From positions 310,001 to 374,000 of the forward strand of contig NZ_JAATJJ010000002.1 of NCBI RefSeq assembly GCF_011927795.1: a stretch of DNA of 64,000 bases, written 5' to 3'. The number at the start of each line of letters is the position of its first letter. Within the stretch, counting starts at the first letter, position 1. The translations under genes were made by a program, and so were the position numbers. This DNA is from Saonia flava. GTDB lineage: Bacteria > Bacteroidota > Bacteroidia > Flavobacteriales > Flavobacteriaceae. Positions 1 to 64,000 of this stretch are shown in pieces. Under the pieces are notes generated by a model that worked only from the letters and a program-made list of their open reading frames with translations, ran no database searches and had not been told where the DNA came from.

Positions 1-1215
1 TGTAGTAGAAGATGTATATGTTGAGCTAAAACTAGTCCCACCATCCAAACTAAATCTATATGGAGCAGTTCCACCAGAAGTATTAACGGTTACATCAACT
101 GATGTGGCACCACAACCAAAACTATCTGTTGCTGTGGCAGAAATGTTCAATGGACTAATTCCACCCCCGATAACTATTGGATTTCCGTTGATATCCTGGG
201 TAATGAGTTCGGAACAGTCATTGGTTTCTACCCTTATACTATATGTACCAGAACTAACATTATCAAAAGTATATGCATCGGAACCATTGGGACCAAAAGT
301 ATCCACTGTAACCCCGTTTTTAATTAGTCTATAGGTATAAAAACCAGGAACATCAAATACTTGCACATCTATACTTCCCAGTTCACCACTACATAGAATA
401 TCATTTGCAACAACTTCCGCTCTAATATCAGAACTAGTAATTGTAACTGTATTGGACGGGAATAAACAAGCAGTTGCAGATACATTCTTTAAACGCACCC
501 AAACCATATAATCGCCAGGGGTGGTAACATCAAAATAAGGAGTATCCTGATAAGGACCTGCTGAATTATTTAAACTATATTCATACCCTGCAGGAACATT
601 GGTAATTTCTACCCTTCCCGGGTTCCCACAAACAATATCTTCTTTCACCACTTGTGGATCCAAAGGGTTTAAAGAAGATTTAAAGTAAAAATATTCTCCT
701 GAATCTACCCTAACCCTAAATTCTCCCCCAGAATTTAAATCATAGGTGGAATTAGTTCCAACAGTATTCCAGGTACAAGATGAATTTGTTGTGGGACAAT
801 CTGCAACAACGGAAGTGGCACAACTACCTCCATCCAATTTCTGCCATTGATAAGAACCTCCGCTTTGACTTAAGCTTATAGTACGGATATCACTGGTACC
901 ACATAAAAAGAATTTTGCAAGTGTACTACCATCATTTGGACAGGTAACCTCTTCGTTAGCACCAAGTATAATAGTGGTAAACATTGGCATACTAGGAAGG
1001 ACAAGAGTATTTATTGTTTCTGCAGGGGAAGTTGAGCCCTCAGAATTAGTATTTAATTCGGGAGTACTATTGACCGGTACTGCAACATCCATTACATCCG
1101 TAATTTCTGCAAACAGATTATAGCCTTTATTATTTGCTATTGCCGTAGAACATACTATTGATAAAAATATCAACAATATGGCATACAAAAGATGCCGTGT
1201 TTTTTTAGGAAGCAT
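1..1215 (-). CDS. Large secreted surface protein, N-terminal 405 residues (partial)
   Basis: The frame is open from an ATG at 1215 to the left window edge with no stop, so only the N-terminus is visible. Residues 1 to about 28 form a signal peptide (MLPKKTRHLL, then a hydrophobic core ending near STAIANN). The rest is rich in Thr, Ser, Gly and Asn, with few Lys, and has repeating Ig/PKD-like beta-sandwich character (PAGYEYSLN, PGDYMVWV, SGTYSIRVE, GTAPYRFSLDGG). The last motif is typical of SprB-type repeat domains in flavobacterial adhesins exported by the type IX secretion system. The T9SS C-terminal sorting domain would lie outside the window, so the secretion route is inferred. A hydrophobin-like or adhesin role cannot be resolved. 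There is no obvious promoter box upstream. Confidence 0.8.
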   Translation of the reverse strand, partial: MLPKKTRHLLYAILLIFLSIVCSTAIANNKGYNLFAEITDVMDVAVPVNSTPELNTNSEGSTSPAETINTLVLPSMPMFTTIILGANEEVTCPNDGSTLAKFFLCGTSDIRTISLSQSGGSYQWQKLDGGSCATSVVADCPTTNSSCTWNTVGTNSTYDLNSGGEFRVRVDSGEYFYFKSSLNPLDPQVVKEDIVCGNPGRVEITNVPAGYEYSLNNSAGPYQDTPYFDVTTPGDYMVWVRLKNVSATACLFPSNTVTITSSDIRAEVVANDILCSGELGSIDVQVFDVPGFYTYRLIKNGVTVDTFGPNGSDAYTFDNVSSGTYSIRVETNDCSELITQDINGNPIVIGGGISPLNISATATDSFGCGATSVDVTVNTSGGTAPYRFSLDGGTSFSSTYTSSTT

Positions 1216-1356
1216 AGGTTAAGCCAGTTTTTTTTGTAGAATATAGTTTGATTTGGGATCAGCAATATTCTAGGGTGTAATTATTTATACTTATAAATTC
1301 TATTTATATTTAAACAATAATTCCATATTCCTTATTAATAATTCTAACGTATAGAA

Positions 1357-2478
1357 ATGAAAATTAGTGTTGTATGTACCTATTTATTCGTTGTAATGAC
1401 ATCTCTGTCATGTGCTCAACAACAGAAAAATAAAGCTAAAACCCCCGAAAACATTGACTTTGAAGCTGAAATAGTAATAGAAAATCTTTCTGTTCCATGG
1501 GGCATGGCTTTTTTACCAGATGGAAGCATTCTGGTTGCCGAACAATCTGGCGAGCTTATTAGCTTTAAAGACGGAAAAAAAACTAGTATTTCCGGTGTTC
1601 CAGAAGTATATTTTAGAGGTCAGGGTGGGCTTTTGGATTTGGAGCTGCATCCTGAGTATGAGAACAATGGTTGGATCTATATTTCCTATTCTTCACCAGA
1701 AGGAGAAGAAAAAGGTGGAAACACAGCTATTATGCGTGCCAAATTGGAAGGAAATACCTTAGTAAACAAGGAACTTTTGTACAAAGCAACGCCCAATACC
1801 ACCAAAGGTCAGCATTATGGTTCTAGAATAGAATTTGATAATGATGGATATCTGTTTTTTTCAGCGGGAGAAAGAGGAGAAAGAGATATTAACCCACAAG
1901 ATATTACCCGTGACAATGGAAAAATATATAGATTGTATGATGATGGCCGCATTCCAGAAGACAACCCGTTTGTAAATGATGAAACTGCCAAGAAAGCAAT
2001 CTATAGCTATGGTCATAGAAATCCACAAGGACTGGTAAAACATCCTGTAACGGGAGAAATTTGGGATCATGAACATGGCCCAAGAGGAGGCGATGAAATA
2101 AATGTGATCAAACCTGGAAAAAACTACGGATGGCCCGTAATAACTTATGGAATTAATTATAGCGGAACTCCTATTACCGATAAAACAGAAATGGAAGGAA
2201 TGGAGCAACCCATTCACTATTGGGTACCTTCCATTGCTCCTAGTGGTGTTACTTTTGTTACTTCTGACATCTATCCAGAATGGAAAGGGGATTTGTTGGT
2301 AGGGTCATTAGCTTTTCAATATTTGGAACGATTGGAAATGAATGGAGAAAAAGTAACCAATAGAACTAAACTTCTAGAGGGTATGGGAAGGGTTCGAAAT
2401 GTAAGACAAGCACCTGATGGTTATATTTATGTGGCCATAGAAGGAAAAGGCATTTATAAATTAGTTCCCAAATCATAA
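1357..2478 (+). CDS. PQQ-dependent sugar (aldose/sorbosone) dehydrogenase, lipoprotein
   Basis: This 373-residue protein belongs to the soluble glucose/sorbosone dehydrogenase family (YliI/Asd type), six-bladed beta-propellers that oxidise aldoses with PQQ. A lipoprotein signal ends in the lipobox SLSC with the lipid Cys at residue 19, which places the enzyme in the periplasm or on the surface. Family motifs visible are PWGMAFLPDGSILVAEQ near residue 50, GHRNPQGL, the EHGPRGGDEIN block and GKNYGWP, which line the cofactor/substrate pocket in this family. The next gene, 44 bp downstream, encodes a small c-type cytochrome that could accept its electrons. The sugar substrate cannot be read from sequence, and no PQQ biosynthesis gene is present in the window. 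Confidence 0.88.
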   Translation: MKISVVCTYLFVVMTSLSCAQQQKNKAKTPENIDFEAEIVIENLSVPWGMAFLPDGSILVAEQSGELISFKDGKKTSISGVPEVYFRGQGGLLDLELHPEYENNGWIYISYSSPEGEEKGGNTAIMRAKLEGNTLVNKELLYKATPNTTKGQHYGSRIEFDNDGYLFFSAGERGERDINPQDITRDNGKIYRLYDDGRIPEDNPFVNDETAKKAIYSYGHRNPQGLVKHPVTGEIWDHEHGPRGGDEINVIKPGKNYGWPVITYGINYSGTPITDKTEMEGMEQPIHYWVPSIAPSGVTFVTSDIYPEWKGDLLVGSLAFQYLERLEMNGEKVTNRTKLLEGMGRVRNVRQAPDGYIYVAIEGKGIYKLVPKS

Positions 2479-2522
2479 TTCAAACTCAATAATATTACTC
2501 TTAAAATATAGCTAAAATACGT

Positions 2523-2924
2523 ATGAAACAATTTCTCTTAGGTTATATCTTGGTTATTGGAATTATTGCCAACTTCTTATTTCAGGACAAGGATTTGGAA
2601 GAAAGCATGGTACGAGGAAGCGAAATTTATGCTGATTTCTGTGTTACCTGTCATTTAGATACTGGTAAAGGAGTGGAAGGCGTATTTCCTCCCTTGGCCA
2701 ATTCCGATTATTTAATGGAAAATAGAGAGAAAAGTATCTTTGGCATTAAGTATGGGCAAACTGGCGATATGGTGGTCAATGGGGTCACTTATAGCAACAC
2801 CATGGTGTCGCCCGGGCTGGAAGATGAAGAGATAGCCGATGTAATGAACTATATTCTAAATACTTGGGGAAATAAAAGTGACAAAATAGTTACGACAGAA
2901 GAAGTGACTGCAATCAAAAAATAG
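2523..2924 (+). CDS. Small periplasmic c-type cytochrome
   Basis: 133 residues with an N-terminal hydrophobic export segment (residues 4-20), which may be cleaved or act as an anchor. A single haem-c attachment site CVTCH lies at residues 40-44, and Met94 (NTMVSPGL) is the likely distal haem ligand. The fold matches cytochrome c class I (Cytochrom_C / CBB3-like). It sits directly downstream of the PQQ dehydrogenase in the same direction, so the two probably form a periplasmic oxidation module in which the cytochrome passes electrons towards a terminal oxidase. That pairing is inferred from context. The stop codon lies inside a short hairpin shared with the convergent murQ. Confidence 0.88.
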   Translation: MKQFLLGYILVIGIIANFLFQDKDLEESMVRGSEIYADFCVTCHLDTGKGVEGVFPPLANSDYLMENREKSIFGIKYGQTGDMVVNGVTYSNTMVSPGLEDEEIADVMNYILNTWGNKSDKIVTTEEVTAIKK

Positions 2925-2938
2925 TCTTTAACTATTTT
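2918..2938. terminator. Short hairpin at the convergent cytochrome / murQ 3' ends
   Basis: AAAATAGT at 2918-2925 and ACTATTTT at 2931-2938 are perfect inverted repeats around a 5-nt loop, and they overlap both stop codons. The stem is AT-rich and weak. The flanking A and T tracts would let it act in both directions. This is a plausible bidirectional terminator, not a strong one. Confidence 0.4.
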
Positions 2939-3744
2939 AGTGCATCAATTGCCTTTTTAACTGAACCATATTTTATAAGAGCAGCTTCGGCATCTTCATA
3001 ATTTAACTGAAGTTCCTCAATTAAATAGCGAGTTCCCCTGTCAACCAATTTATTGTTGGTCAATTGCATATTTACCATTTTGTTTCCTTTTACCCTACCA
3101 ATTTTAATCATCAGGGTGGTGGAAATCATATTCAATGCCAACTTTTGGGAAGTCCCACTCTTCATACGCGTACTACCGGTAAGAAATTCTGGGCCAACAT
3201 TGATTTCAATGGGAATGTCAACTGCTTGTGACAAGGGAGAACCAGGATTGTTTGTAATGCAGGCCGTTAACAACCCTTTCTTTTTAGCTTCTTGTACGCC
3301 TCCAATCACATAAGGAGTTGTTCCAGAAGCAGCAATCCCTACCACAACATCATTTTCGGATATGTTGTGAGCCAATAAATCCTTCCAAGCCTGTTCCTTA
3401 TTGTCCTCTGCATTCTCAACAGCCTTTCTAATGGCTGAATCTCCCCCGGCAATCAAACCAATGACCCTGTCAAATGGCATTCCAAAAGTAGGTGGGATTT
3501 CAGAAGCATCCAAAATTCCCAATCGGCCACTGGTACCCGCTCCTATATAAAAAAGACGGCCTCCTTTATTGAATCTTTCTGCCAATCCATCAACCAATGT
3601 AGAAATTTGTGGAATTGTTAAAGCAACGGCTTTAGCCACTTTTTCATCTTCCTTGTTCATATTTTGAAGAATAGAAAGGGTATCCATTTTTTCCAAATCA
3701 TTGTGATTAGAAGCTTCTTCGGTTATTTTTTTAAAATTGGTCAT
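2932..3744 (-). CDS. murQ: N-acetylmuramic acid 6-phosphate etherase
   Basis: This 270-residue SIS-domain enzyme cleaves the D-lactyl ether of MurNAc-6-P to give GlcNAc-6-P and D-lactate in cytoplasmic peptidoglycan recycling. Visible signatures are the sugar-phosphate binding segment FYIGAGTSGRLGILDASE around residues 65-82, the following PPTFG, and the GSTRMKSGTSQKLALNMIST block near residues 190-209, all characteristic of MurQ. It is slightly shorter than the usual ~300 residues, because the C-terminal helical domain is abbreviated. It is transcribed behind the DeoR-family regulator gene with a 6-bp gap, so both probably form one operon. The neighbouring anmK, GH3 and nagB genes supply the adjacent steps. 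Confidence 0.95.
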   Translation of the reverse strand: MTNFKKITEEASNHNDLEKMDTLSILQNMNKEDEKVAKAVALTIPQISTLVDGLAERFNKGGRLFYIGAGTSGRLGILDASEIPPTFGMPFDRVIGLIAGGDSAIRKAVENAEDNKEQAWKDLLAHNISENDVVVGIAASGTTPYVIGGVQEAKKKGLLTACITNNPGSPLSQAVDIPIEINVGPEFLTGSTRMKSGTSQKLALNMISTTLMIKIGRVKGNKMVNMQLTNNKLVDRGTRYLIEELQLNYEDAEAALIKYGSVKKAIDALK

Positions 3745-3750
3745 GTAGGC

Positions 3751-4500
3751 TTATAAAAGTTGAATATTTTGGTTTTTTAATGATTTTAATAGTATATCAT
3801 CTGCATCTAACTCCGTAATAATAGTATCTATTGCACTTACATCACATGTTTTGTATCGATGTTGGGAATTCAACTTCTCGGATATAGATAGAAGTATTGT
3901 TTTCTTGGAAGCATTGATCACTGCTTTTTTTACCTGAACTATATCATAATCGAATTCTGTTAGCCCAAATACCGGATCCACATAACCAGTACCAATGAAA
4001 CCGTAATCCACTTTTATATTGGATAGGTTGTGCACGGCATTGGCACCAATACTAATTTGGGCATCCTTGGACAACTGGCCTCCAATAAAAATAACCTCTA
4101 CCTTAGGCTTCTTTAATAATTCCAATGCCACTGGCAAGCTCAATGTAAAGCAAGTAAGTGAAAGTTGGTCCGGCAATTGCGTTGCCAACTCTACACATGT
4201 GGTTCCCCCATCAATAAGAATGACATTGTCATTTTTTAACAGCTTTATGGCTTTTTTTGCAATGGCAACTTTATCCTCCAATCTATAAATATTGGCGTTC
4301 CTTACACTATTATTTATAAAGCCAAGAGCTATAGCTCCTCCATGCACTTTTCTAAGTTTATTTTCAGCATCCAATTCTTTCACATCCCTTCGAATGGTAT
4401 CTATGGACACATCCAAATTTTCGGCTATATCCGTGAGCAGCACCCTATTGTGCAGTGCCACTTCATTTAATATAGTTTTATGCCTTTCTTCCTTAAGCAT
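3751..4500 (-). CDS. DeoR/GlpR-family transcriptional repressor of the amino-sugar locus
   Basis: 249 residues. The N-terminal DeoR winged helix-turn-helix spans about residues 6-58 (HNRVLLTDIAENLDVSIDTI, then RRDVKELD), and the GKLRKVHGGA-like linker follows (here NKLRKVHGGA). The C-terminal DeoRC sensor domain contains LIDGGTTCVELA near residue 97 and IGTGYVDPVFGLTEFD, the sugar-phosphate binding motifs of the family. It is divergent from nagB and followed by murQ. Regulators in this position (AgaR/NagR-like) normally respond to phosphorylated amino sugars, so GlcNAc-6-P or GlcN-6-P is the likely effector. The perfect palindrome at 4581-4612 is its best candidate operator, which would also give autoregulation. 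Ligand and operator are inferred. Confidence 0.9.
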   Translation of the reverse strand: MLKEERHKTILNEVALHNRVLLTDIAENLDVSIDTIRRDVKELDAENKLRKVHGGAIALGFINNSVRNANIYRLEDKVAIAKKAIKLLKNDNVILIDGGTTCVELATQLPDQLSLTCFTLSLPVALELLKKPKVEVIFIGGQLSKDAQISIGANAVHNLSNIKVDYGFIGTGYVDPVFGLTEFDYDIVQVKKAVINASKKTILLSISEKLNSQHRYKTCDVSAIDTIITELDADDILLKSLKNQNIQLL

Positions 4501-4524
4501 TTAATTCAGTTTTATTCAATAAAA

Positions 4525-4532
4525 CAAAGATA
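4525..4532 (-). promoter_or_regulatory. -7 promoter element of the deoR-murQ operon
   Basis: On the minus strand this reads TATCTTTG, a perfect match to the Bacteroidota -7 box TAnnTTTG, 24 nt upstream of the regulator start codon. No clear -33 TTG was seen at the expected distance. The candidate operator lies about 50 bp further upstream. Confidence 0.55.
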
Positions 4533-4580
4533 ACAAAATAATTTAGTTGCCGTTTTATGCTATTTTAATGTTAACATCGT

Positions 4581-4612
4581 GTTATTTAATGCAAAATATT
4601 GCATTAAATAAC
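4581..4612. promoter_or_regulatory. Perfect palindromic operator candidate between deoR and nagB
   Basis: GTTATTTAATGCAA (4581-4594) and TTGCATTAAATAAC (4599-4612) are perfect inverted repeats of 14 bp separated by AATA. A related half-site, ATTAAATAA, recurs at 4629-4637. The palindrome lies in the 170-bp divergent gap, 33 bp upstream of the nagB -7 box, where a dimeric DeoR-family repressor could control both directions. The symmetry is seen directly. Binding by this regulator is inference. Confidence 0.65.
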
Positions 4613-4644
4613 AGCAAAAAACAGCATATATTAAATAATTTGCA

Positions 4645-4652
4645 TACTTTTG
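4645..4652 (+). promoter_or_regulatory. -7 promoter element of nagB
   Basis: TACTTTTG matches the Bacteroidota -7 consensus TAnnTTTG and ends 18 nt before the nagB ATG. The expected -33 region overlaps the ATTAAATAA half-site, so a repressor bound there would block the sigma factor. Confidence 0.6.
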
Positions 4653-4670
4653 CCGTAACAAACAACATAA

Positions 4671-6626
4671 ATGTCCACTATGTCCACAACAACTCTAAAT
4701 CAAACAAACGATCTGTTCCAATTAAAGGAATATGATGAATCCCACAAGTTTGAAAAAATAGCTACAGAAATCTATGATGATTCTGATAAAGCATCACTCT
4801 ATGTGGCCCAGGAAATATCAAAGCTTATTGTTCTAAGACAACAACAGAATAAAAATGTTGTATTGGGATTGGCAACAGGCTCTACCCCTACCAAAGTATA
4901 TGACTTTTTGGTAAAATTCCATAAAGAAGGTCTTAGCTTTAAAAACGTTATCACATTCAACTTAGATGAATATTACCCTATGGAACCAGATTCCATCCAC
5001 AGTTATGTTCGCTTTATGAATGAACATCTTTTTGACCACATTGATGTTGACAAAAAGAACATTCATATTCCCGATGGAACAGTTAATAAAGATAACATTA
5101 GAGAGTTCTGTGATAATTATGAGAAAAAAATAGTTGAGGCTGGTGGAATCGATATTCAAATATTGGGAATTGGTAGAACAGGACATATTGGATTTAACGA
5201 ACCTGGCTCTTCTATTACCAGTAAAACAAGAATCATTAGATTGGACCGAGTAACGCGTTTGGATGCCGCGAGTGACTTCTTTGGTGAAGAAAATGTGCCC
5301 ACTAAAGCCATCACTATGGGTGTTGGAACCATTATGAATGCAAGAAAAGTAATTCTAATGGCATGGGGAGAGGGAAAAGCCAATATCATAAAAGAGTCGG
5401 TTGAAGGAAAAATAAAAGAATCCATCCCTGCGACCTTTTTACAGGAACATCCCAACTGTGATTTCATTCTGGACCAGGCAGCTGCTTCGTCACTTACAAG
5501 AATTAGCACGCCTTGGTTGGTAAGCGAATGTCTATGGACAGACAAACTGATTAAAAAAGCAACTATTTGGCTTTCAGAAAAACTGAACAAAGCCATCCTT
5601 AAATTGACCAATGAGGATTATAACGAATATGGTATGGGGAATTTGGTCGCCGAAATAGGTTCTGCGGAACATATTAATTTAAAGGTTTTTAACCAACTAC
5701 AACATACTATTACCGGATGGCCCGGAGGAAAACCCAATGCCGATGATACCAACAGACCAGAAAGAGCAAATCCAGCAAAGAAAACATCATTGATTTTTAG
5801 CCCACACCCAGATGACGATGTCATTTCCATGGGAGGCACGCTACTGCGATTGGTAGACCAAGGACACAATGTGCATGTAGCCTATCAAACTTCTGGGAAC
5901 ATTGCCGTGTTTGATGATGAAGTCATCCGTTTTATGGAATTTGCCCGGGAAGCCCAAAAAGACAACCCAGAAATTCAGGCTCAAGTTAAAAAAGTACGTG
6001 AGTTCTTAAAGAACAAAAGACCAGGGCAGGTAGATAGCCATGAAATTCAACAGTTTAAAGGATTGATTAGAAAAGGAGAAGCTTTGGCCGCATGTAGATA
6101 TTGTGGGGTGAAGGAGGAAAATGCACACTTTCAAAACCTACCCTTCTATGAGACGGGAACGGTAAAGAAAAAACCGTATTCGGATGCGGATATCCAAATC
6201 ACCTATGACTTGTTGAACAAAGTAAAGCCACATCAAATTTTTGCTGCGGGTGACCTTTCTGACCCACATGGAACGCACCGAGTATGTTTACAAGTAATAT
6301 ACAAAGCCTTGGAGCGATTGGTGGAAGATGGTGCCGAATGGTTAAAAGATTGCTATGTATGGCTTTACCGTGGCGCTTGGCAGGAATGGGACATTTCCGA
6401 TATGGAAATGACCATCCCAATTGGTCCAAAAGATATGGCCAGAAAGAAAAATGCCATATTTAAGCACCAATCACAAAAAGATGCCGCCATGTTTCCAGGA
6501 AATGATGAACGTGAATTTTGGCAACGTGCAGAGCAACGTAATAAAGAAACGGCAAGAAAATACAATGCCCTAGGATTGGCAGAGTATGAGGCTATGGAAG
6601 GATTTGTTCGTTACAAATTCAATTAA
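4671..6626 (+). CDS. nagB: Glucosamine-6-phosphate deaminase fused to a PIG-L/LmbE-type deacetylase
   Basis: 651 residues with two domains. Residues ~30-290 are a NagB-type isomerase/deaminase: LGLATGSTPTKVY near 65-77, FNLDEYYPM with the catalytic Asp99, GHIGFNEPGSS with His172 and Glu177. Residues ~375-640 are a PIG-L-type Zn deacetylase with SPHPDDDVISMGGTL (Zn-binding HPDD) and the distal PHGTHRVC motif. A C-terminal fusion of this kind is common in Bacteroidota. It could deacetylate GlcNAc-6-P and then deaminate GlcN-6-P to Fru-6-P plus ammonia. No nagA is present in the window, which fits that reading but does not prove it. Thr170 replaces the Asp that precedes GHI in E. coli NagB (Asp141). 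A second in-frame ATG at 4680 is an alternative start. Confidence 0.9.
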   Translation: MSTMSTTTLNQTNDLFQLKEYDESHKFEKIATEIYDDSDKASLYVAQEISKLIVLRQQQNKNVVLGLATGSTPTKVYDFLVKFHKEGLSFKNVITFNLDEYYPMEPDSIHSYVRFMNEHLFDHIDVDKKNIHIPDGTVNKDNIREFCDNYEKKIVEAGGIDIQILGIGRTGHIGFNEPGSSITSKTRIIRLDRVTRLDAASDFFGEENVPTKAITMGVGTIMNARKVILMAWGEGKANIIKESVEGKIKESIPATFLQEHPNCDFILDQAAASSLTRISTPWLVSECLWTDKLIKKATIWLSEKLNKAILKLTNEDYNEYGMGNLVAEIGSAEHINLKVFNQLQHTITGWPGGKPNADDTNRPERANPAKKTSLIFSPHPDDDVISMGGTLLRLVDQGHNVHVAYQTSGNIAVFDDEVIRFMEFAREAQKDNPEIQAQVKKVREFLKNKRPGQVDSHEIQQFKGLIRKGEALAACRYCGVKEENAHFQNLPFYETGTVKKKPYSDADIQITYDLLNKVKPHQIFAAGDLSDPHGTHRVCLQVIYKALERLVEDGAEWLKDCYVWLYRGAWQEWDISDMEMTIPIGPKDMARKKNAIFKHQSQKDAAMFPGNDEREFWQRAEQRNKETARKYNALGLAEYEAMEGFVRYKFN

Positions 6627-6645
6627 TCTTATTCCTAAATAATTT

Positions 6646-6680
6646 AAAAGGCATATTTTTAAAGAAAATATGCCTTTTTT
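6646..6680 (+). terminator. Intrinsic terminator after nagB
   Basis: AAAAGGCATATTTT (6646-6659) pairs perfectly with AAAATATGCCTTTT (6665-6678) around a 5-nt loop and runs into a T tract. It lies between the nagB stop and the transporter ATG at 6700, so it should reduce or uncouple expression of the downstream transporter-GH3-anmK genes. Confidence 0.85.
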
Positions 6681-6699
6681 GTTCAACAAGAATTCCTAA

Positions 6700-7974
6700 A
6701 TGATAAAAAAAGATAAATGGGCCTGGGCTTGGGTGCCAGTCTTGTATTTTACCCAGGGTATGCCTTATGTCCTCATAGTAATGGTCTCCGTTATTATGTA
6801 CAAAAGACTTGGAATAAGCAATGCAGATATAGGGCTGTACACCAGTTGGCTCTATTTACCTTGGGTGTTAAAACCTTTATGGAGTCCGTTTGTAGATTTA
6901 AAAAGTACCAAAAGAAACTGGTTTTTGGGCATGCAATTGCTCATTTCCATAGCACTTTTAGGCGTTGGTCTTTCCTTGCCCACCAATTCATTTTTCATTA
7001 CTTCTTTGGCCTGTTTTTGGATGGCCGCCTTTGCATCGGCTACCAATGATATAGCATCAGACGGGTATTATATGCTCGGCCTAACAGAAAAAAAACAATC
7101 CTTTTTTGTGGGCATGCGCAGTACTTTTTACCGCCTGGCCATGGTTACAGGAGAAGGGCTGATTGTGATTGTTGCCGGGTTTTTGGAAAATAAATACGGG
7201 GACAATACCAAGGCATGGTCACTCACCATGGTCTGCACGGCATTTTTAATGCTGATTCTTACGGTTTCCAACTTCTTTATAACCCCAAAATTTGAATCCT
7301 CACAAGAGATAGCAAAGAACAAACCAAAAGGGTTTGGAGATGTGTTCCTTTCCTTTTTTAACAAACCGGGAATTGGTATTGCCTTGGCCTTTATCTTATG
7401 CTACCGTTTGGGGGAATCACAATTGGTAAAAATGGCCGCCCCTTTTATGTTGGATGAAACCGCAAAAGGTGGATTGGGATACTCAACGGAAAAGATAGGA
7501 ACCATTTTTGGCACCGTTGGGGTTATTATGCTCTCTATTGGGGGAATTTTAGGAGGGATTTTGATTTCTAGGGACGGACTAAAAAAATGGATGTTACCCA
7601 TGATACTTTCCCTCAATATCCCCAATATTCTATATGCCCTTTTGGCCTTCACCAAAACCACCAATATTGTTGCTGTGACGGCAACCGTCATCTTTGAAAA
7701 ATTTGGCTACGGCTTTGGCTTTGCGGCCTTTCTTATGTACCTCATCTATATTGCCGATGGAAAATCCAAAACTTCCCATTATGCCATCGCAACAGGTTTT
7801 ATGGCCTTGGGTATGATGATACCGGGAATGGTAAGTGGCTACATTCAAGAATGGTTAGGATATTCAGGTTTTTTTATTTGGGTGGTGATTGCTGCCCTAC
7901 CCGCCATTTTTCTTTTAAAATACATTACCTACCCTGCCGATTTTGGTAAAAAATCCAAGCCCGAAAATGAGTAA
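6700..7974 (+). CDS. AmpG-like MFS permease, probable muropeptide/amino-sugar importer
   Basis: 424 residues with about 12 hydrophobic segments of the major facilitator superfamily. The N-terminal part resembles AmpG permeases: YFTQGMPYVLIVMVSVIMYKRLG, then IGLYTSWLYLPWVLKPLWSPFVD, and ASATNDIASDGYYM around residues 110-123. AmpG proteins import GlcNAc-anhydroMurNAc muropeptides. The gene overlaps the next one (NagZ-like) by 8 bp and is followed by anmK, which agrees with import of cell-wall turnover products. The exact substrate (disaccharide, anhydroMurNAc or GlcNAc) cannot be told. Translation of the GH3 gene is likely coupled to it. Confidence 0.85.
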   Translation: MIKKDKWAWAWVPVLYFTQGMPYVLIVMVSVIMYKRLGISNADIGLYTSWLYLPWVLKPLWSPFVDLKSTKRNWFLGMQLLISIALLGVGLSLPTNSFFITSLACFWMAAFASATNDIASDGYYMLGLTEKKQSFFVGMRSTFYRLAMVTGEGLIVIVAGFLENKYGDNTKAWSLTMVCTAFLMLILTVSNFFITPKFESSQEIAKNKPKGFGDVFLSFFNKPGIGIALAFILCYRLGESQLVKMAAPFMLDETAKGGLGYSTEKIGTIFGTVGVIMLSIGGILGGILISRDGLKKWMLPMILSLNIPNILYALLAFTKTTNIVAVTATVIFEKFGYGFGFAAFLMYLIYIADGKSKTSHYAIATGFMALGMMIPGMVSGYIQEWLGYSGFFIWVVIAALPAIFLLKYITYPADFGKKSKPENE

Positions 7975-9511
7975 GTCCCTTCCCTATTCCAAAGCAAAAG
8001 ATATCTTAAACTTAAAGGAAAAAGTGGGGCAGTTTTTTATGCCCGCAGCTTTCATCAACGATACAGAAGAAGAGGTCCAGTTCATAGAAAATCTCATCCA
8101 AGAGCACCATATTGGCGGACTTTGCTTTTTTCATAGCCGTGCTAGTGCCGCTACCAATTTTGAAGGCAAAAAAACAGTGGTTTACAATGAACAAAGTTTT
8201 GACACCTTAAAGAGACTTATAAATAGATACCAGAAAGTATCCAAGCACCCCTTATTGATAAGTATTGATGCCGAATGGGGTTTGGCGATGCGGATTGAAA
8301 ACACCCCACAATACCCCTATGCCATAACATTGGGGGCCATCCAAAACAATACAGATTTACTGTATGAGGTAGGAAAAAACATTGCTAAAGATTGTAAGTT
8401 GATAGGCATCCATTGGAACCTCTCCCCTGTTGTAGACATTAACAACAATCCCTTGAATCCCGTTATAGGATATCGTTCTTTTGGTGAATATAAAAACAAA
8501 GTGGTAGAGAAGGCCAGAGCCTTTATTTCAGGAACAAAAAGCGAAGGTGTTTTAACTTCCATTAAGCATTTTCCAGGGCATGGCGATACGGGGACCGATT
8601 CCCATTTGGGACTTCCCGTGATTGAAAAATCCATAGAAGAACTCTGGGATAATGAATTGTTTCCTTTTAGGGAACTCATTAATGAAGAAGAGGTGGATTC
8701 TGTTATGGTAGGTCATTTGGCTGTTCCTGCATTGAGCCAAGGCAAGAAAGTACCTGCTACCATTTCCAAGGACATTATCACAGGAGTTTTACGAACCAAA
8801 CTGGGCTTTAAGGGAGTTGTTATTACCGATGCCCTAAATATGCACAGCGTTTCCAAAATGTTTCCTATAAAAGGGGAATTGGAATGGGCAGCTTTTGATG
8901 CTGGAAATGACCTGCTCTGCTTTACCGAAAATGTTCCAGAAGGAATTGAAACCATCCAAAAAAAAGCTACCCAAACTACTATTGAGGAAGCTTTTGAACG
9001 CGTGTGGAAACTCAAGCAAAAAGCCTTTTCCAATCCTTTGCCCACCTGTCAGGAATTAACAACACCAGAAACCCTAAACAAAAAGTTGGCAGAGAATAGT
9101 CTTACCCTTTTTCAAGGTAGTGAAGAGGCCCTCTCCGATTTTAAAAAAGAAGGGTTCCTTAAAGTAGCTTTAGGAAAAGAAGTGGAAAATCATTTTTTTA
9201 GATTAATTACAGATGAAACCCTGCATACCAACAATGTTTTAGTGGCATTGTTTCCTCCCAAAATAAAACCCAAGGATAATTTTGAAATTCCAGAACCTGA
9301 CCTAAAAAAATTAAAAGAACTATTGGATACCAAAAATGTGGTGCTTTATCTTTTTGGAAATCCCTATGTGCTAAATATTCTTAATTATAAGAAAGCCAAA
9401 GTAGTCGTGATTGCCTACCAAGATTTTAAAGTTTTTCAGGAAAATGCCGCCTACCATTTTTTGGATAAAATAGTAGCAAAAGGAGAATTACCAGTAACCA
9501 TACACTCATAA
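7967..9511 (+). CDS. Glycoside hydrolase family 3, NagZ-like beta-N-acetylglucosaminidase
   Basis: 514 residues from the ATG at 7967, which overlaps the transporter stop in ATGAGTAA. A TTG 24 nt upstream is possible but less likely. The GH3 N-terminal barrel carries the NagZ hallmark loop KHFPGHGDTGTDSH (residues ~200-213), whose His-Asp dyad is the unusual acid/base of NagZ enzymes, and the nucleophile Asp288 in VVITDALNM. A shorter, divergent C-terminal region follows. There is no signal peptide, so it is cytoplasmic, as NagZ is. It would remove GlcNAc from GlcNAc-anhydroMurNAc (peptides), giving substrates for AnmK and the NagB fusion. Confidence 0.88.
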   Translation: MSKSLPYSKAKDILNLKEKVGQFFMPAAFINDTEEEVQFIENLIQEHHIGGLCFFHSRASAATNFEGKKTVVYNEQSFDTLKRLINRYQKVSKHPLLISIDAEWGLAMRIENTPQYPYAITLGAIQNNTDLLYEVGKNIAKDCKLIGIHWNLSPVVDINNNPLNPVIGYRSFGEYKNKVVEKARAFISGTKSEGVLTSIKHFPGHGDTGTDSHLGLPVIEKSIEELWDNELFPFRELINEEEVDSVMVGHLAVPALSQGKKVPATISKDIITGVLRTKLGFKGVVITDALNMHSVSKMFPIKGELEWAAFDAGNDLLCFTENVPEGIETIQKKATQTTIEEAFERVWKLKQKAFSNPLPTCQELTTPETLNKKLAENSLTLFQGSEEALSDFKKEGFLKVALGKEVENHFFRLITDETLHTNNVLVALFPPKIKPKDNFEIPEPDLKKLKELLDTKNVVLYLFGNPYVLNILNYKKAKVVVIAYQDFKVFQENAAYHFLDKIVAKGELPVTIHS

Positions 9512-9512
9512 C

Positions 9513-10586
9513 ATGAAAATGCACAAGGTTTTAGGGTTAATGTCGGGTACCTCGTTAGATGGGTTGGATCTTGCCTATTGCAATATTTGGGAAAGCAACA
9601 ACAAATGGCACTTCTCCATAGCGGACACCCATAGTGTCTCTTATGATGCCGCCATGCGTTCCAAATTAAAGAATGCCATTACTTTACCAGCCGAAGAACT
9701 CTTTGTCCTTAATAACTCTTATGGCACTTGGTTGGGAGAACAGGCCAAAGCCTTTATAAATCAAAAAAAAATGGAGGTAGATTTTATTTCCAGTCATGGA
9801 CATACCGTACACCACCGACCCGAAAAGGGCCTTACCTACCAAATGGGCTCTGGACAGCATTTGGCCAATGCAAGCGGACATACCACCATTTGTGATTTTA
9901 GGACCAATGATGTGGCATTGGGAGGTCAGGGAGCACCTTTAGTACCTATTGGGGACAGGATTTTCTTTGGCGATTATGATTTTTGCCTGAATCTGGGTGG
10001 CATTAGTAACATTTCCTTTGAGCATAACGGAAAACGGGTAGCCTATGACATTGGGCTTGCCAATATGGTCTTGAACTATATTACCCAAAAAATAGATTTG
10101 GCGTACGACAAAGATGGTGCGCTAGCAAAAACTGGCTCTCTAAATATTGATTTGTTACATAGACTAAATGCGTTGGACTATTACAAACTGCCCTTTCCAA
10201 AATCTACGGGCTATGAATGGTTTATGGAAAAAGTAGTGCCATTAGTAGAAGGAACGGAAGACAGTATAGAAAACTTGTTACATACCTGTATTCATCATAT
10301 ATGTGAACAACTGGCCATACAGGTAAAAGAGCATACCTATAAAAAAAGTACACTCTGGGTTACTGGGGGTGGGGCTTTAAATGGTTTTTTAATACAAACA
10401 CTACAGGAAAAATTGGGTGCTGATGTACAGGTAATAAAGCCTCCGCCTACCCTTATAGAGTTTAAGGAAGCCTTGGTTTTTGCTCTAATGGGTGTATTGC
10501 GAATGGAAAGAAAAACCAATGTATTATGCTCGGTTACGGGTGCCAAAAGGGATTCTAGTAGTGGGGTGAAGTTTTTACCTCATTAA
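9513..10586 (+). CDS. anmK: Anhydro-N-acetylmuramic acid kinase
   Basis: 357 residues with the ATPase-type motif LGLMSGTSLDGLDLAYC at the N-terminus, HGHTVHHRP near residue 95, the FRTNDVALGGQGAPLVPIGD block and CLNLGGISNIS, all diagnostic of AnmK. It phosphorylates 1,6-anhydroMurNAc with ring opening to MurNAc-6-P, the substrate of MurQ encoded 5.8 kb away on the other strand. Only one base separates it from the GH3 gene, so it is in the same transcript. It ends the recycling cluster, and the next gene is an unrelated symporter. Confidence 0.95.
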   Translation: MKMHKVLGLMSGTSLDGLDLAYCNIWESNNKWHFSIADTHSVSYDAAMRSKLKNAITLPAEELFVLNNSYGTWLGEQAKAFINQKKMEVDFISSHGHTVHHRPEKGLTYQMGSGQHLANASGHTTICDFRTNDVALGGQGAPLVPIGDRIFFGDYDFCLNLGGISNISFEHNGKRVAYDIGLANMVLNYITQKIDLAYDKDGALAKTGSLNIDLLHRLNALDYYKLPFPKSTGYEWFMEKVVPLVEGTEDSIENLLHTCIHHICEQLAIQVKEHTYKKSTLWVTGGGALNGFLIQTLQEKLGADVQVIKPPPTLIEFKEALVFALMGVLRMERKTNVLCSVTGAKRDSSSGVKFLPH

Positions 10587-10632
10587 ATTGTGCATAACTT
10601 TTAAATGATTTGAACATACATAACTTTATTCG

Positions 10633-10649
10633 ATAACTATTTTAGTTAT
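10633..10649. promoter_or_regulatory. Short dyad upstream of the DAACS symporter
   Basis: ATAACTA (10633-10639) and TAGTTAT (10643-10649) form a perfect inverted repeat with a TTT spacer, 17 bp before the symporter start codon. It may be a regulator site or a 5'-leader hairpin. No -7 box was identified here. Confidence 0.35.
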
Positions 10650-10666
10650 TAAATACTAAGAACACC

Positions 10667-12001
10667 ATGGTAGATTTCACACCTCTTAATAATTTATCAG
10701 TCCATTTAGACCGTCTTGTAAAAGGCCGTTTATGGTTTAAGGTAATTATTGGCCTAGTTTTAGGAGGAGCCGTGGGAGTTCTACTTAATCCATCTACGGA
10801 AATAGTTCCAGAAAATATTAGTTTGATACTGGCCGATTGGCTTGACTTGCCTGGTCAAATTTTCATGCGACTGGTTCAAATGATCATGATCCCATTGATT
10901 TTTACATCAATCATAACAGGTATTGTTAGTAATACATCCGAGAATCTTAAAACCTTTGGTCTTAAGCTATTACTCTATTTCATTCTCACCACTGCTGTTG
11001 CCATTCTCATAGGTCTGGTCATAACACTTATCCTAAAACCCGGTCAATATATTTTTTCTCTTGGTGGATTTCCAAATAATGGTGAAAACAAAATAGTAGC
11101 TAATGACCAAACAAACCTTATTGAGAATATTCCAAGTGCTATATCCAACCTAATCCCCAATAATCCACTGGAATCCATATTAACAGGAGAAATGTTGGGT
11201 GTGGTAATTTTTACCATAATAATCGGTGTGGCAATAACTCAACTAAGGCAAAACACGGCAGAACCCATAATTCGTTTTTCAGAAGCAATTCAGAAGATTT
11301 GTATGATTGTAGTGTCATGGGCCATGAGGCTTGTGCCTTATGCTGTTTTTGGTTTAATAGCCGCTTTGTTATCTAGAACAGGCGTTGAAATATTTCTTGG
11401 CTTAGGATACTATATGGCAGTTGTCATATTAGGTCTAACCATATTAATGGCATTCTACTTAGCATTGGTTTTGGTCATTGCCAAGAAAAGTCCTCTTAAC
11501 TTCTTGGTGGCAATCCGAGAACCACAATTATTGGCATTTTCTACGGCTAGCTCTGCAGCCGTTATGCCGTTATCTATGAAAACAGCAGATGAAAAATTAG
11601 ACGTATCCTCCAACATCAGTGATTTTGTAATACCAATTGGAGCTACAATCAACATGGATGGAACGGCTTTATTCCAATGTGTGACTACCTTATTCATGGC
11701 ACAAGCATATGGAATGGAACTATCCATTTTAAACCTCTTATTAATTACCTTTACTGTTGTGGCTGCTTCTATAGGAACGCCAGCTATTCCAGGAGGTGGG
11801 GTGATTATTCTGGCATCTGTGCTACAGAGTGCAGGAATTCCAATTGATGGCCTTATAGTTATTATTGGCATAGACCGTATTTTAGGTATGTTTAGAACTG
11901 CTGTTAATATTACCGGAGATCTTACTGCTTGCATAATTTTTAATAAATTCTACAAAGGGTCAAACAAGAATTTAAAACTTTCATCAACAAAATCTTATTA
12001 G
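10667..12001 (+). CDS. Dicarboxylate/amino acid:cation symporter (DAACS family)
   Basis: 444 residues, strongly hydrophobic, with the two re-entrant hairpin signatures of GltP/GltPh/DctA transporters: AFSTASSAAVMPLSMKTADE (HP1, Ser-rich) and GTPAIPGGGVIILASVLQSAGIP (HP2). The cation-binding NMDGTALFQ motif (TM7) and the TM8 segment DRILGMFRTAVNITGD are present. It imports glutamate/aspartate or C4-dicarboxylates with Na+ or H+, and the substrate is not resolvable from sequence. An N-terminal soluble stretch of about 25 residues precedes TM1. The gene appears monocistronic and is followed by a decayed gene on the opposite strand. Confidence 0.92.
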   Translation: MVDFTPLNNLSVHLDRLVKGRLWFKVIIGLVLGGAVGVLLNPSTEIVPENISLILADWLDLPGQIFMRLVQMIMIPLIFTSIITGIVSNTSENLKTFGLKLLLYFILTTAVAILIGLVITLILKPGQYIFSLGGFPNNGENKIVANDQTNLIENIPSAISNLIPNNPLESILTGEMLGVVIFTIIIGVAITQLRQNTAEPIIRFSEAIQKICMIVVSWAMRLVPYAVFGLIAALLSRTGVEIFLGLGYYMAVVILGLTILMAFYLALVLVIAKKSPLNFLVAIREPQLLAFSTASSAAVMPLSMKTADEKLDVSSNISDFVIPIGATINMDGTALFQCVTTLFMAQAYGMELSILNLLLITFTVVAASIGTPAIPGGGVIILASVLQSAGIPIDGLIVIIGIDRILGMFRTAVNITGDLTACIIFNKFYKGSNKNLKLSSTKSY

Positions 12002-12002
12002 A

Positions 12003-12285
12003 CTATTAACCATAGTAGCAATGTCCACGTTCACTCTAAGTTTGCTTTTCCCAATCCATAGACTATGCCCTTCAAGGGCGGTACATCATAATAACCTCTG
12101 CCCCAGCCCACCACTAGATTCTGGTTTATGGGAATAAGATTGTTGGTAGGATTAAAACCTATTCATCCAAAACCGGAGATGAAAATAGCAAATCATGCAT
12201 GGCATACATCCGCACCCACCAATTTTTCTTTTCCTTCTGGAATATATGTGCAGACCATTAAACATAACACTATACTCGTTTTATA
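12003..12285 (-). pseudogene. Decayed 3' end of a transglutaminase-like (COG1305) gene
   Basis: Read on the minus strand, this otherwise gene-free stretch encodes YIPEGKEKLVGAD, then CHA-stop-FAIFISGFG-stop-IGFNPTNNLIP, then DVPPLKGIVYG and LE. These match the conserved C-terminal core of bacterial transglutaminase-like proteins (HAWxxVFxxGxGWIGFxPTNN ... DVPPLKGIVYGG). Both invariant Trp positions (after HA and after FG) are TGA, as expected from TGG-to-TGA changes. A one-base deletion after LE shifts the frame, after which NVDIATMVNS continues the family's C-terminus. Another indel near 12270 interrupts the upstream part. The Cys-containing 5' half is missing, where the YdeI gene begins. 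Identification is by recalled family motifs. Confidence 0.75.
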
Positions 12286-12340
12286 CCCTTTTTAAGTATC
12301 TTAGTTTTACCAACTATCAGATTAAAACAAATTGAAAAAC

Positions 12341-12961
12341 ATGAACCATAAGGTAGATATCTATTTGGAAGAGGGTTGTGGACGTTGTTCCCTATATAGG
12401 ACTCCAGAATGCAAGGTCCATACCTGGCAGGAAGAGTTAAAATTATTGAGAAAAATCGTTCTTGATTGTGGCCTACAAGAAGAATATAAATGGTCCCAAC
12501 CATGCTATACCTATAAGAATGGCAACATTCTTTTGGTCACGGCTTTTAAGGAATACGCCACTATTGCATTTTTTAAAGGCTCCCTACTCAAAGATTCCCA
12601 TGACATCCTCACAGCACCCGGAGAAAATTCGCAAGCTGTGAGACAAGCAAGATTTACCAATGTTAAGGATATAATTAAAATAGAGCCAATTTTAAAATCT
12701 TACATTTATGAAGCTCTTGAAGTGGAAAAGTCTGGTTTAAAAGTAACGTTCAAAAAAAATCCAGAACCCTTACCAGAAGAACTAGAGGGCAAATTTTCTG
12801 AATTACCTGAATTTAAATCTGCTTTTGAGGCCCTAACACCGGGTCGGAAGCGTGGATATATCCTTCACTTTTCCCAACCTAAACAATCAAAAACAAGGGA
12901 ATCCAGAATTGAAAAAAACATCGAAAGAATTCTGAATGGCAAAGGATTTCATGATAGGTGA
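12341..12961 (+). CDS. YdeI/OmpD-associated family protein (DUF1801-type)
   Basis: About 206 residues from the ATG at 12341. An in-frame TTG 9 nt earlier is less likely. The N-terminal domain (residues ~25-115) has the DUF1801/YdhG pattern (EEYKWSQPCYTYKNGNILLVTAFKEYATIAFFKGSLLKD), and the C-terminus carries the YdeI helix ALTPGRKRGYILHFSQPKQSKTRESRIEKNIERI. Family members are small cytoplasmic proteins of unclear biochemical role; some are linked to bacteriocin or peptide resistance. The CGRCSLYRTPECK segment near residue 12 contains three Cys and could bind a metal, which is a guess. It appears to stand alone, next to the decayed transglutaminase gene. Confidence 0.8.
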   Translation: MNHKVDIYLEEGCGRCSLYRTPECKVHTWQEELKLLRKIVLDCGLQEEYKWSQPCYTYKNGNILLVTAFKEYATIAFFKGSLLKDSHDILTAPGENSQAVRQARFTNVKDIIKIEPILKSYIYEALEVEKSGLKVTFKKNPEPLPEELEGKFSELPEFKSAFEALTPGRKRGYILHFSQPKQSKTRESRIEKNIERILNGKGFHDR

Positions 12962-13030
12962 ATTAAATATAAAAAGAACTTTGTTGACACCCCACCCCAA
13001 CTTCCAATAGTTATTCTCAAGCCAAATATC

Positions 13031-13038
13031 TATTTTTG
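13031..13038 (+). promoter_or_regulatory. -7 promoter element of the udk operon
   Basis: TATTTTTG is a perfect TAnnTTTG box 18 nt before the ATG at 13057. It also argues against the in-frame TTG at 13036 as start codon, because that codon lies inside the promoter box. Confidence 0.6.
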
Positions 13039-13056
13039 CCAAAAAAACAGACAAGC

Positions 13057-13665
13057 ATGTTAGTTATTGGAATTGCTGGAGGCACAGGTTGTGGAAAAAC
13101 CACTGTGGTTAACCAGATTGTGGAAGAGTTACCGGAAAATGAAGTGGCCATAATTTCACAAGATTCGTATTACAAGGATCTTGCCCACATGACCAAAGAA
13201 GAGAGAGGTGCCGTTAATTTTGACCACCCAAACTCCATAGATTTTGATTTGCTTATTTCACACTTAATTGAGCTAAAAAAAGGCAATTCCATTCAAAAAC
13301 CCGTATATTCTTTTGTGGAGGAGACCCGTATGTCGGAAACGGAGACGGTACACCCCAGAAAAGTAATTATTGTAGAAGGTATTTTAGTGCTAAGCAATCC
13401 AAAATTACGGGAGCTTTTTGATATGAAAATTTTTGTCCATGCAGATTCTGATGAACGTCTTATCCGTAGATTACAACGAGATACAAGAGAGCGTGGACAT
13501 AATTTGGAAAAGGTTTTATACCGTTACCAAACAGCTGTAAAACCCATGCACAATGAATTTATTGAACCCTCCAAAGAGTTTGCGGACATTATTATTCCCA
13601 ACAATCATTACAACACAGTGGCAGTAGGTATGGTACGTACCATTATTAATGAAAAACTGAATTAA
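13057..13665 (+). CDS. udk: Uridine kinase
   Basis: About 202 residues from the ATG at 13057, chosen because the upstream TTG falls in the -7 box. The P-loop IAGGTGCGKTTV is at the N-terminus, followed by ISQDSYYKDL and NFDHPNSIDFDLL, which bind the nucleoside, and the RRLQRDTRERGH lid region. The enzyme phosphorylates uridine and cytidine with ATP or GTP in pyrimidine salvage. It is followed within 2 bp by ftsB and then the mutase genes, which suggests one operon of functionally mixed genes. Confidence 0.95.
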   Translation: MLVIGIAGGTGCGKTTVVNQIVEELPENEVAIISQDSYYKDLAHMTKEERGAVNFDHPNSIDFDLLISHLIELKKGNSIQKPVYSFVEETRMSETETVHPRKVIIVEGILVLSNPKLRELFDMKIFVHADSDERLIRRLQRDTRERGHNLEKVLYRYQTAVKPMHNEFIEPSKEFADIIIPNNHYNTVAVGMVRTIINEKLN

Positions 13666-13667
13666 AA

Positions 13668-14000
13668 ATGGGTTGGAAGGAACTTAAAAAGAAAAAGTGG
13701 TTTGGATGGGCCACCAATCTATATATTCTTGTTTTGACCATTTTTGTGGTGTGGATGGTTTTTTTTGACACTAATTCTCTTTTTATTCACTTAGAGCTAA
13801 AAAAAGAAATCAAAAAACTGGAAAAACAACAGGAATTTTTGAAAAACGAAATTGAAAAGGACAAAAAAATAATGGAAACCTTGTCCGACCCGGAAGAGTT
13901 GGAAAAATTTGCAAGGGAACAATACTACCTTAAAAAAAAGAACGAGGAAATTTACTTAATTGAATACGAGGACAGTCTGAAAAATAAAAAAAATGAGTAA
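13668..14000 (+). CDS. ftsB: FtsB/DivIC-type septum formation initiator
   Basis: 110 residues: a short basic N-terminus, one membrane segment (about residues 17-38, YILVLTIFVVWMVFF), then a coiled coil rich in Lys and Glu (residues ~47-80) and the family motif DPEELEKFAREQYYLKKKNEEIYLIE. It is a bitopic divisome protein that in other bacteria pairs with FtsL and FtsQ to activate septal cell-wall synthesis. Its 3' end overlaps the start of the mutase small-subunit gene by 8 bp. Confidence 0.88.
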   Translation: MGWKELKKKKWFGWATNLYILVLTIFVVWMVFFDTNSLFIHLELKKEIKKLEKQQEFLKNEIEKDKKIMETLSDPEELEKFAREQYYLKKKNEEIYLIEYEDSLKNKKNE

Positions 14001-15369
14001 AAATGGGCTGTTTGATGATTTTCCTGAAGTTTCTGCAAAACAGTGGAAACAAAAAATTCAGGTTGACCTCAACGGGGCCGATTACAATGACATGTTGGTT
14101 TGGGAATCTCCAGAAGGTATAAAAGTAAAGCCCTTTTACCATACCGAAGATTTAAAGGAAGATTCTCTTTTACCTACTTCGCCAGAAAAATGGAACATTG
14201 CCCAAGCAATTTATGCAGGAAATGCCAAATTAGCCAATAAAAAAGCACTAAATGCCATAGAACGCGGGGCTGAAAGTATAATTTTCACCATTCCATCCGA
14301 AGATATTTCTATTTATGAACTTTTAAACCAAATAAATGCTTCGGTAACTTCTATCTATTTTGATTTTAAGTTCTTATCGCTCCGCTTCGTAAAAAATGTT
14401 TTAGAGGCTACAAAAAACAATGGCAACGTTTTTTTGAATATGGATATCATAGGAAATTTGGCTAAAAGCGGTAATTGGTATTATAACCTAAAAAAAGACC
14501 ATGATTTACTTGGAGAAATCATTCGCCTAAACCATAAAAACACAGTATGTGTTGATGTTTCTCTATACCAAAATGCCGGAGCCACAATAGTACAACAATT
14601 GGCTTATGCCTTGGCGCACGGCAATGAATACTTAAATCATTTTAGTTCGAGTGAGCGAAGGGACGGGAGATCTATAACAATTACCTTCATAATATCCATG
14701 GGCAGCAACTACTTCTTTGAAATAGCTAAGCTTAAGGCCTTGAGGTTGTTATGGGCTACTTTATCCTTAGAATATGGAATGAAATCTGAATGCCATATCT
14801 TGGCCATCCCAAGCAAAAGGAACAAAACTCTTTACGATTATAATGTAAATATGCTTCGAACAACCACCGAATGCATGTCCGCTATTTTGGGAGGCACAGA
14901 TACCGTATGCAATTTGGCATACGATTCCATCTACCACAAAGACAATGAATTTGGAGAGCGAATAGCCAGAAATCAGTTATTACTATTAAAAAATGAAAGC
15001 TATTTTAATGATGTTTCCCAAGTAGCTAAAGGTTCTTACTACATAGAAACACTGACCCAACAGTTAGCGGAAAAAGCTCTGGAATTATTTAAAAACATAG
15101 AAGCTGGAGGTGGATTTATGCACCAGTTAAAAAACCATACTATTCAGCAAAAAATAAAAGAAAGCGCCCAAAAGGAGCAAGAAAAATTCAATGCCCAAGA
15201 AGAAGTTTTGGTTGGCACTAACAAATACCAAAACAAAGATGAACACATGAGGGATGATTTGGAACTATATCCATTTGTAAAAATAGTTCCTAGAAAAACA
15301 TTATTGGAGCCCATAATTGAGAAGCGCCTAGCGGAAGAGATGGAACAAAAAAGGTTGAAGAATGAGTAG
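13993..15369 (+). CDS. mutA: Methylmalonyl-CoA mutase, small (non-catalytic) subunit
   Basis: 458 residues resembling the substrate-binding TIM-barrel of methylmalonyl-CoA mutase but lacking the C-terminal B12-binding domain. Shared segments include [22 protein letters not shown] and [20 protein letters not shown]. This subunit stabilises the catalytic partner encoded immediately downstream, and the two frames overlap by 8 bp (ATGAGTAG), implying coupled translation in equal amounts. The heterodimer interconverts (R)-methylmalonyl-CoA and succinyl-CoA in propionate or odd-chain/branched-chain catabolism. The gene also overlaps ftsB at its 5' end. Confidence 0.92.
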
Positions 15370-17446
15370 AAAAGACTTTCAACATATTAAACTACTATCT
15401 TCCCGAAGAAATAATAAATCTGAAGTTTACAACTTTGCAGCTGGTATATCCCCCTTTTTGCGAGGCCCATACTCTACCATGTATGTTCGCAGACCATGGA
15501 CCATTCGTCAATATGCTGGGTTTTCAACTGCCGAGGAAAGCAATGCCTTTTACAGAAGGAATTTGGCTGGAGGTCAAAAAGGGCTATCCGTTGCTTTTGA
15601 CCTTCCCACCCATAGAGGCTATGATAGCGACCATGATCGAGTTCTGGGTGATGTTGGCAAAGCAGGTGTAGCTATAGATTCTGTTGAGGATATGAAAATT
15701 TTGTTTGATGGAATTCCATTGGATAAAATGTCGGTTTCAATGACCATGAATGGTGCGGTACTGCCCATTATGGCCTTTTATATTGTAGCTGCAGAAGAAC
15801 AGGGTGTGCCTCCAGAACAATTAATGGGTACCATACAAAATGATATTTTAAAGGAGTTCATGGTAAGAAATACCTATATCTATCCCCCTACCCCTTCCAT
15901 GCAACTGGTAGCAGATATTTTTGAATATACCAGCAAGAAAATGCCAAAATTCAATAGCATCAGTATTTCTGGTTATCACATGCACGAGGCTGGCGCACCT
16001 GCGGCCTTGGAACTTGCCTATACACTTGCAGATGGTATTGAATATATAAGGACTGGCCTCAAGGCCGGACTTAAAATTGATGAGTTTGCCCCTAGACTTT
16101 CATTCTTTTGGGGCATTGGCATGAGCCACTTTACTGAAATTGCCAAAATGAGGGCTGCAAGAATGCTATGGGCAAAATTGGTAAAGGAGTTTAATCCAAA
16201 AAATGAAAAATCCCTAATGCTGCGCACCCACTGCCAGACCAGTGGTTGGAGTCTTACTGAACAAGACCCTTTTAACAATGTGGCCAGAACCACTATTGAA
16301 GCAATGTCCGCTATTTTTGGTGGCACTCAAAGCCTACATACCAATGCTTTGGATGAAGCCATTGCCTTACCCTCAGATTTCACGGCCAGAATAGCCAGAA
16401 ACACTCAGATTTACCTTCAGGAAGAAACAAAAATCACTAAAACTGTAGACCCATGGGCAGGTAGCCATGTTGTTGAAAACCTTACAAATAAAATTGCCGA
16501 AGAAGCCTGGAAATTAATACAAGAAGTTGAAGAGCTAGGAGGTATGACAAAAGCCATTGAAGTAGGTATTCCAAAAATGAGGATTGAAGGAGCTGCAGCG
16601 CAAAAACAAGCCCGAATTGATAGTCAGCAAGAAATTATTGTCGGTGTTAATAAATATCAGCTAGCAGAGGAAGATAATATGCAAATTTTGGAGGTAAACA
16701 ATCAAGAAGTACGAAAATCGCAAATAGCAAGAATCAATGCGGTAAAGGAAAAAAGAGATACCAAAGTCGTTAAAAACATCTTGGAGAAACTTACGGTGAT
16801 TGCCAAACAAAAAATGGCGACATCATCTAAAGACCATAACTTTTCCACAGGTACGGATAATTTACTAGCTTTAGCAGTAGAAGCTGCAAGATGTAGGGCA
16901 ACTCTAGGGGAAATCAGTGGTGCGCTGGAAATGGCTTTTGGCAGGTATAAGGCAAAAACACAATCGGTTACAGGGGTGTATTCAAAAGAAATAAAAAACG
17001 ATAAAAGCTTTAAAAAAGCGCAGGAATTAGCAGATAAATTTGCTGAAAAAGAAGGCCGTAGACCCCGAATTATGGTAGCCAAAATGGGTCAAGATGGTCA
17101 CGATAGAGGTGCCAAAGTAATCGCCAGTAGCTATGCTGATATTGGTTTTGATGTGGATATTTCCCCGCTTTTTCAAACCCCGTTGGAAGTAGCAAAACAA
17201 GCTGTAGAAAACGATGTGCACGTTCTTGGCATCTCTTCTTTGGCAGGAGGCCATAAAACGTTAATTCCAGAAGTCATAAAAGTACTTAAAAATTATAATC
17301 GTGAGGATATTATGGTTGTTGTTGGCGGTGTAATTCCAAAGCAGGACTATAGTTATTTGTTTGATGCTGGAGTGGTTGCTGTTTACGGACCAGGAACAAA
17401 AGTTAGTGAAGCTGCCATTCAAATCATTGAGATTTTGCTGGATTGA
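15362..17446 (+). CDS. mutB: Methylmalonyl-CoA mutase, large catalytic subunit
   Basis: 694 residues. The N-terminal TIM-barrel contains [46 protein letters not shown], the His region [12 protein letters not shown] and the glutamine-containing [11 protein letters not shown]. The C-terminal cobalamin-binding domain (from about residue 560) has the base-off motif [10 protein letters not shown], whose His coordinates cobalt, plus GISSLAGGH and VVVGGVIP. The N-terminus is a little shorter than in actinobacterial enzymes. It carries out the adenosylcobalamin-dependent carbon-skeleton rearrangement. No MeaB-type chaperone or epimerase gene is in the window. A 136-bp gap with no terminator-like hairpin separates it from parA. 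Confidence 0.95.
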
Positions 17447-17582
17447 CCCCCGTCACAGCATTCATAGCTATAACTTTAACTCACTTTAACGTTAGATGAA
17501 CTAGTTATTCACTTTCTGTTAACAAAATTCATTTTTTAACACCATAAATAATCGTATTTTTAACCCCTAACTTACTAGACTA

Positions 17583-18356
17583 ATGGGCAAGATTATTGCT
17601 ATTGCAAACCAAAAAGGTGGGGTTGGAAAAACCACCACTACAGTTAACCTTGCTGCCTCGCTTGGTGTACTGGAAAAAAAGGTGTTATTGATTGATGCAG
17701 ACCCCCAAGCCAATGCAACATCAGGTTTAGGAATTGATGTGGATGGAATTGAACTGGGCACATACCAATTATTGGAGCATACCAAAAATGCCGAGGAAAC
17801 TATAATTCCTACGACCTCCCCCAATGTAGATTTAATTCCCGCACACATAGACCTTGTGGCGATTGAAATTGAATTGGTGGACAAAGACAATAGGGAGTAT
17901 ATGCTAAAAGGTGCCATTGGCCATCTTAGAGAAAAGTACGATTATATTTTAATTGATTGTGCGCCTTCTTTGGGATTGTTAACGCTAAATGCCCTTACCG
18001 CGGCAGATTCAGTAATCATTCCCATCCAATGTGAGTATTTTGCATTGGAAGGACTTGGCAAACTGTTGAACACTATAAAAAGTGTCCAAAAAATTCACAA
18101 TGCTGATTTGGATATTGAAGGCCTTTTATTGACCATGTTCGATTCTAGATTGCGACTTTCCAACCAAGTGGTAGAAGAAGTGAAAACGCACTTTGAAGAT
18201 ATGGTCTTCAATACCATTATCCAAAGAAATGTAAGGTTAAGCGAAGCTCCAAGCTATGGGGAAAGCATAATAAAATATGATGCCAGCAGTAAAGGGGCGG
18301 CCAATTACCTGAACTTGGCCAATGAGCTGGTCAAAAAAAATAAGGAGAAAGTATAA
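17583..18356 (+). CDS. parA: Chromosome-partitioning ATPase ParA/Soj
   Basis: 257 residues with a deviant Walker A, KGGVGKTTTTVNL, at residues ~10-22, Walker A' LLIDADPQANAT and Walker B DYILIDCAPSLGLLT. Length and lack of an N-terminal HTH match chromosomal Soj/ParA rather than plasmid type Ia proteins. It moves ParB-parS complexes on nucleoid DNA. Its stop overlaps the ParB start by one base (TAATG). The upstream gap holds TATTTTTA about 25 nt before the ATG, a one-mismatch -7 box. No parS-like palindrome was found in the window by eye. Confidence 0.95.
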   Translation: MGKIIAIANQKGGVGKTTTTVNLAASLGVLEKKVLLIDADPQANATSGLGIDVDGIELGTYQLLEHTKNAEETIIPTTSPNVDLIPAHIDLVAIEIELVDKDNREYMLKGAIGHLREKYDYILIDCAPSLGLLTLNALTAADSVIIPIQCEYFALEGLGKLLNTIKSVQKIHNADLDIEGLLLTMFDSRLRLSNQVVEEVKTHFEDMVFNTIIQRNVRLSEAPSYGESIIKYDASSKGAANYLNLANELVKKNKEKV

Positions 18357-19264
18357 TGGCGAAGGCAACACAAAAACAAGCTCTGGGAAGAGGGCTGTCC
18401 GCATTACTTAAGGATCCGGACAATGACATAAAATCAGCATCGGATAAAAATGCCGATAAGGTTGTTGGTAATATAGTAGAATTGGATATTGATGCCATAG
18501 AAGTTAATCCTTTTCAGCCACGCTCCAATTTTAATGATGAAGCCCTCCAGGAATTGGCAAGTTCAATTAGAGAGTTGGGTGTTATTCAACCCATTACGGT
18601 TAGGAAAATTGATTTTAACCAATTTCAACTGGTATCTGGGGAAAGAAGATATAGAGCTTCAAAATTAGTAGGTTTGGATACCATCCCTGCTTACATACGT
18701 ATAGCCAATGACCAAGAATCCTTGGAAATGGCCTTGGTGGAGAATATACAGCGCCAGGATTTAGACCCAATAGAAATTGCTCTGTCCTACCAAAGATTAA
18801 TTGATGAGATAAACCTTACCCAAGAGAAACTAAGTGACCGTGTAGGCAAAAAACGTTCTACCATTACCAATTATTTACGATTGCTACGTTTAGACCCTAT
18901 TATACAGACAGGTATAAGAGATGGTTTTTTAAGTATGGGCCATGGTAGAGCTATTGTAAATATTGAAAAGAAAAGCGACCAGATTGCGCTTTATGAGAAG
19001 ATTGTAGGACAGGGTTTATCCGTAAGAGATACAGAAGCCGCCGTAAAAGCCTATCACAATTCTAAAAATGGGACTACGGTACCAACCACACAAAAAACTA
19101 TAGAGGTTCCCAAATTTGCAAAAAAATCACAAGATATTCTCAAGGAATATCTGTCAACAACCATCGATATAAAATCTTCTGAAAAGGGAAAAGGGAAAAT
19201 TACAATTCCTTTTGGTTCAAAAGAAGAGTTAAAGAGGTTGCAAAAATTAATAACTGGTGAATAA
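18356..19264 (+). CDS. parB: Chromosome-partitioning protein ParB
   Basis: 302 residues. The N-terminal GRGLSALL motif contacts ParA. The CTPase/ParB-N domain (residues ~45-130) includes NPFQPRSNF and the SGERRYRAS segment. The central HTH domain has QEKLSDRVGKKRSTITNYLRLLRL, and a C-terminal dimerisation region follows. ParB spreads as a CTP-driven clamp around parS sites near the origin. Overlaps with parA (1 bp) and with the following DUF5683 gene (8 bp) indicate a tightly coupled operon that continues through dapB and probably lepB. Confidence 0.95.
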   Translation: MAKATQKQALGRGLSALLKDPDNDIKSASDKNADKVVGNIVELDIDAIEVNPFQPRSNFNDEALQELASSIRELGVIQPITVRKIDFNQFQLVSGERRYRASKLVGLDTIPAYIRIANDQESLEMALVENIQRQDLDPIEIALSYQRLIDEINLTQEKLSDRVGKKRSTITNYLRLLRLDPIIQTGIRDGFLSMGHGRAIVNIEKKSDQIALYEKIVGQGLSVRDTEAAVKAYHNSKNGTTVPTTQKTIEVPKFAKKSQDILKEYLSTTIDIKSSEKGKGKITIPFGSKEELKRLQKLITGE

Positions 19265-19913
19265 AAGCCATAGTCTTTTTCTTCTTTTTTTTCTTTTTGT
19301 AGCTTTTAGTTGGGCACAAGATGTAACCCCTCCTGACCAAGAATTGGATTCCATACAAACCAACTTAAAGGAAGAAGGGATAGTAGTACAAGATTCTTTA
19401 TTTACAAAAAGAGAAGAAATTAACCCATTGGCACCCAGTAAAGCTGCCTTCTATTCTGCGGTATTGCCAGGTTTGGGGCAAATTTACAACAAACGCTATT
19501 GGAAAGCGCCCATTGTTTGGGGTGCGCTTGGAACTGGAGTCTATGTTTATTTGTTTAATGATGACAGCTATGACCGTTATAGAACAGCCTTTAAAAGAAG
19601 AAGGGCTGGCTTTACGGATGACGAGTTTTATGACCTAAACCCAAATGATGATTTTATTCCTACAGAACCTAACGTTTCAGAAGAAGCTTTACAAGATGGG
19701 CAGGAACGATATCAGAGAGATAGGGATTTGGCCTTGTTGGTCACCATAATTATGTATGCACTCAATGTAGTGGATGCCAATGTGGATGCACATCTTAAAC
19801 AATTTAATGTGGATGACAATCTTAGTTTGGATATGGATATAAAGCCATACTTGGATTACAACACTATCACAGCTAGTCCTAGTTACGGAATGGCATTAAC
19901 AATCAAGTTCTAG
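19257..19913 (+). CDS. DUF5683 membrane/exported protein
   Basis: 218 residues. The start is GTG at 19257, inside the parB 3' end; no better start exists. Residues 1-20 form a signal peptide (HSLFLLFFLFVAFSWAQ). The DUF5683 core follows, with LAPSKAAFYSAVLPGLGQIYNKRYWKAPIVWGALGTGVYVY near residues 53-93 and a second hydrophobic segment LALLVTIIMYALNVVDANVDAHL. The PGLGQxYN motif recalls small membrane proteins with TM2-like hairpins. The function is unknown. Its constant place behind parB in flavobacteria, as far as I recall, suggests a link to envelope or cell-cycle work. Confidence 0.85.
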   Translation: MNKSHSLFLLFFLFVAFSWAQDVTPPDQELDSIQTNLKEEGIVVQDSLFTKREEINPLAPSKAAFYSAVLPGLGQIYNKRYWKAPIVWGALGTGVYVYLFNDDSYDRYRTAFKRRRAGFTDDEFYDLNPNDDFIPTEPNVSEEALQDGQERYQRDRDLALLVTIIMYALNVVDANVDAHLKQFNVDDNLSLDMDIKPYLDYNTITASPSYGMALTIKF

Positions 19914-19917
19914 TTTT

Positions 19918-20619
19918 ATGAAGATAGCCTTGTTTGGGTACGGAAAAATGGGAAAAATGATAGAGCAAATTGCTCTACAAAGAGACCACACTATTGTTGC
20001 CAAGGTAGATGTAGATGCTAAAGAAATAGATTTTTGCGAAATGGACGTGGCAATCGATTTTAGCACCCCTAATGCGGCTTACGGTAATATTAAAGGATGT
20101 TTGGAGCATAATGTGCCTATTATATCGGGTACCACGGGATGGCTGAACAAATTTGATGAAATTGTAAATCTTTGCAATGAAACAAAAGGTGGGTTTATCT
20201 ATGCATCCAATTATAGCTTGGGTGTGAACATCTTTTTTGAATTGAACGAGTATTTGGCAAAAATGATGGCAAACCTAAACCAGTACAAAGTATCAATGGA
20301 GGAAATCCACCACACCCAAAAATTGGATGCCCCCAGTGGAACGGCCATTTCCCTTGCTGAGGGAATTATAAAAAATTCTGATCTTTCCCAATGGAAGTTG
20401 GGTAAAGCCAGAGAGGGTGAAATACCTATTACCTCCAAAAGAATTGACGCAGTTCCAGGTACGCATACCATAACTTATGACAGTAAGGTAGATAGTATAG
20501 AATTAAAACATACAGCACATAATAGAGAGGGATTCGCCTTGGGGGCAGTCGTAGCAGCTGAATGGATTGTTGGGAAAACAGGGGTTTTTACTATGAAAGA
20601 TGTGTTAAACCTTGGTTAA
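19918..20619 (+). CDS. dapB: 4-hydroxy-tetrahydrodipicolinate reductase
   Basis: 233 residues, the short Bacteroidota form. The N-terminal Rossmann motif GYGKMGKMI binds NAD(P)H, DFSTPNA and SGTTGW follow, and the catalytic/substrate segment HHTQKLDAPSGTA (residues ~122-134) contains the essential His-His and Lys. It produces tetrahydrodipicolinate in the diaminopimelate/lysine pathway and so feeds peptidoglycan synthesis. It is 4 bp downstream of the DUF5683 gene. Confidence 0.95.
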   Translation: MKIALFGYGKMGKMIEQIALQRDHTIVAKVDVDAKEIDFCEMDVAIDFSTPNAAYGNIKGCLEHNVPIISGTTGWLNKFDEIVNLCNETKGGFIYASNYSLGVNIFFELNEYLAKMMANLNQYKVSMEEIHHTQKLDAPSGTAISLAEGIIKNSDLSQWKLGKAREGEIPITSKRIDAVPGTHTITYDSKVDSIELKHTAHNREGFALGAVVAAEWIVGKTGVFTMKDVLNLG

Positions 20620-20670
20620 AAAAAGCAACAAATAAGCAGGTTACCCAGTCTAAAAAAATAAATTAGCAAC

Positions 20671-22407
20671 ATGAACGGTACACAGTGGATCATTTTTATT
20701 CTGATAATTCAGGTTATTCATTTTCTGGGAACTTGGAAATTATATGTAAAAGCGGGTAGAAAAGCTTGGGAGGCAGCCATCCCAGTTTATAATGCAATTG
20801 TTTTAATGCAAATTATAAATCGCCCAAAATGGTGGGTAATTTTACTTTTCATCCCAATAATTAATTTATTGATGTTTCCGGTAGTTTGGGTAGAAACCAT
20901 TCGCAGCTTTGGAAAAAATAGTCTTTTGGATACTTGGTTGGTAATACTTACCCTTGGTTTGTATATATATTATGTAAATTATGTATTGGATGTAAAATAT
21001 ATTGAGGACAGAAGCTTACACCCAAGAACAGGATTGGGGGAATGGGTAAGTTCCATTGTTTTTGCCATAGTTGCCGCCACTCTTGTACATACTTACTTTA
21101 TGCAGCCTTATGTAATACCTACAGGATCCTTGGAAAAAACTTTATTGATTGGTGACTTCTTATTTGTAAGTAAATTCCATTATGGTGCAAGAACCCCTAT
21201 GACTACCGTTGCTGCACCTATGGTGCATGATACTCTTCCCATACTAAAGACAAGGTCATATTTGGCAGATGTAGACCCAGAAACCTATAAGACATCTTGG
21301 AAGAATAAATTACAACTTCCTTATTTTAGATTACCTGCACTTCAAAAAATAAAAAGGAACGATATTGTGGTTTTTAGCTGGCCGGCGGATACAGTGTACC
21401 GTTTTTTCAAAAGAGAAAAAGGAGTAAGAAAACCTATTGATAAAAAATCCAATTATGTAAAACGATGTGTCGGCATTCCAGGCGATTCATTGTCTATTAT
21501 AGATGGGTATGTCCACATTAATGGTAAAAAAACTGTTTTACCGGGAAGGGCCAAAGTTCAATATATACATGCCGTTACTACTAAAGAACCGCTAAACAAT
21601 ACAGTTGTAAATTTGCTAGGACGTGATGAATACATGGGAAGTGTCGTTAGTATTCCGAAAGAAGCCTTAAATCAAGAAAATGCGGAAGAACTAATCAATA
21701 GATTGAGTCTTGAAAAAGTTAAAGAAGATTCTACTACTGTGTTCTTTGCTGGTTCCATACCCAACCCAAAGGTAAAGTCCTTTTTAAAGGCATCGGAAAC
21801 AAACAACGTATCTCTTTTTAACATGACCGAAGCTGAGGCTAAAAATTATGTTGGCCAGGCTGGTATTACTTCGGTGGAAAAATTCGGGTTTTCTCAAGAA
21901 ACCACAAAAACTTTTCCCCAAGATTCCGAACATACCGGTACTACTGATAGTTTTGGTCCCATTTATCTCCCTAAAAAAGGAGAAACAATTCCTTTAACAA
22001 TATCGTCCCTCCCATTTTATAAAAAAATAATACATGAATATGAGGGCAATTCTTTATCAGTTTCCGGAAATCAAATAACCATCAACAATGAAGTGGTAGA
22101 TTCTTATACCTTTAAGCAAGACTATTACTGGATGATGGGAGACAACAGGCACCGATCTGAGGATAGTAGATTTTGGGGCTATGTTCCTGAAAATCATATT
22201 GTAGGAAAGCCAGTCTTTATTTGGATGAGTATTGATGGTATAAATGATGGTATAGGTAATTGGAAAATTAGATGGGACAGAGTTTTCACCACTGTAGGTG
22301 GTAATGGTGAGCCTAAATCCTATTTTAAGTACTTTTTATTGATTTTGGCCGGATGGTTCGTATTTGATTTCTTTAGAAAGAAGAAGAAAAAGAAAGCAAG
22401 CCTATAG
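20671..22407 (+). CDS. lepB: Signal peptidase I, long Bacteroidota type with N-terminal membrane domain
   Basis: 578 residues, about twice the usual length. Residues 1-115 form a multi-pass membrane domain of the DUF5684 type. The peptidase part begins with a TM around 125-145, then the catalytic Ser153 in PTGSLEKTLLIGD, the catalytic Lys264 in YVKRCVGIPGD and the box E motif GDNRHRSED at 490-498. About 200 residues are inserted between the Lys box and the GDNR box, and the spacer is predicted soluble and periplasmic. A further TM and a poly-Lys tail close the protein. It removes signal peptides from exported proteins. It is followed by the WbqC gene after 4 bp. Confidence 0.93.
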   Translation: MNGTQWIIFILIIQVIHFLGTWKLYVKAGRKAWEAAIPVYNAIVLMQIINRPKWWVILLFIPIINLLMFPVVWVETIRSFGKNSLLDTWLVILTLGLYIYYVNYVLDVKYIEDRSLHPRTGLGEWVSSIVFAIVAATLVHTYFMQPYVIPTGSLEKTLLIGDFLFVSKFHYGARTPMTTVAAPMVHDTLPILKTRSYLADVDPETYKTSWKNKLQLPYFRLPALQKIKRNDIVVFSWPADTVYRFFKREKGVRKPIDKKSNYVKRCVGIPGDSLSIIDGYVHINGKKTVLPGRAKVQYIHAVTTKEPLNNTVVNLLGRDEYMGSVVSIPKEALNQENAEELINRLSLEKVKEDSTTVFFAGSIPNPKVKSFLKASETNNVSLFNMTEAEAKNYVGQAGITSVEKFGFSQETTKTFPQDSEHTGTTDSFGPIYLPKKGETIPLTISSLPFYKKIIHEYEGNSLSVSGNQITINNEVVDSYTFKQDYYWMMGDNRHRSEDSRFWGYVPENHIVGKPVFIWMSIDGINDGIGNWKIRWDRVFTTVGGNGEPKSYFKYFLLILAGWFVFDFFRKKKKKKASL

Positions 22408-22411
22408 AAGC

Positions 22412-23047
22412 ATGAAGGTTTTGCTACACCCTGGATACTTTCCCAATATTGCCAATTTTGCAGTAATGGTTCAACAAGATATTTGTTGGGAAGTTGAAGA
22501 TAATTATCAAAAACAAACATACAGAAACCGTAGCTATGTCTGTACTGATTCAGGAAAGCATTTATTGAGCATTCCTATAAAGCATATAGGTTTTAATATT
22601 CATGGAAAACAGAAATACAAAGACGTTAAAATAGAAAATGAGTATAATTGGCAACGTCAACATTGGAGGACATTGCAAACGGCATATAGGACTTCCCCAT
22701 TTTTTGAATATTATGAAGATGATTTAGCTCCTCTTTTTAAAAAACACCATACATTCTTGTTAGATTTTAATATGAAAACCATTCAATGTATTCATGAATG
22801 TCTTCAAATTAAAATGCCAACCGGTAAAACTGAAACTTATGTTCCTAGTCCAAAACATATAAAGGATGGACGGTTTTTAGTAAATGCAAAAAATAATTTG
22901 GAGTTTGTACAAGAAGAATACACTCAGGTTTTTAATGATAGACATCCCTTTATAAAAAACGTGAGTATCTTGGACCTTCTTTTTAATGAAGGTCCAAATG
23001 CAGTTACCTACTTAAAAAATATCAACTTGGATTTTTTGAATGATTAG
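22412..23047 (+). CDS. WbqC-family protein
   Basis: 211 residues from the ATG at 22412, the first after the lepB stop. An in-frame start inside lepB would add 16 basic residues and is less likely. The WbqC signature is at the N-terminus (HPGYFPNIANFAVMVQQD), followed by YRNRSYVCTDSGKHLLSIPIKH and the LQTAYRTSPFFEYYEDDL segment. WbqC-like proteins occur in O-antigen clusters and are suspected acyl- or glycine-transfer enzymes, but their biochemistry is not settled. Here the gene sits in a housekeeping operon between lepB and a DUF6122 gene, which it overlaps by 8 bp. Confidence 0.85.
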   Translation: MKVLLHPGYFPNIANFAVMVQQDICWEVEDNYQKQTYRNRSYVCTDSGKHLLSIPIKHIGFNIHGKQKYKDVKIENEYNWQRQHWRTLQTAYRTSPFFEYYEDDLAPLFKKHHTFLLDFNMKTIQCIHECLQIKMPTGKTETYVPSPKHIKDGRFLVNAKNNLEFVQEEYTQVFNDRHPFIKNVSILDLLFNEGPNAVTYLKNINLDFLND

Positions 23048-23360
23048 ATTTTGTATTCACTATGGGATACATTTTTTAGTTCCCATAGCTATTGGTTTTC
23101 TCTTTTTCAAGGAAAACAGAACAAGAGTTATACTTATACTGCTCTTAGGAATTTTGATTGACTTAGATCACCTACTGGCCACTCCAATTTTTGACCCCGG
23201 TCGTTGTAGCATTAACTTTCATCCATTGCATTCCTATTGGATAATCCCTCTATCCTTTTTATTTCTTTTCTTTAAGAAAACAAGGATTTTAGGTTTGGCA
23301 TTAACTATTCATATCCTTGCTGACCAGGCAGATTGTTGGCTATTGGGATTTGAGACGTAA
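23040..23360 (+). CDS. DUF6122 small integral membrane protein
   Basis: 106 residues with three or four hydrophobic segments and conserved polar positions in GILIDLDHLLATPIFDPGRCSINFHPLHSYWIIPL and a C-terminal HILADQADCWL. The DxDH and HxxHS patterns resemble membrane-embedded metal-dependent hydrolases such as YdjM/LexA-regulated DUF457 proteins, but no activity is known. It overlaps WbqC by 8 bp, and its 3' end overlaps the convergent EEP-family gene by 21 bp. Confidence 0.8.
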   Translation: MIRFCIHYGIHFLVPIAIGFLFFKENRTRVILILLLGILIDLDHLLATPIFDPGRCSINFHPLHSYWIIPLSFLFLFFKKTRILGLALTIHILADQADCWLLGFET

Positions 23361-24359
23361 TGTGGACATTACCGGATAATGATCGGACAATCTTACATCA
23401 TAATTTTTATGGCTCAACACCTCAAAATTTTTATCTGCCAAAATAAAATCTATCCTTAAAGGATATCCCATAAAATCATAAGTTCTCCCAAATCCTTTTC
23501 CTTTTTTAAGGAATGTATCTTCCATATCCCCTTTGATTGAATGATATACATTGGAGTATTGATTATTGTTAAAATCACCACACACAATTTTTTTATGGGG
23601 GTTTTTACCTAGATGCTCCTGAAACAAATCTGCTTGGTCTTGTTGCATAGAGAAAGATTTTGTCAACCTCCTATAAAGCTTATCCGAAGGTTCAGTGGTT
23701 ACGGCTTTAACGGAAGGAGTTATTTTGAAAGATTGCAAATGTAAATTATAAACACGGATAGTATCATTTTCTATGACAATATCAGAAAATATCCCATTAT
23801 TTAAAGTGCTTTGAAAATTCAATGAGCCTTTATTTACAATTGGATATTTGGAAAAAATACTTTGAACCGATTGCCCTGTAGAATAAGGTGTTTCAGCTCT
23901 ATACGGATACATTTTTAATTTCTTATACCATATTCTGCTATGCTCTTGAAAACATAATATGTCAGGGTTTTCTTTTTTTATAAATTTAATTATTTCATTT
24001 CCGAGGTTTGGGTCATCCAACCAATTAAACTTGTTAAAATCCCTAACATTAAAACTCATTACTTTTAACCCATCATCAAAATTTTCTTTAATAGAGTACT
24101 TATAAAAAGAATCCATAAACAAAAAACCCATCAACAACAAAATTCCTGACAGTATCCATTTCCTTTTCCAGCGTATAATCCAATATGCAAAAAAAACAAA
24201 ATTGGCCAATACCAGTATGGGCACTGCCAGATTTAAAACGGATAAAAAAGGGAAGGTCCTTGCAGAAATATATGGTCCAAAAAAGGAAATAAAAAACAAG
24301 AAAGCAACTAAAATATTGAGTATATAGACAAGCTTATCAAGAAAAGTAAGTTGCTTCAC
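23340..24359 (-). CDS. Membrane-anchored endonuclease/exonuclease/phosphatase (EEP) family protein
   Basis: 339 residues. Three hydrophobic segments (about 8-28, 36-60 and 68-88) precede a periplasm- or cytoplasm-facing EEP domain starting at LKVMSFNVRDFNKF (residue ~100), with CFQEHSR (metal-binding Glu), CGDFNNNQYS and the C-terminal catalytic SDHYPVMSTL. Similar flavobacterial proteins are annotated as endonucleases, but EEP folds also act on phosphoesters of lipids and sugars, so the substrate is open. It is the last gene of a seven-gene minus-strand run, 3 bp after the second rhomboid gene. Confidence 0.85.
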   Translation of the reverse strand: MKQLTFLDKLVYILNILVAFLFFISFFGPYISARTFPFLSVLNLAVPILVLANFVFFAYWIIRWKRKWILSGILLLMGFLFMDSFYKYSIKENFDDGLKVMSFNVRDFNKFNWLDDPNLGNEIIKFIKKENPDILCFQEHSRIWYKKLKMYPYRAETPYSTGQSVQSIFSKYPIVNKGSLNFQSTLNNGIFSDIVIENDTIRVYNLHLQSFKITPSVKAVTTEPSDKLYRRLTKSFSMQQDQADLFQEHLGKNPHKKIVCGDFNNNQYSNVYHSIKGDMEDTFLKKGKGFGRTYDFMGYPLRIDFILADKNFEVLSHKNYDVRLSDHYPVMSTLRLKSQ

Positions 24360-24362
24360 AGT

Positions 24363-25235
24363 TTAATTTTCCTTACCAGCTTTGAACAAGAAATCCTTTT
24401 CATCTTTTGATAAACTTTCATATCCAGATTTACTAATTTTATCCAAGATAGAATCTATCTTTCTTTGATGGCTTTCCTTATCATAATCGGCTTTGTTCCT
24501 CTTTACCGTCTTTGCTTTACGATACACTGTTTTTAAGGGAGCCTTCTTTTCTTTTCTCTTAAACATGTTAGCTATCCCGTTCAAGAAGTTTTCAAATCCC
24601 TCGCCAATATCATTTCCTTTTGCCAACTGTCTAGCATAAATATATCCAAGAAGAGCACCTCCTAAATGAGCCAAATGCCCACCCACATTTCCTCCAGAGG
24701 GAATTTGAACTAAATCTATAAGCACAAAAAAAGCACCTACATACCATAGCTTAATATTAAAAAAGAATACTCTAACCTCCTGATTTGGAATATAGGCACA
24801 AATAAATATTAAAACAGCGGTAACTCCAGCAGAAGCACCTATTAATACCGTATTTACACTTACCAAAGCCGGAAAAACATTGTAACTTAAAAGGAAAACA
24901 ATCCCTCCTACTATTACTCCTAAAAAATAGACATTGATAAATTTTTTGGGACCAAACAAGTTTAAGAAAATCCTTCCTGAAAAGTAAAGCATCAACATAT
25001 TCCAAAAAAGGTGGGTAAATCCACCATGAAAGAATGAATATGTAACAATGGACCATGGTTGTCCTATAAAGTCCATGAAATTTTTTGGAAGCTCAAACCA
25101 CTTTGATACACTATTATCTGGCAATCCTAATAGAAAAGTGAAAATTCCACTCACTAGAAACACCAGAACATTAACAGCAATAAGCTTTTCAGCAATATTG
25201 AGTCGTGCAAATTGATATTTTAAATCTCCCGCCAC
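24363..25235 (-). CDS. Rhomboid intramembrane serine protease with C-terminal cytoplasmic tail
   Basis: 290 residues with six hydrophobic helices. The catalytic dyad is intact: Ser135 in GASAG and His190 in GGHLAHLGGALLG. The conserved FFHGGFTHLFWNML of TM2/loop is at residues ~68-82. Residues ~225-290 form a basic tail with the small DUF6576-like helix SKSGYESLSKDEKDFLF. Rhomboids cleave transmembrane substrates. It lies 1 bp after a second rhomboid gene, so the two are co-expressed and may have arisen by duplication, although they have diverged considerably. Confidence 0.92.
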   Translation of the reverse strand: MAGDLKYQFARLNIAEKLIAVNVLVFLVSGIFTFLLGLPDNSVSKWFELPKNFMDFIGQPWSIVTYSFFHGGFTHLFWNMLMLYFSGRIFLNLFGPKKFINVYFLGVIVGGIVFLLSYNVFPALVSVNTVLIGASAGVTAVLIFICAYIPNQEVRVFFFNIKLWYVGAFFVLIDLVQIPSGGNVGGHLAHLGGALLGYIYARQLAKGNDIGEGFENFLNGIANMFKRKEKKAPLKTVYRKAKTVKRNKADYDKESHQRKIDSILDKISKSGYESLSKDEKDFLFKAGKEN

Positions 25236-25236
25236 T

Positions 25237-25980
25237 CTAATTCCAACGTTTATTGTTAAACTGGTTCTTTTTCCAGTACCACATCATTATAAAACCAAAC
25301 AAAGCCCCCCCGACATGGGCAAAATGTGCAATACCATCTCCAAAAATTGAATAGCCCGTAACCCCAGAAAATAAATCGAGTCCTATTAAAACAGGTATGA
25401 AGTATTTTGCTTTTACTGGAACAGGTATAAACATAAGGAATAATTCACTATTAGGATAAGACATTCCAAAGGCAACCAGAACACCATATATTGCTCCTGA
25501 AGCACCTACAGCTGGTGTACTATATGCGCTTAAAAAATTATCTATTGTGTTTTTAGAAGCCAAATTATACCAATCTGGGCTATACCTTCCATTAGATACA
25601 ATTTCCATAATCTGTCCCTTAGCCATGCCAGAATCCATTAAAACCTGCATTCCTTCATTAAAATAATAGTAGTTGACACCTGTATGAATTAAAGCGGCAC
25701 CAATACCGGCTGAAAAGTAAAAAAACAAAAACTTATTTCGTCCCCACATTCGCTCCAGGGGTGATCCAAAAGCAAACAACGCATACATATTAAACAAAAT
25801 ATGCATAAACCCACCATGCATGAACATATGTGATAGTATTTGCCACAAACCAAAATTTTCATTTTTTGGAAACCATAGTGAAAACCATTGGTACATTTGA
25901 TCTCCATACAAAGAGGTTGCCACAAAAAATAAGGCATTTATAATAATCAAATGTTTTACTGTATCCGTAATTCCCCTCAT
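25237..25980 (-). CDS. Rhomboid intramembrane serine protease
   Basis: 247 residues with six hydrophobic helices. The motifs are HMFMHGGFMHILFNMYALFAFG (51-72), the nucleophile Ser161 in GASGAIYGVL and His222 in HFAHVGGALFGF. A soluble insert of about 45 residues (105-150) between two helices is not found in the neighbouring paralogue, which instead has a C-terminal tail. The ATG abuts the mutL stop with no gap, indicating translational coupling. Substrates are unknown. Confidence 0.92.
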   Translation of the reverse strand: MRGITDTVKHLIIINALFFVATSLYGDQMYQWFSLWFPKNENFGLWQILSHMFMHGGFMHILFNMYALFAFGSPLERMWGRNKFLFFYFSAGIGAALIHTGVNYYYFNEGMQVLMDSGMAKGQIMEIVSNGRYSPDWYNLASKNTIDNFLSAYSTPAVGASGAIYGVLVAFGMSYPNSELFLMFIPVPVKAKYFIPVLIGLDLFSGVTGYSIFGDGIAHFAHVGGALFGFIMMWYWKKNQFNNKRWN

Positions 25981-27834
25981 TTAAATAAATTTTTTATCAA
26001 TATCATTTTCGGTAATGGTAATATATATAGGTTTGTTAAATGGACTTACCCTGGACTCCTTACAAGCGAACAAATCATTTACCAATGCCTGCTGTGATTC
26101 TATATCCAAAACCATACCCGTTTTAACTGAAAGTGTTTTTGACAGGTTTTTTGCCAAAACATCAGTCTGTGAAAAACTGTCCCCTTCAATTTCCATATGG
26201 TAATCTGCCACTATTTGTTCCAAGACCATAGAGGCCTCAGTATCTGGGACCAACAAAGGCAATCCAGTAATTTCCACTTTGTCCTGATCCACAATATTCA
26301 TAACAAAACCTAAGCCGATTAGATTTTCTTCAATTTCTTTAATGATAGAAATATCATTTTTAGAAAATGAAAGAGACAAGGGAAACAGTAATTGTTGACT
26401 TACCGCATCTTTTATAGTGGCATTCTTTAAAAACTTCTCATACAATATCCGTTGGTGAGCCCTAGTTTGGTCAATTACCACCATGCCAGACTTTATGGTT
26501 GTCACTATATATTTTCTTCTTAATTGAAAAGTAACCACTCCTGTTTCAGGTTCTTCTTTTTCCTTGAAAATGGCCCCCGTTATAACATCGGATTCAAAAG
26601 TGAGATTATCAAAATTAGTCTCTTTGCCAACTTTGGATTCCAATCCCACATACATATTTTCCCAACCTTTTGTATTTTCTTTTTGATAGGAGGGTTTTGA
26701 AAAAGAACCTTTTTGTTGAGCGCTTTCTGCAAATGGATTAAATCCAGCATCCACCACCACATGTGGCTGTGTCACCTCTTTGTTTTGATAATTGTATGGA
26801 GTTTCCAAATTTTTATCATGCTCAAAATCGAGGGCTGGCACAACATTGAATTGACCTAGACTATGTTTAAGTGTTGATCTAAGAATGGCATATACGGTAT
26901 GCTCATCATCAAACTTTATTTCTGTTTTTGTAGGATGAATATTAATATCGATACTCTTTGGGTCCACATCCAAATACAAAAAATACCCAGGATGATTAGT
27001 ATTCTTAATCAAACCCTCAAAGGCAGAAACCACAGCATGGTTTAAATAGGCGCTTTTTATAAATCTATTGTTCACAAAGAAAAACTGCTCGCCCCTACTT
27101 TTTTTTGCAAACTCTGGTTTACAGAGGAATCCAGATATTTTAACCACTTGGGTTTCCTCCGCCACGGGAACAAGTTTCTCATTGAATCTTCCACCAAAAA
27201 CATGAACAATACGTTGCCTTAAATTTGTAACAGGCAGGTTAAACAATTCGCTTCCGTTATTATAAAAATGAAAACCGATACTTGGATGGGCCAAAGCAAC
27301 CCTATGAAACTCATCTGTAATATGCCTAAGTTCTACTTGGTTGGACTTTAAAAAATTACGCCTAGCAGGTATATTAAAAAAAAGATTTTTTACTGCAATC
27401 GAGGTTCCTAACGGCGTTACGGCAACTTCTTGGAAAATAATTTTACTTCCTTCAATTCTTAAATGCGTACCCATTTCCACATTTTCCGGTTTGGTATGCA
27501 TTTCTACATGGGCAATAGCCGCAATAGAAGCTAAAGCTTCTCCCCTAAATCCTTTTGTGTTTAATTGAAATAAGTCTTCTGCACTTTGTATTTTGGATGT
27601 GGCATGCCGTTCAAAACTTAAGCGAGCATCCGTTTCACTCATTCCCTTGCCATTATCCACTACTTGCACAAGAACTTTTCCTCCATCCTTGATAATAAGT
27701 TTAATGGATGTTGCTCCAGCATCAATCGCATTTTCCATGAGTTCCTTAACCACAGAGGCAGGTCGCTGGACAACTTCTCCCGCTGCTATTTGATTAGCAA
27801 CATGGTCTGGCAAAAGTCTTATAATATCTGCCAT
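25981..27834 (-). CDS. mutL: DNA mismatch repair protein MutL, endonuclease motifs degenerate
   Basis: 617 residues. The N-terminal GHKL ATPase has ELMENAIDAGATSI, VDNGKGMS and TKGFRGEALASIA, with the KNLFFNIPARRNFLKS segment following. The C-terminal dimerisation domain starts near residue 430. The MutL endonuclease motif DQHAxxExxxxE is represented by DQTRAHQRILYE from Asp455, losing the His and the first Glu, and the CPHGRP zinc motif is replaced by SPFNKP at 597-602, so nuclease activity is doubtful. It coordinates mismatch repair downstream of MutS. Its ATG overlaps the preceding gene's stop by 1 bp. Confidence 0.95.
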   Translation of the reverse strand: MADIIRLLPDHVANQIAAGEVVQRPASVVKELMENAIDAGATSIKLIIKDGGKVLVQVVDNGKGMSETDARLSFERHATSKIQSAEDLFQLNTKGFRGEALASIAAIAHVEMHTKPENVEMGTHLRIEGSKIIFQEVAVTPLGTSIAVKNLFFNIPARRNFLKSNQVELRHITDEFHRVALAHPSIGFHFYNNGSELFNLPVTNLRQRIVHVFGGRFNEKLVPVAEETQVVKISGFLCKPEFAKKSRGEQFFFVNNRFIKSAYLNHAVVSAFEGLIKNTNHPGYFLYLDVDPKSIDINIHPTKTEIKFDDEHTVYAILRSTLKHSLGQFNVVPALDFEHDKNLETPYNYQNKEVTQPHVVVDAGFNPFAESAQQKGSFSKPSYQKENTKGWENMYVGLESKVGKETNFDNLTFESDVITGAIFKEKEEPETGVVTFQLRRKYIVTTIKSGMVVIDQTRAHQRILYEKFLKNATIKDAVSQQLLFPLSLSFSKNDISIIKEIEENLIGLGFVMNIVDQDKVEITGLPLLVPDTEASMVLEQIVADYHMEIEGDSFSQTDVLAKNLSKTLSVKTGMVLDIESQQALVNDLFACKESRVSPFNKPIYITITENDIDKKFI

Positions 27835-28187
27835 TATTTTTTATAGAATATAGATAGGTCAAAGTCAAAAAACCATAGAACCAAAAAAAACAATATGGCG
27901 GTAATAATAAGCAATCTAATATTTATTTCCCTGTTGCCCTTGGTACGCCCCGCTCTTCTGGCATCGGCCCAATGTCTTCTGGCATCCAAAGAATTTGATG
28001 TATCCCTGTATTTTGCAAACCTAGAATCAATACTATAAATATTATCCTCTTTCTTTTCTGAAGAATAGCGAGGCACGTATTTAAAGCTATTGTTTTTCTT
28101 TAGTTTAAAGAGTTTTCCTTTCAAAATATATGGGATTTGACTAAAACCAAAAATACTCAAAATAGCAGGGAATATAGAGACTTCCAT
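27834..28187 (-). CDS. Small conserved flavobacterial protein with C-terminal membrane anchor
   Basis: 117 residues from the only ATG, at 28187. A downstream non-ATG start near KLKKNNSFKYVPRYSS cannot be excluded, because that is where similarity to related short proteins seems to begin. The centre is basic and aromatic (YVPRYSSEKKEDNIYSIDSR, then LDARRHWADARRAGRT), and a single TM (residues ~95-112) closes the protein. In databases such genes beside ribH are sometimes labelled riboflavin synthase beta subunit. Nothing in the sequence supports that activity; the label probably spread from its neighbour. The function is unknown. Confidence 0.65.
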   Translation of the reverse strand: MEVSIFPAILSIFGFSQIPYILKGKLFKLKKNNSFKYVPRYSSEKKEDNIYSIDSRFAKYRDTSNSLDARRHWADARRAGRTKGNREINIRLLIITAILFFLVLWFFDFDLSIFYKK

Positions 28188-28226
28188 GCTAAAAATTGTT
28201 AACAAGCAAAAATGATGTAACTCTTC

Positions 28227-28709
28227 CTATTTTCCTAAAGCAGCCATTTTTATTGCCGCAATAGCAGCTTCTGCACCCTTATTTCCATGGATACCCCCAC
28301 TTCGGTCAACAGCCTGCTGCATGGTATTATCTGTTAGCACACAAAAAATAACAGGAACATTTTGCAACACATTCAGGTCTTTTATCCCCTGTGCCGTGGC
28401 ACTGCATACAAAATCAAAATGCTTGGTTTCTCCCTGTATTACACTTCCAATGGCAATGACTGCGTCTACTTCAAGGTCAGCAATCATTTTTTTACTACCA
28501 TATATCAACTCAAAACTTCCAGGGACATTCCATTTGATTATATTCTCCTCTCTAGCCCCACAGTCTAGCAATGCAGCCATAGCTCCATCATAAAGGCCTT
28601 GGGTTATTTTGGCATTCCATTCAGAAACAACAATCCCAAACCGAAAATCTTTCGCGCTTGGGATCGTTGTTTTATCGTAAACCGATAAGTTTTTGTTAGC
28701 CGTGGCCAT
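28227..28709 (-). CDS. ribH: 6,7-dimethyl-8-ribityllumazine synthase
   Basis: 160 residues of the DMRL synthase family. The N-terminal strand FGIVVSEWNAKITQGLYDGA carries the Trp that stacks on the pyrimidine ring. VPGSFELIYGSKKM, AVIAIGSVIQGETKHFDFVC (catalytic His in TKHFD) and the substrate-binding PVIFCVLTDNTMQQA follow. It condenses the pyrimidine diamine with dihydroxybutanone phosphate in the penultimate step of riboflavin synthesis, usually as an icosahedral or pentameric assembly. It is 2 bp after the TPR protein gene. Confidence 0.96.
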   Translation of the reverse strand: MATANKNLSVYDKTTIPSAKDFRFGIVVSEWNAKITQGLYDGAMAALLDCGAREENIIKWNVPGSFELIYGSKKMIADLEVDAVIAIGSVIQGETKHFDFVCSATAQGIKDLNVLQNVPVIFCVLTDNTMQQAVDRSGGIHGNKGAEAAIAAIKMAALGK

Positions 28710-28711
28710 GT

Positions 28712-29479
28712 TTAGTTACTTTTTGCCTTCCCTATAAATACATCAATAGTCGTGGCTTCATCAGAAGATGAAAATTCATCCTTTATACGCTGAAAATACT
28801 TCAACGCCTTTTCTTTCTCACCTAAATCTAAAGAAACAACACCAGCTTTGTACAAAAATTTTGGTGTCGTATAGTCATTTACATTGTGGGAGATAGCTTT
28901 TTCATAATAGTCCAGGGCATCTTCAGGCTGATTCAATTGCATAAAAGCATCTCCTAGTCCCCCTTTTGCCAAGGCACCTAAAATAGCATCATCCGAAGAA
29001 AAATCCTCTAGATAATCTATCGCATTGTCATATTGCTGCATATTTAAATATGCCATCCCAGCGGAATACGTAGCAATATTGGCAGCTTTGGTACCTTTAT
29101 ATTCCTCAATAATATCCAAGAACCCATATTTACCATCTGCTCCTCTTAAGGCTATAGTATACAAGGAATCCCTTTCTGCTCCAGCTCCATTAACAGCCTG
29201 ATCAAAATACTGTTGTGGATAATACATTTCATTGGCTGCATTTGCTTCCTTGGGCTTTTGTACAAATTGTACATATGCCAAATAGGCCAAAACACCCAAA
29301 GCAATGACACCAATCACTCCTAAAATATAATTTTGGTTCTTAGAAACCCATTCTTCTGTTTTAGATGCGCTTTCGTCCAAAGTACTAAAAACCTCAGCCG
29401 TTGTACTGTTGTGTTCATCCAACTCTATTTCTTCCGCTTTATTCTTAGGTTTGTATCCGCGCTTCTTGTATGTAGCCAT
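28712..29479 (-). CDS. Membrane-anchored tetratricopeptide-repeat protein
   Basis: 255 residues from the ATG at 29479 (MATYKKRGYKPKNK). An upstream in-frame start would place translation within the promoter. One TM (about residues 48-68, YILGVIGVIALGVLAYLAYV) anchors a C-terminal domain of four or more TPR units, for example AYLNMQQYDNAIDYLEDF, LGDAFMQLNQPEDALDYYEKAI and AGVVSLDLGEKEKALKYFQRI. The architecture resembles YfgM/TolA-bind-like proteins that work with periplasmic chaperones or the Bam machinery. It heads the operon TPR-ribH-mutL-rhomboids, divergent from recF. Confidence 0.85.
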   Translation of the reverse strand: MATYKKRGYKPKNKAEEIELDEHNSTTAEVFSTLDESASKTEEWVSKNQNYILGVIGVIALGVLAYLAYVQFVQKPKEANAANEMYYPQQYFDQAVNGAGAERDSLYTIALRGADGKYGFLDIIEEYKGTKAANIATYSAGMAYLNMQQYDNAIDYLEDFSSDDAILGALAKGGLGDAFMQLNQPEDALDYYEKAISHNVNDYTTPKFLYKAGVVSLDLGEKEKALKYFQRIKDEFSSSDEATTIDVFIGKAKSN

Positions 29480-29499
29480 TATTAATTTTATTAATCGGG

Positions 29500-29507
29500 C
29501 AAAAATA
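29500..29507 (-). promoter_or_regulatory. -7 promoter element of the TPR-ribH-mutL operon
   Basis: Reads TATTTTTG on the minus strand, a perfect TAnnTTTG match, 20 nt upstream of the TPR gene ATG. It lies back to back with the recF promoter box 36 bp away. Confidence 0.6.
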
Positions 29508-29543
29508 AAGTTTTTATCCAAAAACAAAAGGTAAATTATTCGT

Positions 29544-29551
29544 TATTTTTG
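29544..29551 (+). promoter_or_regulatory. -7 promoter element of recF
   Basis: TATTTTTG, a perfect Bacteroidota -7 box, 54 nt upstream of the recF ATG. It predicts a leader of about 50 nt. Confidence 0.5.
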
Positions 29552-29605
29552 GATATTTTGCAGCTTACCCGTTGGGTATTGAAAATAAACTATTGCTACT
29601 TCTGA

Positions 29606-30685
29606 ATGTTTCTAAAAAAATTGTCCCTTATTAATTATAAGAATTTTGATTCCCAAAATTTTGAATTCGATACCAAAATCAATTGTTTTGTTGGCAATAA
29701 TGGCGTAGGAAAAACCAATGCCTTGGATGCCATTTACCATCTTTCTTTCGGCAAAAGTTATTTTAATCCGGTAGCTACCCAAAATATTAAACACGGTGCA
29801 GACTTCTTCGTAGTCGATGGCGAGTTTGAGAAAAATAATAGGGAAGAAAAAATTATCTGCAGCCTTAAACGCGGCATGAAAAAGGTGATAAAAAGAAATG
29901 GCAAGGCCTATGAAAAATTCTCCGAGCATATTGGTTTTTTGCCTTTGGTCATAATTTCCCCTGCAGACAGGGACCTCATTATGGAAGGAAGTGATACCCG
30001 AAGAAAGTTTATGGACGGTGTCATTTCACAATCGGACCAAAACTACTTAAAAGACTTAATTAGCTATAACAAGGTTTTGACACAACGGAATTCACTTTTA
30101 AAATACTTTGTAGCTAACCAAACTTTTGACAAAACCACTTTAGAAGTTTATAATGAACAGCTAAACACTTATGGTACCAAAATTTTTAAAAAACGTGCCG
30201 CCTTCTTAGAAACTTTTATTCCAATTTTTAAGGAACAATATGCTACAATATCGGGAGAAAATGAAATAGTTTCACTTTCATATGAAACTAAACTGCTCCA
30301 TACTGACTTAAAATCGTTATTAGAACAAAGCATTGATAAAGATAGGGCTTTGCAATATACCAGTGTAGGAGTACATAAAGACGACCTTGATTTTAAGATA
30401 GAGGACCATGCCATTAAAAAATTTGGCAGTCAAGGTCAGCAAAAATCCTTTTTAATTGCCTTAAAACTGGCCCAATTCAATTTTATAAAAGAACAGGCAC
30501 AAACCACTCCGATTTTAATTTTAGATGATATTTTTGACAAATTAGATGAAAATAGGGTTGCCCATATTGTTAGTTTAGTTGACAACGAACACTTTGGTCA
30601 GATTTTTATTAGTGATACACATCCAGACAGAACCGAAAATGTGGTCAAAAACATTCATCAATCCTATAAAATCTTTAAATTGTAA
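29606..30685 (+). CDS. recF: DNA replication/repair protein RecF
   Basis: 359 residues of the SMC-like ABC ATPase family: Walker [18 protein letters not shown] at residues ~30-46, the FGKSYF motif, the signature [16 protein letters not shown] (~272-287) and Walker [16 protein letters not shown]. It loads RecA at gaps together with RecO and RecR. It is followed 1 bp later by a lipoprotein gene and then a DciA-like gene, a flavobacterial arrangement that keeps recF with a replication factor. Confidence 0.95.
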
Positions 30686-30686
30686 A

Positions 30687-31109
30687 ATGCGACCGTTTAG
30701 TTTACTACTATTGATTTTAATTCTTACAGGATGTTCCCAAAAAAAAATAACCCATGAGGATTTAACACATTTAAATGGGTATTGGGAAATAGATACTGTA
30801 ACTTTCCCAGACGGAACTACCAAAGAATATAAGGTAAATACGTCTGTGGATTATATTGAAATAAATAGCTTAAAAGGGTATAGAAAAAAAATGCACCCTA
30901 AGTTTGATGGAACTTTTTCAACTTCCAATGATGCAGAACAGTTTACAATTTTGGAAACAAAGGATGGTTTTATAATGTTTTACAAAACCAATCTAAGTGA
31001 CTGGGAGGAACAGATTGTTGACGTTTCTCAAAATCATTTTTCAGTAAAGAATAAGGAAAACGTTACATATATTTATAAAAGGTTCCTGCCAATCAACATA
31101 GAAAAATAA
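30687..31109 (+). CDS. Small lipocalin-like lipoprotein
   Basis: 140 residues from the ATG at 30687. Possible earlier starts lie inside recF and give no export signal. A lipoprotein signal, MRPFSLLLLILILTGCSQ, ends at the lipid Cys. The mature part begins with LNGYWEIDTVTFPDGTTKEYK, typical of lipocalin-like small lipoproteins, and contains alternating beta-strand patterns up to the C-terminus. No function is known. Its stop overlaps the next start in TAATG. Its place between recF and a DciA-like gene is probably an operon accident. Confidence 0.75.
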   Translation: MRPFSLLLLILILTGCSQKKITHEDLTHLNGYWEIDTVTFPDGTTKEYKVNTSVDYIEINSLKGYRKKMHPKFDGTFSTSNDAEQFTILETKDGFIMFYKTNLSDWEEQIVDVSQNHFSVKNKENVTYIYKRFLPINIEK

Positions 31110-31405
31110 TGGCAAAAAGAGAGAATACACCAATACCATTAAGTGGTGCTTTAGAAGAGTTCATTAAAAAGAACAAACTAGAAAAAGGCTTGGACAAAGT
31201 GAGTGCTCGTGATGCCTGGAAAAGTTTAATGGGTAATGGCGTAAACAATTACACGACCGCTATTGAGTTAAGAAACGACACCTTATTTGTTTCCTTGTCC
31301 TCATCTGTTTTAAGAGAGGAACTAAGTCATGGGAAATCTAAAATAATTACCATGCTCAATGAGGAGTTGGGAAAGGAATTGGTTAAAAAACTGGTGCTTA
31401 GATAG
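31109..31405 (+). CDS. DUF721 / DciA-like protein
   Basis: 98 residues comprising the DUF721 fold: PLSGALEEFIKKNKLEKGLDKVSARDAWKSLMG, VNNYTTAIELRNDTLFVSLSSSVLREEL and a C-terminal amphipathic helix. DUF721 proteins include DciA, the helicase operator that helps load DnaB in bacteria lacking DnaC, which would explain its co-transcription with recF. The protein is short and lacks the C-terminal extension of longer DciA proteins, so the replicative role is likely but not certain. Confidence 0.82.
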   Translation: MAKRENTPIPLSGALEEFIKKNKLEKGLDKVSARDAWKSLMGNGVNNYTTAIELRNDTLFVSLSSSVLREELSHGKSKIITMLNEELGKELVKKLVLR

Positions 31406-31406
31406 C

Positions 31407-31432
31407 AAAAAAAGCTGCCCATTGGACAGCTT
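31407..31432 (-). terminator. Intrinsic terminator of ndk
   Basis: AAGCTG (31412-31417) and CAGCTT (31427-31432) form the stem with an imperfect inner part. On the minus strand the hairpin is followed by a run of seven T. It lies between the convergent DUF721 and ndk genes and would mainly stop ndk transcription. Confidence 0.75.
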
Positions 31433-31456
31433 CTCAATATTAATAGTTTTAATTTC

Positions 31457-31876
31457 TTAGTAAACTTCCCTGCCTGAAAAATGAAAAGCTCCTTCTATAG
31501 CTGCATTCTCATCACTATCAGAACCATGAACCGCATTTTCCGCAATATCCGTTGCAAACAATTTTCTTATGGTTCCGTCGGCAGCTTCTGCAGGATTGGT
31601 AGCACCTATCAATGCCCTAAAATCCTCAACAGCATTTTCCTTTTCTAAAATAGCCGCCACTATTGGGCCTCTAGTCATAAAATCTACCAACTCACCATAA
31701 AAAGGACGCTCCTTATGGATGGCATAAAACTCTTGCGCATCTCTCTTGCTCAATTGAGTATATTTCATAGCCACTATCTTAAAACCAGCAGAAGTTATTT
31801 TCTCTAAAATAGCTCCAATATGCCCGTTTTCGACAGCATCGGGCTTAATCATTGTAAAGGTTCTGTTTGTAATCAT
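31457..31876 (-). CDS. ndk: Nucleoside-diphosphate kinase
   Basis: 139 residues from the ATG at 31876. An upstream in-frame ATG lies at the -7 box. [17 protein letters not shown] opens the protein, and the active-site segment [31 protein letters not shown] carries the phosphorylated His in AVHGSDS. It equilibrates NTP pools by gamma-phosphate transfer. A clear promoter and terminator bracket it, so it is monocistronic. Confidence 0.96.
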
Positions 31877-31892
31877 TTCATAAAATTTTGCG

Positions 31893-31923
31893 CAAAAATA
31901 CATTATATGTATTCAACCTACAA
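31893..31923 (-). promoter_or_regulatory. Complete promoter of ndk (-33 TTG and -7 TATTTTTG)
   Basis: On the minus strand a TTG (plus positions 31921-31923) is followed after 20 nt by TATTTTTG (31900-31893), the arrangement described for the Bacteroidota primary sigma factor. The -7 box lies 16 nt before the ATG. This is the best-defined promoter in the window. Confidence 0.65.
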
Positions 31924-32021
31924 CAATATGGATACAGTTATGGTCACAGTGCAAATAAACACGTTCAACACTTTACCATCAAAAATAAAAAGCATGGTTA
32001 TATGACTATGCTATAAAATTG

Positions 32022-32029
32022 TATCTTTG
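32022..32029 (+). promoter_or_regulatory. -7 element 5 nt before the DHH gene start codon
   Basis: TATCTTTG matches TAnnTTTG, and only five bases separate it from the ATG at 32035. Since transcription starts a few bases after this box, the mRNA should have almost no leader. An overlapping ATG at 32031 is out of frame. Confidence 0.55.
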
Positions 32030-32034
32030 GATGC

Positions 32035-33051
32035 ATGAATTTAGAGGACATAAAGGTCGCTAAGAAGCTACTTTCCAAAGAACAAAAAATCGTTATCATA
32101 CCTCATAAAAACCCAGATGGAGATGCTATTGGCTCTACACTGGGATTATGGCATTATTTAAATAATCATGGGTTACAAGCAACTATTGTTTCGCCAAATG
32201 ATTATCCTGGTTTTTTGAAATGGATGCCCGGCAACGATAAAATTGTAAATTTTGAAAGTGACTCCATAGGAGCAAAAAAACTAATTGAGGAAGCTACATT
32301 AATTTTTACATTGGATTTTAACCACTTGGGAAGAATTGGACAATTGCAACCTTTGTTGGAAGAAGCATCTGCCACTTTTATTATGATTGACCACCATCAA
32401 GAACCATCAGATTATGCAAAAATTATGTATTCCGATGTTAGTATGAGCTCTACCTGTGAAATGGTATATAACTTCATAGAATTTTTAGGCGATTTGGATA
32501 AAATCACTCCAGAAATAGCCAATTGCATATACACGGGCATAATGACGGATACCGGCTCCTTTAAGTATTCCTCAACTACAAGTAGAACACATACCGTTGT
32601 ATCCAAACTAATTGAACTTGGGGCAAACAATACAATGATTCACAATAAAGTGTTCAACACCAATTCTCCCAGCAAACTGCACCTTTTGGGCTGCGCCCTA
32701 AAGAATATGGTTATTTTACAAGAATACGGTACAGCTTACATTACCCTTTCTCAAGAAGAATTGGACACATACGAATATAAAAAAGGAGATACCGAGGGTA
32801 TTGTAAATTATGGACTCACACTAGAAGGCATTCAACTTGCGGTTATCTTTATTGAAAACAAAGAAGAAAAAATCATAAAAATATCTTTTAGGTCAGAGGG
32901 TGATTTTTCCGTGAATGAGTTTGCAAGAAAATATTTTCAAGGAGGTGGACACAACAATGCGGCCGGAGGAAAAAGTGATGGATCCCTAGAAGAAACCACT
33001 TCGTATTTTAGGAAGTTGTTAGAACAATATAAAGATGAGTTAATCGCATGA
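32035..33051 (+). CDS. DHH/DHHA1 phosphoesterase (NrnA-type nanoRNase / pAp phosphatase)
   Basis: 338 residues. Motifs in order: HKNPDGDAIGSTLGL (residues ~23-37), TLDFNHLGRIG, the DHH motif MIDHHQEP (~119-126), TDTGSFKYSSTTSRTH (~172-187) and the C-terminal DHHA1 signature RKYFQGGGHNNAAGG. Proteins of this architecture degrade short oligoribonucleotides and often dephosphorylate 3'-phosphoadenosine 5'-phosphate. It overlaps gldI by 4 bp (ATGA), so the two are translationally coupled. Confidence 0.9.
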   Translation: MNLEDIKVAKKLLSKEQKIVIIPHKNPDGDAIGSTLGLWHYLNNHGLQATIVSPNDYPGFLKWMPGNDKIVNFESDSIGAKKLIEEATLIFTLDFNHLGRIGQLQPLLEEASATFIMIDHHQEPSDYAKIMYSDVSMSSTCEMVYNFIEFLGDLDKITPEIANCIYTGIMTDTGSFKYSSTTSRTHTVVSKLIELGANNTMIHNKVFNTNSPSKLHLLGCALKNMVILQEYGTAYITLSQEELDTYEYKKGDTEGIVNYGLTLEGIQLAVIFIENKEEKIIKISFRSEGDFSVNEFARKYFQGGGHNNAAGGKSDGSLEETTSYFRKLLEQYKDELIA

Positions 33052-33608
33052 AAAAACAGCATTTCATAGCAGGTATTGCCTGTATTATTTTTCTTGCCTG
33101 TGGAGGTCCAGAACCCAGAAAACCAGTTAAGGTAAAAACTGCAAGTTATATCAAGGAATCTGTGGAGAGAAATAAAAAAATGTTGGAAATGGAAGAAAAA
33201 ATGATTTCCGAAATCATTAAAAAAGATTCCTTGCATTTTTATCAAAATACTTCAGATGGGTCATGGTTCCATTATTTGGTAAAGAATGATACGGCACAAT
33301 ACACCCCAAAAATGGGTGATATGGTAGCCCTAAATTATAATCTGGTAAGTTTTGACAATGATACAATCTATACCAAAGAAGAAATTGGCAATCTTACTTA
33401 CCTAGTTGATAAACAAGAAGACCTTTTCCCTGGTCTTAGAAATAGTGTTAAAATACTAAAAGAAGGAGAAACTGCTACTTTTTTGTTCCCGTCATCAATG
33501 GCATATGGTTATCATGGGGACAATAACAAAATAGGAACAAACGTTCCCGTAAGAAGTACCATATCAATATTACAAATAGAAAAACAAAAAGATAGTATCC
33601 AAAATTGA
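33048..33608 (+). CDS. gldI: GldI, gliding-motility FKBP-type lipoprotein
   Basis: 186 residues. The lipoprotein signal MKKQHFIAGIACIIFLACGG has its lipid Cys at residue 18. The mature domain is a divergent FKBP-type peptidyl-prolyl isomerase (GDMVALNYNLVSFDNDTIYT, then EDLFPGLRNSVKILKEGETATFLFPSSMAYGYHGD). GldI is required for gliding in Flavobacterium johnsoniae and probably folds envelope components of the gliding/T9SS machine. It overlaps the DHH gene and is followed by a second isomerase lipoprotein gene. Confidence 0.9.
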   Translation: MKKQHFIAGIACIIFLACGGPEPRKPVKVKTASYIKESVERNKKMLEMEEKMISEIIKKDSLHFYQNTSDGSWFHYLVKNDTAQYTPKMGDMVALNYNLVSFDNDTIYTKEEIGNLTYLVDKQEDLFPGLRNSVKILKEGETATFLFPSSMAYGYHGDNNKIGTNVPVRSTISILQIEKQKDSIQN

Positions 33609-33628
33609 ATTTAAAACATAAAATAGAA

Positions 33629-34732
33629 ATGAAAAAAACATACATCCTATTCCTATCCCTTGTATTGACTTTGGCAGCCTGTAAATCTAGTAAACATGCA
33701 GATTTAGGAGATGGTGTATTCGCAGGAATACATACGAACAAAGGGGATATTATATTAAAATTGGAGCATAATAAAACTCCATTGACCGTGGCCAATTTTG
33801 TTTCATTGGCTGAAGGAAATAGTCCTTTTGTTTCTGATGAGTTCAAGGGAAAGAAATATTATGATGGACTTATCTTCCATAGGGTAATGAAGGATTTTAT
33901 GATTCAAGGGGGTGACCCATTGGCCAATGGAACTGGTGGACCTGGATATAAATTTAAAGATGAATTTCATGATTCTCTTGCACACAGTAAAAAAGGAATT
34001 TTATCCATGGCAAACCCTGGACCCAACAGTAATGGAAGTCAATTTTTCATTACCCATAAGGAAACTCCATGGCTAAACAATAAACATAGTGTTTTTGGAG
34101 AAGTAGTTGAAGGAATAGGAGTATTGGACACCATTGCCAACGTTGTTGTTGCACAAGGAAGTAACAAACCAACTTCAGATGTGGTAATGAATACGGTAGA
34201 AATCATTAGAAATGGGAAGGAAGCAAAAAAATTTGATGCCGTGCAGATTATGACAGATTATTTTGCTGAAGAAGAATTGGCTTCCAAGGCCATGGAAAAG
34301 ATAAAGTCGGATTTCTTGGCAAAAGTGGCCCAGCAAAAAGAAGCGGCGGAAACATTGCCTTCTGGGCTTAAAATATATAAAGTAACAGAGGGTACAGGAG
34401 AAAAACCACAAATTGGCCAAAAAGTCTTGGTAAATTACGCAGGATGGCTAGAAGATGGTACCTTATTTGATACTAGTGATGAAATCGTTGCTGAAAAATT
34501 TGGGATGCTTGAAAAAATAAAGCAAATGCATAGAGGAAATTTATCCCCGTCGCCAATGGATTATAGCCCAGAAGCCCAATTGGCGGCCGGTTTTAGGGAA
34601 GGATTGCTTACCATGAAAGTAGGAGATAAAATTAGAGTATTTATACCGCCATATTTAGGATATGGAGAGCGTGATTATGGGCCAATTCCAGGAAACTCTG
34701 ATTTGGTTTTTGATATTGAAATAGTAGAGTAA
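33629..34732 (+). CDS. Cyclophilin-FKBP fusion peptidyl-prolyl isomerase lipoprotein
   Basis: 367 residues from the ATG at 33629. An in-frame TTG 24 nt earlier overlaps the gldI stop. The lipoprotein signal MKKTYILFLSLVLTLAAC has its lipid Cys at residue 18. A cyclophilin domain spans ~30-190 (YYDGLIFHRVMKDFMIQGGDPLANGTGGPGYKF, FFITHKETPWLNNKHSVFGEV). A helical linker (~195-240) leads to an FKBP domain (~245-367: GQKVLVNYAGWLEDGTLFDTS, RVFIPPYLGYGERDYGPIPGNSDLVFDIEIV). Two unrelated isomerase folds in one periplasmic lipoprotein, directly after gldI, suggest a dedicated envelope-folding pair. Confidence 0.9.
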   Translation: MKKTYILFLSLVLTLAACKSSKHADLGDGVFAGIHTNKGDIILKLEHNKTPLTVANFVSLAEGNSPFVSDEFKGKKYYDGLIFHRVMKDFMIQGGDPLANGTGGPGYKFKDEFHDSLAHSKKGILSMANPGPNSNGSQFFITHKETPWLNNKHSVFGEVVEGIGVLDTIANVVVAQGSNKPTSDVVMNTVEIIRNGKEAKKFDAVQIMTDYFAEEELASKAMEKIKSDFLAKVAQQKEAAETLPSGLKIYKVTEGTGEKPQIGQKVLVNYAGWLEDGTLFDTSDEIVAEKFGMLEKIKQMHRGNLSPSPMDYSPEAQLAAGFREGLLTMKVGDKIRVFIPPYLGYGERDYGPIPGNSDLVFDIEIVE

Positions 34733-34772
34733 GCTTTTAACACCCGTTTTATTTAATTCATTTTATAAAAAC

Positions 34773-35861
34773 ATGAAGAAGTCAATACCAGTTTTATTGA
34801 TGCTAGTCTTATTCTTAGGATATTCAGCTTGTTCTTCCTCTTCAGACGACGATTCGGGGCAAGAGCAAGAGCAAGAACTATCCGAGGAGCATAGTTCTGA
34901 AAATGAAGAAGAAGAAGAAGAAGAAAATGGAACAACGGTATTTAGTTCTGCCGTGGAACAGTATGGGCAATTAAGTGTGGATGGGTCCAATATAGTTGAT
35001 AAAGATGGAAATCCCGTTCAATTAAGGGGCATGTCATTTTTTTGGAGTCAATGGATCGGCAAATATTATACTCCTGAGGTTGTTAAGTGGTTAAAAGACG
35101 ATTGGCAATGTAATATAGTACGAGCGGCATTGGCAGTAGAAGAAGGAGGAAATGGATATATAGCAAACCCCGAAGTAGAAAAACAAAAAATATTTACAGT
35201 AATTGATGCAGCCATAGAAGAAGGTATCTATGTTTTAGTGGATTGGCATAGCCACCACGCCGAAGATTATGTTACAGAGGCAAAAGCTTTTTTTGCCGAA
35301 GTTGCAGAAAAATATGGCCACCATCCCAACATTATTTACGAACCTTACAATGAGCCTCTTGATGTTTCATGGAGTGCAACACTAAAACCTTATCACGAAG
35401 AAGTGATAGCAGCAATTAGGGAACATGACCCTGATAATATTGTGGTTTGCGGTACCAGAACTTGGTCACAAAGGGTAGATGAAGTCATAGGAAACAAAAT
35501 AGATGATGCCAATGTGGCCTACACATTACATTACTATGCGGCCACACATAAACAAGAACTAAGGGACATTGCCCAATTGGCACTAAATAACGACATTCCT
35601 TTGTTTGTAACCGAATACGGAGTAACACAAGCTACTGGTGACGAATCCATTGATGAGGCGGAAGCCAATGTTTGGTGGGATTTTCTGGATCAACATAAAA
35701 TATCCTGGTGTAACTGGTCCATTGCCGACAAAGAAGAATTAGCAGCAGCTTTAAAACCCAACGCGAGTACTCTCGGTGGGTGGAGTGCAGATGACTTAAC
35801 CCAATCTGGTACTATGGTTAGAGCAGAAATTAAAAAAAACAACCCAGAGTACACAAAATAA
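34773..35861 (+). CDS. Glycoside hydrolase family 5 (endoglucanase-type) lipoprotein
   Basis: 362 residues. The lipoprotein signal ends at Cys20, followed by an extremely acidic, Ser-rich linker (21-52). Such D/E-rich starts just after the lipid Cys resemble the lipoprotein export signal for surface exposure in Bacteroidota. The GH5 barrel follows: LRGMSFFWSQW, VDWHSHHAEDY, acid/base Glu194 in YEPYNEP, HYYAATHKQELR and nucleophile Glu281 in FVTEYG. It is a retaining beta-glycanase, probably a cellulase/beta-glucanase (GH5_2-like). No SusC/D genes or other polysaccharide-utilisation genes adjoin it. Seven GAA units encode the linker glutamates. Confidence 0.9.
   Translation: MKKSIPVLLMLVLFLGYSACSSSSDDDSGQEQEQELSEEHSSENEEEEEEENGTTVFSSAVEQYGQLSVDGSNIVDKDGNPVQLRGMSFFWSQWIGKYYTPEVVKWLKDDWQCNIVRAALAVEEGGNGYIANPEVEKQKIFTVIDAAIEEGIYVLVDWHSHHAEDYVTEAKAFFAEVAEKYGHHPNIIYEPYNEPLDVSWSATLKPYHEEVIAAIREHDPDNIVVCGTRTWSQRVDEVIGNKIDDANVAYTLHYYAATHKQELRDIAQLALNNDIPLFVTEYGVTQATGDESIDEAEANVWWDFLDQHKISWCNWSIADKEELAAALKPNASTLGGWSADDLTQSGTMVRAEIKKNNPEYTK
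34905..34925 (+). repeat. GAA trinucleotide microsatellite in the GH5 linker
   Basis: Seven consecutive GAA units, all in frame, encode a run of Glu between the lipid Cys and the GH5 domain. Slippage would change linker length without breaking the frame. Confidence 0.9.
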
Positions 35862-35868
35862 TAAGGTC

Positions 35869-37329
35869 TTATTTTTCTGGGATATTCTTAAGAATTTCAA
35901 GAACAAATTTCCAAAATTTTTGAACGGAGGATATACTCACTCGTTCATCTGGCGAGTGCGCTCCTTCTATTGTAGGACCAAAACTGATCATATCCATATC
36001 TGGATAGTTTTGTCCTAAAATACCACACTCCAATCCTGCATGGCAGGCAGCCACTTTTGGTTTTTCGTTAAAAAGAATCTCATATTGCGATTCAAGCACT
36101 TTTAAAATATCAGAATTGGGGTTTGGATTCCACCCAGGATAATTTCCGCCAAAACTTACTGTGTATCCAGCCAACTCAAATGCCGACTTTAGTGAATTGG
36201 CCAAATCCAACTTAGCTGTATCTACAGAGGAACGAGTTAAACACCCAATATGTATCGTCCCGTTCTTCACCTCTACCCTAGCTAGGTTGTTAGATGTTTC
36301 TACCAAATCTTGGATAGAAGCACTCATGGCATACACCCCATTTGGCGCAGCATAAATCGCTTTTACCAATTTAACTTGGGCATCCAACTTCATTATTTTT
36401 TCTGGAACATTGATTATGTTCAAAGCAATGGATAAATCCGGTTCCATAATAGAAAGTTCTTTTTTTATGGCAATGCTCCATTCGGCAATACTTGTTTCAA
36501 AATCGTTCTTACTTAACGCATCAACCACAATTTTTGAAAAACTTTCTCTGGGAATGGCATTTCTTAACCCTCCCCCTTTGATTTCATTAATTCCGATTTC
36601 AAATTTTTCAATTGCATTATACAATAACCGATTCATTATTTTATTGGCATTTCCCAATCCTTTGTGAATCTCTATTCCGCTATGACCTCCATTTAATCCT
36701 TTTATAGTAAGTTGGTATGCAATGGTATTATTCGGAACCTTTTCTTCTACATATTCCCCTATTGCAGTAACATCTATTCCTCCAGCACAGCCAATATCCA
36801 ATTCGTCATCTTCCTCTGTATCCAAATTGAGCAATATTTCACCTTTAAGAACACCTGCTTTTAATCCCATTGCGCCAGTCATTCCTGTTTCTTCATCAAT
36901 CGTGAACAAAGCTTCAAGAGCTGGGTGTGGTATATCCGTACTTTCCAACAAAGCCATTATTGTTGCTACCCCCAACCCATTATCTGCTCCTAAAGTAGTT
37001 CCTCTTGCCCTTACCCAGTCACCATCCACATACATTTGAATACCTTGCGCATCAAAATCAAAATTGGTATCCGCATTTTTTTGATGTACCATGTCCAAAT
37101 GGGATTGTAGGGTAATCATCTTTTTTGTTTCCATCCCGGTGGTTGCCGGCTTTCTAATTATGACATTTCCTACCTCATCCTTAAAGGTTTCCATACTTAA
37201 AGCCTTTCCATAATCCAACATAAATTGAATTACCCTTTCCTCTTTTTTCGACGGCCTTGGGACTGCATTTAAATCTGCAAACTTGTTCCACACTTCTTTA
37301 GGCTTTAACTGACGGATTTCTTTACTCAT
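35869..37329 (-). CDS. pepD: Aminoacyl-histidine dipeptidase (M20C, PepD)
   Basis: 486 residues of the M20 di-zinc peptidase family: QSHLDMVHQK (zinc His and catalytic Asp), GTTLGADNGLGVATIMAL (bridging Asp), FTIDEETGMTGAMGL (catalytic and zinc Glu), NLDTEEDDELDIGCAGG, the dimerisation-domain GGHSGIEIHKG and the C-terminal CHAGLECG and GAHSPDERV with further zinc ligands. There is no signal peptide, so it is a cytosolic enzyme that cleaves Xaa-His and other dipeptides. It has its own promoter facing that of the DUF3810 gene. Confidence 0.94.
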   Translation of the reverse strand: MSKEIRQLKPKEVWNKFADLNAVPRPSKKEERVIQFMLDYGKALSMETFKDEVGNVIIRKPATTGMETKKMITLQSHLDMVHQKNADTNFDFDAQGIQMYVDGDWVRARGTTLGADNGLGVATIMALLESTDIPHPALEALFTIDEETGMTGAMGLKAGVLKGEILLNLDTEEDDELDIGCAGGIDVTAIGEYVEEKVPNNTIAYQLTIKGLNGGHSGIEIHKGLGNANKIMNRLLYNAIEKFEIGINEIKGGGLRNAIPRESFSKIVVDALSKNDFETSIAEWSIAIKKELSIMEPDLSIALNIINVPEKIMKLDAQVKLVKAIYAAPNGVYAMSASIQDLVETSNNLARVEVKNGTIHIGCLTRSSVDTAKLDLANSLKSAFELAGYTVSFGGNYPGWNPNPNSDILKVLESQYEILFNEKPKVAACHAGLECGILGQNYPDMDMISFGPTIEGAHSPDERVSISSVQKFWKFVLEILKNIPEK

Positions 37330-37347
37330 AGAATGTTAAGTTGATGC

Positions 37348-37355
37348 CAAAAATA
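37348..37355 (-). promoter_or_regulatory. -7 promoter element of pepD
   Basis: Reads TATTTTTG on the minus strand, 18 nt before the pepD start codon. It is back to back with the DUF3810 promoter box at 37390-37397, with 34 bp between them. Confidence 0.6.
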
Positions 37356-37389
37356 AAGTATTGCCCAGAAACCATCAGGATTTATTGGC

Positions 37390-37397
37390 TATTTTTG
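37390..37397 (+). promoter_or_regulatory. -7 element 5 nt before the DUF3810 gene start codon
   Basis: TATTTTTG is followed after only five bases (GAAAG) by the ATG at 37403. As at 32022, this geometry predicts a leaderless or nearly leaderless mRNA. Confidence 0.55.
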
Positions 37398-37402
37398 GAA
37401 AG

Positions 37403-38488
37403 ATGAACAGTCGGACTAAAAATTACATTGCCCTATCCTTAATCCCCCAAATAATTTTGGTGAAATGGCTTGGTGGCTACCCTGCACTTGTTGAGAAATA
37501 TTACAGTAATGGAATTTATCCCATTATTTCAAAAATCTTTCGTGCACTTCTTGGATGGATTCCTTTTTCGATTGGAGACATTATAATAGCAAGTTTAATC
37601 TTTTTAGTAGTTCGTTATGCTATCATTAAATGGAGATATACTCGTTCAAAACCAAAGACATTTATTAGAAACATCTTTTTTGTCCTCTCTATCGCCTATT
37701 TCTTTTTTAACATACTATGGGGGTTAAATTATTATAGAATTCCGGTAAAAGAAAAACTGGGAATTACAGAAGGTTGGGAATATACAGATGAGGACTTAAT
37801 ATCTTTCACTGAAGCTATCATAGATAAAACCAACAAGCTACAATTTTCCATAATGGCAGATACCTCCAAAGCGGTTGTAGTTCCCTATACCAATGAAGAA
37901 ATTTTAAGTAGAACAAGGGATGGATATAAGGCAATGGAAGAAAATCCTTTATTTAAGCCCTACACACCCCAAAGCATTAAAAAATCATTGTTTAGCACTC
38001 CTTTATCCTATATGGGAACTTCTGGACATTTAAATCCCTTTACATTAGAAGCCCAGGTCAATACCAATATTACTCCCTATTATTTTCCCTATGTTGCCTC
38101 ACACGAAGTTGCCCACCAAATTGGCTATGCCGCAGAAAATGAGGCAAGTTTCATTGGTTTTTTGGCCGCTATCAATCAAGAAGATAAATATTTTAAATAT
38201 TCCGCACTGACAAATATTCTTAATGATTGTCTTATACGTATTAAGTTGAGAGATATTTCTGCTTTCCAAAAAATAAGTAGTACTATCAATAGTGGTATTT
38301 TTAGGAACTATCAAGAATCTGTGGAAAATAATAAAAAATATGAAAATCCTTTGGAGCCTTATATCAAAAAATTCTACAGTTCCTTTTTAAAGGCCAACAG
38401 TCAAAAAGAAGGTATAAAAAGTTATGGCGGCGTGGTTGATTTGCTCATAGCATATCATACAAAAGGGCACCTAAATATTTCCATATAA
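37403..38488 (+). CDS. DUF3810 membrane protein, putative zinc metallopeptidase
   Basis: 361 residues from the ATG at 37403. A longer frame would start upstream of the promoter. There are three N-terminal membrane segments (about 5-25, 45-75, 92-112), then a soluble domain with the gluzincin-like motif ASHEVAHQIGYAAENEASFIGFLAA (~230-254): HExxH with a downstream EN/Glu as third ligand. This pattern suggests a membrane-bound zinc protease, but DUF3810 proteins have no established substrate. It faces pepD divergently and is followed by a 110-bp gap. Confidence 0.85.
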   Translation: MNSRTKNYIALSLIPQIILVKWLGGYPALVEKYYSNGIYPIISKIFRALLGWIPFSIGDIIIASLIFLVVRYAIIKWRYTRSKPKTFIRNIFFVLSIAYFFFNILWGLNYYRIPVKEKLGITEGWEYTDEDLISFTEAIIDKTNKLQFSIMADTSKAVVVPYTNEEILSRTRDGYKAMEENPLFKPYTPQSIKKSLFSTPLSYMGTSGHLNPFTLEAQVNTNITPYYFPYVASHEVAHQIGYAAENEASFIGFLAAINQEDKYFKYSALTNILNDCLIRIKLRDISAFQKISSTINSGIFRNYQESVENNKKYENPLEPYIKKFYSSFLKANSQKEGIKSYGGVVDLLIAYHTKGHLNISI

Positions 38489-38598
38489 GCAATTTTTAAA
38501 CCTTAAAAAGTTATACCCATAAAAAAGGCGGTGATATTGTTATATTTTCACCACTTCTCTTATCTTTAGAAAGGCTAATTAACTTAATTACACTCAAA

Positions 38599-41547
38599 AT
38601 GAAAATGAAATTTCTACTGCTCACCATGCTTTGGTGCGGTGTTTCTTTGTTTGCTCAAGATTATTTTCCAAAAAATGATGGAGTAAAATCAAAAAACAAC
38701 AATTACACAGCATTTACACATGCTAAAATTTATGTAACCCCAACACAAGTGTTGGACAATGCCACATTACTTATCCAAAATGGAAAAGTGGCACAAGTAG
38801 GTAAGTCTGTTACCATTCCTAAAAATTCTGTTACCTTGGATTTAGAAGGAAAATCCATTTACCCTTCCTTTATTGATATTTATTCTGATTTTGGAGTGGA
38901 CAAACCCAAACGCGCATCTGGAGGTGGCAGGTCTGCTCAATATGAACCCAGTAGAGAAGGGTTTTATTGGAATGATCATATAATGCCAGAAAATAATGCA
39001 ATAAGCGTTTTTAAATATGATGACAAAAAGGCTAAAGAGCTTCGGGATGCAGGTTTCGGGGTCGTAAACTCTCATATACAAGATGGTATTGCCAGAGGTG
39101 CCGGAGTTCTGGTTACTTTGAATGCAAGTGGCACCGATGGAGAAAGAGTTTTAGATGCTAAATCTGCTCAGCATTTCTCCTTTACCAAAAGTATTGCCAA
39201 AAGACAATCGTATCCCACTTCCTTAATGGGGGCTACCGCCCTGCTCCGTCAATTCTATTCTGATGCAGACTGGTATGCCAAAGGTAATTCCACTACCAAG
39301 GATCGTTCCATTGAAGCATTGCTTGCAAACAAAGGGCTGCTACAGATTTTTGAAGCCAAGGATAAAAACAATGTTTTAAGGGCCGATAAAATAGGTGATG
39401 CAAACAATGTTCAATATGCAATCTTAGCAGGTGGAAATGAATATGAGAACATTGCTGACATTAAAGCGACAAATGCCAAATTAATAGTTCCCATAAATTT
39501 TCCAGAGGCTTACGATGTTTCCAATCCTTATAATGAGGATTTGGTCACTTTACAAGATATGAGAAAATGGAACCAAGCTCCATCTAACCCAAAAGTGCTT
39601 GCAGAAAATGGAATTACGTTCTCATTGACGTTGTTCGATTTAAAATCACCTTCGAAATTCAAAGGCAACCTACTAAAAGCCATTGAATATGGGCTTCCAA
39701 AAACTAAAGCTTTAGAAGCATTAACAACTGTTCCTGCATCTATTCTGGGAAAATCCAGTACAATAGGAACCTTGCAATCCGGTAGTTATGCCAATTTCTT
39801 AATAACCTCAGGAGATATATTTGAAAAAGAAACCACCCTTTATGAAAACTGGGTGCAGGGCACTAAAAATGTTATAAATGATAAAAACATAAAAGATATC
39901 CGTGGGGACTATGATTTATCCGTTGGTGGACTAACCTATAATCTTTCCATAACAGGGGAACCATCCAAACCAAAGATTGACATAAAGCAAGATACTATAA
40001 AACTAAAAGGAAAATTGGCTTACAAAGACGATTGGTTGGATTTTTCTTTTACGGATTCGGAAGACAAACCCTATCGTATGACTGGCTTGGTATTAAAAAA
40101 ATCTGACAACCTAAGCGGTAAATTGGTTATGCCCAATGGTTCCGAGTCTACTTTTAAAGCAATTAAAACCAGTGCTTTCCAAAAAAAGGAAAAAGAAGAA
40201 AAAAAGAAAGAAGCACCAGAAGTGTTGCCAATTACCTTTCCAAACGTTGGTTATGGGTATACAAGCAAACCAAAATCACAAAACACCTTGTTTAAAAATG
40301 CCACTGTTTGGACTGGTGAAGATGCCGGGGTTTTGGAAAACACCGATGTACTTGTAAAAAATGGTGAAATTGTAAAAATTGGATCTAATTTGAATGGTGG
40401 CAATGCTATCGTCGTAGATGCGACCGGCAAACACCTAACAGCAGGCATTATAGATGAGCATTCGCATATTGCAGCTTTGGCAATAAACGAGGCTGGGCAC
40501 AATTCTTCAGCGGAGGTAAAAATGACCGATGTCGTAGACCCGGAACATATGGGAATATACAGGGATTTAGCTGGTGGAGTTACCACCATACAATTACTTC
40601 ACGGTTCTGCCAATCCCATTGGAGGTCGTTCTGCTATTCTTAAATTAAAATGGGGAGAAAGTGCCGATAATATGATTTATCCAAATTCTCCCAAATTCAT
40701 AAAATTTGCTTTGGGAGAAAATGTCAAGCAATCCAATTGGCAAAGTTTTAGCCGATTTCCACAAACAAGAATGGGAGTTGAGCAGGTATTCACCAATTAT
40801 TTTCAAATGGCAAAAGAATATGATGCCAAGAAAAAAAGTGGCAAGTCTTATAGATATGATGAGGAAATGGAAACATTGGCAGAAATCTTGAACGGTGAGC
40901 GATTTATCAGTTGCCATTCCTATGTACAAAGCGAAATTAACATGATGATGAAGGTGGCAGAAAAATTCGGGTTTAAGGTAAACACTTTCACCCATATTTT
41001 GGAAGGATATAAAGTTGCCGATATAATGGCAGAACATGGTGTTGGCGGTTCCACCTTTAGCGACTGGTGGGCTTATAAATATGAAGTAAATGATGCCATT
41101 CCCTATAACGCGGCCATCATGCACAGTCAGGGGGTTACAGTTGCCATTAACAGTGATGATGCGGAAATGTCAAGAAGATTAAACCAAGAAGCTGGCAAGA
41201 CGGTTAAATATGGTGGATTGTCAGAAACAGAAGCATGGAAAACAGTTACTCTGAACCCTGCTAAACTATTACATATTGATGATAAGGTCGGCAGTATAAA
41301 AGAAGGCAAGGTGGCAGACTTGGTGCTTTGGACAGACCATCCTCTATCTGTATATGCAAAAGCTGAAAAAACCATGATAGAAGGAACCATTTATTTTGAT
41401 TTGCAAAAAGACAGGCAACAACGGGAAGCGATAAAAAAAGAGAGAACTATTTTGGTCAATATGATGTTAAAAGAAAAAAATGGCGGTGGAAAAACCCAAG
41501 GCCCTAGACAAAGCAAAAAAGAAACTTTTCATTGCGATAGTTTATAA
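38599..41547 (+). CDS. Two-domain amidohydrolase-superfamily exported protein
   Basis: 982 residues with a signal peptide (cleavage after about residue 19, SLFAQ). Two tandem imidazolonepropionase/prolidase-like modules are present. The first (~30-430) keeps the composite-domain start (ATLLIQNGKVAQVGKSVTIP) and the C-terminal GTLQSGSYANFLI but lacks the HxH metal motif (YPSFIDIYSDFG instead of xPGxIDxHxH). The second (~560-960) has the intact TAGIIDEHSHIA with His621 and His623, SCHSYVQSEI, NTFTHILEGYK, AINSDDAEM and KVGSIKEGKVADLVLW. Only the C-terminal half should be catalytic, perhaps as a periplasmic peptidase or amidase. TATCTTTA about 33 nt upstream is a near -7 box. Confidence 0.9.
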   Translation: MKMKFLLLTMLWCGVSLFAQDYFPKNDGVKSKNNNYTAFTHAKIYVTPTQVLDNATLLIQNGKVAQVGKSVTIPKNSVTLDLEGKSIYPSFIDIYSDFGVDKPKRASGGGRSAQYEPSREGFYWNDHIMPENNAISVFKYDDKKAKELRDAGFGVVNSHIQDGIARGAGVLVTLNASGTDGERVLDAKSAQHFSFTKSIAKRQSYPTSLMGATALLRQFYSDADWYAKGNSTTKDRSIEALLANKGLLQIFEAKDKNNVLRADKIGDANNVQYAILAGGNEYENIADIKATNAKLIVPINFPEAYDVSNPYNEDLVTLQDMRKWNQAPSNPKVLAENGITFSLTLFDLKSPSKFKGNLLKAIEYGLPKTKALEALTTVPASILGKSSTIGTLQSGSYANFLITSGDIFEKETTLYENWVQGTKNVINDKNIKDIRGDYDLSVGGLTYNLSITGEPSKPKIDIKQDTIKLKGKLAYKDDWLDFSFTDSEDKPYRMTGLVLKKSDNLSGKLVMPNGSESTFKAIKTSAFQKKEKEEKKKEAPEVLPITFPNVGYGYTSKPKSQNTLFKNATVWTGEDAGVLENTDVLVKNGEIVKIGSNLNGGNAIVVDATGKHLTAGIIDEHSHIAALAINEAGHNSSAEVKMTDVVDPEHMGIYRDLAGGVTTIQLLHGSANPIGGRSAILKLKWGESADNMIYPNSPKFIKFALGENVKQSNWQSFSRFPQTRMGVEQVFTNYFQMAKEYDAKKKSGKSYRYDEEMETLAEILNGERFISCHSYVQSEINMMMKVAEKFGFKVNTFTHILEGYKVADIMAEHGVGGSTFSDWWAYKYEVNDAIPYNAAIMHSQGVTVAINSDDAEMSRRLNQEAGKTVKYGGLSETEAWKTVTLNPAKLLHIDDKVGSIKEGKVADLVLWTDHPLSVYAKAEKTMIEGTIYFDLQKDRQQREAIKKERTILVNMMLKEKNGGGKTQGPRQSKKETFHCDSL

Positions 41548-41559
41548 AATAAGAAGAAG

Positions 41560-42849
41560 ATGAAAAAAACAAAGTACATATTCATTATTATACTATTAGG
41601 ATTAATAGGAAAGTTCCATGCACAACAAACACCAGCAGACAAACAAACAGAAACTATTTCCATAACCGGGGCCACAGCCCATATTGGGGACGGAACCATT
41701 GTGGAAAACTGTACGTTGGTTTTTGAAGATGGTAAAATAACGGCCTTGGGCAGTTCTATTTCTACCAAAGGAACTATTATAGATGCATCTGGCAAACATG
41801 TATATCCCGGATTCATTGCTCCTGCCAAATCTTTAGGTTTATTGGAGGTAGATGCAGTTAGGGCAAGTGATGACCAAGATGAAATTGGAGATTTTATTCC
41901 TCATGTGAGAAGCTTAATTGCCTATAATGCAGAATCAAAAGTAGTAGAAAGCATGAGGCCCAACGGGGTTCTTATAGGTCAAATTGCTCCGCAAGGTGGA
42001 CGAATTTCTGGTACCTCGTCCATTGTACAATTTGATGCTTGGAACTGGGAAGATGCCGCCATTAAAGTTGATGATGGCATTCATCTTAATTGGCCCAGTG
42101 CTTATAGAAGAGGGCGTTGGTGGCTGGGAGAACCAAGAGGTTTAAGCCCCAATAAAGACTATCAAAAACAATTAAATGAAGTGGTGGACTTTTTCAATAG
42201 TTCAAAAGCCTATGGCACGGGCTCTTCCAATGAAATGAACTTGGCTTTTAAAGCCATGCAAGGGCTTTTTAATGGCACACAAAAACTATATGTCTATGCA
42301 GAAAGAGAAAAAGAGATTATAGATGCCATTTCTACTCTAAAGAATACAGGGATACCCGAAATTGTATTAATCGGCGGTTATGAAGCCCCTAAAATTAGCG
42401 GTTTTCTAAAAGAAAATAATATTCCCGTTTTAGTGGGTTACACCCATGACCTTCCCAATTTTGATGACGATGATTATGATTATCCCTATAAATTACCCAA
42501 ATTATTGATGGATGCCGGACTTACGGTCGGTTTGCAAAATGCACATGCAGAAAATTTCCAAACAAGGAATTTACCTTTTTATGCGGGTCAAGTTGTAGGT
42601 CAAGGAATGGATAAGGAAAAGGCATTACAAATGTTAACAGGAAACACTGCTAAAATACTGGGTATTGATGCCAATTATGGAACTTTGGCAGTAGGCAAAA
42701 GTGCCACCTTGTTTATTTCTGAAGGCGATGCCTTGGATATGCGCACCAATATATTGAGCCATGCCTTTATAGATGGAAGAAATATTTCTTTGGAAACACA
42801 CCAAACAGAATTGTGGAAAAGGTATATGGGCAAGTATACCGGCAAATAA
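41560..42849 (+). CDS. Amidohydrolase-superfamily exported protein lacking the HxH motif
   Basis: 429 residues with a signal peptide (KYIFIIILLGLIGKFHAQQ). The composite beta-domain (ATAHIGDGTIVENCTLVFEDGKITALG) and the typical C-terminus (LTGNTAKILGIDANYGTLAVGKSATLFISEGDALD) identify the superfamily. At the first metal site the sequence reads HVYPGFIAPAKSLGLLEVDAV, with no HxH, and it resembles the N-terminal half of the preceding 982-residue protein. It is therefore probably a non-catalytic or atypical partner. The gene starts 12 bp after the previous one and ends at a strong terminator. The two proteins may form a complex; this is an inference. Confidence 0.88.
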   Translation: MKKTKYIFIIILLGLIGKFHAQQTPADKQTETISITGATAHIGDGTIVENCTLVFEDGKITALGSSISTKGTIIDASGKHVYPGFIAPAKSLGLLEVDAVRASDDQDEIGDFIPHVRSLIAYNAESKVVESMRPNGVLIGQIAPQGGRISGTSSIVQFDAWNWEDAAIKVDDGIHLNWPSAYRRGRWWLGEPRGLSPNKDYQKQLNEVVDFFNSSKAYGTGSSNEMNLAFKAMQGLFNGTQKLYVYAEREKEIIDAISTLKNTGIPEIVLIGGYEAPKISGFLKENNIPVLVGYTHDLPNFDDDDYDYPYKLPKLLMDAGLTVGLQNAHAENFQTRNLPFYAGQVVGQGMDKEKALQMLTGNTAKILGIDANYGTLAVGKSATLFISEGDALDMRTNILSHAFIDGRNISLETHQTELWKRYMGKYTGK

Positions 42850-42865
42850 CAAACCAAAAATATAG

Positions 42866-42899
42866 AAAAAAGGCTGCCACAAAATGGCAGCCTTTTTTT
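42866..42899. terminator. Strong bidirectional intrinsic terminator
   Basis: AAAAAAGGCTGCC (42866-42878) pairs with GGCAGCCTTTTTT (42886-42898), with a 7-nt loop, A tract on the left and T tract on the right. It serves both the amidohydrolase operon and the convergent DUF6503 gene. Confidence 0.92.
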
Positions 42900-42905
42900 A
42901 ATCCT

Positions 42906-43706
42906 CTACATTTGAACCTTGCCCTCTATTACCTTTGCCATTTCTGGCTTTTCATAAAAGTGCACTGGCATTTTATCTACAGATAGAGATACATTCTCAA
43001 AAGAAACAGTGTTTACTGCCTCTTTTATGTTCTTTCCCTCATACTTATACCAAGTAATGGATTTGGGCAGTTCAACCCCATCAACCCTCAGCCAGTCATT
43101 ATATCGAATCCATTTAATGTTATCAGATTTCTCACCAGTTCTGTAAGTAACTGTATAACCTAACCATTCCATTTGATATGTATCTGGGTTATAATGTATA
43201 AAATATTCATCCTTATACGAAGTTCCTATTCCTTGACTGTACGAAATACTAATCCCTGGATATTCCCTACCCTCAAAACTCAGGTTTTCCGTTTCTCCAT
43301 ATACAATGCCTTTATCTGCCAAAACAAAAGGCATAGCATAAAAGTAGAACATTAAATTATGGTAAAATACGGGGTCTCCCTTATAGCTTTCTTTTCCATC
43401 CAATAACCATACTTGGCCACCATCAAATCCCATAGTATAATTCCTAGTTTCTATTTTATCCTTTCTGGAAAATAAGTCGACAATATGTGTTTCGGGATTT
43501 TCAGGCTTATCAATATCAAAGGACAACGTCCTTTTCTCTTTCCATTTCTGCAACCCACCATGTGATTTGAATACCTTTATTAATTTATCTGGATAAATAG
43601 ACACATTAGTCTCTTCCTCTTTGGACTGCTCACTATCCTTAGTTTCTTTTTTTTGGTTACAACTTAAAATAAACAGAGATAAAACAAGTACTGTTAGATT
43701 CTTCAT
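42906..43706 (-). CDS. DUF6503-family lipoprotein
   Basis: 266 residues from the ATG at 43706. The ATG two codons upstream is also possible. The lipoprotein signal MKNLTVLVLSLFILSCNQ has its lipid Cys at residue 16, followed by a Lys/Glu-rich linker. The mature part (KVFKSHGGLQKWKEKRTLSFDI, YTMGFDGGQVWLLDGKESYKGDP, VEWLGYTVTYRTG-like strands) resembles LolA/LppX-type half-barrel lipoproteins and DUF6503. The function is unknown, and lipid or hydrophobic ligand binding is only a structural guess. It is monocistronic. Confidence 0.75.
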   Translation of the reverse strand: MKNLTVLVLSLFILSCNQKKETKDSEQSKEEETNVSIYPDKLIKVFKSHGGLQKWKEKRTLSFDIDKPENPETHIVDLFSRKDKIETRNYTMGFDGGQVWLLDGKESYKGDPVFYHNLMFYFYAMPFVLADKGIVYGETENLSFEGREYPGISISYSQGIGTSYKDEYFIHYNPDTYQMEWLGYTVTYRTGEKSDNIKWIRYNDWLRVDGVELPKSITWYKYEGKNIKEAVNTVSFENVSLSVDKMPVHFYEKPEMAKVIEGKVQM

Positions 43707-43725
43707 GATCATTCGTTTAGGTTTC

Positions 43726-43733
43726 TATCTTTG
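43726..43733 (+). promoter_or_regulatory. -7 promoter element of the rRNA methyltransferase gene
   Basis: TATCTTTG, a perfect TAnnTTTG match, 45 nt before the ATG at 43779. Confidence 0.5.
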
Positions 43734-43778
43734 TCGATTAGAAATTATTAAGTTTACAGGTAAACCTATTCTTAAACA

Positions 43779-44591
43779 ATGAAAAGCCCAATTCATATTA
43801 GCAGTACACAGAACAAGCTGATTAAAAATATAATTTTACTTAAAGAAAAGTCCCGTGAACGAAGAAAAACAGGTCTTTTTGTTCTTGAAGGATTACGTGA
43901 GTTTCAACTGGCTCTAAAGGGTGGCTACGAGGTGAAACAAGTTTTTTTTGAGCCCTCTATTGTTTCCCTTAATGAAATTAATGCTCTTATAGAATCATTT
44001 TCCGGCAAACCAGATATCATTGAAATCTCAAAAGAAGTATATAAAAAAATAGCGTATCGTGAAACAACAGAAGGTGTTTTGGCAATTGCAAAAGCTAAGT
44101 CACATGAACTAAAAACAATACAATTTAAAAATAAGGCACCACTAATTTTAGTTGCGGAAGCTCCCGAAAAACCTGGAAATATAGGTGCATTGCTCAGAAC
44201 CGCGGATGCTGCTAATGTAGATACGGTATTCATAGCCAATCCTAAGACAGATCTATATAACCCCAATATAATACGTTCCAGTGTAGGTTGCGTTTTCACC
44301 AGAAATATTGGTACAGGAACAACCCAAGAGCTAATTTCCTATCTTAAGGAAAAAAACATTGCCATTTATTGTGCAGCGTTGACTGCGTCCAAAAACTATT
44401 TAGAGGTAAATTTCAAGGAAGCATCCGCATTGGTGGTTGGAACAGAGTCAACGGGGCTTACGGATACCTGGCTGGAAAATTCCACCCAAAATGTAATCAT
44501 TCCCATGGAAGGGGAAATAGATTCCATGAATGTTTCCGTCTCCGCTGCAATACTTATCTTTGAAGCAAAACGACAAAGAAAAATCCAGTAA
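43779..44591 (+). CDS. TrmH/SpoU-family RNA 2'-O-methyltransferase
   Basis: 270 residues. An N-terminal substrate-binding domain (RRKTGLFVLEGLREFQLAL) is followed by the SPOUT knot domain: motif 1 EKPGNIGALLRTADAANVDTVFI, motif 2 LVVGTESTGLT and motif 3 VIIPMEGEIDSMNVSVSAAILIFEA, which form the trefoil-knot SAM site. It probably methylates a ribose in 23S rRNA or tRNA; the target nucleotide cannot be inferred. The M48 protease gene follows after 26 bp. Confidence 0.93.
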   Translation: MKSPIHISSTQNKLIKNIILLKEKSRERRKTGLFVLEGLREFQLALKGGYEVKQVFFEPSIVSLNEINALIESFSGKPDIIEISKEVYKKIAYRETTEGVLAIAKAKSHELKTIQFKNKAPLILVAEAPEKPGNIGALLRTADAANVDTVFIANPKTDLYNPNIIRSSVGCVFTRNIGTGTTQELISYLKEKNIAIYCAALTASKNYLEVNFKEASALVVGTESTGLTDTWLENSTQNVIIPMEGEIDSMNVSVSAAILIFEAKRQRKIQ

Positions 44592-44617
44592 GAACCTTTT
44601 CTTTTCAATTTAACTTT

Positions 44618-45850
44618 ATGGAAAAAAGCTCCCTGTTTTATATCATCATCATCATTTTAATCATTCAGTTTTTATTGGACACTTTTTTGGATTATCTAAA
44701 CTACAAAAGATACAATGAACCCGTTCCCAAAGAGCTTGATGACGTATATGACAATAAAGAATATCTTAAATCCCAAGCCTACAAAAAAACAAATTACAGG
44801 TATGGTTTATTGACCTCTTCTTTCTCTTTGGTCTTAACCCTATCCTTTTTAATTTTTGGAGGTTTTGAATGGGTAGATTCCCTGGTTAGGGAAACCACAT
44901 ACCATCCCATATTAATGGCTCTATTGTTCTTTGGTATAATAATGATTGGCAGTGATATTGTTTCAACACCATTCTCCTATTATCAAACTTTTGTGATAGA
45001 AGAAAAATTTGGGTTTAATAAAACCACTAAAAGATTGTTTTTTCTTGACAAAATAAAGGGATGGTTAATGATGGCTGTTTTAGGTGGGGGTATTTTGGCG
45101 TTGGTTATCTGGTTTTACCAAACTGCTGGCCCCGATTTTTGGCTGTATGCGTGGGGAATTATAGCATTCTTTACCATTTTCATGAATCTATTTTATAGCA
45201 AACTTATAGTTCCTCTTTTTAATAAACAAACTCCCTTGGAGGAAGGAAGTTTAAAGAGTAGTATAGAGGCGTATGCACAAAAAGTGGGCTTTGAATTAAA
45301 GAATATCTTTGTCATCGATGGCTCCAAGAGATCCACCAAAGCCAATGCCTACTTTTCTGGTTTTGGCAGAGAAAAAAGAGTCACTCTTTATGATACATTG
45401 ATCAATGATTTAGAGGAAGATGAAATTGTTGCGGTTTTGGCACATGAAGTAGGCCATTATAAACGAAAGCATATTATTTTTAACCTCTTTGCATCAATTG
45501 CTACCTTGGGCATCACACTCTTTGTACTGTCCTTATTCGTTAACAATCCTGAAGTTTCAATGGCAATAGGGGTTTCTCAACCAAGTTTTTACGCAGCACT
45601 TGTTGGTTTTGGAATTTTATACTCACCTATATCAGAAATTACAGGACTGGCCATGAACTTTATTTCCAGAAAGTTTGAATATCAAGCTGATGATTATGCA
45701 AAAACCACCTATGCAGCCCAACCTTTAATAACATCTCTTAAAAAACTTTCCAAGAATAGTTTAAGTAACCTTACCCCCCATCCTGCTTATGTTTTTATGC
45801 ATTATTCGCATCCTCCGCTAATTGCAAGAATCAAAAATCTAAAGGCATAG
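44618..45850 (+). CDS. M48-family integral membrane metalloprotease (Ste24-type)
   Basis: 410 residues with about seven hydrophobic segments. DGSKRSTKANAYFSGFGREKRVTLYDTLI precedes the catalytic VLAHEVGHYKRKH (HExxH, residues ~278-282), and the third zinc ligand is in SRKFEYQADDYA (~345). This is the CAAX prenyl protease Ste24 architecture. In bacteria, which lack prenylated CAAX proteins, these enzymes probably act in membrane-protein quality control. The neighbour SpoT gene starts 41 bp later without a terminator. Confidence 0.92.
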   Translation: MEKSSLFYIIIIILIIQFLLDTFLDYLNYKRYNEPVPKELDDVYDNKEYLKSQAYKKTNYRYGLLTSSFSLVLTLSFLIFGGFEWVDSLVRETTYHPILMALLFFGIIMIGSDIVSTPFSYYQTFVIEEKFGFNKTTKRLFFLDKIKGWLMMAVLGGGILALVIWFYQTAGPDFWLYAWGIIAFFTIFMNLFYSKLIVPLFNKQTPLEEGSLKSSIEAYAQKVGFELKNIFVIDGSKRSTKANAYFSGFGREKRVTLYDTLINDLEEDEIVAVLAHEVGHYKRKHIIFNLFASIATLGITLFVLSLFVNNPEVSMAIGVSQPSFYAALVGFGILYSPISEITGLAMNFISRKFEYQADDYAKTTYAAQPLITSLKKLSKNSLSNLTPHPAYVFMHYSHPPLIARIKNLKA

Positions 45851-45891
45851 TTTTTGTTGCCCACTAATAAAGATTGTGGTAATTTTAATAT

Positions 45892-48099
45892 ATGATGACT
45901 GAAGCGGACATTGAAAAGGAAAACAAAGAAATTGCAAAGCAATACAAAGAACTGCTTCGTATAAGCTATCAGTCGCTTTCCAATGATGACAAAAAATTAA
46001 TACGAAATGCCTTTGATATTGCTGTTGATGCCCATAAAGACCAACGCAGGAAATCGGGCGAAGCCTATATTTTTCATCCCATAGCTGTAGCCAAAATTGT
46101 GGCTTCTGAAATTGGCCTGGATGCAGTTTCCATTGCCTCTGCACTTTTACACGATGTTGTTGAGGACACTTCCTATACATTGGATGATATGGAGCGTATG
46201 TTTGGTGAAACAGTTGCCCGAATTGTTGACGGACTCACCAAGATAGCTCACCTAAAAAAGGATATGAACATATCCCAACAGGCAGAGAATTTTAGAAAAA
46301 TGCTTTTGACCTTAAATGATGATGTTAGGGTTATCATCATAAAAATTGCAGACCGCTACCATAATATGCTCACTCTAGATGCGATGCCTGAGCACAAGCA
46401 GGTAAAAATGGCATCTGAAACTTTATACATCTATGCTCCCCTAGCCCATAGAATAGGCTTGTACAATATTAAAACCGAGCTAGAGGACTTAAGCTTAAAA
46501 TACACGGAGCCCGATGTTTACCATGACATCTATGAAAAGATTGCGGATACAAAAGAAGCAAATGAAAAATACATTGAAGATTTTTCAAATGTTATAAGAG
46601 ATTCTTTGGATAAGGAAGGATTAAACTACATTATAAAAGGGCGAATGAAGTCCATTTTCTCCATTCGAAAGAAAATGAAAGTCCAAAACGTTCCGTTTGA
46701 AGAAATCTATGACAAGTTTGCCATTAGGGTAATTTATAAATCGGACCAAAGGAACGAGAAATTTTTGGCCTGGAAAATATATTCTGTTGTAACCGATCAC
46801 TTTACCCCAAATCCTGTGCGATTAAGAGATTGGATATCGTCTCCTAAGTCCACAGGTTATGAAGCACTGCACATAACAGTAATGGGGCCCAAAAAAAGAT
46901 GGGTAGAAGTACAGATACGCAGTGAACGCATGCACGAAATTGCCGAAAAAGGATATGCGGCACACTTCAAATACAAGCATGGGGAACAGAAAGAAAAAGG
47001 AATAGAAGGTTGGTTGAACCGCTTACAGGAAGCTTTGGAAAATTCCAATACCAATGCTGTTGATTTTGTTGAGGAGTTTAAATTAAATCTTTATTCCAAA
47101 GAAATTTTTGTGTTCACCCCCAATGGAGAGTTAAAATCATTACCAAAAGGTGCAACCCCTTTGGATTTTGCATTTAACATCCACACGGAAGTTGGCATGC
47201 ACACCCGCGGTGCAAAAGTAAATGGAAAACTAGTTCCTTTGAACACACCGCTAAATAGTGGTGACCAAGTAGAAATTATTACATCTGATAGTTCCAAACC
47301 CAACCAAAGCTGGTTGGATTATGCCACTACTGCAAGAGCACGTGCAAAAATAAAATCATCCTTAAGAGAAGAAAAGAAGGATGTGGCACTTGAAGGAAAA
47401 GAGATTTTAAGGAGAAAATTAAAATCACAAAAAATAACACTTAATGAAGATGTTATAAATAAAATGGTGGTCTATTTTAAACTAAAGACCAGTTTGGATT
47501 TATTTTTTCGTGTGGGCAATGGGACTATAGACAACCAGCAGATAAAAGATTTTACTTCTACCTATAGCAATGCCTTTATAAGTTTCTTTAAAAACAAAAT
47601 TAAAAGAACCCCTGTACCCGATGATATCCACAAGGAAGAAATTACTTCTAAATATGATATTCTTGTGTTTGGTAAAGAAGAGGAAAAACTGGAATATAAA
47701 TTGTCACAATGCTGCAATCCTATTCCCGGTGACGATGTTTTTGGATTTATAAGTGTTAATGAAGGAATTAAAGTCCATAAAAAAAATTGTCCAAACGCCA
47801 TTGCGCTGCAATCCAATTATGCCTACCGTATAATTAGCGCCAAATGGATAGATTCCTCCCAAGAGGAATTTACCGTGGACATTAAGCTTACAGGTATAGA
47901 TAATCTTGGTTTGGTAAATGAAATTACCCAGATTATTTCGGATAATATGCATGTAAATATGCGAAACCTCAATTTTAGTACAGATGGAGGAACTTTTACG
48001 GGAAAAATTACGGTTGTGGTAAAAAATAATACGATTCTCAAAAAATTGACAGACAACTTAAAACGGGTCGGTGGTATTGACAAAGTCACTAGGATTTAA
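45892..48099 (+). CDS. Bifunctional (p)ppGpp synthetase/hydrolase (Rel/SpoT)
   Basis: 735 residues. The HD hydrolase domain (~45-200) has intact ALLHDVVEDTSYTLDDM and ADRYHNMLTLDAM. The synthetase domain (~240-355) has GRMKSIFSIRKKM, YDKFAIRVIY, SPKSTGYEALHITV and VEVQIRSERMHEIAEKG. The TGS domain starts at IFVFTPNGELKSLPKGATPLDFA, and zinc-finger and ACT domains follow (CCNPIPGDDVFGF; DNLGLVNEITQII). Both activities look intact, as for the single Rel of Bacteroidota that controls the stringent response. The Fur-family gene lies 40 bp downstream with its own promoter box. Confidence 0.94.
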   Translation: MMTEADIEKENKEIAKQYKELLRISYQSLSNDDKKLIRNAFDIAVDAHKDQRRKSGEAYIFHPIAVAKIVASEIGLDAVSIASALLHDVVEDTSYTLDDMERMFGETVARIVDGLTKIAHLKKDMNISQQAENFRKMLLTLNDDVRVIIIKIADRYHNMLTLDAMPEHKQVKMASETLYIYAPLAHRIGLYNIKTELEDLSLKYTEPDVYHDIYEKIADTKEANEKYIEDFSNVIRDSLDKEGLNYIIKGRMKSIFSIRKKMKVQNVPFEEIYDKFAIRVIYKSDQRNEKFLAWKIYSVVTDHFTPNPVRLRDWISSPKSTGYEALHITVMGPKKRWVEVQIRSERMHEIAEKGYAAHFKYKHGEQKEKGIEGWLNRLQEALENSNTNAVDFVEEFKLNLYSKEIFVFTPNGELKSLPKGATPLDFAFNIHTEVGMHTRGAKVNGKLVPLNTPLNSGDQVEIITSDSSKPNQSWLDYATTARARAKIKSSLREEKKDVALEGKEILRRKLKSQKITLNEDVINKMVVYFKLKTSLDLFFRVGNGTIDNQQIKDFTSTYSNAFISFFKNKIKRTPVPDDIHKEEITSKYDILVFGKEEEKLEYKLSQCCNPIPGDDVFGFISVNEGIKVHKKNCPNAIALQSNYAYRIISAKWIDSSQEEFTVDIKLTGIDNLGLVNEITQIISDNMHVNMRNLNFSTDGGTFTGKITVVVKNNTILKKLTDNLKRVGGIDKVTRI

Positions 48100-48110
48100 A
48101 TTTAAACTGT

Positions 48111-48118
48111 TACATTTG
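48111..48118 (+). promoter_or_regulatory. -7 promoter element of the Fur-family gene
   Basis: TACATTTG matches TAnnTTTG exactly and ends 20 nt before the ATG at 48139, giving the regulator its own transcript in the short gap after the SpoT gene. Confidence 0.5.
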
Positions 48119-48138
48119 CAGAATTAGTAATTGTGAAC

Positions 48139-48594
48139 ATGGTAGCCAATAAAGATCAAGAAATTGTAAAAAATGTGTTTACCGCATTTTTGGAAGAAAA
48201 AGGTCATAGAAAAACTCCTGAACGGTACGCCATACTACAGGAAGTTTATAATAGTGATGAACATTTTGATATAGAATCCCTCTATATTACAATGAAAAAT
48301 AAAAATTATAGGGTAAGCCGCGCTACACTTTATAATACCATTGAACTTTTAATGGAATGTAAATTGGTCAGGAAACATCAATTTGGGAAAAACCAGGCAC
48401 AATACGAAAAATCTTATTTTGATAGACAACACGACCATGTTATTCTAACCGATACAGGTGAAGTTGTGGAATTTTGCGATCCGAGAATTCAATCTATTAA
48501 AAAGACAATAGAAGAGGTTTTTGATATAAAAATCAGCAACCATTCACTTTATTTTTACGGCACAAGAAACAAAGAAGAGAATACAAACAACTAA
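48139..48594 (+). CDS. Fur-family transcriptional regulator lacking the CxxC zinc site
   Basis: 151 residues from the ATG at 48139; a GTG two codons upstream is the alternative. The winged helix covers ~20-80 ([46 protein letters not shown]). The dimerisation domain opens with [19 protein letters not shown], where Fur/PerR proteins normally have HLxCxxCG. Both Cys are replaced, so the structural zinc site is absent, while His98/His100 of the regulatory metal site remain. The metal sensed (Fe, Zn or peroxide) cannot be decided. purA follows after 13 bp, so the two may be co-transcribed. Confidence 0.88.
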
Positions 48595-48607
48595 CCAATA
48601 CTTACGA

Positions 48608-49879
48608 ATGGCGGTAGACTTACTACTAGGATTACAATGGGGAGACGAGGGAAAAGGAAAAATCGTTGATGTACTAACCAAAGACTATGATATAATTGCA
48701 AGATTCCAAGGCGGGCCCAATGCTGGGCACACATTGGAGTTTGACGGAATAAAACACGTATTGCATACTATCCCATCTGGTATTTTTCATGAGAATGCCA
48801 TGAACATTGTTGGCAATGGTGTGGTTATAGACCCCGTTATTTTTAAAAAAGAACTGGACAATCTTAAAAAGTTCAATATTGATATAAAATCCAAATTACT
48901 TATTTCTCGAAAGGCCCATTTAATTCTTCCTACGCACAGGTTATTGGATGCCGCTTCCGAAGCAGCTAAAGGAAAAGCTAAAATTGGCTCTACCCTTAAA
49001 GGAATTGGACCAACCTATATGGACAAGACGGGTAGAAACGGTATGCGCATCGGGGATTTGGAATTGGATGATTGGAAAGAAAAATACCGTGCACTTGCCA
49101 ATAAACATGAGGCCATGATTGGGTTTTATGATGTGGACATTCAATATGACCTTAAAGATTTGGAAAGCGAGTTTTTTGCAGCTGTAAAAGAGCTTAAGAG
49201 CTTAACATTTATTGATAGTGAAGAATACCTCTTTAAGGCGCAAAAGGAAGGCAAAAAAATATTGGCCGAAGGCGCCCAGGGCTCACTATTGGATATTGAT
49301 TTTGGCACCTATCCCTTTGTAACCTCATCTAATACTACAGCTGCCGGCGCATGTACAGGTCTTGGTGTGGCTCCCAATAAAATTGGTGATGTAAAGGGTA
49401 TTTTTAAAGCATATACCACCCGTGTGGGTAGCGGCCCCTTCCCAACAGAACTTTTTGATGAAGATGGAGAAACCATGGGACGTGTTGGCAATGAATTTGG
49501 AGCTACCACAGGTAGGCCAAGACGTTGTGGCTGGTTGGATTTGGTAGCATTAAAATATGCAGTACAAATTAATGGGGTTACAGAGCTAATGATGATGAAG
49601 GGCGATGTGCTTAGCGGCTTTAAAAAATTAAAAATCTGTACTGCCTATAATTATAAGGGAGATGTTATTAAACACCTACCTTATAATATTGAGCCAGAAA
49701 ATGTAACTCCCATCTATACAGAAATGGAAGGGTGGAAAAAAGACCTCACCCAATTGACAAAACCCGAGGAACTGCCCCCCGCACTAAATGCTTATATAGA
49801 TTTCTTGGAAAAAGAATTAGAAGTACCTATTAAAATTGTTTCCGTAGGGCCAGATAGGACCCAAACAATACATAGATAA
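48608..49879 (+). CDS. purA: Adenylosuccinate synthetase
   Basis: 423 residues: GLQWGDEGKGKIVDVL P-loop with the catalytic Asp at the N-terminus, FQGGPNAGHTLEF with the catalytic His, GIGPTYMDKTGRNGMRIGDL, EGAQGSLLDIDFGTYPFVTSSNTTAAG, TRVGSGPFPTEL and the GTP-binding GATTGRPRRCGWLDLV. It makes adenylosuccinate from IMP, Asp and GTP in AMP synthesis. An intrinsic terminator follows directly. Confidence 0.97.
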   Translation: MAVDLLLGLQWGDEGKGKIVDVLTKDYDIIARFQGGPNAGHTLEFDGIKHVLHTIPSGIFHENAMNIVGNGVVIDPVIFKKELDNLKKFNIDIKSKLLISRKAHLILPTHRLLDAASEAAKGKAKIGSTLKGIGPTYMDKTGRNGMRIGDLELDDWKEKYRALANKHEAMIGFYDVDIQYDLKDLESEFFAAVKELKSLTFIDSEEYLFKAQKEGKKILAEGAQGSLLDIDFGTYPFVTSSNTTAAGACTGLGVAPNKIGDVKGIFKAYTTRVGSGPFPTELFDEDGETMGRVGNEFGATTGRPRRCGWLDLVALKYAVQINGVTELMMMKGDVLSGFKKLKICTAYNYKGDVIKHLPYNIEPENVTPIYTEMEGWKKDLTQLTKPEELPPALNAYIDFLEKELEVPIKIVSVGPDRTQTIHR

Positions 49880-49881
49880 CC

Positions 49882-49911
49882 AAAAGGCCGCTTTACAGTG
49901 GCCTTTTTTTT
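49882..49911 (+). terminator. Intrinsic terminator after purA
   Basis: AAAAGGCC (49882-49889) pairs with GGCCTTTT (49900-49907) around a 10-nt loop and continues into a tract of eight T. It begins 3 bp after the purA stop. Confidence 0.9.
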
Positions 49912-49955
49912 GTCAAAGGTTATTGCTAAATTAACCTTTTAAACATCGAAAAAAA

Positions 49956-50348
49956 GTGACTCCTCTTGACAAAAAACTTGGAATAAAAGAATCTTCAGAA
50001 ATCTTGGTATTAAATTCACCAAAAAAGTATACCGATTTCTTTGTGGACTTTCCCAATAATGTTGTACTAAATGAAGTAGCCGGAAAACAAGAAATTGGAT
50101 TTATCCACGTTTTTGTAAAAACAGCCCAAGAACTCGAGCATTATTTTTCACTTGCAAAAAAGAGTTTGAAAAAAAACGGAATTCTCTGGATAAGCTGGCC
50201 CAAAAAAACTTCCAAAATAGAAACTGAACTGGACAAATTCAGCATTATGAAATATGGTCAGGATAACGGCTTGGTGGACACCAAAGTAGCGGCTATAGAT
50301 GAGGACTGGAGTGGCCATAAATTTATGTATAGACTAAAGGATAGATAA
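49956..50348 (+). CDS. DUF3052-family protein
   Basis: 130 residues. The start codon is GTG at 49956; no ATG is available near the N-terminus. The sequence (TPLDKKLGIKESSEILVLNSPK, FIHVFVKTAQELEHYFSLAKKSLKKNGILWISWPKKTS, DEDWSGHKFMYR) matches the small DUF3052 family, a minimal alpha/beta fold resembling the C-terminal half of a methyltransferase without the SAM motif. The function is unknown. It is monocistronic between the purA terminator and an 97-bp gap. Confidence 0.8.
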   Translation: MTPLDKKLGIKESSEILVLNSPKKYTDFFVDFPNNVVLNEVAGKQEIGFIHVFVKTAQELEHYFSLAKKSLKKNGILWISWPKKTSKIETELDKFSIMKYGQDNGLVDTKVAAIDEDWSGHKFMYRLKDR

Positions 50349-50445
50349 GAACCTCTTATTAAAAAAGGGGAGGACAACATCAATATAAGGTAACTAAATA
50401 AAAGTAGTATCTTTAAAAGATATTCATTTTAACAACCAAAATACC

Positions 50446-51285
50446 ATGGATTTTTCCAGAAAAAATTTCATTAAAACATTAGGGCTTGGAGTCGTGGCTG
50501 CGGGGACGTCTTCCTTTAGCAAAACAAAAAAAACAGAAAAATCAATAACAAATGACCATGAATTAACTGTGGGACTGGCTTCCTATACTTTACGAAAGTA
50601 CAGCTTAGATGAAGTCATAGAAATTGCCCAAAGATTAGACATTAAAGACGTTGCCTTTAAAAGCTTTCACTTACCCTACGAAGCTTCGGACGAAGAACTC
50701 ACCTATATCCGTGATAAAGTAAAAGCAAGGGGATTAAACCTTTATGGAGGTGGGGTTATCTACTTTAAAACCCCTGAAGATGTTGACACTTACTTTAACT
50801 ACGCAAAAACTGCTGGTTTAAAAATGATAATTGGAGCACCCAACCATGAGCTGCTTCCCCTTATAGAAAAGAAAGTAAAGGAGACCAATATAAAACTGGC
50901 CATACACAATCACGGTCCAGAAGATGACATTTTTCCTTCACCAGAAAGTGTGTACAATAGAATAAAAGATTTGGATAATAGGATTGGTCTTTGCATAGAT
51001 ACGGGACATACCTTTAGATTAAATTTAGACCCGGCAACCGAGCTCAAAAAATACAAGGACCGGCTTTTTGATGTCCATATCAAAGATATCCATGAACAGG
51101 TGCCAGATGGAAAAAATGTGGAAATTGGACGTGGTAAGATGAACATTCCAAGCATAATGAGCGCCCTAAAAGAAATTAAGTACAATGGAGTTTTGGGCCT
51201 GGAATATGAAAAAGATGGAGACCATGCCATATATGGGCTTTCGGAATCCGTTGGATACGTTCGGGGAATTTTAAAAATGGTCTAG
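50446..51285 (+). CDS. Sugar phosphate isomerase/epimerase-like TIM-barrel protein, exported
   Basis: 279 residues. The N-terminus MDFSRKNFIKTLGLGVVAAGTSSFS is Tat-like (S-R-K-x-F instead of the strict twin Arg), common in flavobacterial members of this family. The AP-endonuclease-2/xylose-isomerase-like barrel follows: GLASYTLRKYSLDEVIEIAQRL, LAIHNHGPEDDIFPSPESV, LCIDTGHTFRLNLDP, DVHIKDIHEQ, GRGKMNIPSIM and GLEYEKDGDHA. The His/Glu/Asp set of a divalent-metal isomerase is visible. The substrate is unknown; polyol, inosose or keto-sugar turnover is possible. TATCTTTA about 35 nt upstream is a near -7 box. Confidence 0.85.
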   Translation: MDFSRKNFIKTLGLGVVAAGTSSFSKTKKTEKSITNDHELTVGLASYTLRKYSLDEVIEIAQRLDIKDVAFKSFHLPYEASDEELTYIRDKVKARGLNLYGGGVIYFKTPEDVDTYFNYAKTAGLKMIIGAPNHELLPLIEKKVKETNIKLAIHNHGPEDDIFPSPESVYNRIKDLDNRIGLCIDTGHTFRLNLDPATELKKYKDRLFDVHIKDIHEQVPDGKNVEIGRGKMNIPSIMSALKEIKYNGVLGLEYEKDGDHAIYGLSESVGYVRGILKMV

Positions 51286-51339
51286 ACAGACAAACCTTAA
51301 AAGTATCCTAATCCACTATCTTTCTCAGCCAAAATATTC

Positions 51340-51347
51340 TATTTTTG
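51340..51347 (+). promoter_or_regulatory. -7 promoter element of the OstA-like gene
   Basis: TATTTTTG, a perfect -7 box, 15 nt before the TTG start at 51363. It supports that unusual start codon. Confidence 0.55.
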
Positions 51348-51362
51348 AACAAAATTTAAGGG

Positions 51363-53066
51363 TTGAAGAAAATTCTATTTTTCATTTTTTGCTTTTCAGT
51401 TTTCATTTGTACTGCTCAGGAACAACCGCCAGAAGAAAAACAAATCAATATTGTTTATGGTGCCAACTTTACCAGGGATGAAGTAAAGTTTCCCGGCGCT
51501 TCTATATTTAGCAAGGACGAACATCAGCAAGTGCGTTTTGAACATGAAGGTGCCGATCTATGGTGCGATGTTGCCATTTTCTACCAAAAAGAGAACAAAT
51601 TAAGGGCCATAGGGAATATTCTTTTACAGCAAGGGGATTCCATTGAAATGACTGCCGGACATATTAATTATGATGGTAACATTAAATTGGCAAAGGCTTG
51701 GGATACCGTGGTACTTACCAATACCGATATGGTTCTAAAAACGGATACACTCTATTTTGACAGGGAAAAACAAGAGTCCTATTACAATGATTTTGGGACG
51801 GTAGTGGATTCTGCCAATACACTTACCAGTCAAATTGGGCGTTATTATATGACCCCTAAAAAGTACCAATTCCTGGACAGTGTCCATATAGATAATCCGG
51901 AGTACATTATGGATTCTGAACAGTTGGATTATTACACAACATCCAAAAATGCCTATATGTACGGGCCCTCTACCATAACAGGTGAAACGTATACCATTTA
52001 TTGTGAACGCGGGTTTTATGATACCAAAATAGAAAGTGGCTATGGCATTAAGAATACCAAAATTAATTACAACAATAGAATCATAGAAGGTGATAGCCTC
52101 TTTTTTGACAAGGCACGGGAATTTGCCTCTGCCACCAATAATATAACGGTTACAGATACGGTAAACCATAGTATTATTAGGGCCCATTATGCCGAGGTCT
52201 TTAAAGCCAAGGATTCTGTTTTTGCCACTAGAAGGGCGGTTGCCATAAGTGCCGCACAGGAGCCGCTGGATTCACTTTATGTACATGGTGATACGCTAAT
52301 GGTTACGGGAAAACCCGAAGAACGCATTTTAAGAGCTTTTAGAAATGCTAAATTCTTTAAAAAAGATTTAAGTGGTAAATGCGACTCTATTCACTCCAAT
52401 GAAAAGACTGGGCTTACACAATTAATAACAGACCCCATACTTTGGAACTTGGAAAACCAAATGACAGGTGATAGCATTCACCTTCTTTCCAACCTGCAAA
52501 CAGAGCAAATGGATTCTCTTAAGGTTATCAACAATTCCTTTATTATTTCCCAAGACACTATTGGAAAAATTGGTTATAATCAAGCAAAAGGGATAGACCT
52601 ATTTGGAAAATTTGTAGATAATGAACTAAAAATCATAGACTTGGTACAGAATACCGAGGTTGTTTATTATATGTACAATGATGATGATGAACTTGTAGGG
52701 ATCAACAAAACCAAATGCAGTAAAATCCGTCTGTTTATGGCCAATAATGATATTGAGGATATTACGTTTTTCATTGACCCTGATGGGGATATTTTTCCAG
52801 ACAAAGACTTGCCAGAAAATGAGCGCTTGTTGAAAGATTTTATTTGGCGCGGCGACGAAAGAATCATGACAAAGGATGATATTTTTGATGAGGATGACAA
52901 TACCATTGTACTTCCTGTAATCCGTGGTATAAACAATCCCATTGATATAGATGCAGAGGAAGGGGAACGAAGCAAAAATGAAGGAGACCCCATAAACACC
53001 ATTAAAAAGAAACGGGAACGGGCAACCAAACCTAAAAAGACCCCTGTTCTAAAAAAAGTCAAGTAG
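51363..53066 (+). CDS. OstA/LptA-like periplasmic protein
   Basis: 567 residues starting with TTG at 51363, which gives a clean signal peptide (KKILFFIFCFSVFICTAQ) and sits 15 nt after a promoter box. The mature part is a long beta-jellyroll array of OstA/LptA type, with repeats such as GNILLQQGDSIEMTAGHINYDGNIKLAKAWDTVVL, TDTLYFDREKQESYYNDFGTVVD, GPSTITGETYTIYCERGFYDTK and IIEGDSLFFDKAREFASATNNI. Such proteins bridge lipopolysaccharide across the periplasm, and this is the long Bacteroidota form. The C-terminal tail is basic and low complexity. A class III aminotransferase gene follows after 3 bp. Confidence 0.88.
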   Translation: MKKILFFIFCFSVFICTAQEQPPEEKQINIVYGANFTRDEVKFPGASIFSKDEHQQVRFEHEGADLWCDVAIFYQKENKLRAIGNILLQQGDSIEMTAGHINYDGNIKLAKAWDTVVLTNTDMVLKTDTLYFDREKQESYYNDFGTVVDSANTLTSQIGRYYMTPKKYQFLDSVHIDNPEYIMDSEQLDYYTTSKNAYMYGPSTITGETYTIYCERGFYDTKIESGYGIKNTKINYNNRIIEGDSLFFDKAREFASATNNITVTDTVNHSIIRAHYAEVFKAKDSVFATRRAVAISAAQEPLDSLYVHGDTLMVTGKPEERILRAFRNAKFFKKDLSGKCDSIHSNEKTGLTQLITDPILWNLENQMTGDSIHLLSNLQTEQMDSLKVINNSFIISQDTIGKIGYNQAKGIDLFGKFVDNELKIIDLVQNTEVVYYMYNDDDELVGINKTKCSKIRLFMANNDIEDITFFIDPDGDIFPDKDLPENERLLKDFIWRGDERIMTKDDIFDEDDNTIVLPVIRGINNPIDIDAEEGERSKNEGDPINTIKKKRERATKPKKTPVLKKVK

Positions 53067-53069
53067 CCT

Positions 53070-54248
53070 ATGAAGGATGACTTTTTAAAATATCAGGCCC
53101 AAACCACTTCACATCCTTTGGCCATGGAAGTTTCCCATGCAAAGGGCAGTTATATTTATGATACAAAGGGCAATGCACATTTGGACTTTGTAGCTGGGGT
53201 TTCCGCTTGTAGTTTAGGCCATTGCCATCCCAAAGTGATAGCTGCAATACAGGAACAGACAGAAAAATATATGCACGTAATGGTTTATGGGGAATATATT
53301 CTAGAACCTGCAGTGGCATATACCAAACTACTGGCTTCCCTCCTACCACCTTCCTTAAACACTACCTACTTGGTAAATTCTGGAACAGAAGCCATAGAAG
53401 GTGCTTTAAAATTGGCTAGGCGTTTTACAGGAAGGTCAGAAATTATTTCTGCAAACAAGGCCTATCATGGCAATACCATGGGCAGTTTAAGTGTCATGGG
53501 GCACGAAGAACGAAAAAGTGCTTTTAGGCCGCTTATCCCGGATATTTCTTTTATCACTTTTAATGATGAATCTGATTTGGAAAAAATAACTTTAAAGACT
53601 GCGGCCGTTATCTTGGAGACCATTCAGGGAGGTGCCGGATTTATTGTTCCCAAAAACGATTATTTAAAAAAGGTTCGAAAAAAGTGCCATGAAACTGGCA
53701 CCCTATTAATCCTGGACGAAGTTCAACCAGGTTTAGGCCGTACAGGGAAACTTTTTGCTTTTGAACATTACGATTGTGTACCAGATATTTTGGTCATTGG
53801 CAAGGGTATGGCATCAGGGCTTCCCGTAGGAGCCTTTATATCTTCCAATACATTGATGCAATCCTTGCAACATAGCCCAAAATTGGGACATATAACCACC
53901 TTTGGCGGCAATCCTGTAATTGCATCAGCCTGTTTGGCTACCTTAAAAGAAATCTCAGAAAACAATCTGGTTTCTTCTGCCTTAGAAAAAGAAAAATTAT
54001 TTAGAGAATTGTTGGTTCATAACCATATAGAAGAAATAAGGGGGAAAGGACTCATGTTGGCCTTGATTATGAAAAATGAGGAAGTTGCCAACCAATTGAT
54101 CCTAAAATGTAAGGAGAACAATCTTATCCTTTTTTGGCTTTTATTTGAACCACGAGCAGTGCGAATATCACCGCCCTTAACTATGTCCCATGAAGAAATA
54201 AAAAAAGGATGTGCTATTATTCTTAAAGTATTAAATCAAATAAAATAA
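53070..54248 (+). CDS. Class III (ornithine/acetylornithine-type) aminotransferase
   Basis: 392 residues of fold-type I PLP enzymes: DFVAGVSACSLGHCHPKVIAAI, NSGTEAIEGALKLARRFTGR, ANKAYHGNTMGSLSVMG, VILETIQGGAGF, LLILDEVQPGLGRTGKLFAFEHY and the PLP-lysine motif DILVIGKGMASGLPVGAF. It is annotated in relatives as an aspartate aminotransferase family protein. The true amine donor is unclear, and no arginine genes are nearby. It probably shares a transcript with the OstA-like gene. Confidence 0.92.
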   Translation: MKDDFLKYQAQTTSHPLAMEVSHAKGSYIYDTKGNAHLDFVAGVSACSLGHCHPKVIAAIQEQTEKYMHVMVYGEYILEPAVAYTKLLASLLPPSLNTTYLVNSGTEAIEGALKLARRFTGRSEIISANKAYHGNTMGSLSVMGHEERKSAFRPLIPDISFITFNDESDLEKITLKTAAVILETIQGGAGFIVPKNDYLKKVRKKCHETGTLLILDEVQPGLGRTGKLFAFEHYDCVPDILVIGKGMASGLPVGAFISSNTLMQSLQHSPKLGHITTFGGNPVIASACLATLKEISENNLVSSALEKEKLFRELLVHNHIEEIRGKGLMLALIMKNEEVANQLILKCKENNLILFWLLFEPRAVRISPPLTMSHEEIKKGCAIILKVLNQIK

Positions 54249-54352
54249 TAATTTGTTAACTAAATTGTTAATAATATAGACCCCCATGGAAACATAAAGC
54301 ACTCTCAAAAAGAGTATTTTTAATTCCATAGTTAAACCAAGCCCGTAAACTT

Positions 54353-55756
54353 ATGGCGTTAGATTCTAACGAAAGACCCAGCAAACCCATAATTAAATTT
54401 GAATCCATGCTCAAGACAGATGATGTCTACTTTTTTGATGCGGAGGATTTTGAGGATATTATTCACCACTACCTTAACAACGGTAAAATATCATTGGCCA
54501 AAAAAGCTATAAAAATTGGGTTGCAGCAGCATCCACACAGTACGGAACTTAAACTTTTAAATGTTGAGGTACTTGTATTCGAAAACAATTTGGAAATTGC
54601 CGAGCAACATTTGGACAGCCTACAACTTTTGGATAGCAACAATGAAGAAATCTATATTCAACGTGCCAACATCTATTCCAAAAAAGATAATCATGATGCA
54701 GCGGTAGAGTTATTAAAAAAAGCATTGTCATTGGCAGAGAACAACTTTGAAATTTTCTCGCTCTTAGGAATGGAGTATCTTTTTATGGATGATTACCAAA
54801 TGGCAAAGGAGAACTTTATGAGATGTGTCTCTATGGATGAACAGGACTATGCTTCCCTATACAATGTAATCTATTGTTTTGAGTTTTTGGAAGACCATGA
54901 GGGTGGCATCCAATATCTAAATGATTATTTGGAAAGAAACCCCTATAGTGAAGTAGCATGGCACCAACTGGGAAAAATGTATGCAAGCAAAAAAATGTTA
55001 CAGGAAGCTATAGCCGCTTTTGACTTTGCCATAATATCAGACGACTCATTTATAGGGGCCTATTATGAAAAGGGCAAGGTCTTGGAAAAAATGGGCAAGT
55101 ACAACGAGGCCATAGGGAATTACGAAACCACTATAGAAATAGAAGATCCCACCTCACATGCCTATTTACGCATTGGTAGGTGCCATGAAAAATTGGGCAA
55201 CTATGACCAGGCCAAACATTTTTATTATCGAACAGTACACGAGGATCCGCTTTTAGATAAAGGTTGGTTGGCCATAACAGAGTTCCACTACAAAAAAGGA
55301 GAACATGAGAAAGCTTTGTACTACATAAATAAAGCTATTAATATTGATGAGGAAAACCCATTATACTGGAAAAAAAGCGCCAAAATATATACAGCACTAA
55401 AGAATTTTGATGAAGCCGATTTTTCCTATAAGCAAACAGTGGAGCTAGGCAATTATGAACTGGACACATGGATGAATTGGGGCAATGTAGTATTATTGGG
55501 TAGTACAGATTATAAATCGGTCATTCAAATATTGGAACAAGGGGTAGAATTTTATCCAGAAAATGCCGATATACTTTTTAAGATGGCAGGGGTTTATTTA
55601 ATGGACAATAATACAACTGATGCCATTGCCTGTCTGACCAATGCTTTTCAATTGGATTCTGATAAATTCTACCTTTTCCAAAATGAATTTCCCCAGTTTA
55701 GTGACTCAAAATTAGTTACTGATTTAATAAGTGATATTAAAAAAGCTTCCAGATAA
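54353..55756 (+). CDS. Large tetratricopeptide-repeat protein
   Basis: 467 residues with no signal peptide or TM. About ten TPR units run from residue ~45 to the end, for example AAVELLKKALSLAENNFEIFSLLGMEYL, AWHQLGKMYASKKMLQEAIAAFDFAI, GAYYEKGKVLEKMGKYNEAIGNYETTI and ISPLYWKKSAKIYTALKNFDEADFSYKQ-like repeats. It is a cytoplasmic scaffold whose partners are unknown. The DUF368 gene follows 27 bp later with its own promoter box. Confidence 0.88.
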   Translation: MALDSNERPSKPIIKFESMLKTDDVYFFDAEDFEDIIHHYLNNGKISLAKKAIKIGLQQHPHSTELKLLNVEVLVFENNLEIAEQHLDSLQLLDSNNEEIYIQRANIYSKKDNHDAAVELLKKALSLAENNFEIFSLLGMEYLFMDDYQMAKENFMRCVSMDEQDYASLYNVIYCFEFLEDHEGGIQYLNDYLERNPYSEVAWHQLGKMYASKKMLQEAIAAFDFAIISDDSFIGAYYEKGKVLEKMGKYNEAIGNYETTIEIEDPTSHAYLRIGRCHEKLGNYDQAKHFYYRTVHEDPLLDKGWLAITEFHYKKGEHEKALYYINKAINIDEENPLYWKKSAKIYTALKNFDEADFSYKQTVELGNYELDTWMNWGNVVLLGSTDYKSVIQILEQGVEFYPENADILFKMAGVYLMDNNTTDAIACLTNAFQLDSDKFYLFQNEFPQFSDSKLVTDLISDIKKASR

Positions 55757-55762
55757 AAAAAC

Positions 55763-55770
55763 TATTTTTG
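55763..55770 (+). promoter_or_regulatory. -7 promoter element of the DUF368 pair
   Basis: TATTTTTG, a perfect TAnnTTTG box in the short gap after the TPR gene, 13 nt before the ATG at 55784. Confidence 0.5.
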
Positions 55771-55783
55771 TTTTTTATCTTCT

Positions 55784-56701
55784 ATGGAAAACCGAAATTT
55801 TTTACACTATATATTCATTACACTTAAGGGAATGGCAATGGGCGCAGCAGATGTTGTTCCTGGGGTGTCTGGTGGTACAATTGCTTTTATCTCGGGGATT
55901 TACGAGGAACTTATCACCTCCATAAACAACATTGACCTTTCTCTTTTAAAAACACTTCGAAAAGAAGGCTTTAAGGCTTTCTGGAAACAGGTAAACGGCA
56001 ATTTTTTACTGGCTCTTTTTTTAGGCATAGGTATCAGCGTAATTTCTTTGGCAAAATTTATTAGTTGGTTGCTAGAGAACAAACCCATTTTGTTATGGTC
56101 ATTCTTTTTTGGCTTGGTTCTGGCCAGTATTATTATTGTGGGCAAGGCCATTGAAAAATGGAATTTAGGAACCATGGTCATGCTTTTATTGGGTGCGTTG
56201 ATCGCTTATTTTATTACCCAACTCCCGCCATCGGAAAACATAGCCAGCTTACCTTATTTATTTTTATCGGGTGCATTGGCAGTGTGTGCAATGATTCTCC
56301 CTGGAATTTCGGGAGCCTTTATTCTAGTTCTGTTGGGCTCCTATAAAACTATTTTAGACGCCGTTCATGAAAGGGACATTAAAATTGTGGCCACGGTTGC
56401 AGTGGGTGCCATTTTTGGGTTATTGAGCTTTGCCAAAGTATTAAAATGGATGTTCAGTCACTATAAAAATCTAACATTGGCAGTCCTTACAGGTTTTATT
56501 GTGGGTTCCATGAGCAAAATATGGCCTTGGAAAAAGGTTTTGGAAACCAAAATTTTTGGTGAGAAAACAATTGTGATAAAAGAACAAAATATCTTCCCTT
56601 GGAACTATGAAGGGGACAGCCAATTAATCTTAGCTGTTATCCTAGCTCTCACCGGTTTTTCTTTTATTTTTATCCTAGAAAAGTTAGCTTCAAAAAAATA
56701 A
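55784..56701 (+). CDS. DUF368 integral membrane protein (first copy)
   Basis: 305 residues with about eight hydrophobic segments. The family motifs are KGMAMGAADVVPGVSGGTIAFISGIYEELI at residues ~14-43, LPGISGAFILVLLGSYKTILDAV near 175-200 and VLTGFIVGSMSKIWPWKKVLE near 225-250. DUF368 proteins form the PopT group, related to DedA; some have been implicated in undecaprenyl-phosphate translocation in other bacteria, and a similar role in cell-envelope lipid recycling is plausible here. A second copy follows 13 bp later. Confidence 0.9.
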   Translation: MENRNFLHYIFITLKGMAMGAADVVPGVSGGTIAFISGIYEELITSINNIDLSLLKTLRKEGFKAFWKQVNGNFLLALFLGIGISVISLAKFISWLLENKPILLWSFFFGLVLASIIIVGKAIEKWNLGTMVMLLLGALIAYFITQLPPSENIASLPYLFLSGALAVCAMILPGISGAFILVLLGSYKTILDAVHERDIKIVATVAVGAIFGLLSFAKVLKWMFSHYKNLTLAVLTGFIVGSMSKIWPWKKVLETKIFGEKTIVIKEQNIFPWNYEGDSQLILAVILALTGFSFIFILEKLASKK

Positions 56702-56714
56702 CGGATATATAACC

Positions 56715-57725
56715 ATGGATCATTCCAGAACATTTTTGGACAAGTTTTTCCTTGTAATCAAGGGACTATGTATGGGTGCTGCCAATAAGGTGCCCGGTGT
56801 ATCTGGTGGAATAGTTGCTTTTGTTGGTGGTTTTTATGAAGAATTCATCTACTCTTTACAAAAGGTAAACCTAAAAGCGGCCAAGCTTTTTTTCAATGGT
56901 AGGTTCAAAAGTTTCTATCGTTACATCAATGGTCAGTTTTTGTTCCTTTTAATTTTTGGAATGCTCATAAGCTACTTTAGTGTTTCTAGAGTGTTGGACT
57001 ATTTTCTTGAAAGGAAAGAGCTTTTTGTTTGGGCAGCGTTTTTTGGGATGATATTGGGTTCCATTTATTACATAACCAAAAGTTTTGAGCATTGGAACAA
57101 AAAAACCATCATATCTGGTGTTATTGGATTGGTTATAGGGATTTCCATTAGTTTTTTGAATCCGGCAAAAGAGAATGATAACCTCTGGTTTATTTTTCTT
57201 TGTGGTATGATAAGTGTTTCGGGGATGACACTTCCTGGGCTATCTGGCTCCTTTATCCTTATTCTTTTAGGGAATTATGTACTTCTTTTGGTGGATTCTG
57301 TAAATGCCCTATACGATAGTTTTTCCGAAATTCTTAAGGGTGATTTTAGCTTTGTAAAAAATCAGGCACGTTTGCATACCCTAAAAATATTGTCCGTATT
57401 CACATTGGGTTCCGTAACAGGTTTGGTAAGTATTTCCCACTTATTAAGCTATGTTTTAAAACATTACAAACACATTACAACAGCTGTTCTCATAGGTTTT
57501 ATTACCGGCTCCCTGGGCGTTGTATGGCCCTGGAAAAGGAAAATGCTCAAAATGGACTTAAATGGTATGGTACAGTTGGATTCTGATGGGCGAGAGATTA
57601 TCACAAACTATGAACGTTATTTTCCAGATTTCAATATTTCTGAAACTTGGTGGGCCCTATTTTGTATTGTAATGGGAGTAACTGTTTTATTGGCATTGGA
57701 TTGGTATGGAAAACAAAGAAAATAA
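56715..57725 (+). CDS. DUF368 integral membrane protein (second copy)
   Basis: 336 residues with the same duplicated signature as its neighbour: KGLCMGAANKVPGVSGGIVAFVGGFYEEFI, LPGLSGSFILILLGNYVLLLVDSVNAL and VLIGFITGSLGVVWPWKRK. It differs by Asn-Lys in place of Asp-Val in the first motif and by a longer penultimate loop. The start at 56715 follows the first copy by 13 bp, and the 3' end overlaps aroE by 20 bp. A tandem heterodimer is possible. Confidence 0.9.
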   Translation: MDHSRTFLDKFFLVIKGLCMGAANKVPGVSGGIVAFVGGFYEEFIYSLQKVNLKAAKLFFNGRFKSFYRYINGQFLFLLIFGMLISYFSVSRVLDYFLERKELFVWAAFFGMILGSIYYITKSFEHWNKKTIISGVIGLVIGISISFLNPAKENDNLWFIFLCGMISVSGMTLPGLSGSFILILLGNYVLLLVDSVNALYDSFSEILKGDFSFVKNQARLHTLKILSVFTLGSVTGLVSISHLLSYVLKHYKHITTAVLIGFITGSLGVVWPWKRKMLKMDLNGMVQLDSDGREIITNYERYFPDFNISETWWALFCIVMGVTVLLALDWYGKQRK

Positions 57726-58458
57726 GAAATACAGATATGGGTTAATAGGAAAGAACATTTCCTATTCCTTTTCCAGAGGGTATTTTACAGAAAAGTTCAA
57801 GAACCTAAAGTTAGTAGACCATTCGTACGAAAATTTTGATCTACAAGCTATTAATGAATTCACCGAGCTCATAAAAACAAATACGGACATTAAAGGTTTT
57901 AATGTTACCATTCCTTACAAAGAAGCTATTATACCCTATCTATCCAAGCTAAACAAAAAAGCAAAAAAAATTGGAGCGGTAAATACCATAAAATTTACCA
58001 AAAGTGGGTTAAAAGGCTATAACACAGATATCTACGGGTTCAAAAAATCTATTCAACCCTTTTTAAAAGAACACCATAAAAAAGCATTGATATTGGGTAC
58101 TGGTGGTGCCTCAAAAGCAGTGGCCTTTGTGTTCAGGGAATTGGGCATTCCCTACAAATTTGTTTCCAGGAACCCTATGAAACACCAATTTTCATATGAT
58201 GATCTTAACAAAGAAACTATGCAATTGTATAGTATTCTTGTGAACTGTACACCTTTGGGCACCTACCCAAATATAGAGGGCAAGCCAGACATTTCCTATC
58301 AATTTATAACGAAGCAACACCTACTTTTTGATCTTATTTACAATCCAGAAAAAACTGCCTTCTTAAAAGAGGGGGAATCTAGAGGCGCCACAATTTGTAA
58401 TGGGCTAAAAATGTTGGAGTTACAGGCAGAAAAGTCATGGGAAATCTGGAACTCCTAA
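57706..58458 (+). CDS. aroE: Shikimate dehydrogenase
   Basis: 250 residues, short for the family (usually ~270). The ATG at 57706 lies within the end of the upstream gene. The motifs are YGLIGKNISYSFSRGYF (substrate Ser), FNVTIPYKEAIIPYL (catalytic Lys), GLKGYNTDIYGFKKSI (catalytic Asp) and the Rossmann LILGTGGASKAVAFVFRELG. It reduces 3-dehydroshikimate with NADPH in aromatic amino acid synthesis. The C-terminal helix (GLKMLELQAEKSWEIW) is typical. Confidence 0.94.
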   Translation: MENKENKKYRYGLIGKNISYSFSRGYFTEKFKNLKLVDHSYENFDLQAINEFTELIKTNTDIKGFNVTIPYKEAIIPYLSKLNKKAKKIGAVNTIKFTKSGLKGYNTDIYGFKKSIQPFLKEHHKKALILGTGGASKAVAFVFRELGIPYKFVSRNPMKHQFSYDDLNKETMQLYSILVNCTPLGTYPNIEGKPDISYQFITKQHLLFDLIYNPEKTAFLKEGESRGATICNGLKMLELQAEKSWEIWNS

Positions 58459-58475
58459 TCAAAATTTAGCGGTAT

Positions 58476-58483
58476 TACTTTTG
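58476..58483 (+). promoter_or_regulatory. -7 promoter element of the DUF349 gene
   Basis: TACTTTTG, a perfect TAnnTTTG match, 55 nt before the TTG start at 58539. Confidence 0.5.
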
Positions 58484-58538
58484 CAATTCCCAAGGTTGTT
58501 AGTATCTTAACATCGCTATACATTAAACTTGCTGAGAA

Positions 58539-60593
58539 TTGGAAAAGAAAGACGAGCAACTACACACTGATGTAGGGGGAGAAAAAAAATCAGAAACTAC
58601 CGAAATCCAAAGCGATTCGGAGAAAAGCCCTGAGGTTAAAATTGAAAAAGAAAAAACCTCTGAAACCATTGAAGAGGTGGAAAATACGGAACATTCCGAG
58701 GAATCCTCCAGTGAAGTAGAAAAAGATACGGAAGGTGAAGTTTCCGAAGATGTTTTGGAGGAGATTGACGAAACCAATGCCGAAGATGCCGAGGATGCGG
58801 ACAATCACCAAAGGCACCAAATTCCTATTTTGGACTACCATGCCCTATCCATGGAAAACTTGGTTGGCGAACTGCAGCGCCTGGTACGAAATGAAAAAGT
58901 ACAGGCCATAAAGAAGCATGTAGATGGTATAAAGTACGAGTTCGACCTTAAATTCCAAGATTTTTTAGAGCACAAAAAGGAAGAGTTTATTTCCAACGGT
59001 GGCAATGAAATAGATTTTAGGTACAATTCTGTAACCAAAAGGCAGTTCAACGAAGTCTATTCCGACTATCGTGAAAAACGCAATCAGTATTATAAATCCT
59101 TAGAACAGAATTTAAAAGCCAACCTTGCAAAAAGATTGGAACTAATTGAGGAATTAAAGGGATTGGTCAATGTGGAGGAAGACATTAACACCACCTATAA
59201 AAATTTTAAGAACATACAAGAAAGCTGGCGCAATGCGGGACCTATTCCCAGAACCCATTACAATGATGTTTGGCGTACCTACCAACACCATATAGAAATC
59301 TTTTATGATTTTCTACATCTCAACAGGGAATTGCGGGACTTGGACTTTAAGCACAATTTAGAGGAAAAGCTAAAAATTGTGGAGCGTGCAGAAGCATTGG
59401 CCAATGAGCAAGATCTAGGAAGGGCTTTCCAAGAATTACAAACCTTGCACAAGGTTTGGAAAGAGGATATTGGTCCGGTAGACAAGGAACACAGGGAAGA
59501 GATATGGGAGCGTTTTAGCAATGCCACAAAGGCCATGCACCAGCGTAGACAGGACTTTTATAAGGAACTGGACAAATCCTACGAGGCAAATCTGGAAAAA
59601 AAGCACGAAATCATTAATGCCATTAGGACCATTGCCACCAATGTATCCAACAACCACAAAACATTGCAACAGCAAATAAAAAGTGTTGAGGCCCTTCGCG
59701 AAGATTTTTTTAAGGCTGGAAAAGTGCCCCAAAATGTAAATGAAAAAACATGGGCATCCTTTAAGGAGGCCGTTAGAACTTTTAACCGTAATAAAAATAA
59801 TTACTACAAAAATCTTAAAAAGGACCAACAAGAGAATCTTGACAAAAAGAGAGCGCTATTGGCCCTTGCAGTTTCTTTAAAGGATAGTGAGGATTGGGAT
59901 ACGGCCACCCCAGAAATGAAACGTATCCAAAGTGAGTGGAAAAAAATTGGACATGTTCCCAGAAAATTTTCTGATAAAATCTGGAACGAGTTCAAGACTG
60001 CTTGTAACCACTATTTTGATAGGCTGCATTCCAAAAAGAACAGTGCTTTTAAAGTTGAACAAGAAAATTTTGAGAAAAAAAGTGCCTGTATGGACAGGTT
60101 AAAGGCCTTTGAGTTGACCAATGATAGACAAAAAGACCTAGCCGCCATAAAAAAGTTTATAGAAGAATGGAAAACTTATGGACGGGTACCCTACAATAAA
60201 AAGAACATTGACGCAAAGTTCAATAAGATTTTGGATGCCATTTTCAAAAAGATGGATGTGAGCAGGCAAGAATCCGAGCTATTAAAATACGGCAACAAAA
60301 TACAGGCATTGGCAAAGGCCGATAACGAAAGGGCCATATCCAATGAAAGGACTTTTATCCGTAGAAAAATAGACGAGTCCAAGAGTGAGATCCGCCAATT
60401 GGAAAACAACATGCAATTTTTCTCCAATGCATCCGAGGACAGTCCATTGGTGCAAGATGTTATTAAAAACCTGAACAAGCAAAAAGAGGGACTGGAGACT
60501 TGGAAAGCCAAGCTTAAAAAACTCAACATCATGGAGAACAAGCTAAATAGAGAGGATGATGTGGAGGATACAGATTCTTCCGAAGAGGAATAA
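58539..60593 (+). CDS. DUF349 multi-repeat coiled-coil protein
   Basis: 684 residues with a TTG start at 58539, since no ATG occurs in the acidic N-terminus. Residues 1-90 are extremely acidic (Glu/Ser/Thr-rich, probably disordered). From ~105 to 600 there are about six DUF349 units, each with a Trp-containing helix pair such as NIQESWRNAGPIPRTHYNDVWRTY, LHKVWKEDIGPVDKEHREEIWERF, VPQNVNEKTWASFKEA and IQSEWKKIGHVPRKFSDKIWNEF. It is a cytoplasmic helical-array protein. The C-terminus is again acidic. DUF349 proteins are unassigned, and a scaffold or nucleoid/RNA-binding role is speculation. Confidence 0.9.
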   Translation: MEKKDEQLHTDVGGEKKSETTEIQSDSEKSPEVKIEKEKTSETIEEVENTEHSEESSSEVEKDTEGEVSEDVLEEIDETNAEDAEDADNHQRHQIPILDYHALSMENLVGELQRLVRNEKVQAIKKHVDGIKYEFDLKFQDFLEHKKEEFISNGGNEIDFRYNSVTKRQFNEVYSDYREKRNQYYKSLEQNLKANLAKRLELIEELKGLVNVEEDINTTYKNFKNIQESWRNAGPIPRTHYNDVWRTYQHHIEIFYDFLHLNRELRDLDFKHNLEEKLKIVERAEALANEQDLGRAFQELQTLHKVWKEDIGPVDKEHREEIWERFSNATKAMHQRRQDFYKELDKSYEANLEKKHEIINAIRTIATNVSNNHKTLQQQIKSVEALREDFFKAGKVPQNVNEKTWASFKEAVRTFNRNKNNYYKNLKKDQQENLDKKRALLALAVSLKDSEDWDTATPEMKRIQSEWKKIGHVPRKFSDKIWNEFKTACNHYFDRLHSKKNSAFKVEQENFEKKSACMDRLKAFELTNDRQKDLAAIKKFIEEWKTYGRVPYNKKNIDAKFNKILDAIFKKMDVSRQESELLKYGNKIQALAKADNERAISNERTFIRRKIDESKSEIRQLENNMQFFSNASEDSPLVQDVIKNLNKQKEGLETWKAKLKKLNIMENKLNREDDVEDTDSSEEE

Positions 60594-60638
60594 ATAACCA
60601 TGCTCCAATAGTCCAAAACCTACAAAGTATAAATTAAA

Positions 60639-61769
60639 ATGAACCTAAAGCTCGTCCTATCTGTTCTAATACTATTATTTATGAGCGCCAAAGGAAATTC
60701 CCAATGGAAATTAATGGATAAAAATGCCACTAGGGAAACCAAAAAGCTTTTTAAAAGTCTAAAGAAAATCCAAAAAAGAGGAACCATTTTTGCGCACCAG
60801 CATGCAACGGAATATGGTCGTGGGTGGATGGGCGATGAAGACCGATCAGATGTAAAATCTGTTGTGGGCACACATCCCGGAATGATCGGGGTGGATTTTA
60901 GTGGTTTTACGGGTAGAAATCCAGAAGAATATAAGTCTAGGTTAAAAAAAGTGGTAGAAGACACTTATAACAGAGGGGGTGTAATAACCATTGCCTGGCA
61001 TTTTTACAATCCTGTAGGACCTGGCGGGTTCTATTGGCAAGATTCCATTTCTACGCCGGTGGTTCGTAGATTGATCCCCAATGGAGACGCACATGAGCAG
61101 TATAAAGAAATTTTAGATGGTATTGCAGAATGGGCCAATAGTTGCAGGGGAAAAAATGGGGAACTGGTTCCCATGATCTTTAGACCTTACCATGAGTTTG
61201 ATGGCGATTGGTTCTGGTGGGGTGCAAGCCATTGCACGGTAGATGAGTTTAAAACCTTATGGAAATTTACAGCCAGTTATCTTAGGGACACCAAAAATGT
61301 ACATAATTTTATTTGGGCCTTTTCACCGGACAATAAGTTTAATACCCAAGAAGAATACCTAGAACGCTACCCTGGCAATGAATGGGTAGATATGGTTGGC
61401 ATGGACAATTATGCGGATATGGGCAGGGACCGGTACGATTTGGACACTGCAATTAAAAAGCTGAGAATAGTATCCGATTACGCAAAAAAGAACAAAAAAC
61501 TGGCTGCTTTTACAGAAACTGGACTGGAATCTATTCCCAATACCACATGGTGGACAGAGTCTATGTTAAAAGTAATGAAGGCAGACGGATTACGGCTTTC
61601 CTATGTACTGGTCTGGCGTAATGATAGTAGAAGCAAAACCCATTACTATGCCCCGCATCCCGGGCATAAAAGTGTACCAGATTTTGAGAAATTCTTTGAA
61701 GACAAGTTTACTTGGTTTGAGGACGACCTGGCCAAAAAGAACATTTATAAGAAGAGACGAGCCAAATAG
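60639..61769 (+). CDS. Glycoside hydrolase family 26 beta-mannanase
   Basis: 376 residues with a signal peptide (LVLSVLILLFMSAKGNS). The GH26 barrel is complete: GTIFAHQHATEYGRGW, GVDFSGF, ITIAWHFYNPVG, acid/base Glu186 in MIFRPYHEFDGDWFWWG, WAFSPDN, DMVGMDNYAD and the nucleophile Glu293 in AAFTETGLES, followed by WWTESML. It hydrolyses internal beta-1,4-mannosidic bonds and is periplasmic or secreted. No carbohydrate-binding module, T9SS tail, or SusC/D pair is present. It is the last recognisable gene before the repeat-rich right end. Confidence 0.93.
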   Translation: MNLKLVLSVLILLFMSAKGNSQWKLMDKNATRETKKLFKSLKKIQKRGTIFAHQHATEYGRGWMGDEDRSDVKSVVGTHPGMIGVDFSGFTGRNPEEYKSRLKKVVEDTYNRGGVITIAWHFYNPVGPGGFYWQDSISTPVVRRLIPNGDAHEQYKEILDGIAEWANSCRGKNGELVPMIFRPYHEFDGDWFWWGASHCTVDEFKTLWKFTASYLRDTKNVHNFIWAFSPDNKFNTQEEYLERYPGNEWVDMVGMDNYADMGRDRYDLDTAIKKLRIVSDYAKKNKKLAAFTETGLESIPNTTWWTESMLKVMKADGLRLSYVLVWRNDSRSKTHYYAPHPGHKSVPDFEKFFEDKFTWFEDDLAKKNIYKKRRAK

Positions 61770-61866
61770 TTACCCCCATTGCCTCCCTCCTTACTTATGA
61801 ATAAATTATATTCCCAATAACGCAAAATCCATAAGATACGGCTACTATGTGGCCTTCTTAAGTCCT

Positions 61867-61912
61867 GTTATTTGGGACACGGTGACCAAAAAATGACAGG
61901 TTCCCAAACAAC
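61867..61912. repeat. Imperfect inverted repeat, GTTATTTGGGA / TCCCAAACAAC
   Basis: GTTATTTGGGA (61867-61877) and TCCCAAACAAC (61902-61912) pair at 10 of 11 positions around a 24-nt middle that contains GGTGACC. It is too far from the GH26 stop, and lacks a T tract, to be a clear terminator. It could be a minimal mobile-element end pair or a structured RNA. Confidence 0.5.
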
Positions 61913-61948
61913 AGTCATGCGATTTTGCTATATTTCCTTAAAATTAGC

Positions 61949-62011
61949 CACCAACGCTCCAACCCGCACACTGCTTTCGCAGATGTCGTACATAGCGCGG
62001 CGTTGTACACC
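61949..62011. repeat. attC-like folded site upstream of the first accessory gene
   Basis: CAACGC (61952-61957) pairs with GCGTTG (62000-62005). Inside lies a second stem, CTGC-GCAG (61971-61974 with 61979-61982). The outer end continues as GTTGTACACC (62002-62011), which is repeated inverted at the end of the following gene. The AAC...GTT outer arms with an inner stem and about 60 nt length are the general layout of integron attC sites. Core bases deviate from RYYYAAC/GTTRRRY, so the assignment is tentative. Confidence 0.45.
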
Positions 62012-62022
62012 ATTAAAGCACT

Positions 62023-62724
62023 ATGGGGATAGTCCTCTATCTTTTTGTCGTAATTTTTTCCCTTTTACTAATTGGGCTTGTCTATACCTTGGTCAAGGAT
62101 TTCAAGGAAATAATCCTTGGCTTGGTTAATATGTGCAAACCACAACTCTTTCGCCCAATTACATGGATAATAAGTCCAATTTGGTTTATCGGGTACGGAT
62201 TGGAAAAAACCTTTGGTTGGAATATCATAGAAAAGTACAACGATAGTGATGGACTTGAAAAATACCCTTCAACCGGAAATTTAAAACTGGATTTCGCCAT
62301 GGGAGATAAACTGCTTATTTCCAAGACATCCGAAAGGAAAGCAGAATCTTTAATAAAGGAATTTTTGGAATTTTGTGATGGCGATTTAAGGTTTGAAAAA
62401 TTCAAAATTAAAAGTGGCCAGAATATTCAAATTAATTGCCCGAATAATATCACCTTTTACGATTTCAGCATACTTACACAACACTTTTGCAATACAGTCA
62501 AAAAAAGCTGGGGAATTTTTAAATCTGGACGTCTGAATTACTACTCTTATTCGGACAGAAAGACTGTGCATAACCTTATTGGAGAAACAACTAATGGACA
62601 AAAATTTTCAATCTATACTTTGGACGACTTATACAATGACCAGTATTTAAGATTAAATCAGGAACTGGAAGTGAAAAAATTTGACTGGAAACTAATAAAT
62701 AACGGTGTACAACAATACCTATAA
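62023..62724 (+). CDS. Hypothetical membrane-anchored protein in a cassette-like module
   Basis: 233 residues of no recognised family. An N-terminal TM (residues ~3-24, LYLFVVIFSLLLIGLVYTLV) is followed by an amphipathic stretch (LFRPITWIISPIWFIGYGLEKTFGW) and a soluble alpha/beta domain with KIKSGQNIQINCPNNITFYDFSILTQHFCNTVKKSWGIFKSGRLNYYSYSD. The start lies 11 nt after the GTTGTACACC repeat. The stop lies 8 nt after its inverted copy, so the gene almost exactly fills the interval between repeats. No operon partner was seen. A defence, toxin or housekeeping role cannot be told. Confidence 0.7.
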   Translation: MGIVLYLFVVIFSLLLIGLVYTLVKDFKEIILGLVNMCKPQLFRPITWIISPIWFIGYGLEKTFGWNIIEKYNDSDGLEKYPSTGNLKLDFAMGDKLLISKTSERKAESLIKEFLEFCDGDLRFEKFKIKSGQNIQINCPNNITFYDFSILTQHFCNTVKKSWGIFKSGRLNYYSYSDRKTVHNLIGETTNGQKFSIYTLDDLYNDQYLRLNQELEVKKFDWKLINNGVQQYL

Positions 62725-62817
62725 TCCATTGCGGGCGGATTTCCTAAACGGAAATCCTTAACTTTAAAAAATGGCTCGCGAATACTCAAGAAATAAGCCC
62801 TTGCAACCCCGTTGGGC
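62704..62817. repeat. attC-like element at the 3' end of the 62023 gene
   Basis: The segment starts with GGTGTACAAC (62704-62713), the exact reverse complement of 62002-62011, overlapping the gene's 3' end. It ends in GTTGGGC (62811-62817), a perfect match to the integron core GTTRRRY. Inside are a perfect 8-bp hairpin, GGATTTCC/GGAAATCC (62737-62744 with 62750-62757), and a terminal stem, AAGCCC/GGGCTT (62795-62800 with 62814-62819). About 110 nt in all lies within the size range of attC sites. No integrase gene is in the window to support it. Confidence 0.5.
62773..62800. repeat. Left copy of an inverted composite repeat
   Basis: GGCTCGCGAATA (62773-62784) and CAAGAAATAAGCCC (62787-62800) each occur again as perfect reverse complements at 63633-63644 and 63551-63564. 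In this left copy they are only 2 nt apart, while on the right they are 68 nt apart, as if the middle had been deleted here or inserted there. Confidence 0.85.
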
Positions 62818-62847
62818 TTGACTAAAATTTTTAATATATTTATCATT

Positions 62848-62994
62848 ATGGGAAAACAAGACAAACCAGAACAAAGACCTCAACCGCCCAAAACAGAACC
62901 AAGACATATTCCTTTAAGGAAAGATTCTCCAATACCTGATACAGAAAGAGGCGGTGGTACGACAGTTCGTCCATCTAAACCAGATGATAATTAA
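62848..62994 (+). CDS. Small proline-rich hypothetical protein
   Basis: 48 residues from the ATG at 62848. The protein is Pro/Arg/Lys/Glu-rich and probably disordered: KPEQRPQPPKTEPRHIPLRK, then TERGGGTTVRPSKPDDN. It starts 30 nt after the GTTGGGC core and ends convergently with the membrane protein on the other strand, overlapping it by 20 bp. No family is recognised. Short Pro-rich proteins of this kind are common in Bacteroidota accessory regions. It is likely a real gene given codon use and spacing, but unproven. Confidence 0.5.
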   Translation: MGKQDKPEQRPQPPKTEPRHIPLRKDSPIPDTERGGGTTVRPSKPDDN

Positions 62995-63457
62995 ATATTG
63001 TCAGTAAAGCAAGCCCTATAAACATTAGGGCTATTGATGCAATATTTAATACATTAGTCCATTTATTGTAATTGTCAACACCACAATTATAATTATGCAT
63101 TTTTTCCTTATCATAGTCTTTTTTCTCAATTTTTTTAAGCATCAATTGAGTGTAGTTCTCTTCATGGTGATTTGCTCGATATCCGGTAACCTGTGAAATA
63201 AAATTTGTTGTAATACCAAATAAAAAAGTAATCCCAGAAAATATTAGTGTTCCCTCATTTTCAAAATCAACTTCATACCCTTTCATTTCTCTTATGGTCT
63301 CAAAAATTATATAAATACCGCCTCCACAAATAGAAATTATCAATAAGTCCATTCTGCGTATTGCATAATTGGTTCTTTCTCTAGTATTGTTTAAATGGTC
63401 AACCCATTTGTTATACTCTAATTCGTCTCTTTTTTTCATTACTGGTGTTTTATCCAT
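62975..63457 (-). CDS. Hypothetical three-helix membrane protein
   Basis: 160 residues of no recognised family. A charged N-terminal helix (DELEYNKWVDHLNNTRERTNY) is followed by TM1 (~39-58, LLIISICGGGIYIIFETI), TM2 (~70-92, TLIFSGITFLFGITTNFIS), a charged helix (HHEENYTQLMLKKIEKKDYDKEKM) and TM3 (~135-158). The layout of cytosolic helices flanking short TM pairs resembles small membrane effectors such as SLATT-type proteins, but no motif confirms that. It is the only gene of the accessory tail on the minus strand and lies between the two inverted copies of the composite repeat. Confidence 0.65.
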   Translation of the reverse strand: MDKTPVMKKRDELEYNKWVDHLNNTRERTNYAIRRMDLLIISICGGGIYIIFETIREMKGYEVDFENEGTLIFSGITFLFGITTNFISQVTGYRANHHEENYTQLMLKKIEKKDYDKEKMHNYNCGVDNYNKWTNVLNIASIALMFIGLALLTIFNYHLV

Positions 63458-63662
63458 ATCAATATACTTAAATTATTAATCATTAACTTGTACTGCCGAC
63501 AACATGGAATATATACCATTGTTGCAGGGCATTGAGCCCTTTACAATAGTGGGCTTATTTCTTGCCAGCTTTCTTGTGGCTCTCTGTCATTAAAAACAAG
63601 TTTTTATGCCACCGCCCCGCAAAAACTGTGCATATTCGCGAGCCGTTGGCATCAATTTGAGA
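63458..63662. other. Hairpin-rich intercistronic segment
   Basis: No gene was found. The segment holds several stems: CAACATGG with CCATTGTTG (63500-63507 and 63516-63524, one bulged base), AGGGC with GCCCT (63526-63530 and 63536-63540), AGTTTTT with AAAAACT (63599-63605 and 63621-63627), and TCTCTGTCAT with ATGACAGAGA (63581-63590 and 63663-63672). The bulged stem recalls the extrahelical base of folded attC sites. The last repeat includes the start codon of the next gene. Confidence 0.7.
63551..63644. repeat. Right copy of the inverted composite repeat
   Basis: GGGCTTATTTCTTG (63551-63564) and TATTCGCGAGCC (63633-63644) are exact reverse complements of the two blocks at 62787-62800 and 62773-62784. 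Here 68 nt separate them, including the AGTTTTT/AAAAACT hairpin. Confidence 0.85.
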
Positions 63663-64000
63663 ATGACAGAGAATACAATAAATAATTATCCAAATGCATG
63701 GGATTTTTACAACGGAAATGAACAGTTAATCTCTCATGATAAGAAGAACAAACTGGAATACCATAATCTGATGGAATTTGGAATGTCTTCACCATTAAGC
63801 GGAAATTGTTATTGGATTAGTGATGATGGTAAGAAGTCATTAATTGATAATCGCTGCGCTGGACCACCTATCTGGAATACTGCGGGAACTAAAGCAGCAA
63901 TACCTATATGGACTTACAAACTGTTCAAAGGAACAGTTCAGCGACTACACATACTCGATACAGAATCAAGAGAACTAATTGGATTCAAAAGAATCTTCAG
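63663..64000 (+). CDS. Hypothetical protein, N-terminal part (runs off the window)
   Basis: The frame is open from the ATG at 63663 to the right edge, 112 complete codons without a stop. The N-terminus MTENTINNYPNAWDFYNGNEQLISHDKKNKLEYHNLMEFGMSSP is followed by LSGNCYWISDDGKKSLIDNRCAGPPIWN and KLFKGTVQRLHILDTESRELIGF. There is no signal peptide or TM, and no recognised family. The start codon is embedded in the right arm of a 10-bp inverted repeat, which could form a hairpin that hides the start. It is likely the next member of the accessory module series. Confidence 0.6.
   Translation, partial: MTENTINNYPNAWDFYNGNEQLISHDKKNKLEYHNLMEFGMSSPLSGNCYWISDDGKKSLIDNRCAGPPIWNTAGTKAAIPIWTYKLFKGTVQRLHILDTESRELIGFKRIF

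Follow-up and report, generated by a model that had tools for sequence, protein, structure and literature searches.

What purpose is served by a long, perfect palindrome in the gap between a DeoR-family regulator gene and a divergent nagB gene of Saonia flava? The window, a stretch of 64,000 nucleotides (contig NZ_JAATJJ010000002.1, positions 310,001 to 374,000), had been given a first-pass annotation in which this palindrome was the operator of the adjacent DeoR. That an operator region for this regulator lies in the gap is very likely right, and the palindrome coincides with one of the sites; the reading of the whole palindrome as operator is not supported. We consider it likely that the gap holds the promoters and operators through which a local DeoR-family repressor controls both its own gene and nagB, the operators being direct repeats in helical phase.

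The peptidoglycan-recycling locus

The gap is 170 bp long in the window and separates two divergent runs of genes, deoR-murQ leftward and nagB-PIG-L, ampG-like, nagZ-like GH3 and anmK rightward:

2932..3744 (-), murQ, N-acetylmuramic acid 6-phosphate etherase; TIGR00274, 316.4 bits against a cut-off of 302; starts 6 bp after deoR
3751..4500 (-), DeoR-family regulator of 249 aa; Pfam HTH_DeoR (PF08220) 2.1e-13, DeoRC (PF00455) 8.6e-40
4671..6626 (+), fusion of nagB and a PIG-L deacetylase-like domain; NF002557, 1069 bits against a cut-off of 384; PF01182, PF02585
6700..7974 (+), ampG-like muropeptide transporter; TIGR00901, 196.9 bits, under the cut-off of 350; MFS_1
7943..9511 (+), nagZ-like glycoside hydrolase family 3 protein; PF00933; PRK05337, 150.3 bits, under the cut-off of 207
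9513..10586 (+), anmK, anhydro-N-acetylmuramic acid kinase; NF007144, 508 bits against a cut-off of 436

One genome per species was scanned for relatives of the regulator (84,980 species). This gave 216 relatives, of which the best 80 were kept, all at least 69% identical to the window's regulator and belonging to Maribacter, Zobellia, Allomuricauda, Flagellimonas, Croceivirga and other Flavobacteriaceae. Among these best 80 of 216, murQ follows deoR in 79 loci and a divergent nagB is found in 79, the exceptions (L071 and L042, respectively) being contig ends. The stretches examined also contain ampG in 61, nagZ in 63 and anmK in 59 of the 80 loci. The arrangement of deoR-murQ beside divergent nagB, with ampG, nagZ and anmK, is that of a conserved peptidoglycan-recycling locus.

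Conserved direct-repeat sites in the gap

We compared 80 gaps, those of 79 relatives and of the window; L042 was left out, its contig stopping before nagB, and only the last 300 bp of the 1161-bp gap of L067 were analysed. On the deoR strand of these gaps, 175 pairs of TGC are spaced by 10 bp and 129 by 22 bp, where shuffles would give 7.2 and 7.4. The top 21-bp motif from 150 random starts was TTGCtGTTTTtTGC with a T-rich tail, obtained in a search with a fixed number of sites; a free EM search drifted to poly-A. The conserved element is a 13-bp direct-repeat site, TGCNGTTTTTTGC, with TGC every 10 bp. It was described by a matrix of 13 positions, which started from the consensus and was trained on the same gaps in which its sites are counted. 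Direct repeats with a period of about 10-11 bp are the kind of operator published for RhaR members. The window has three such candidate operators and a possible fourth:

4614..4626 (-), candidate operator O1, TGCTGTTTTTTGC on the deoR strand; matrix score 21.4 (maximum 22.3)
4591..4603 (-), candidate operator O2, TGCAATATTTTGC, the palindrome core; matrix score 14.3; 23 bp from O1
4548..4560 (+), candidate operator O3, TGCCGTTTTATGC, inverted relative to O1 and O2; matrix score 21.4; 43 bp from O2
4641..4653 (+), possible fourth site, TGCATACTTTTGC; matrix score 13.4

TGC-N7-TGC is present on the deoR strand in all 80 gaps, and two copies stand 21-23 bp apart in 74. By the matrix, a tandem with this spacing occurs in 76 of the 80; ten rounds of shuffling gave no such gap in 80, except for a single one in one round. 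Sites scoring at least 20 number 100 in 16.7 kb inside the 79 relatives' gaps (5.99 per kb) compared with 5 in 1.23 Mb outside them (0.0041 per kb). Kinship among the genomes inflates counts of all these kinds. The third, inverted copy, O3, stands before deoR in most gaps; of the 76 with a tandem, L090, L097 and L102 lack it. O2 is absent from four of the 80 gaps (L037, L038, L039 and L053), all of one clade. In the window, O2 scores far below O1 and O3.

Promoters and helical phasing

Promoters of Bacteroidetes have a -7 consensus, TAnnTTTG, and an element at the -33 position. The gap contains two -7 boxes, each at a near-constant spacing in relatives from the neighbouring site:

4645..4652 (+), nagB -7 box, TACTTTTG, of the Bacteroidetes type; spacing to O1
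4525..4532 (-), deoR -7 box, TATCTTTG; spacing to O3

The nagB box and O1 are 25-27 bp apart in 67 of 76 gaps; in 8 the distance is 16-17 bp, and in one no box was found. O3 and the deoR box are 27-29 bp apart in 67 of 77 gaps. At these distances O1 would stand at the expected -33 element of nagB and O3 at that of deoR, places which suit a repressor. A scan with sigma-70 promoter and terminator models, the former ill-suited to this phylum, found no excess over shuffles. A further half-site beside the nagB -7 box, also reported in the first-pass annotation, does exist as the possible fourth site, which overlaps that box. Its position scores at least 7 in 42 of 76 tandem gaps, and it may be nothing beyond the -7 box itself.

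The distance from O1 to O2 is 22 bp in 65 of the 76 tandem gaps, 21 bp in six and 23 bp in five. The distance from O2 to O3 falls into classes, with nothing between them: among 73 gaps it is 42 bp (20 gaps) or 43 bp (20) in 40, 52 bp (12) or 53 bp (20) in 32, and 75 bp in one, which is about 4, 5 and 7 turns at 10.5 bp. We also let the promoter set the place of O3, at 27-29 bp upstream of the deoR -7 box, in the 74 of 80 gaps that could be scored (six fell out). A site scoring at least 7 was found there in 67, every one of them 42, 43, 52, 53 or 75 bp from O2, and no site in seven (L030, L058, L072, L086, L090, L097 and L102). On a tree of DeoR and MurQ (quick search; 79 rows, 71 with a spacing state; L071 left out, having no murQ in the stretch examined), there are at least seven switches between the spacing classes. 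This minimum falls to six without L058, which is ambiguous with two O3 calls ten bases apart, and is also six for the 65 rows in which the promoter sets O3. From the quantised spacing and the repeated switches, it looks as if the helix face matters for O2 and O3. The naturally occurring spacings of 42/43, 52/53 and 75 bp offer a test of helical phasing, already laid out by evolution, for an operator of the DeoR family.

The same sites could be read differently, with DeoR activating nagB from a class II position and repressing its own gene. O1 is centred some 25 bp before the -7 box, a distance that hardly varies, and such a placement would also suit an activator; an activator of the L-fucose operon is among the DeoR-family models. 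However, O3 is similarly placed before deoR, which fits repression of both genes, and members of the DeoR family are repressors for the most part. We regard activation of nagB as rather unlikely.

The palindrome as a probable elaboration of O2

The palindrome covers O2:

4580..4613 (.), perfect palindrome with 15-bp arms (4580-4594 and 4599-4613) and spacer AATA; in our reading a lineage-specific elaboration of O2

The first-pass annotation had described 14-bp arms, GTTATTTAATGCAA (4581-4594) and TTGCATTAAATAAC (4599-4612), with a 4-bp spacer. These are present, and the pairing runs one base further on each side. Its statement that the symmetry exceeds what AT-richness explains is correct for this one gap: in 3000 dinucleotide-preserving shuffles of the 170 bp, with spacers of up to 8, a 14-bp arm appeared once and a 15-bp arm never, well beyond chance. 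It does not carry over to the genome, where thousands of gaps make about one such palindrome by chance unsurprising, as estimated from the shuffle rate. The window has two more perfect palindromes whose arms reach at least 12 bp, both terminator-like (A-run, stem, T-run). The 80 relative loci (1.26 Mb) hold 18 with arms of at least 14 bp, and 14 of the 18 begin with AAAA and end with TTTT.

The annotated operator was recovered neither elsewhere in the genome nor, with arms of 14 bp, in front of the orthologous nagB and deoR genes of the 79 relatives. A search of the 3.8-Mb genome with the inner 13-bp arms, allowing up to 3 mismatches, found the palindrome to be unique. Among the 80 gaps, arms longer than 10 bp occur in the window alone; the longest perfect arm is 15 bp there, 10 bp in L029, 8 bp in two gaps and at most 7 bp in the others. 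The core TGCAA-N2-4-TTGCA is confined to three of the 80 gaps (window, L027 and L029). In the sister species L027, whose DeoR is 89% identical, TGCAATTTATTGCA is kept and the outer arms are not; its core at O2 is TGCAA-N4-TTGCA. A long inverted repeat conserved before orthologues, which would mark a dyad-symmetric operator, was thus not found in these gaps. The best reading of the window's palindrome is an O2 whose AT-rich flanks appear to have turned symmetric in one lineage alone.

Could the 14/15-bp palindrome nevertheless be a dyad operator itself, bound by a symmetric DeoR dimer? Its symmetry is perfect, with arms of at least 14 bp in only 1 of 3000 shuffles, it lies in the right gap and contains O2, and at O2 L027 and L029 retain TGCAA-N4-TTGCA or something very near it. 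Against this, a palindrome of such length is missing in all 79 relatives, where arms reach 10 bp at most, which rules it out as a conserved operator. The outer arms diverge even in the sister with the 89% identical DeoR, and direct repeats explain the conservation of all three sites. A dyad operator is therefore improbable, and the case teaches that an eye-catching palindrome can mark the right spot for the wrong reason.

The regulator and its link to the sites

The regulator has the N-terminal DeoR-type HTH and the C-terminal DeoRC sensor of the DeoR/GlpR family, both Pfam matches being over the cut-off. It has no counterpart of the RpiR-type HTH and SIS domain of MurR; its Pfam matches are DeoRC, HTH_DeoR and HTH_11 only. 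None of the ten NCBIfam models listed for comparison, among them haloarchaeal GlpR, AgaR, UlaR, SrlR, YgbI, DeoR and the fucose activator, assigned it to a named DeoR subfamily: the best score was 164.8 bits against a cut-off of 300, and AgaR gave 113.2 bits against 260. Among solved structures there was one match, to the sensor domain of a deoxyribose operon repressor (1.9e-08). At E 0.001 its own genome holds one protein of this kind and no second.

The tandem in a strict form turned up in 15 of 397 family genomes, each time between nagB and this deoR. This count excludes the pairs of the window and its sister, which are too imperfect for the pattern, and the family genomes overlap with the best-80 set (G001 and L027, for example, are the same genome), so that the two sets are not independent. 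TGC pairs at 10 bp also stand before five of eight DeoR paralogues of 37-57% identity (L020, L009, L010, L012 and L021) and not before L022, L011 and L023; 17 pairs were counted on both strands, against 1.1 in shuffles. The neighbours of the paralogues are unlike those of the peptidoglycan locus, and in L012 and L021 include an acetyltransferase-like membrane protein, NagX-like as judged by eye. Before DeoRs of less than 33% identity, TGC-N7-TGC is missing in nine of ten, L014 having one (1 pair against 0.6 in shuffles).

These results bear on whether the sites serve another regulator and merely adjoin deoR. Position alone led to the operator class, and the assignment to DeoR is a prediction, which leaves room for such a regulator. 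We think it very unlikely, since the strict tandem matches adjoin this deoR in 15 of 15 cases and like repeats precede five of eight paralogous deoR genes in different contexts. The chance expectation for a genome and the missing outer arms of the sister species would also allow the palindrome to be a roleless AT-rich feature or an RNA hairpin (terminator or attenuator), but this can be practically dismissed, as the palindrome lies upstream of both -7 boxes and would be transcribed by neither promoter, on which ground a hairpin was rejected, and its core is a conserved operator position.

The first-pass annotation further had the regulator coupling peptidoglycan recycling and amino-sugar use. 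Genes of both kinds are indeed its neighbours; the wider switch was not upheld. In its own genome, TGCNRTNTTWTGC has 13 matches (5 for the reversed control pattern), three of them in this gap. Nine of the other ten are inside coding frames and one lies between helicase-like and oxidoreductase-like genes, as judged by eye. A wider regulon was rejected, the sites clustering in this gap only, and from this clustering and the nine matches in coding frames the regulator looks local rather than a wider amino-sugar switch. Sites scoring at least 16 outside the gaps number 30 in the 79 loci, 25 of them inside frames of at least 100 aa; the noncoding ones include a site common to L061, L081 and L098, described below.

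Proposed mechanism and comparison with known systems

In the autoregulated repressor model, the regulator, probably oligomeric, would recognise 13-bp direct repeats of TGC-N7-TGC with a period of about one helical turn. It would sit on O1-O2 and on O3, on the same face of the helix; O2, the middle site, is separated by about two turns from O1 and by four or five from O3, and a short loop is conceivable. From O1 over the presumed -33 of nagB and the inverted O3 over that of deoR, it would repress both promoters until freed by a sugar phosphate from the cell wall, for which MurNAc-6-P, GlcNAc-6-P and GlcN-6-P are candidates. More tentatively, a DeoR-family oligomer bridging O1-O2 and the inverted O3 over four or five whole turns might form a very short repression loop shared by the divergent promoters, in which whole turns were repeatedly gained or lost and the face kept; with the window's O2 made symmetric, the complex could also bind head to head. 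We regard this extension as possible but less likely than not.

For peptidoglycan recycling in Flavobacteriaceae, the model names a specific regulator and the operators that go with it, a pairing open to experiment. In E. coli, murQ is controlled by MurR, a repressor of the RpiR family. Like MurR, the regulator here is a predicted repressor beside murQ, presumably answering a cell-wall sugar phosphate; unlike MurR, it belongs to the DeoR family. We found no regulator of these peptidoglycan-recycling genes in the open-licence literature, and the excerpted text of one source mentions, among regulators, RhaR only (PMC13209645). As far as that literature shows, the regulator, the site sequence and the target set are new and the kind of operator is already known.

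The published motifs of RhaR are two imperfect direct repeats with a 10-11 bp period (PMC3870299). RhaR is likewise a local DeoR-family regulator of a sugar pathway, whereas here the repeat is TGC-N7-TGC, the targets are peptidoglycan-recycling genes and three phased sites lie between divergent promoters. The murT-murK-murQ-ampG cluster of Tannerella forsythia, a single transcriptional unit, also comprises Bacteroidetes peptidoglycan-recycling genes, including those for AmpG and MurQ, and the text describing it uses neither of the terms repressor and operator (PMC7670621). DeoR and CggR of Bacillus subtilis bind as tetramers to operators of 39-45 bp in two halves, with palindromes and direct repeats; they are of the SorC family, unlike the DeoR-family regulator here (PMC11229326). 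NanR controls sialic acid and GlcNAc use in Bacteroides, and so shares amino-sugar control and the phylum with the present case, but is of the ROK family, and the word 'DeoR' is missing from the main text of that source (PMC3878776).

Other features of the locus

In the window's genome no match passed the cut-off of TIGR00221 (nagA), there being six partial matches with a best score of 35 bits; 7 of 14 control genomes passed it. The PIG-L-like domain of the nagB fusion might be a source of GlcNAc-6-P deacetylation.

A hairpin, AAAAGGCATATTTT/AAAATATGCCTTTT, with a T tail lies at 6646-6678 between nagB and ampG in the window. Among 79 loci, the window counted, 27 have a hairpin with arms of at least 10 bp 3' of nagB, which hints at an attenuated operon. 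No TAnnTTTG box was noticed by eye between nagB and ampG in the window, and from this and the T-tailed hairpin, ampG may be reached by partial read-through from nagB. The distance from nagB to ampG exceeds 1.2 kb in 53 of the 61 loci having both genes. In L041 the intervening gene (4207-5739), which is absent from the window, encodes a 510-aa lipoprotein, judged by eye to be a GH10-like (DUF187) glycosidase.

Three loci of Allomuricauda or Flagellimonas (L061, L081 and L098), with no ampG within the stretch examined, share a noncoding TGCAATTTTTTGC near 4945-4990, about 3 kb from deoR, which is perhaps a further target. In L009, where a RidA-like gene and the deoR paralogue face each other with their 3' ends, a perfect palindrome with 23-bp arms and no spacer (about 1450-1498) lies in between and may be a two-way terminator.

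Across L027-L106, identity of the nagB fusion to that of the window falls into two groups, 55-59% (50 loci) and 75-86% (29 loci). The deoR identities, 69-79% plus one of 89%, show no such split. This difference would fit an exchange of nagB in some of the lineages.
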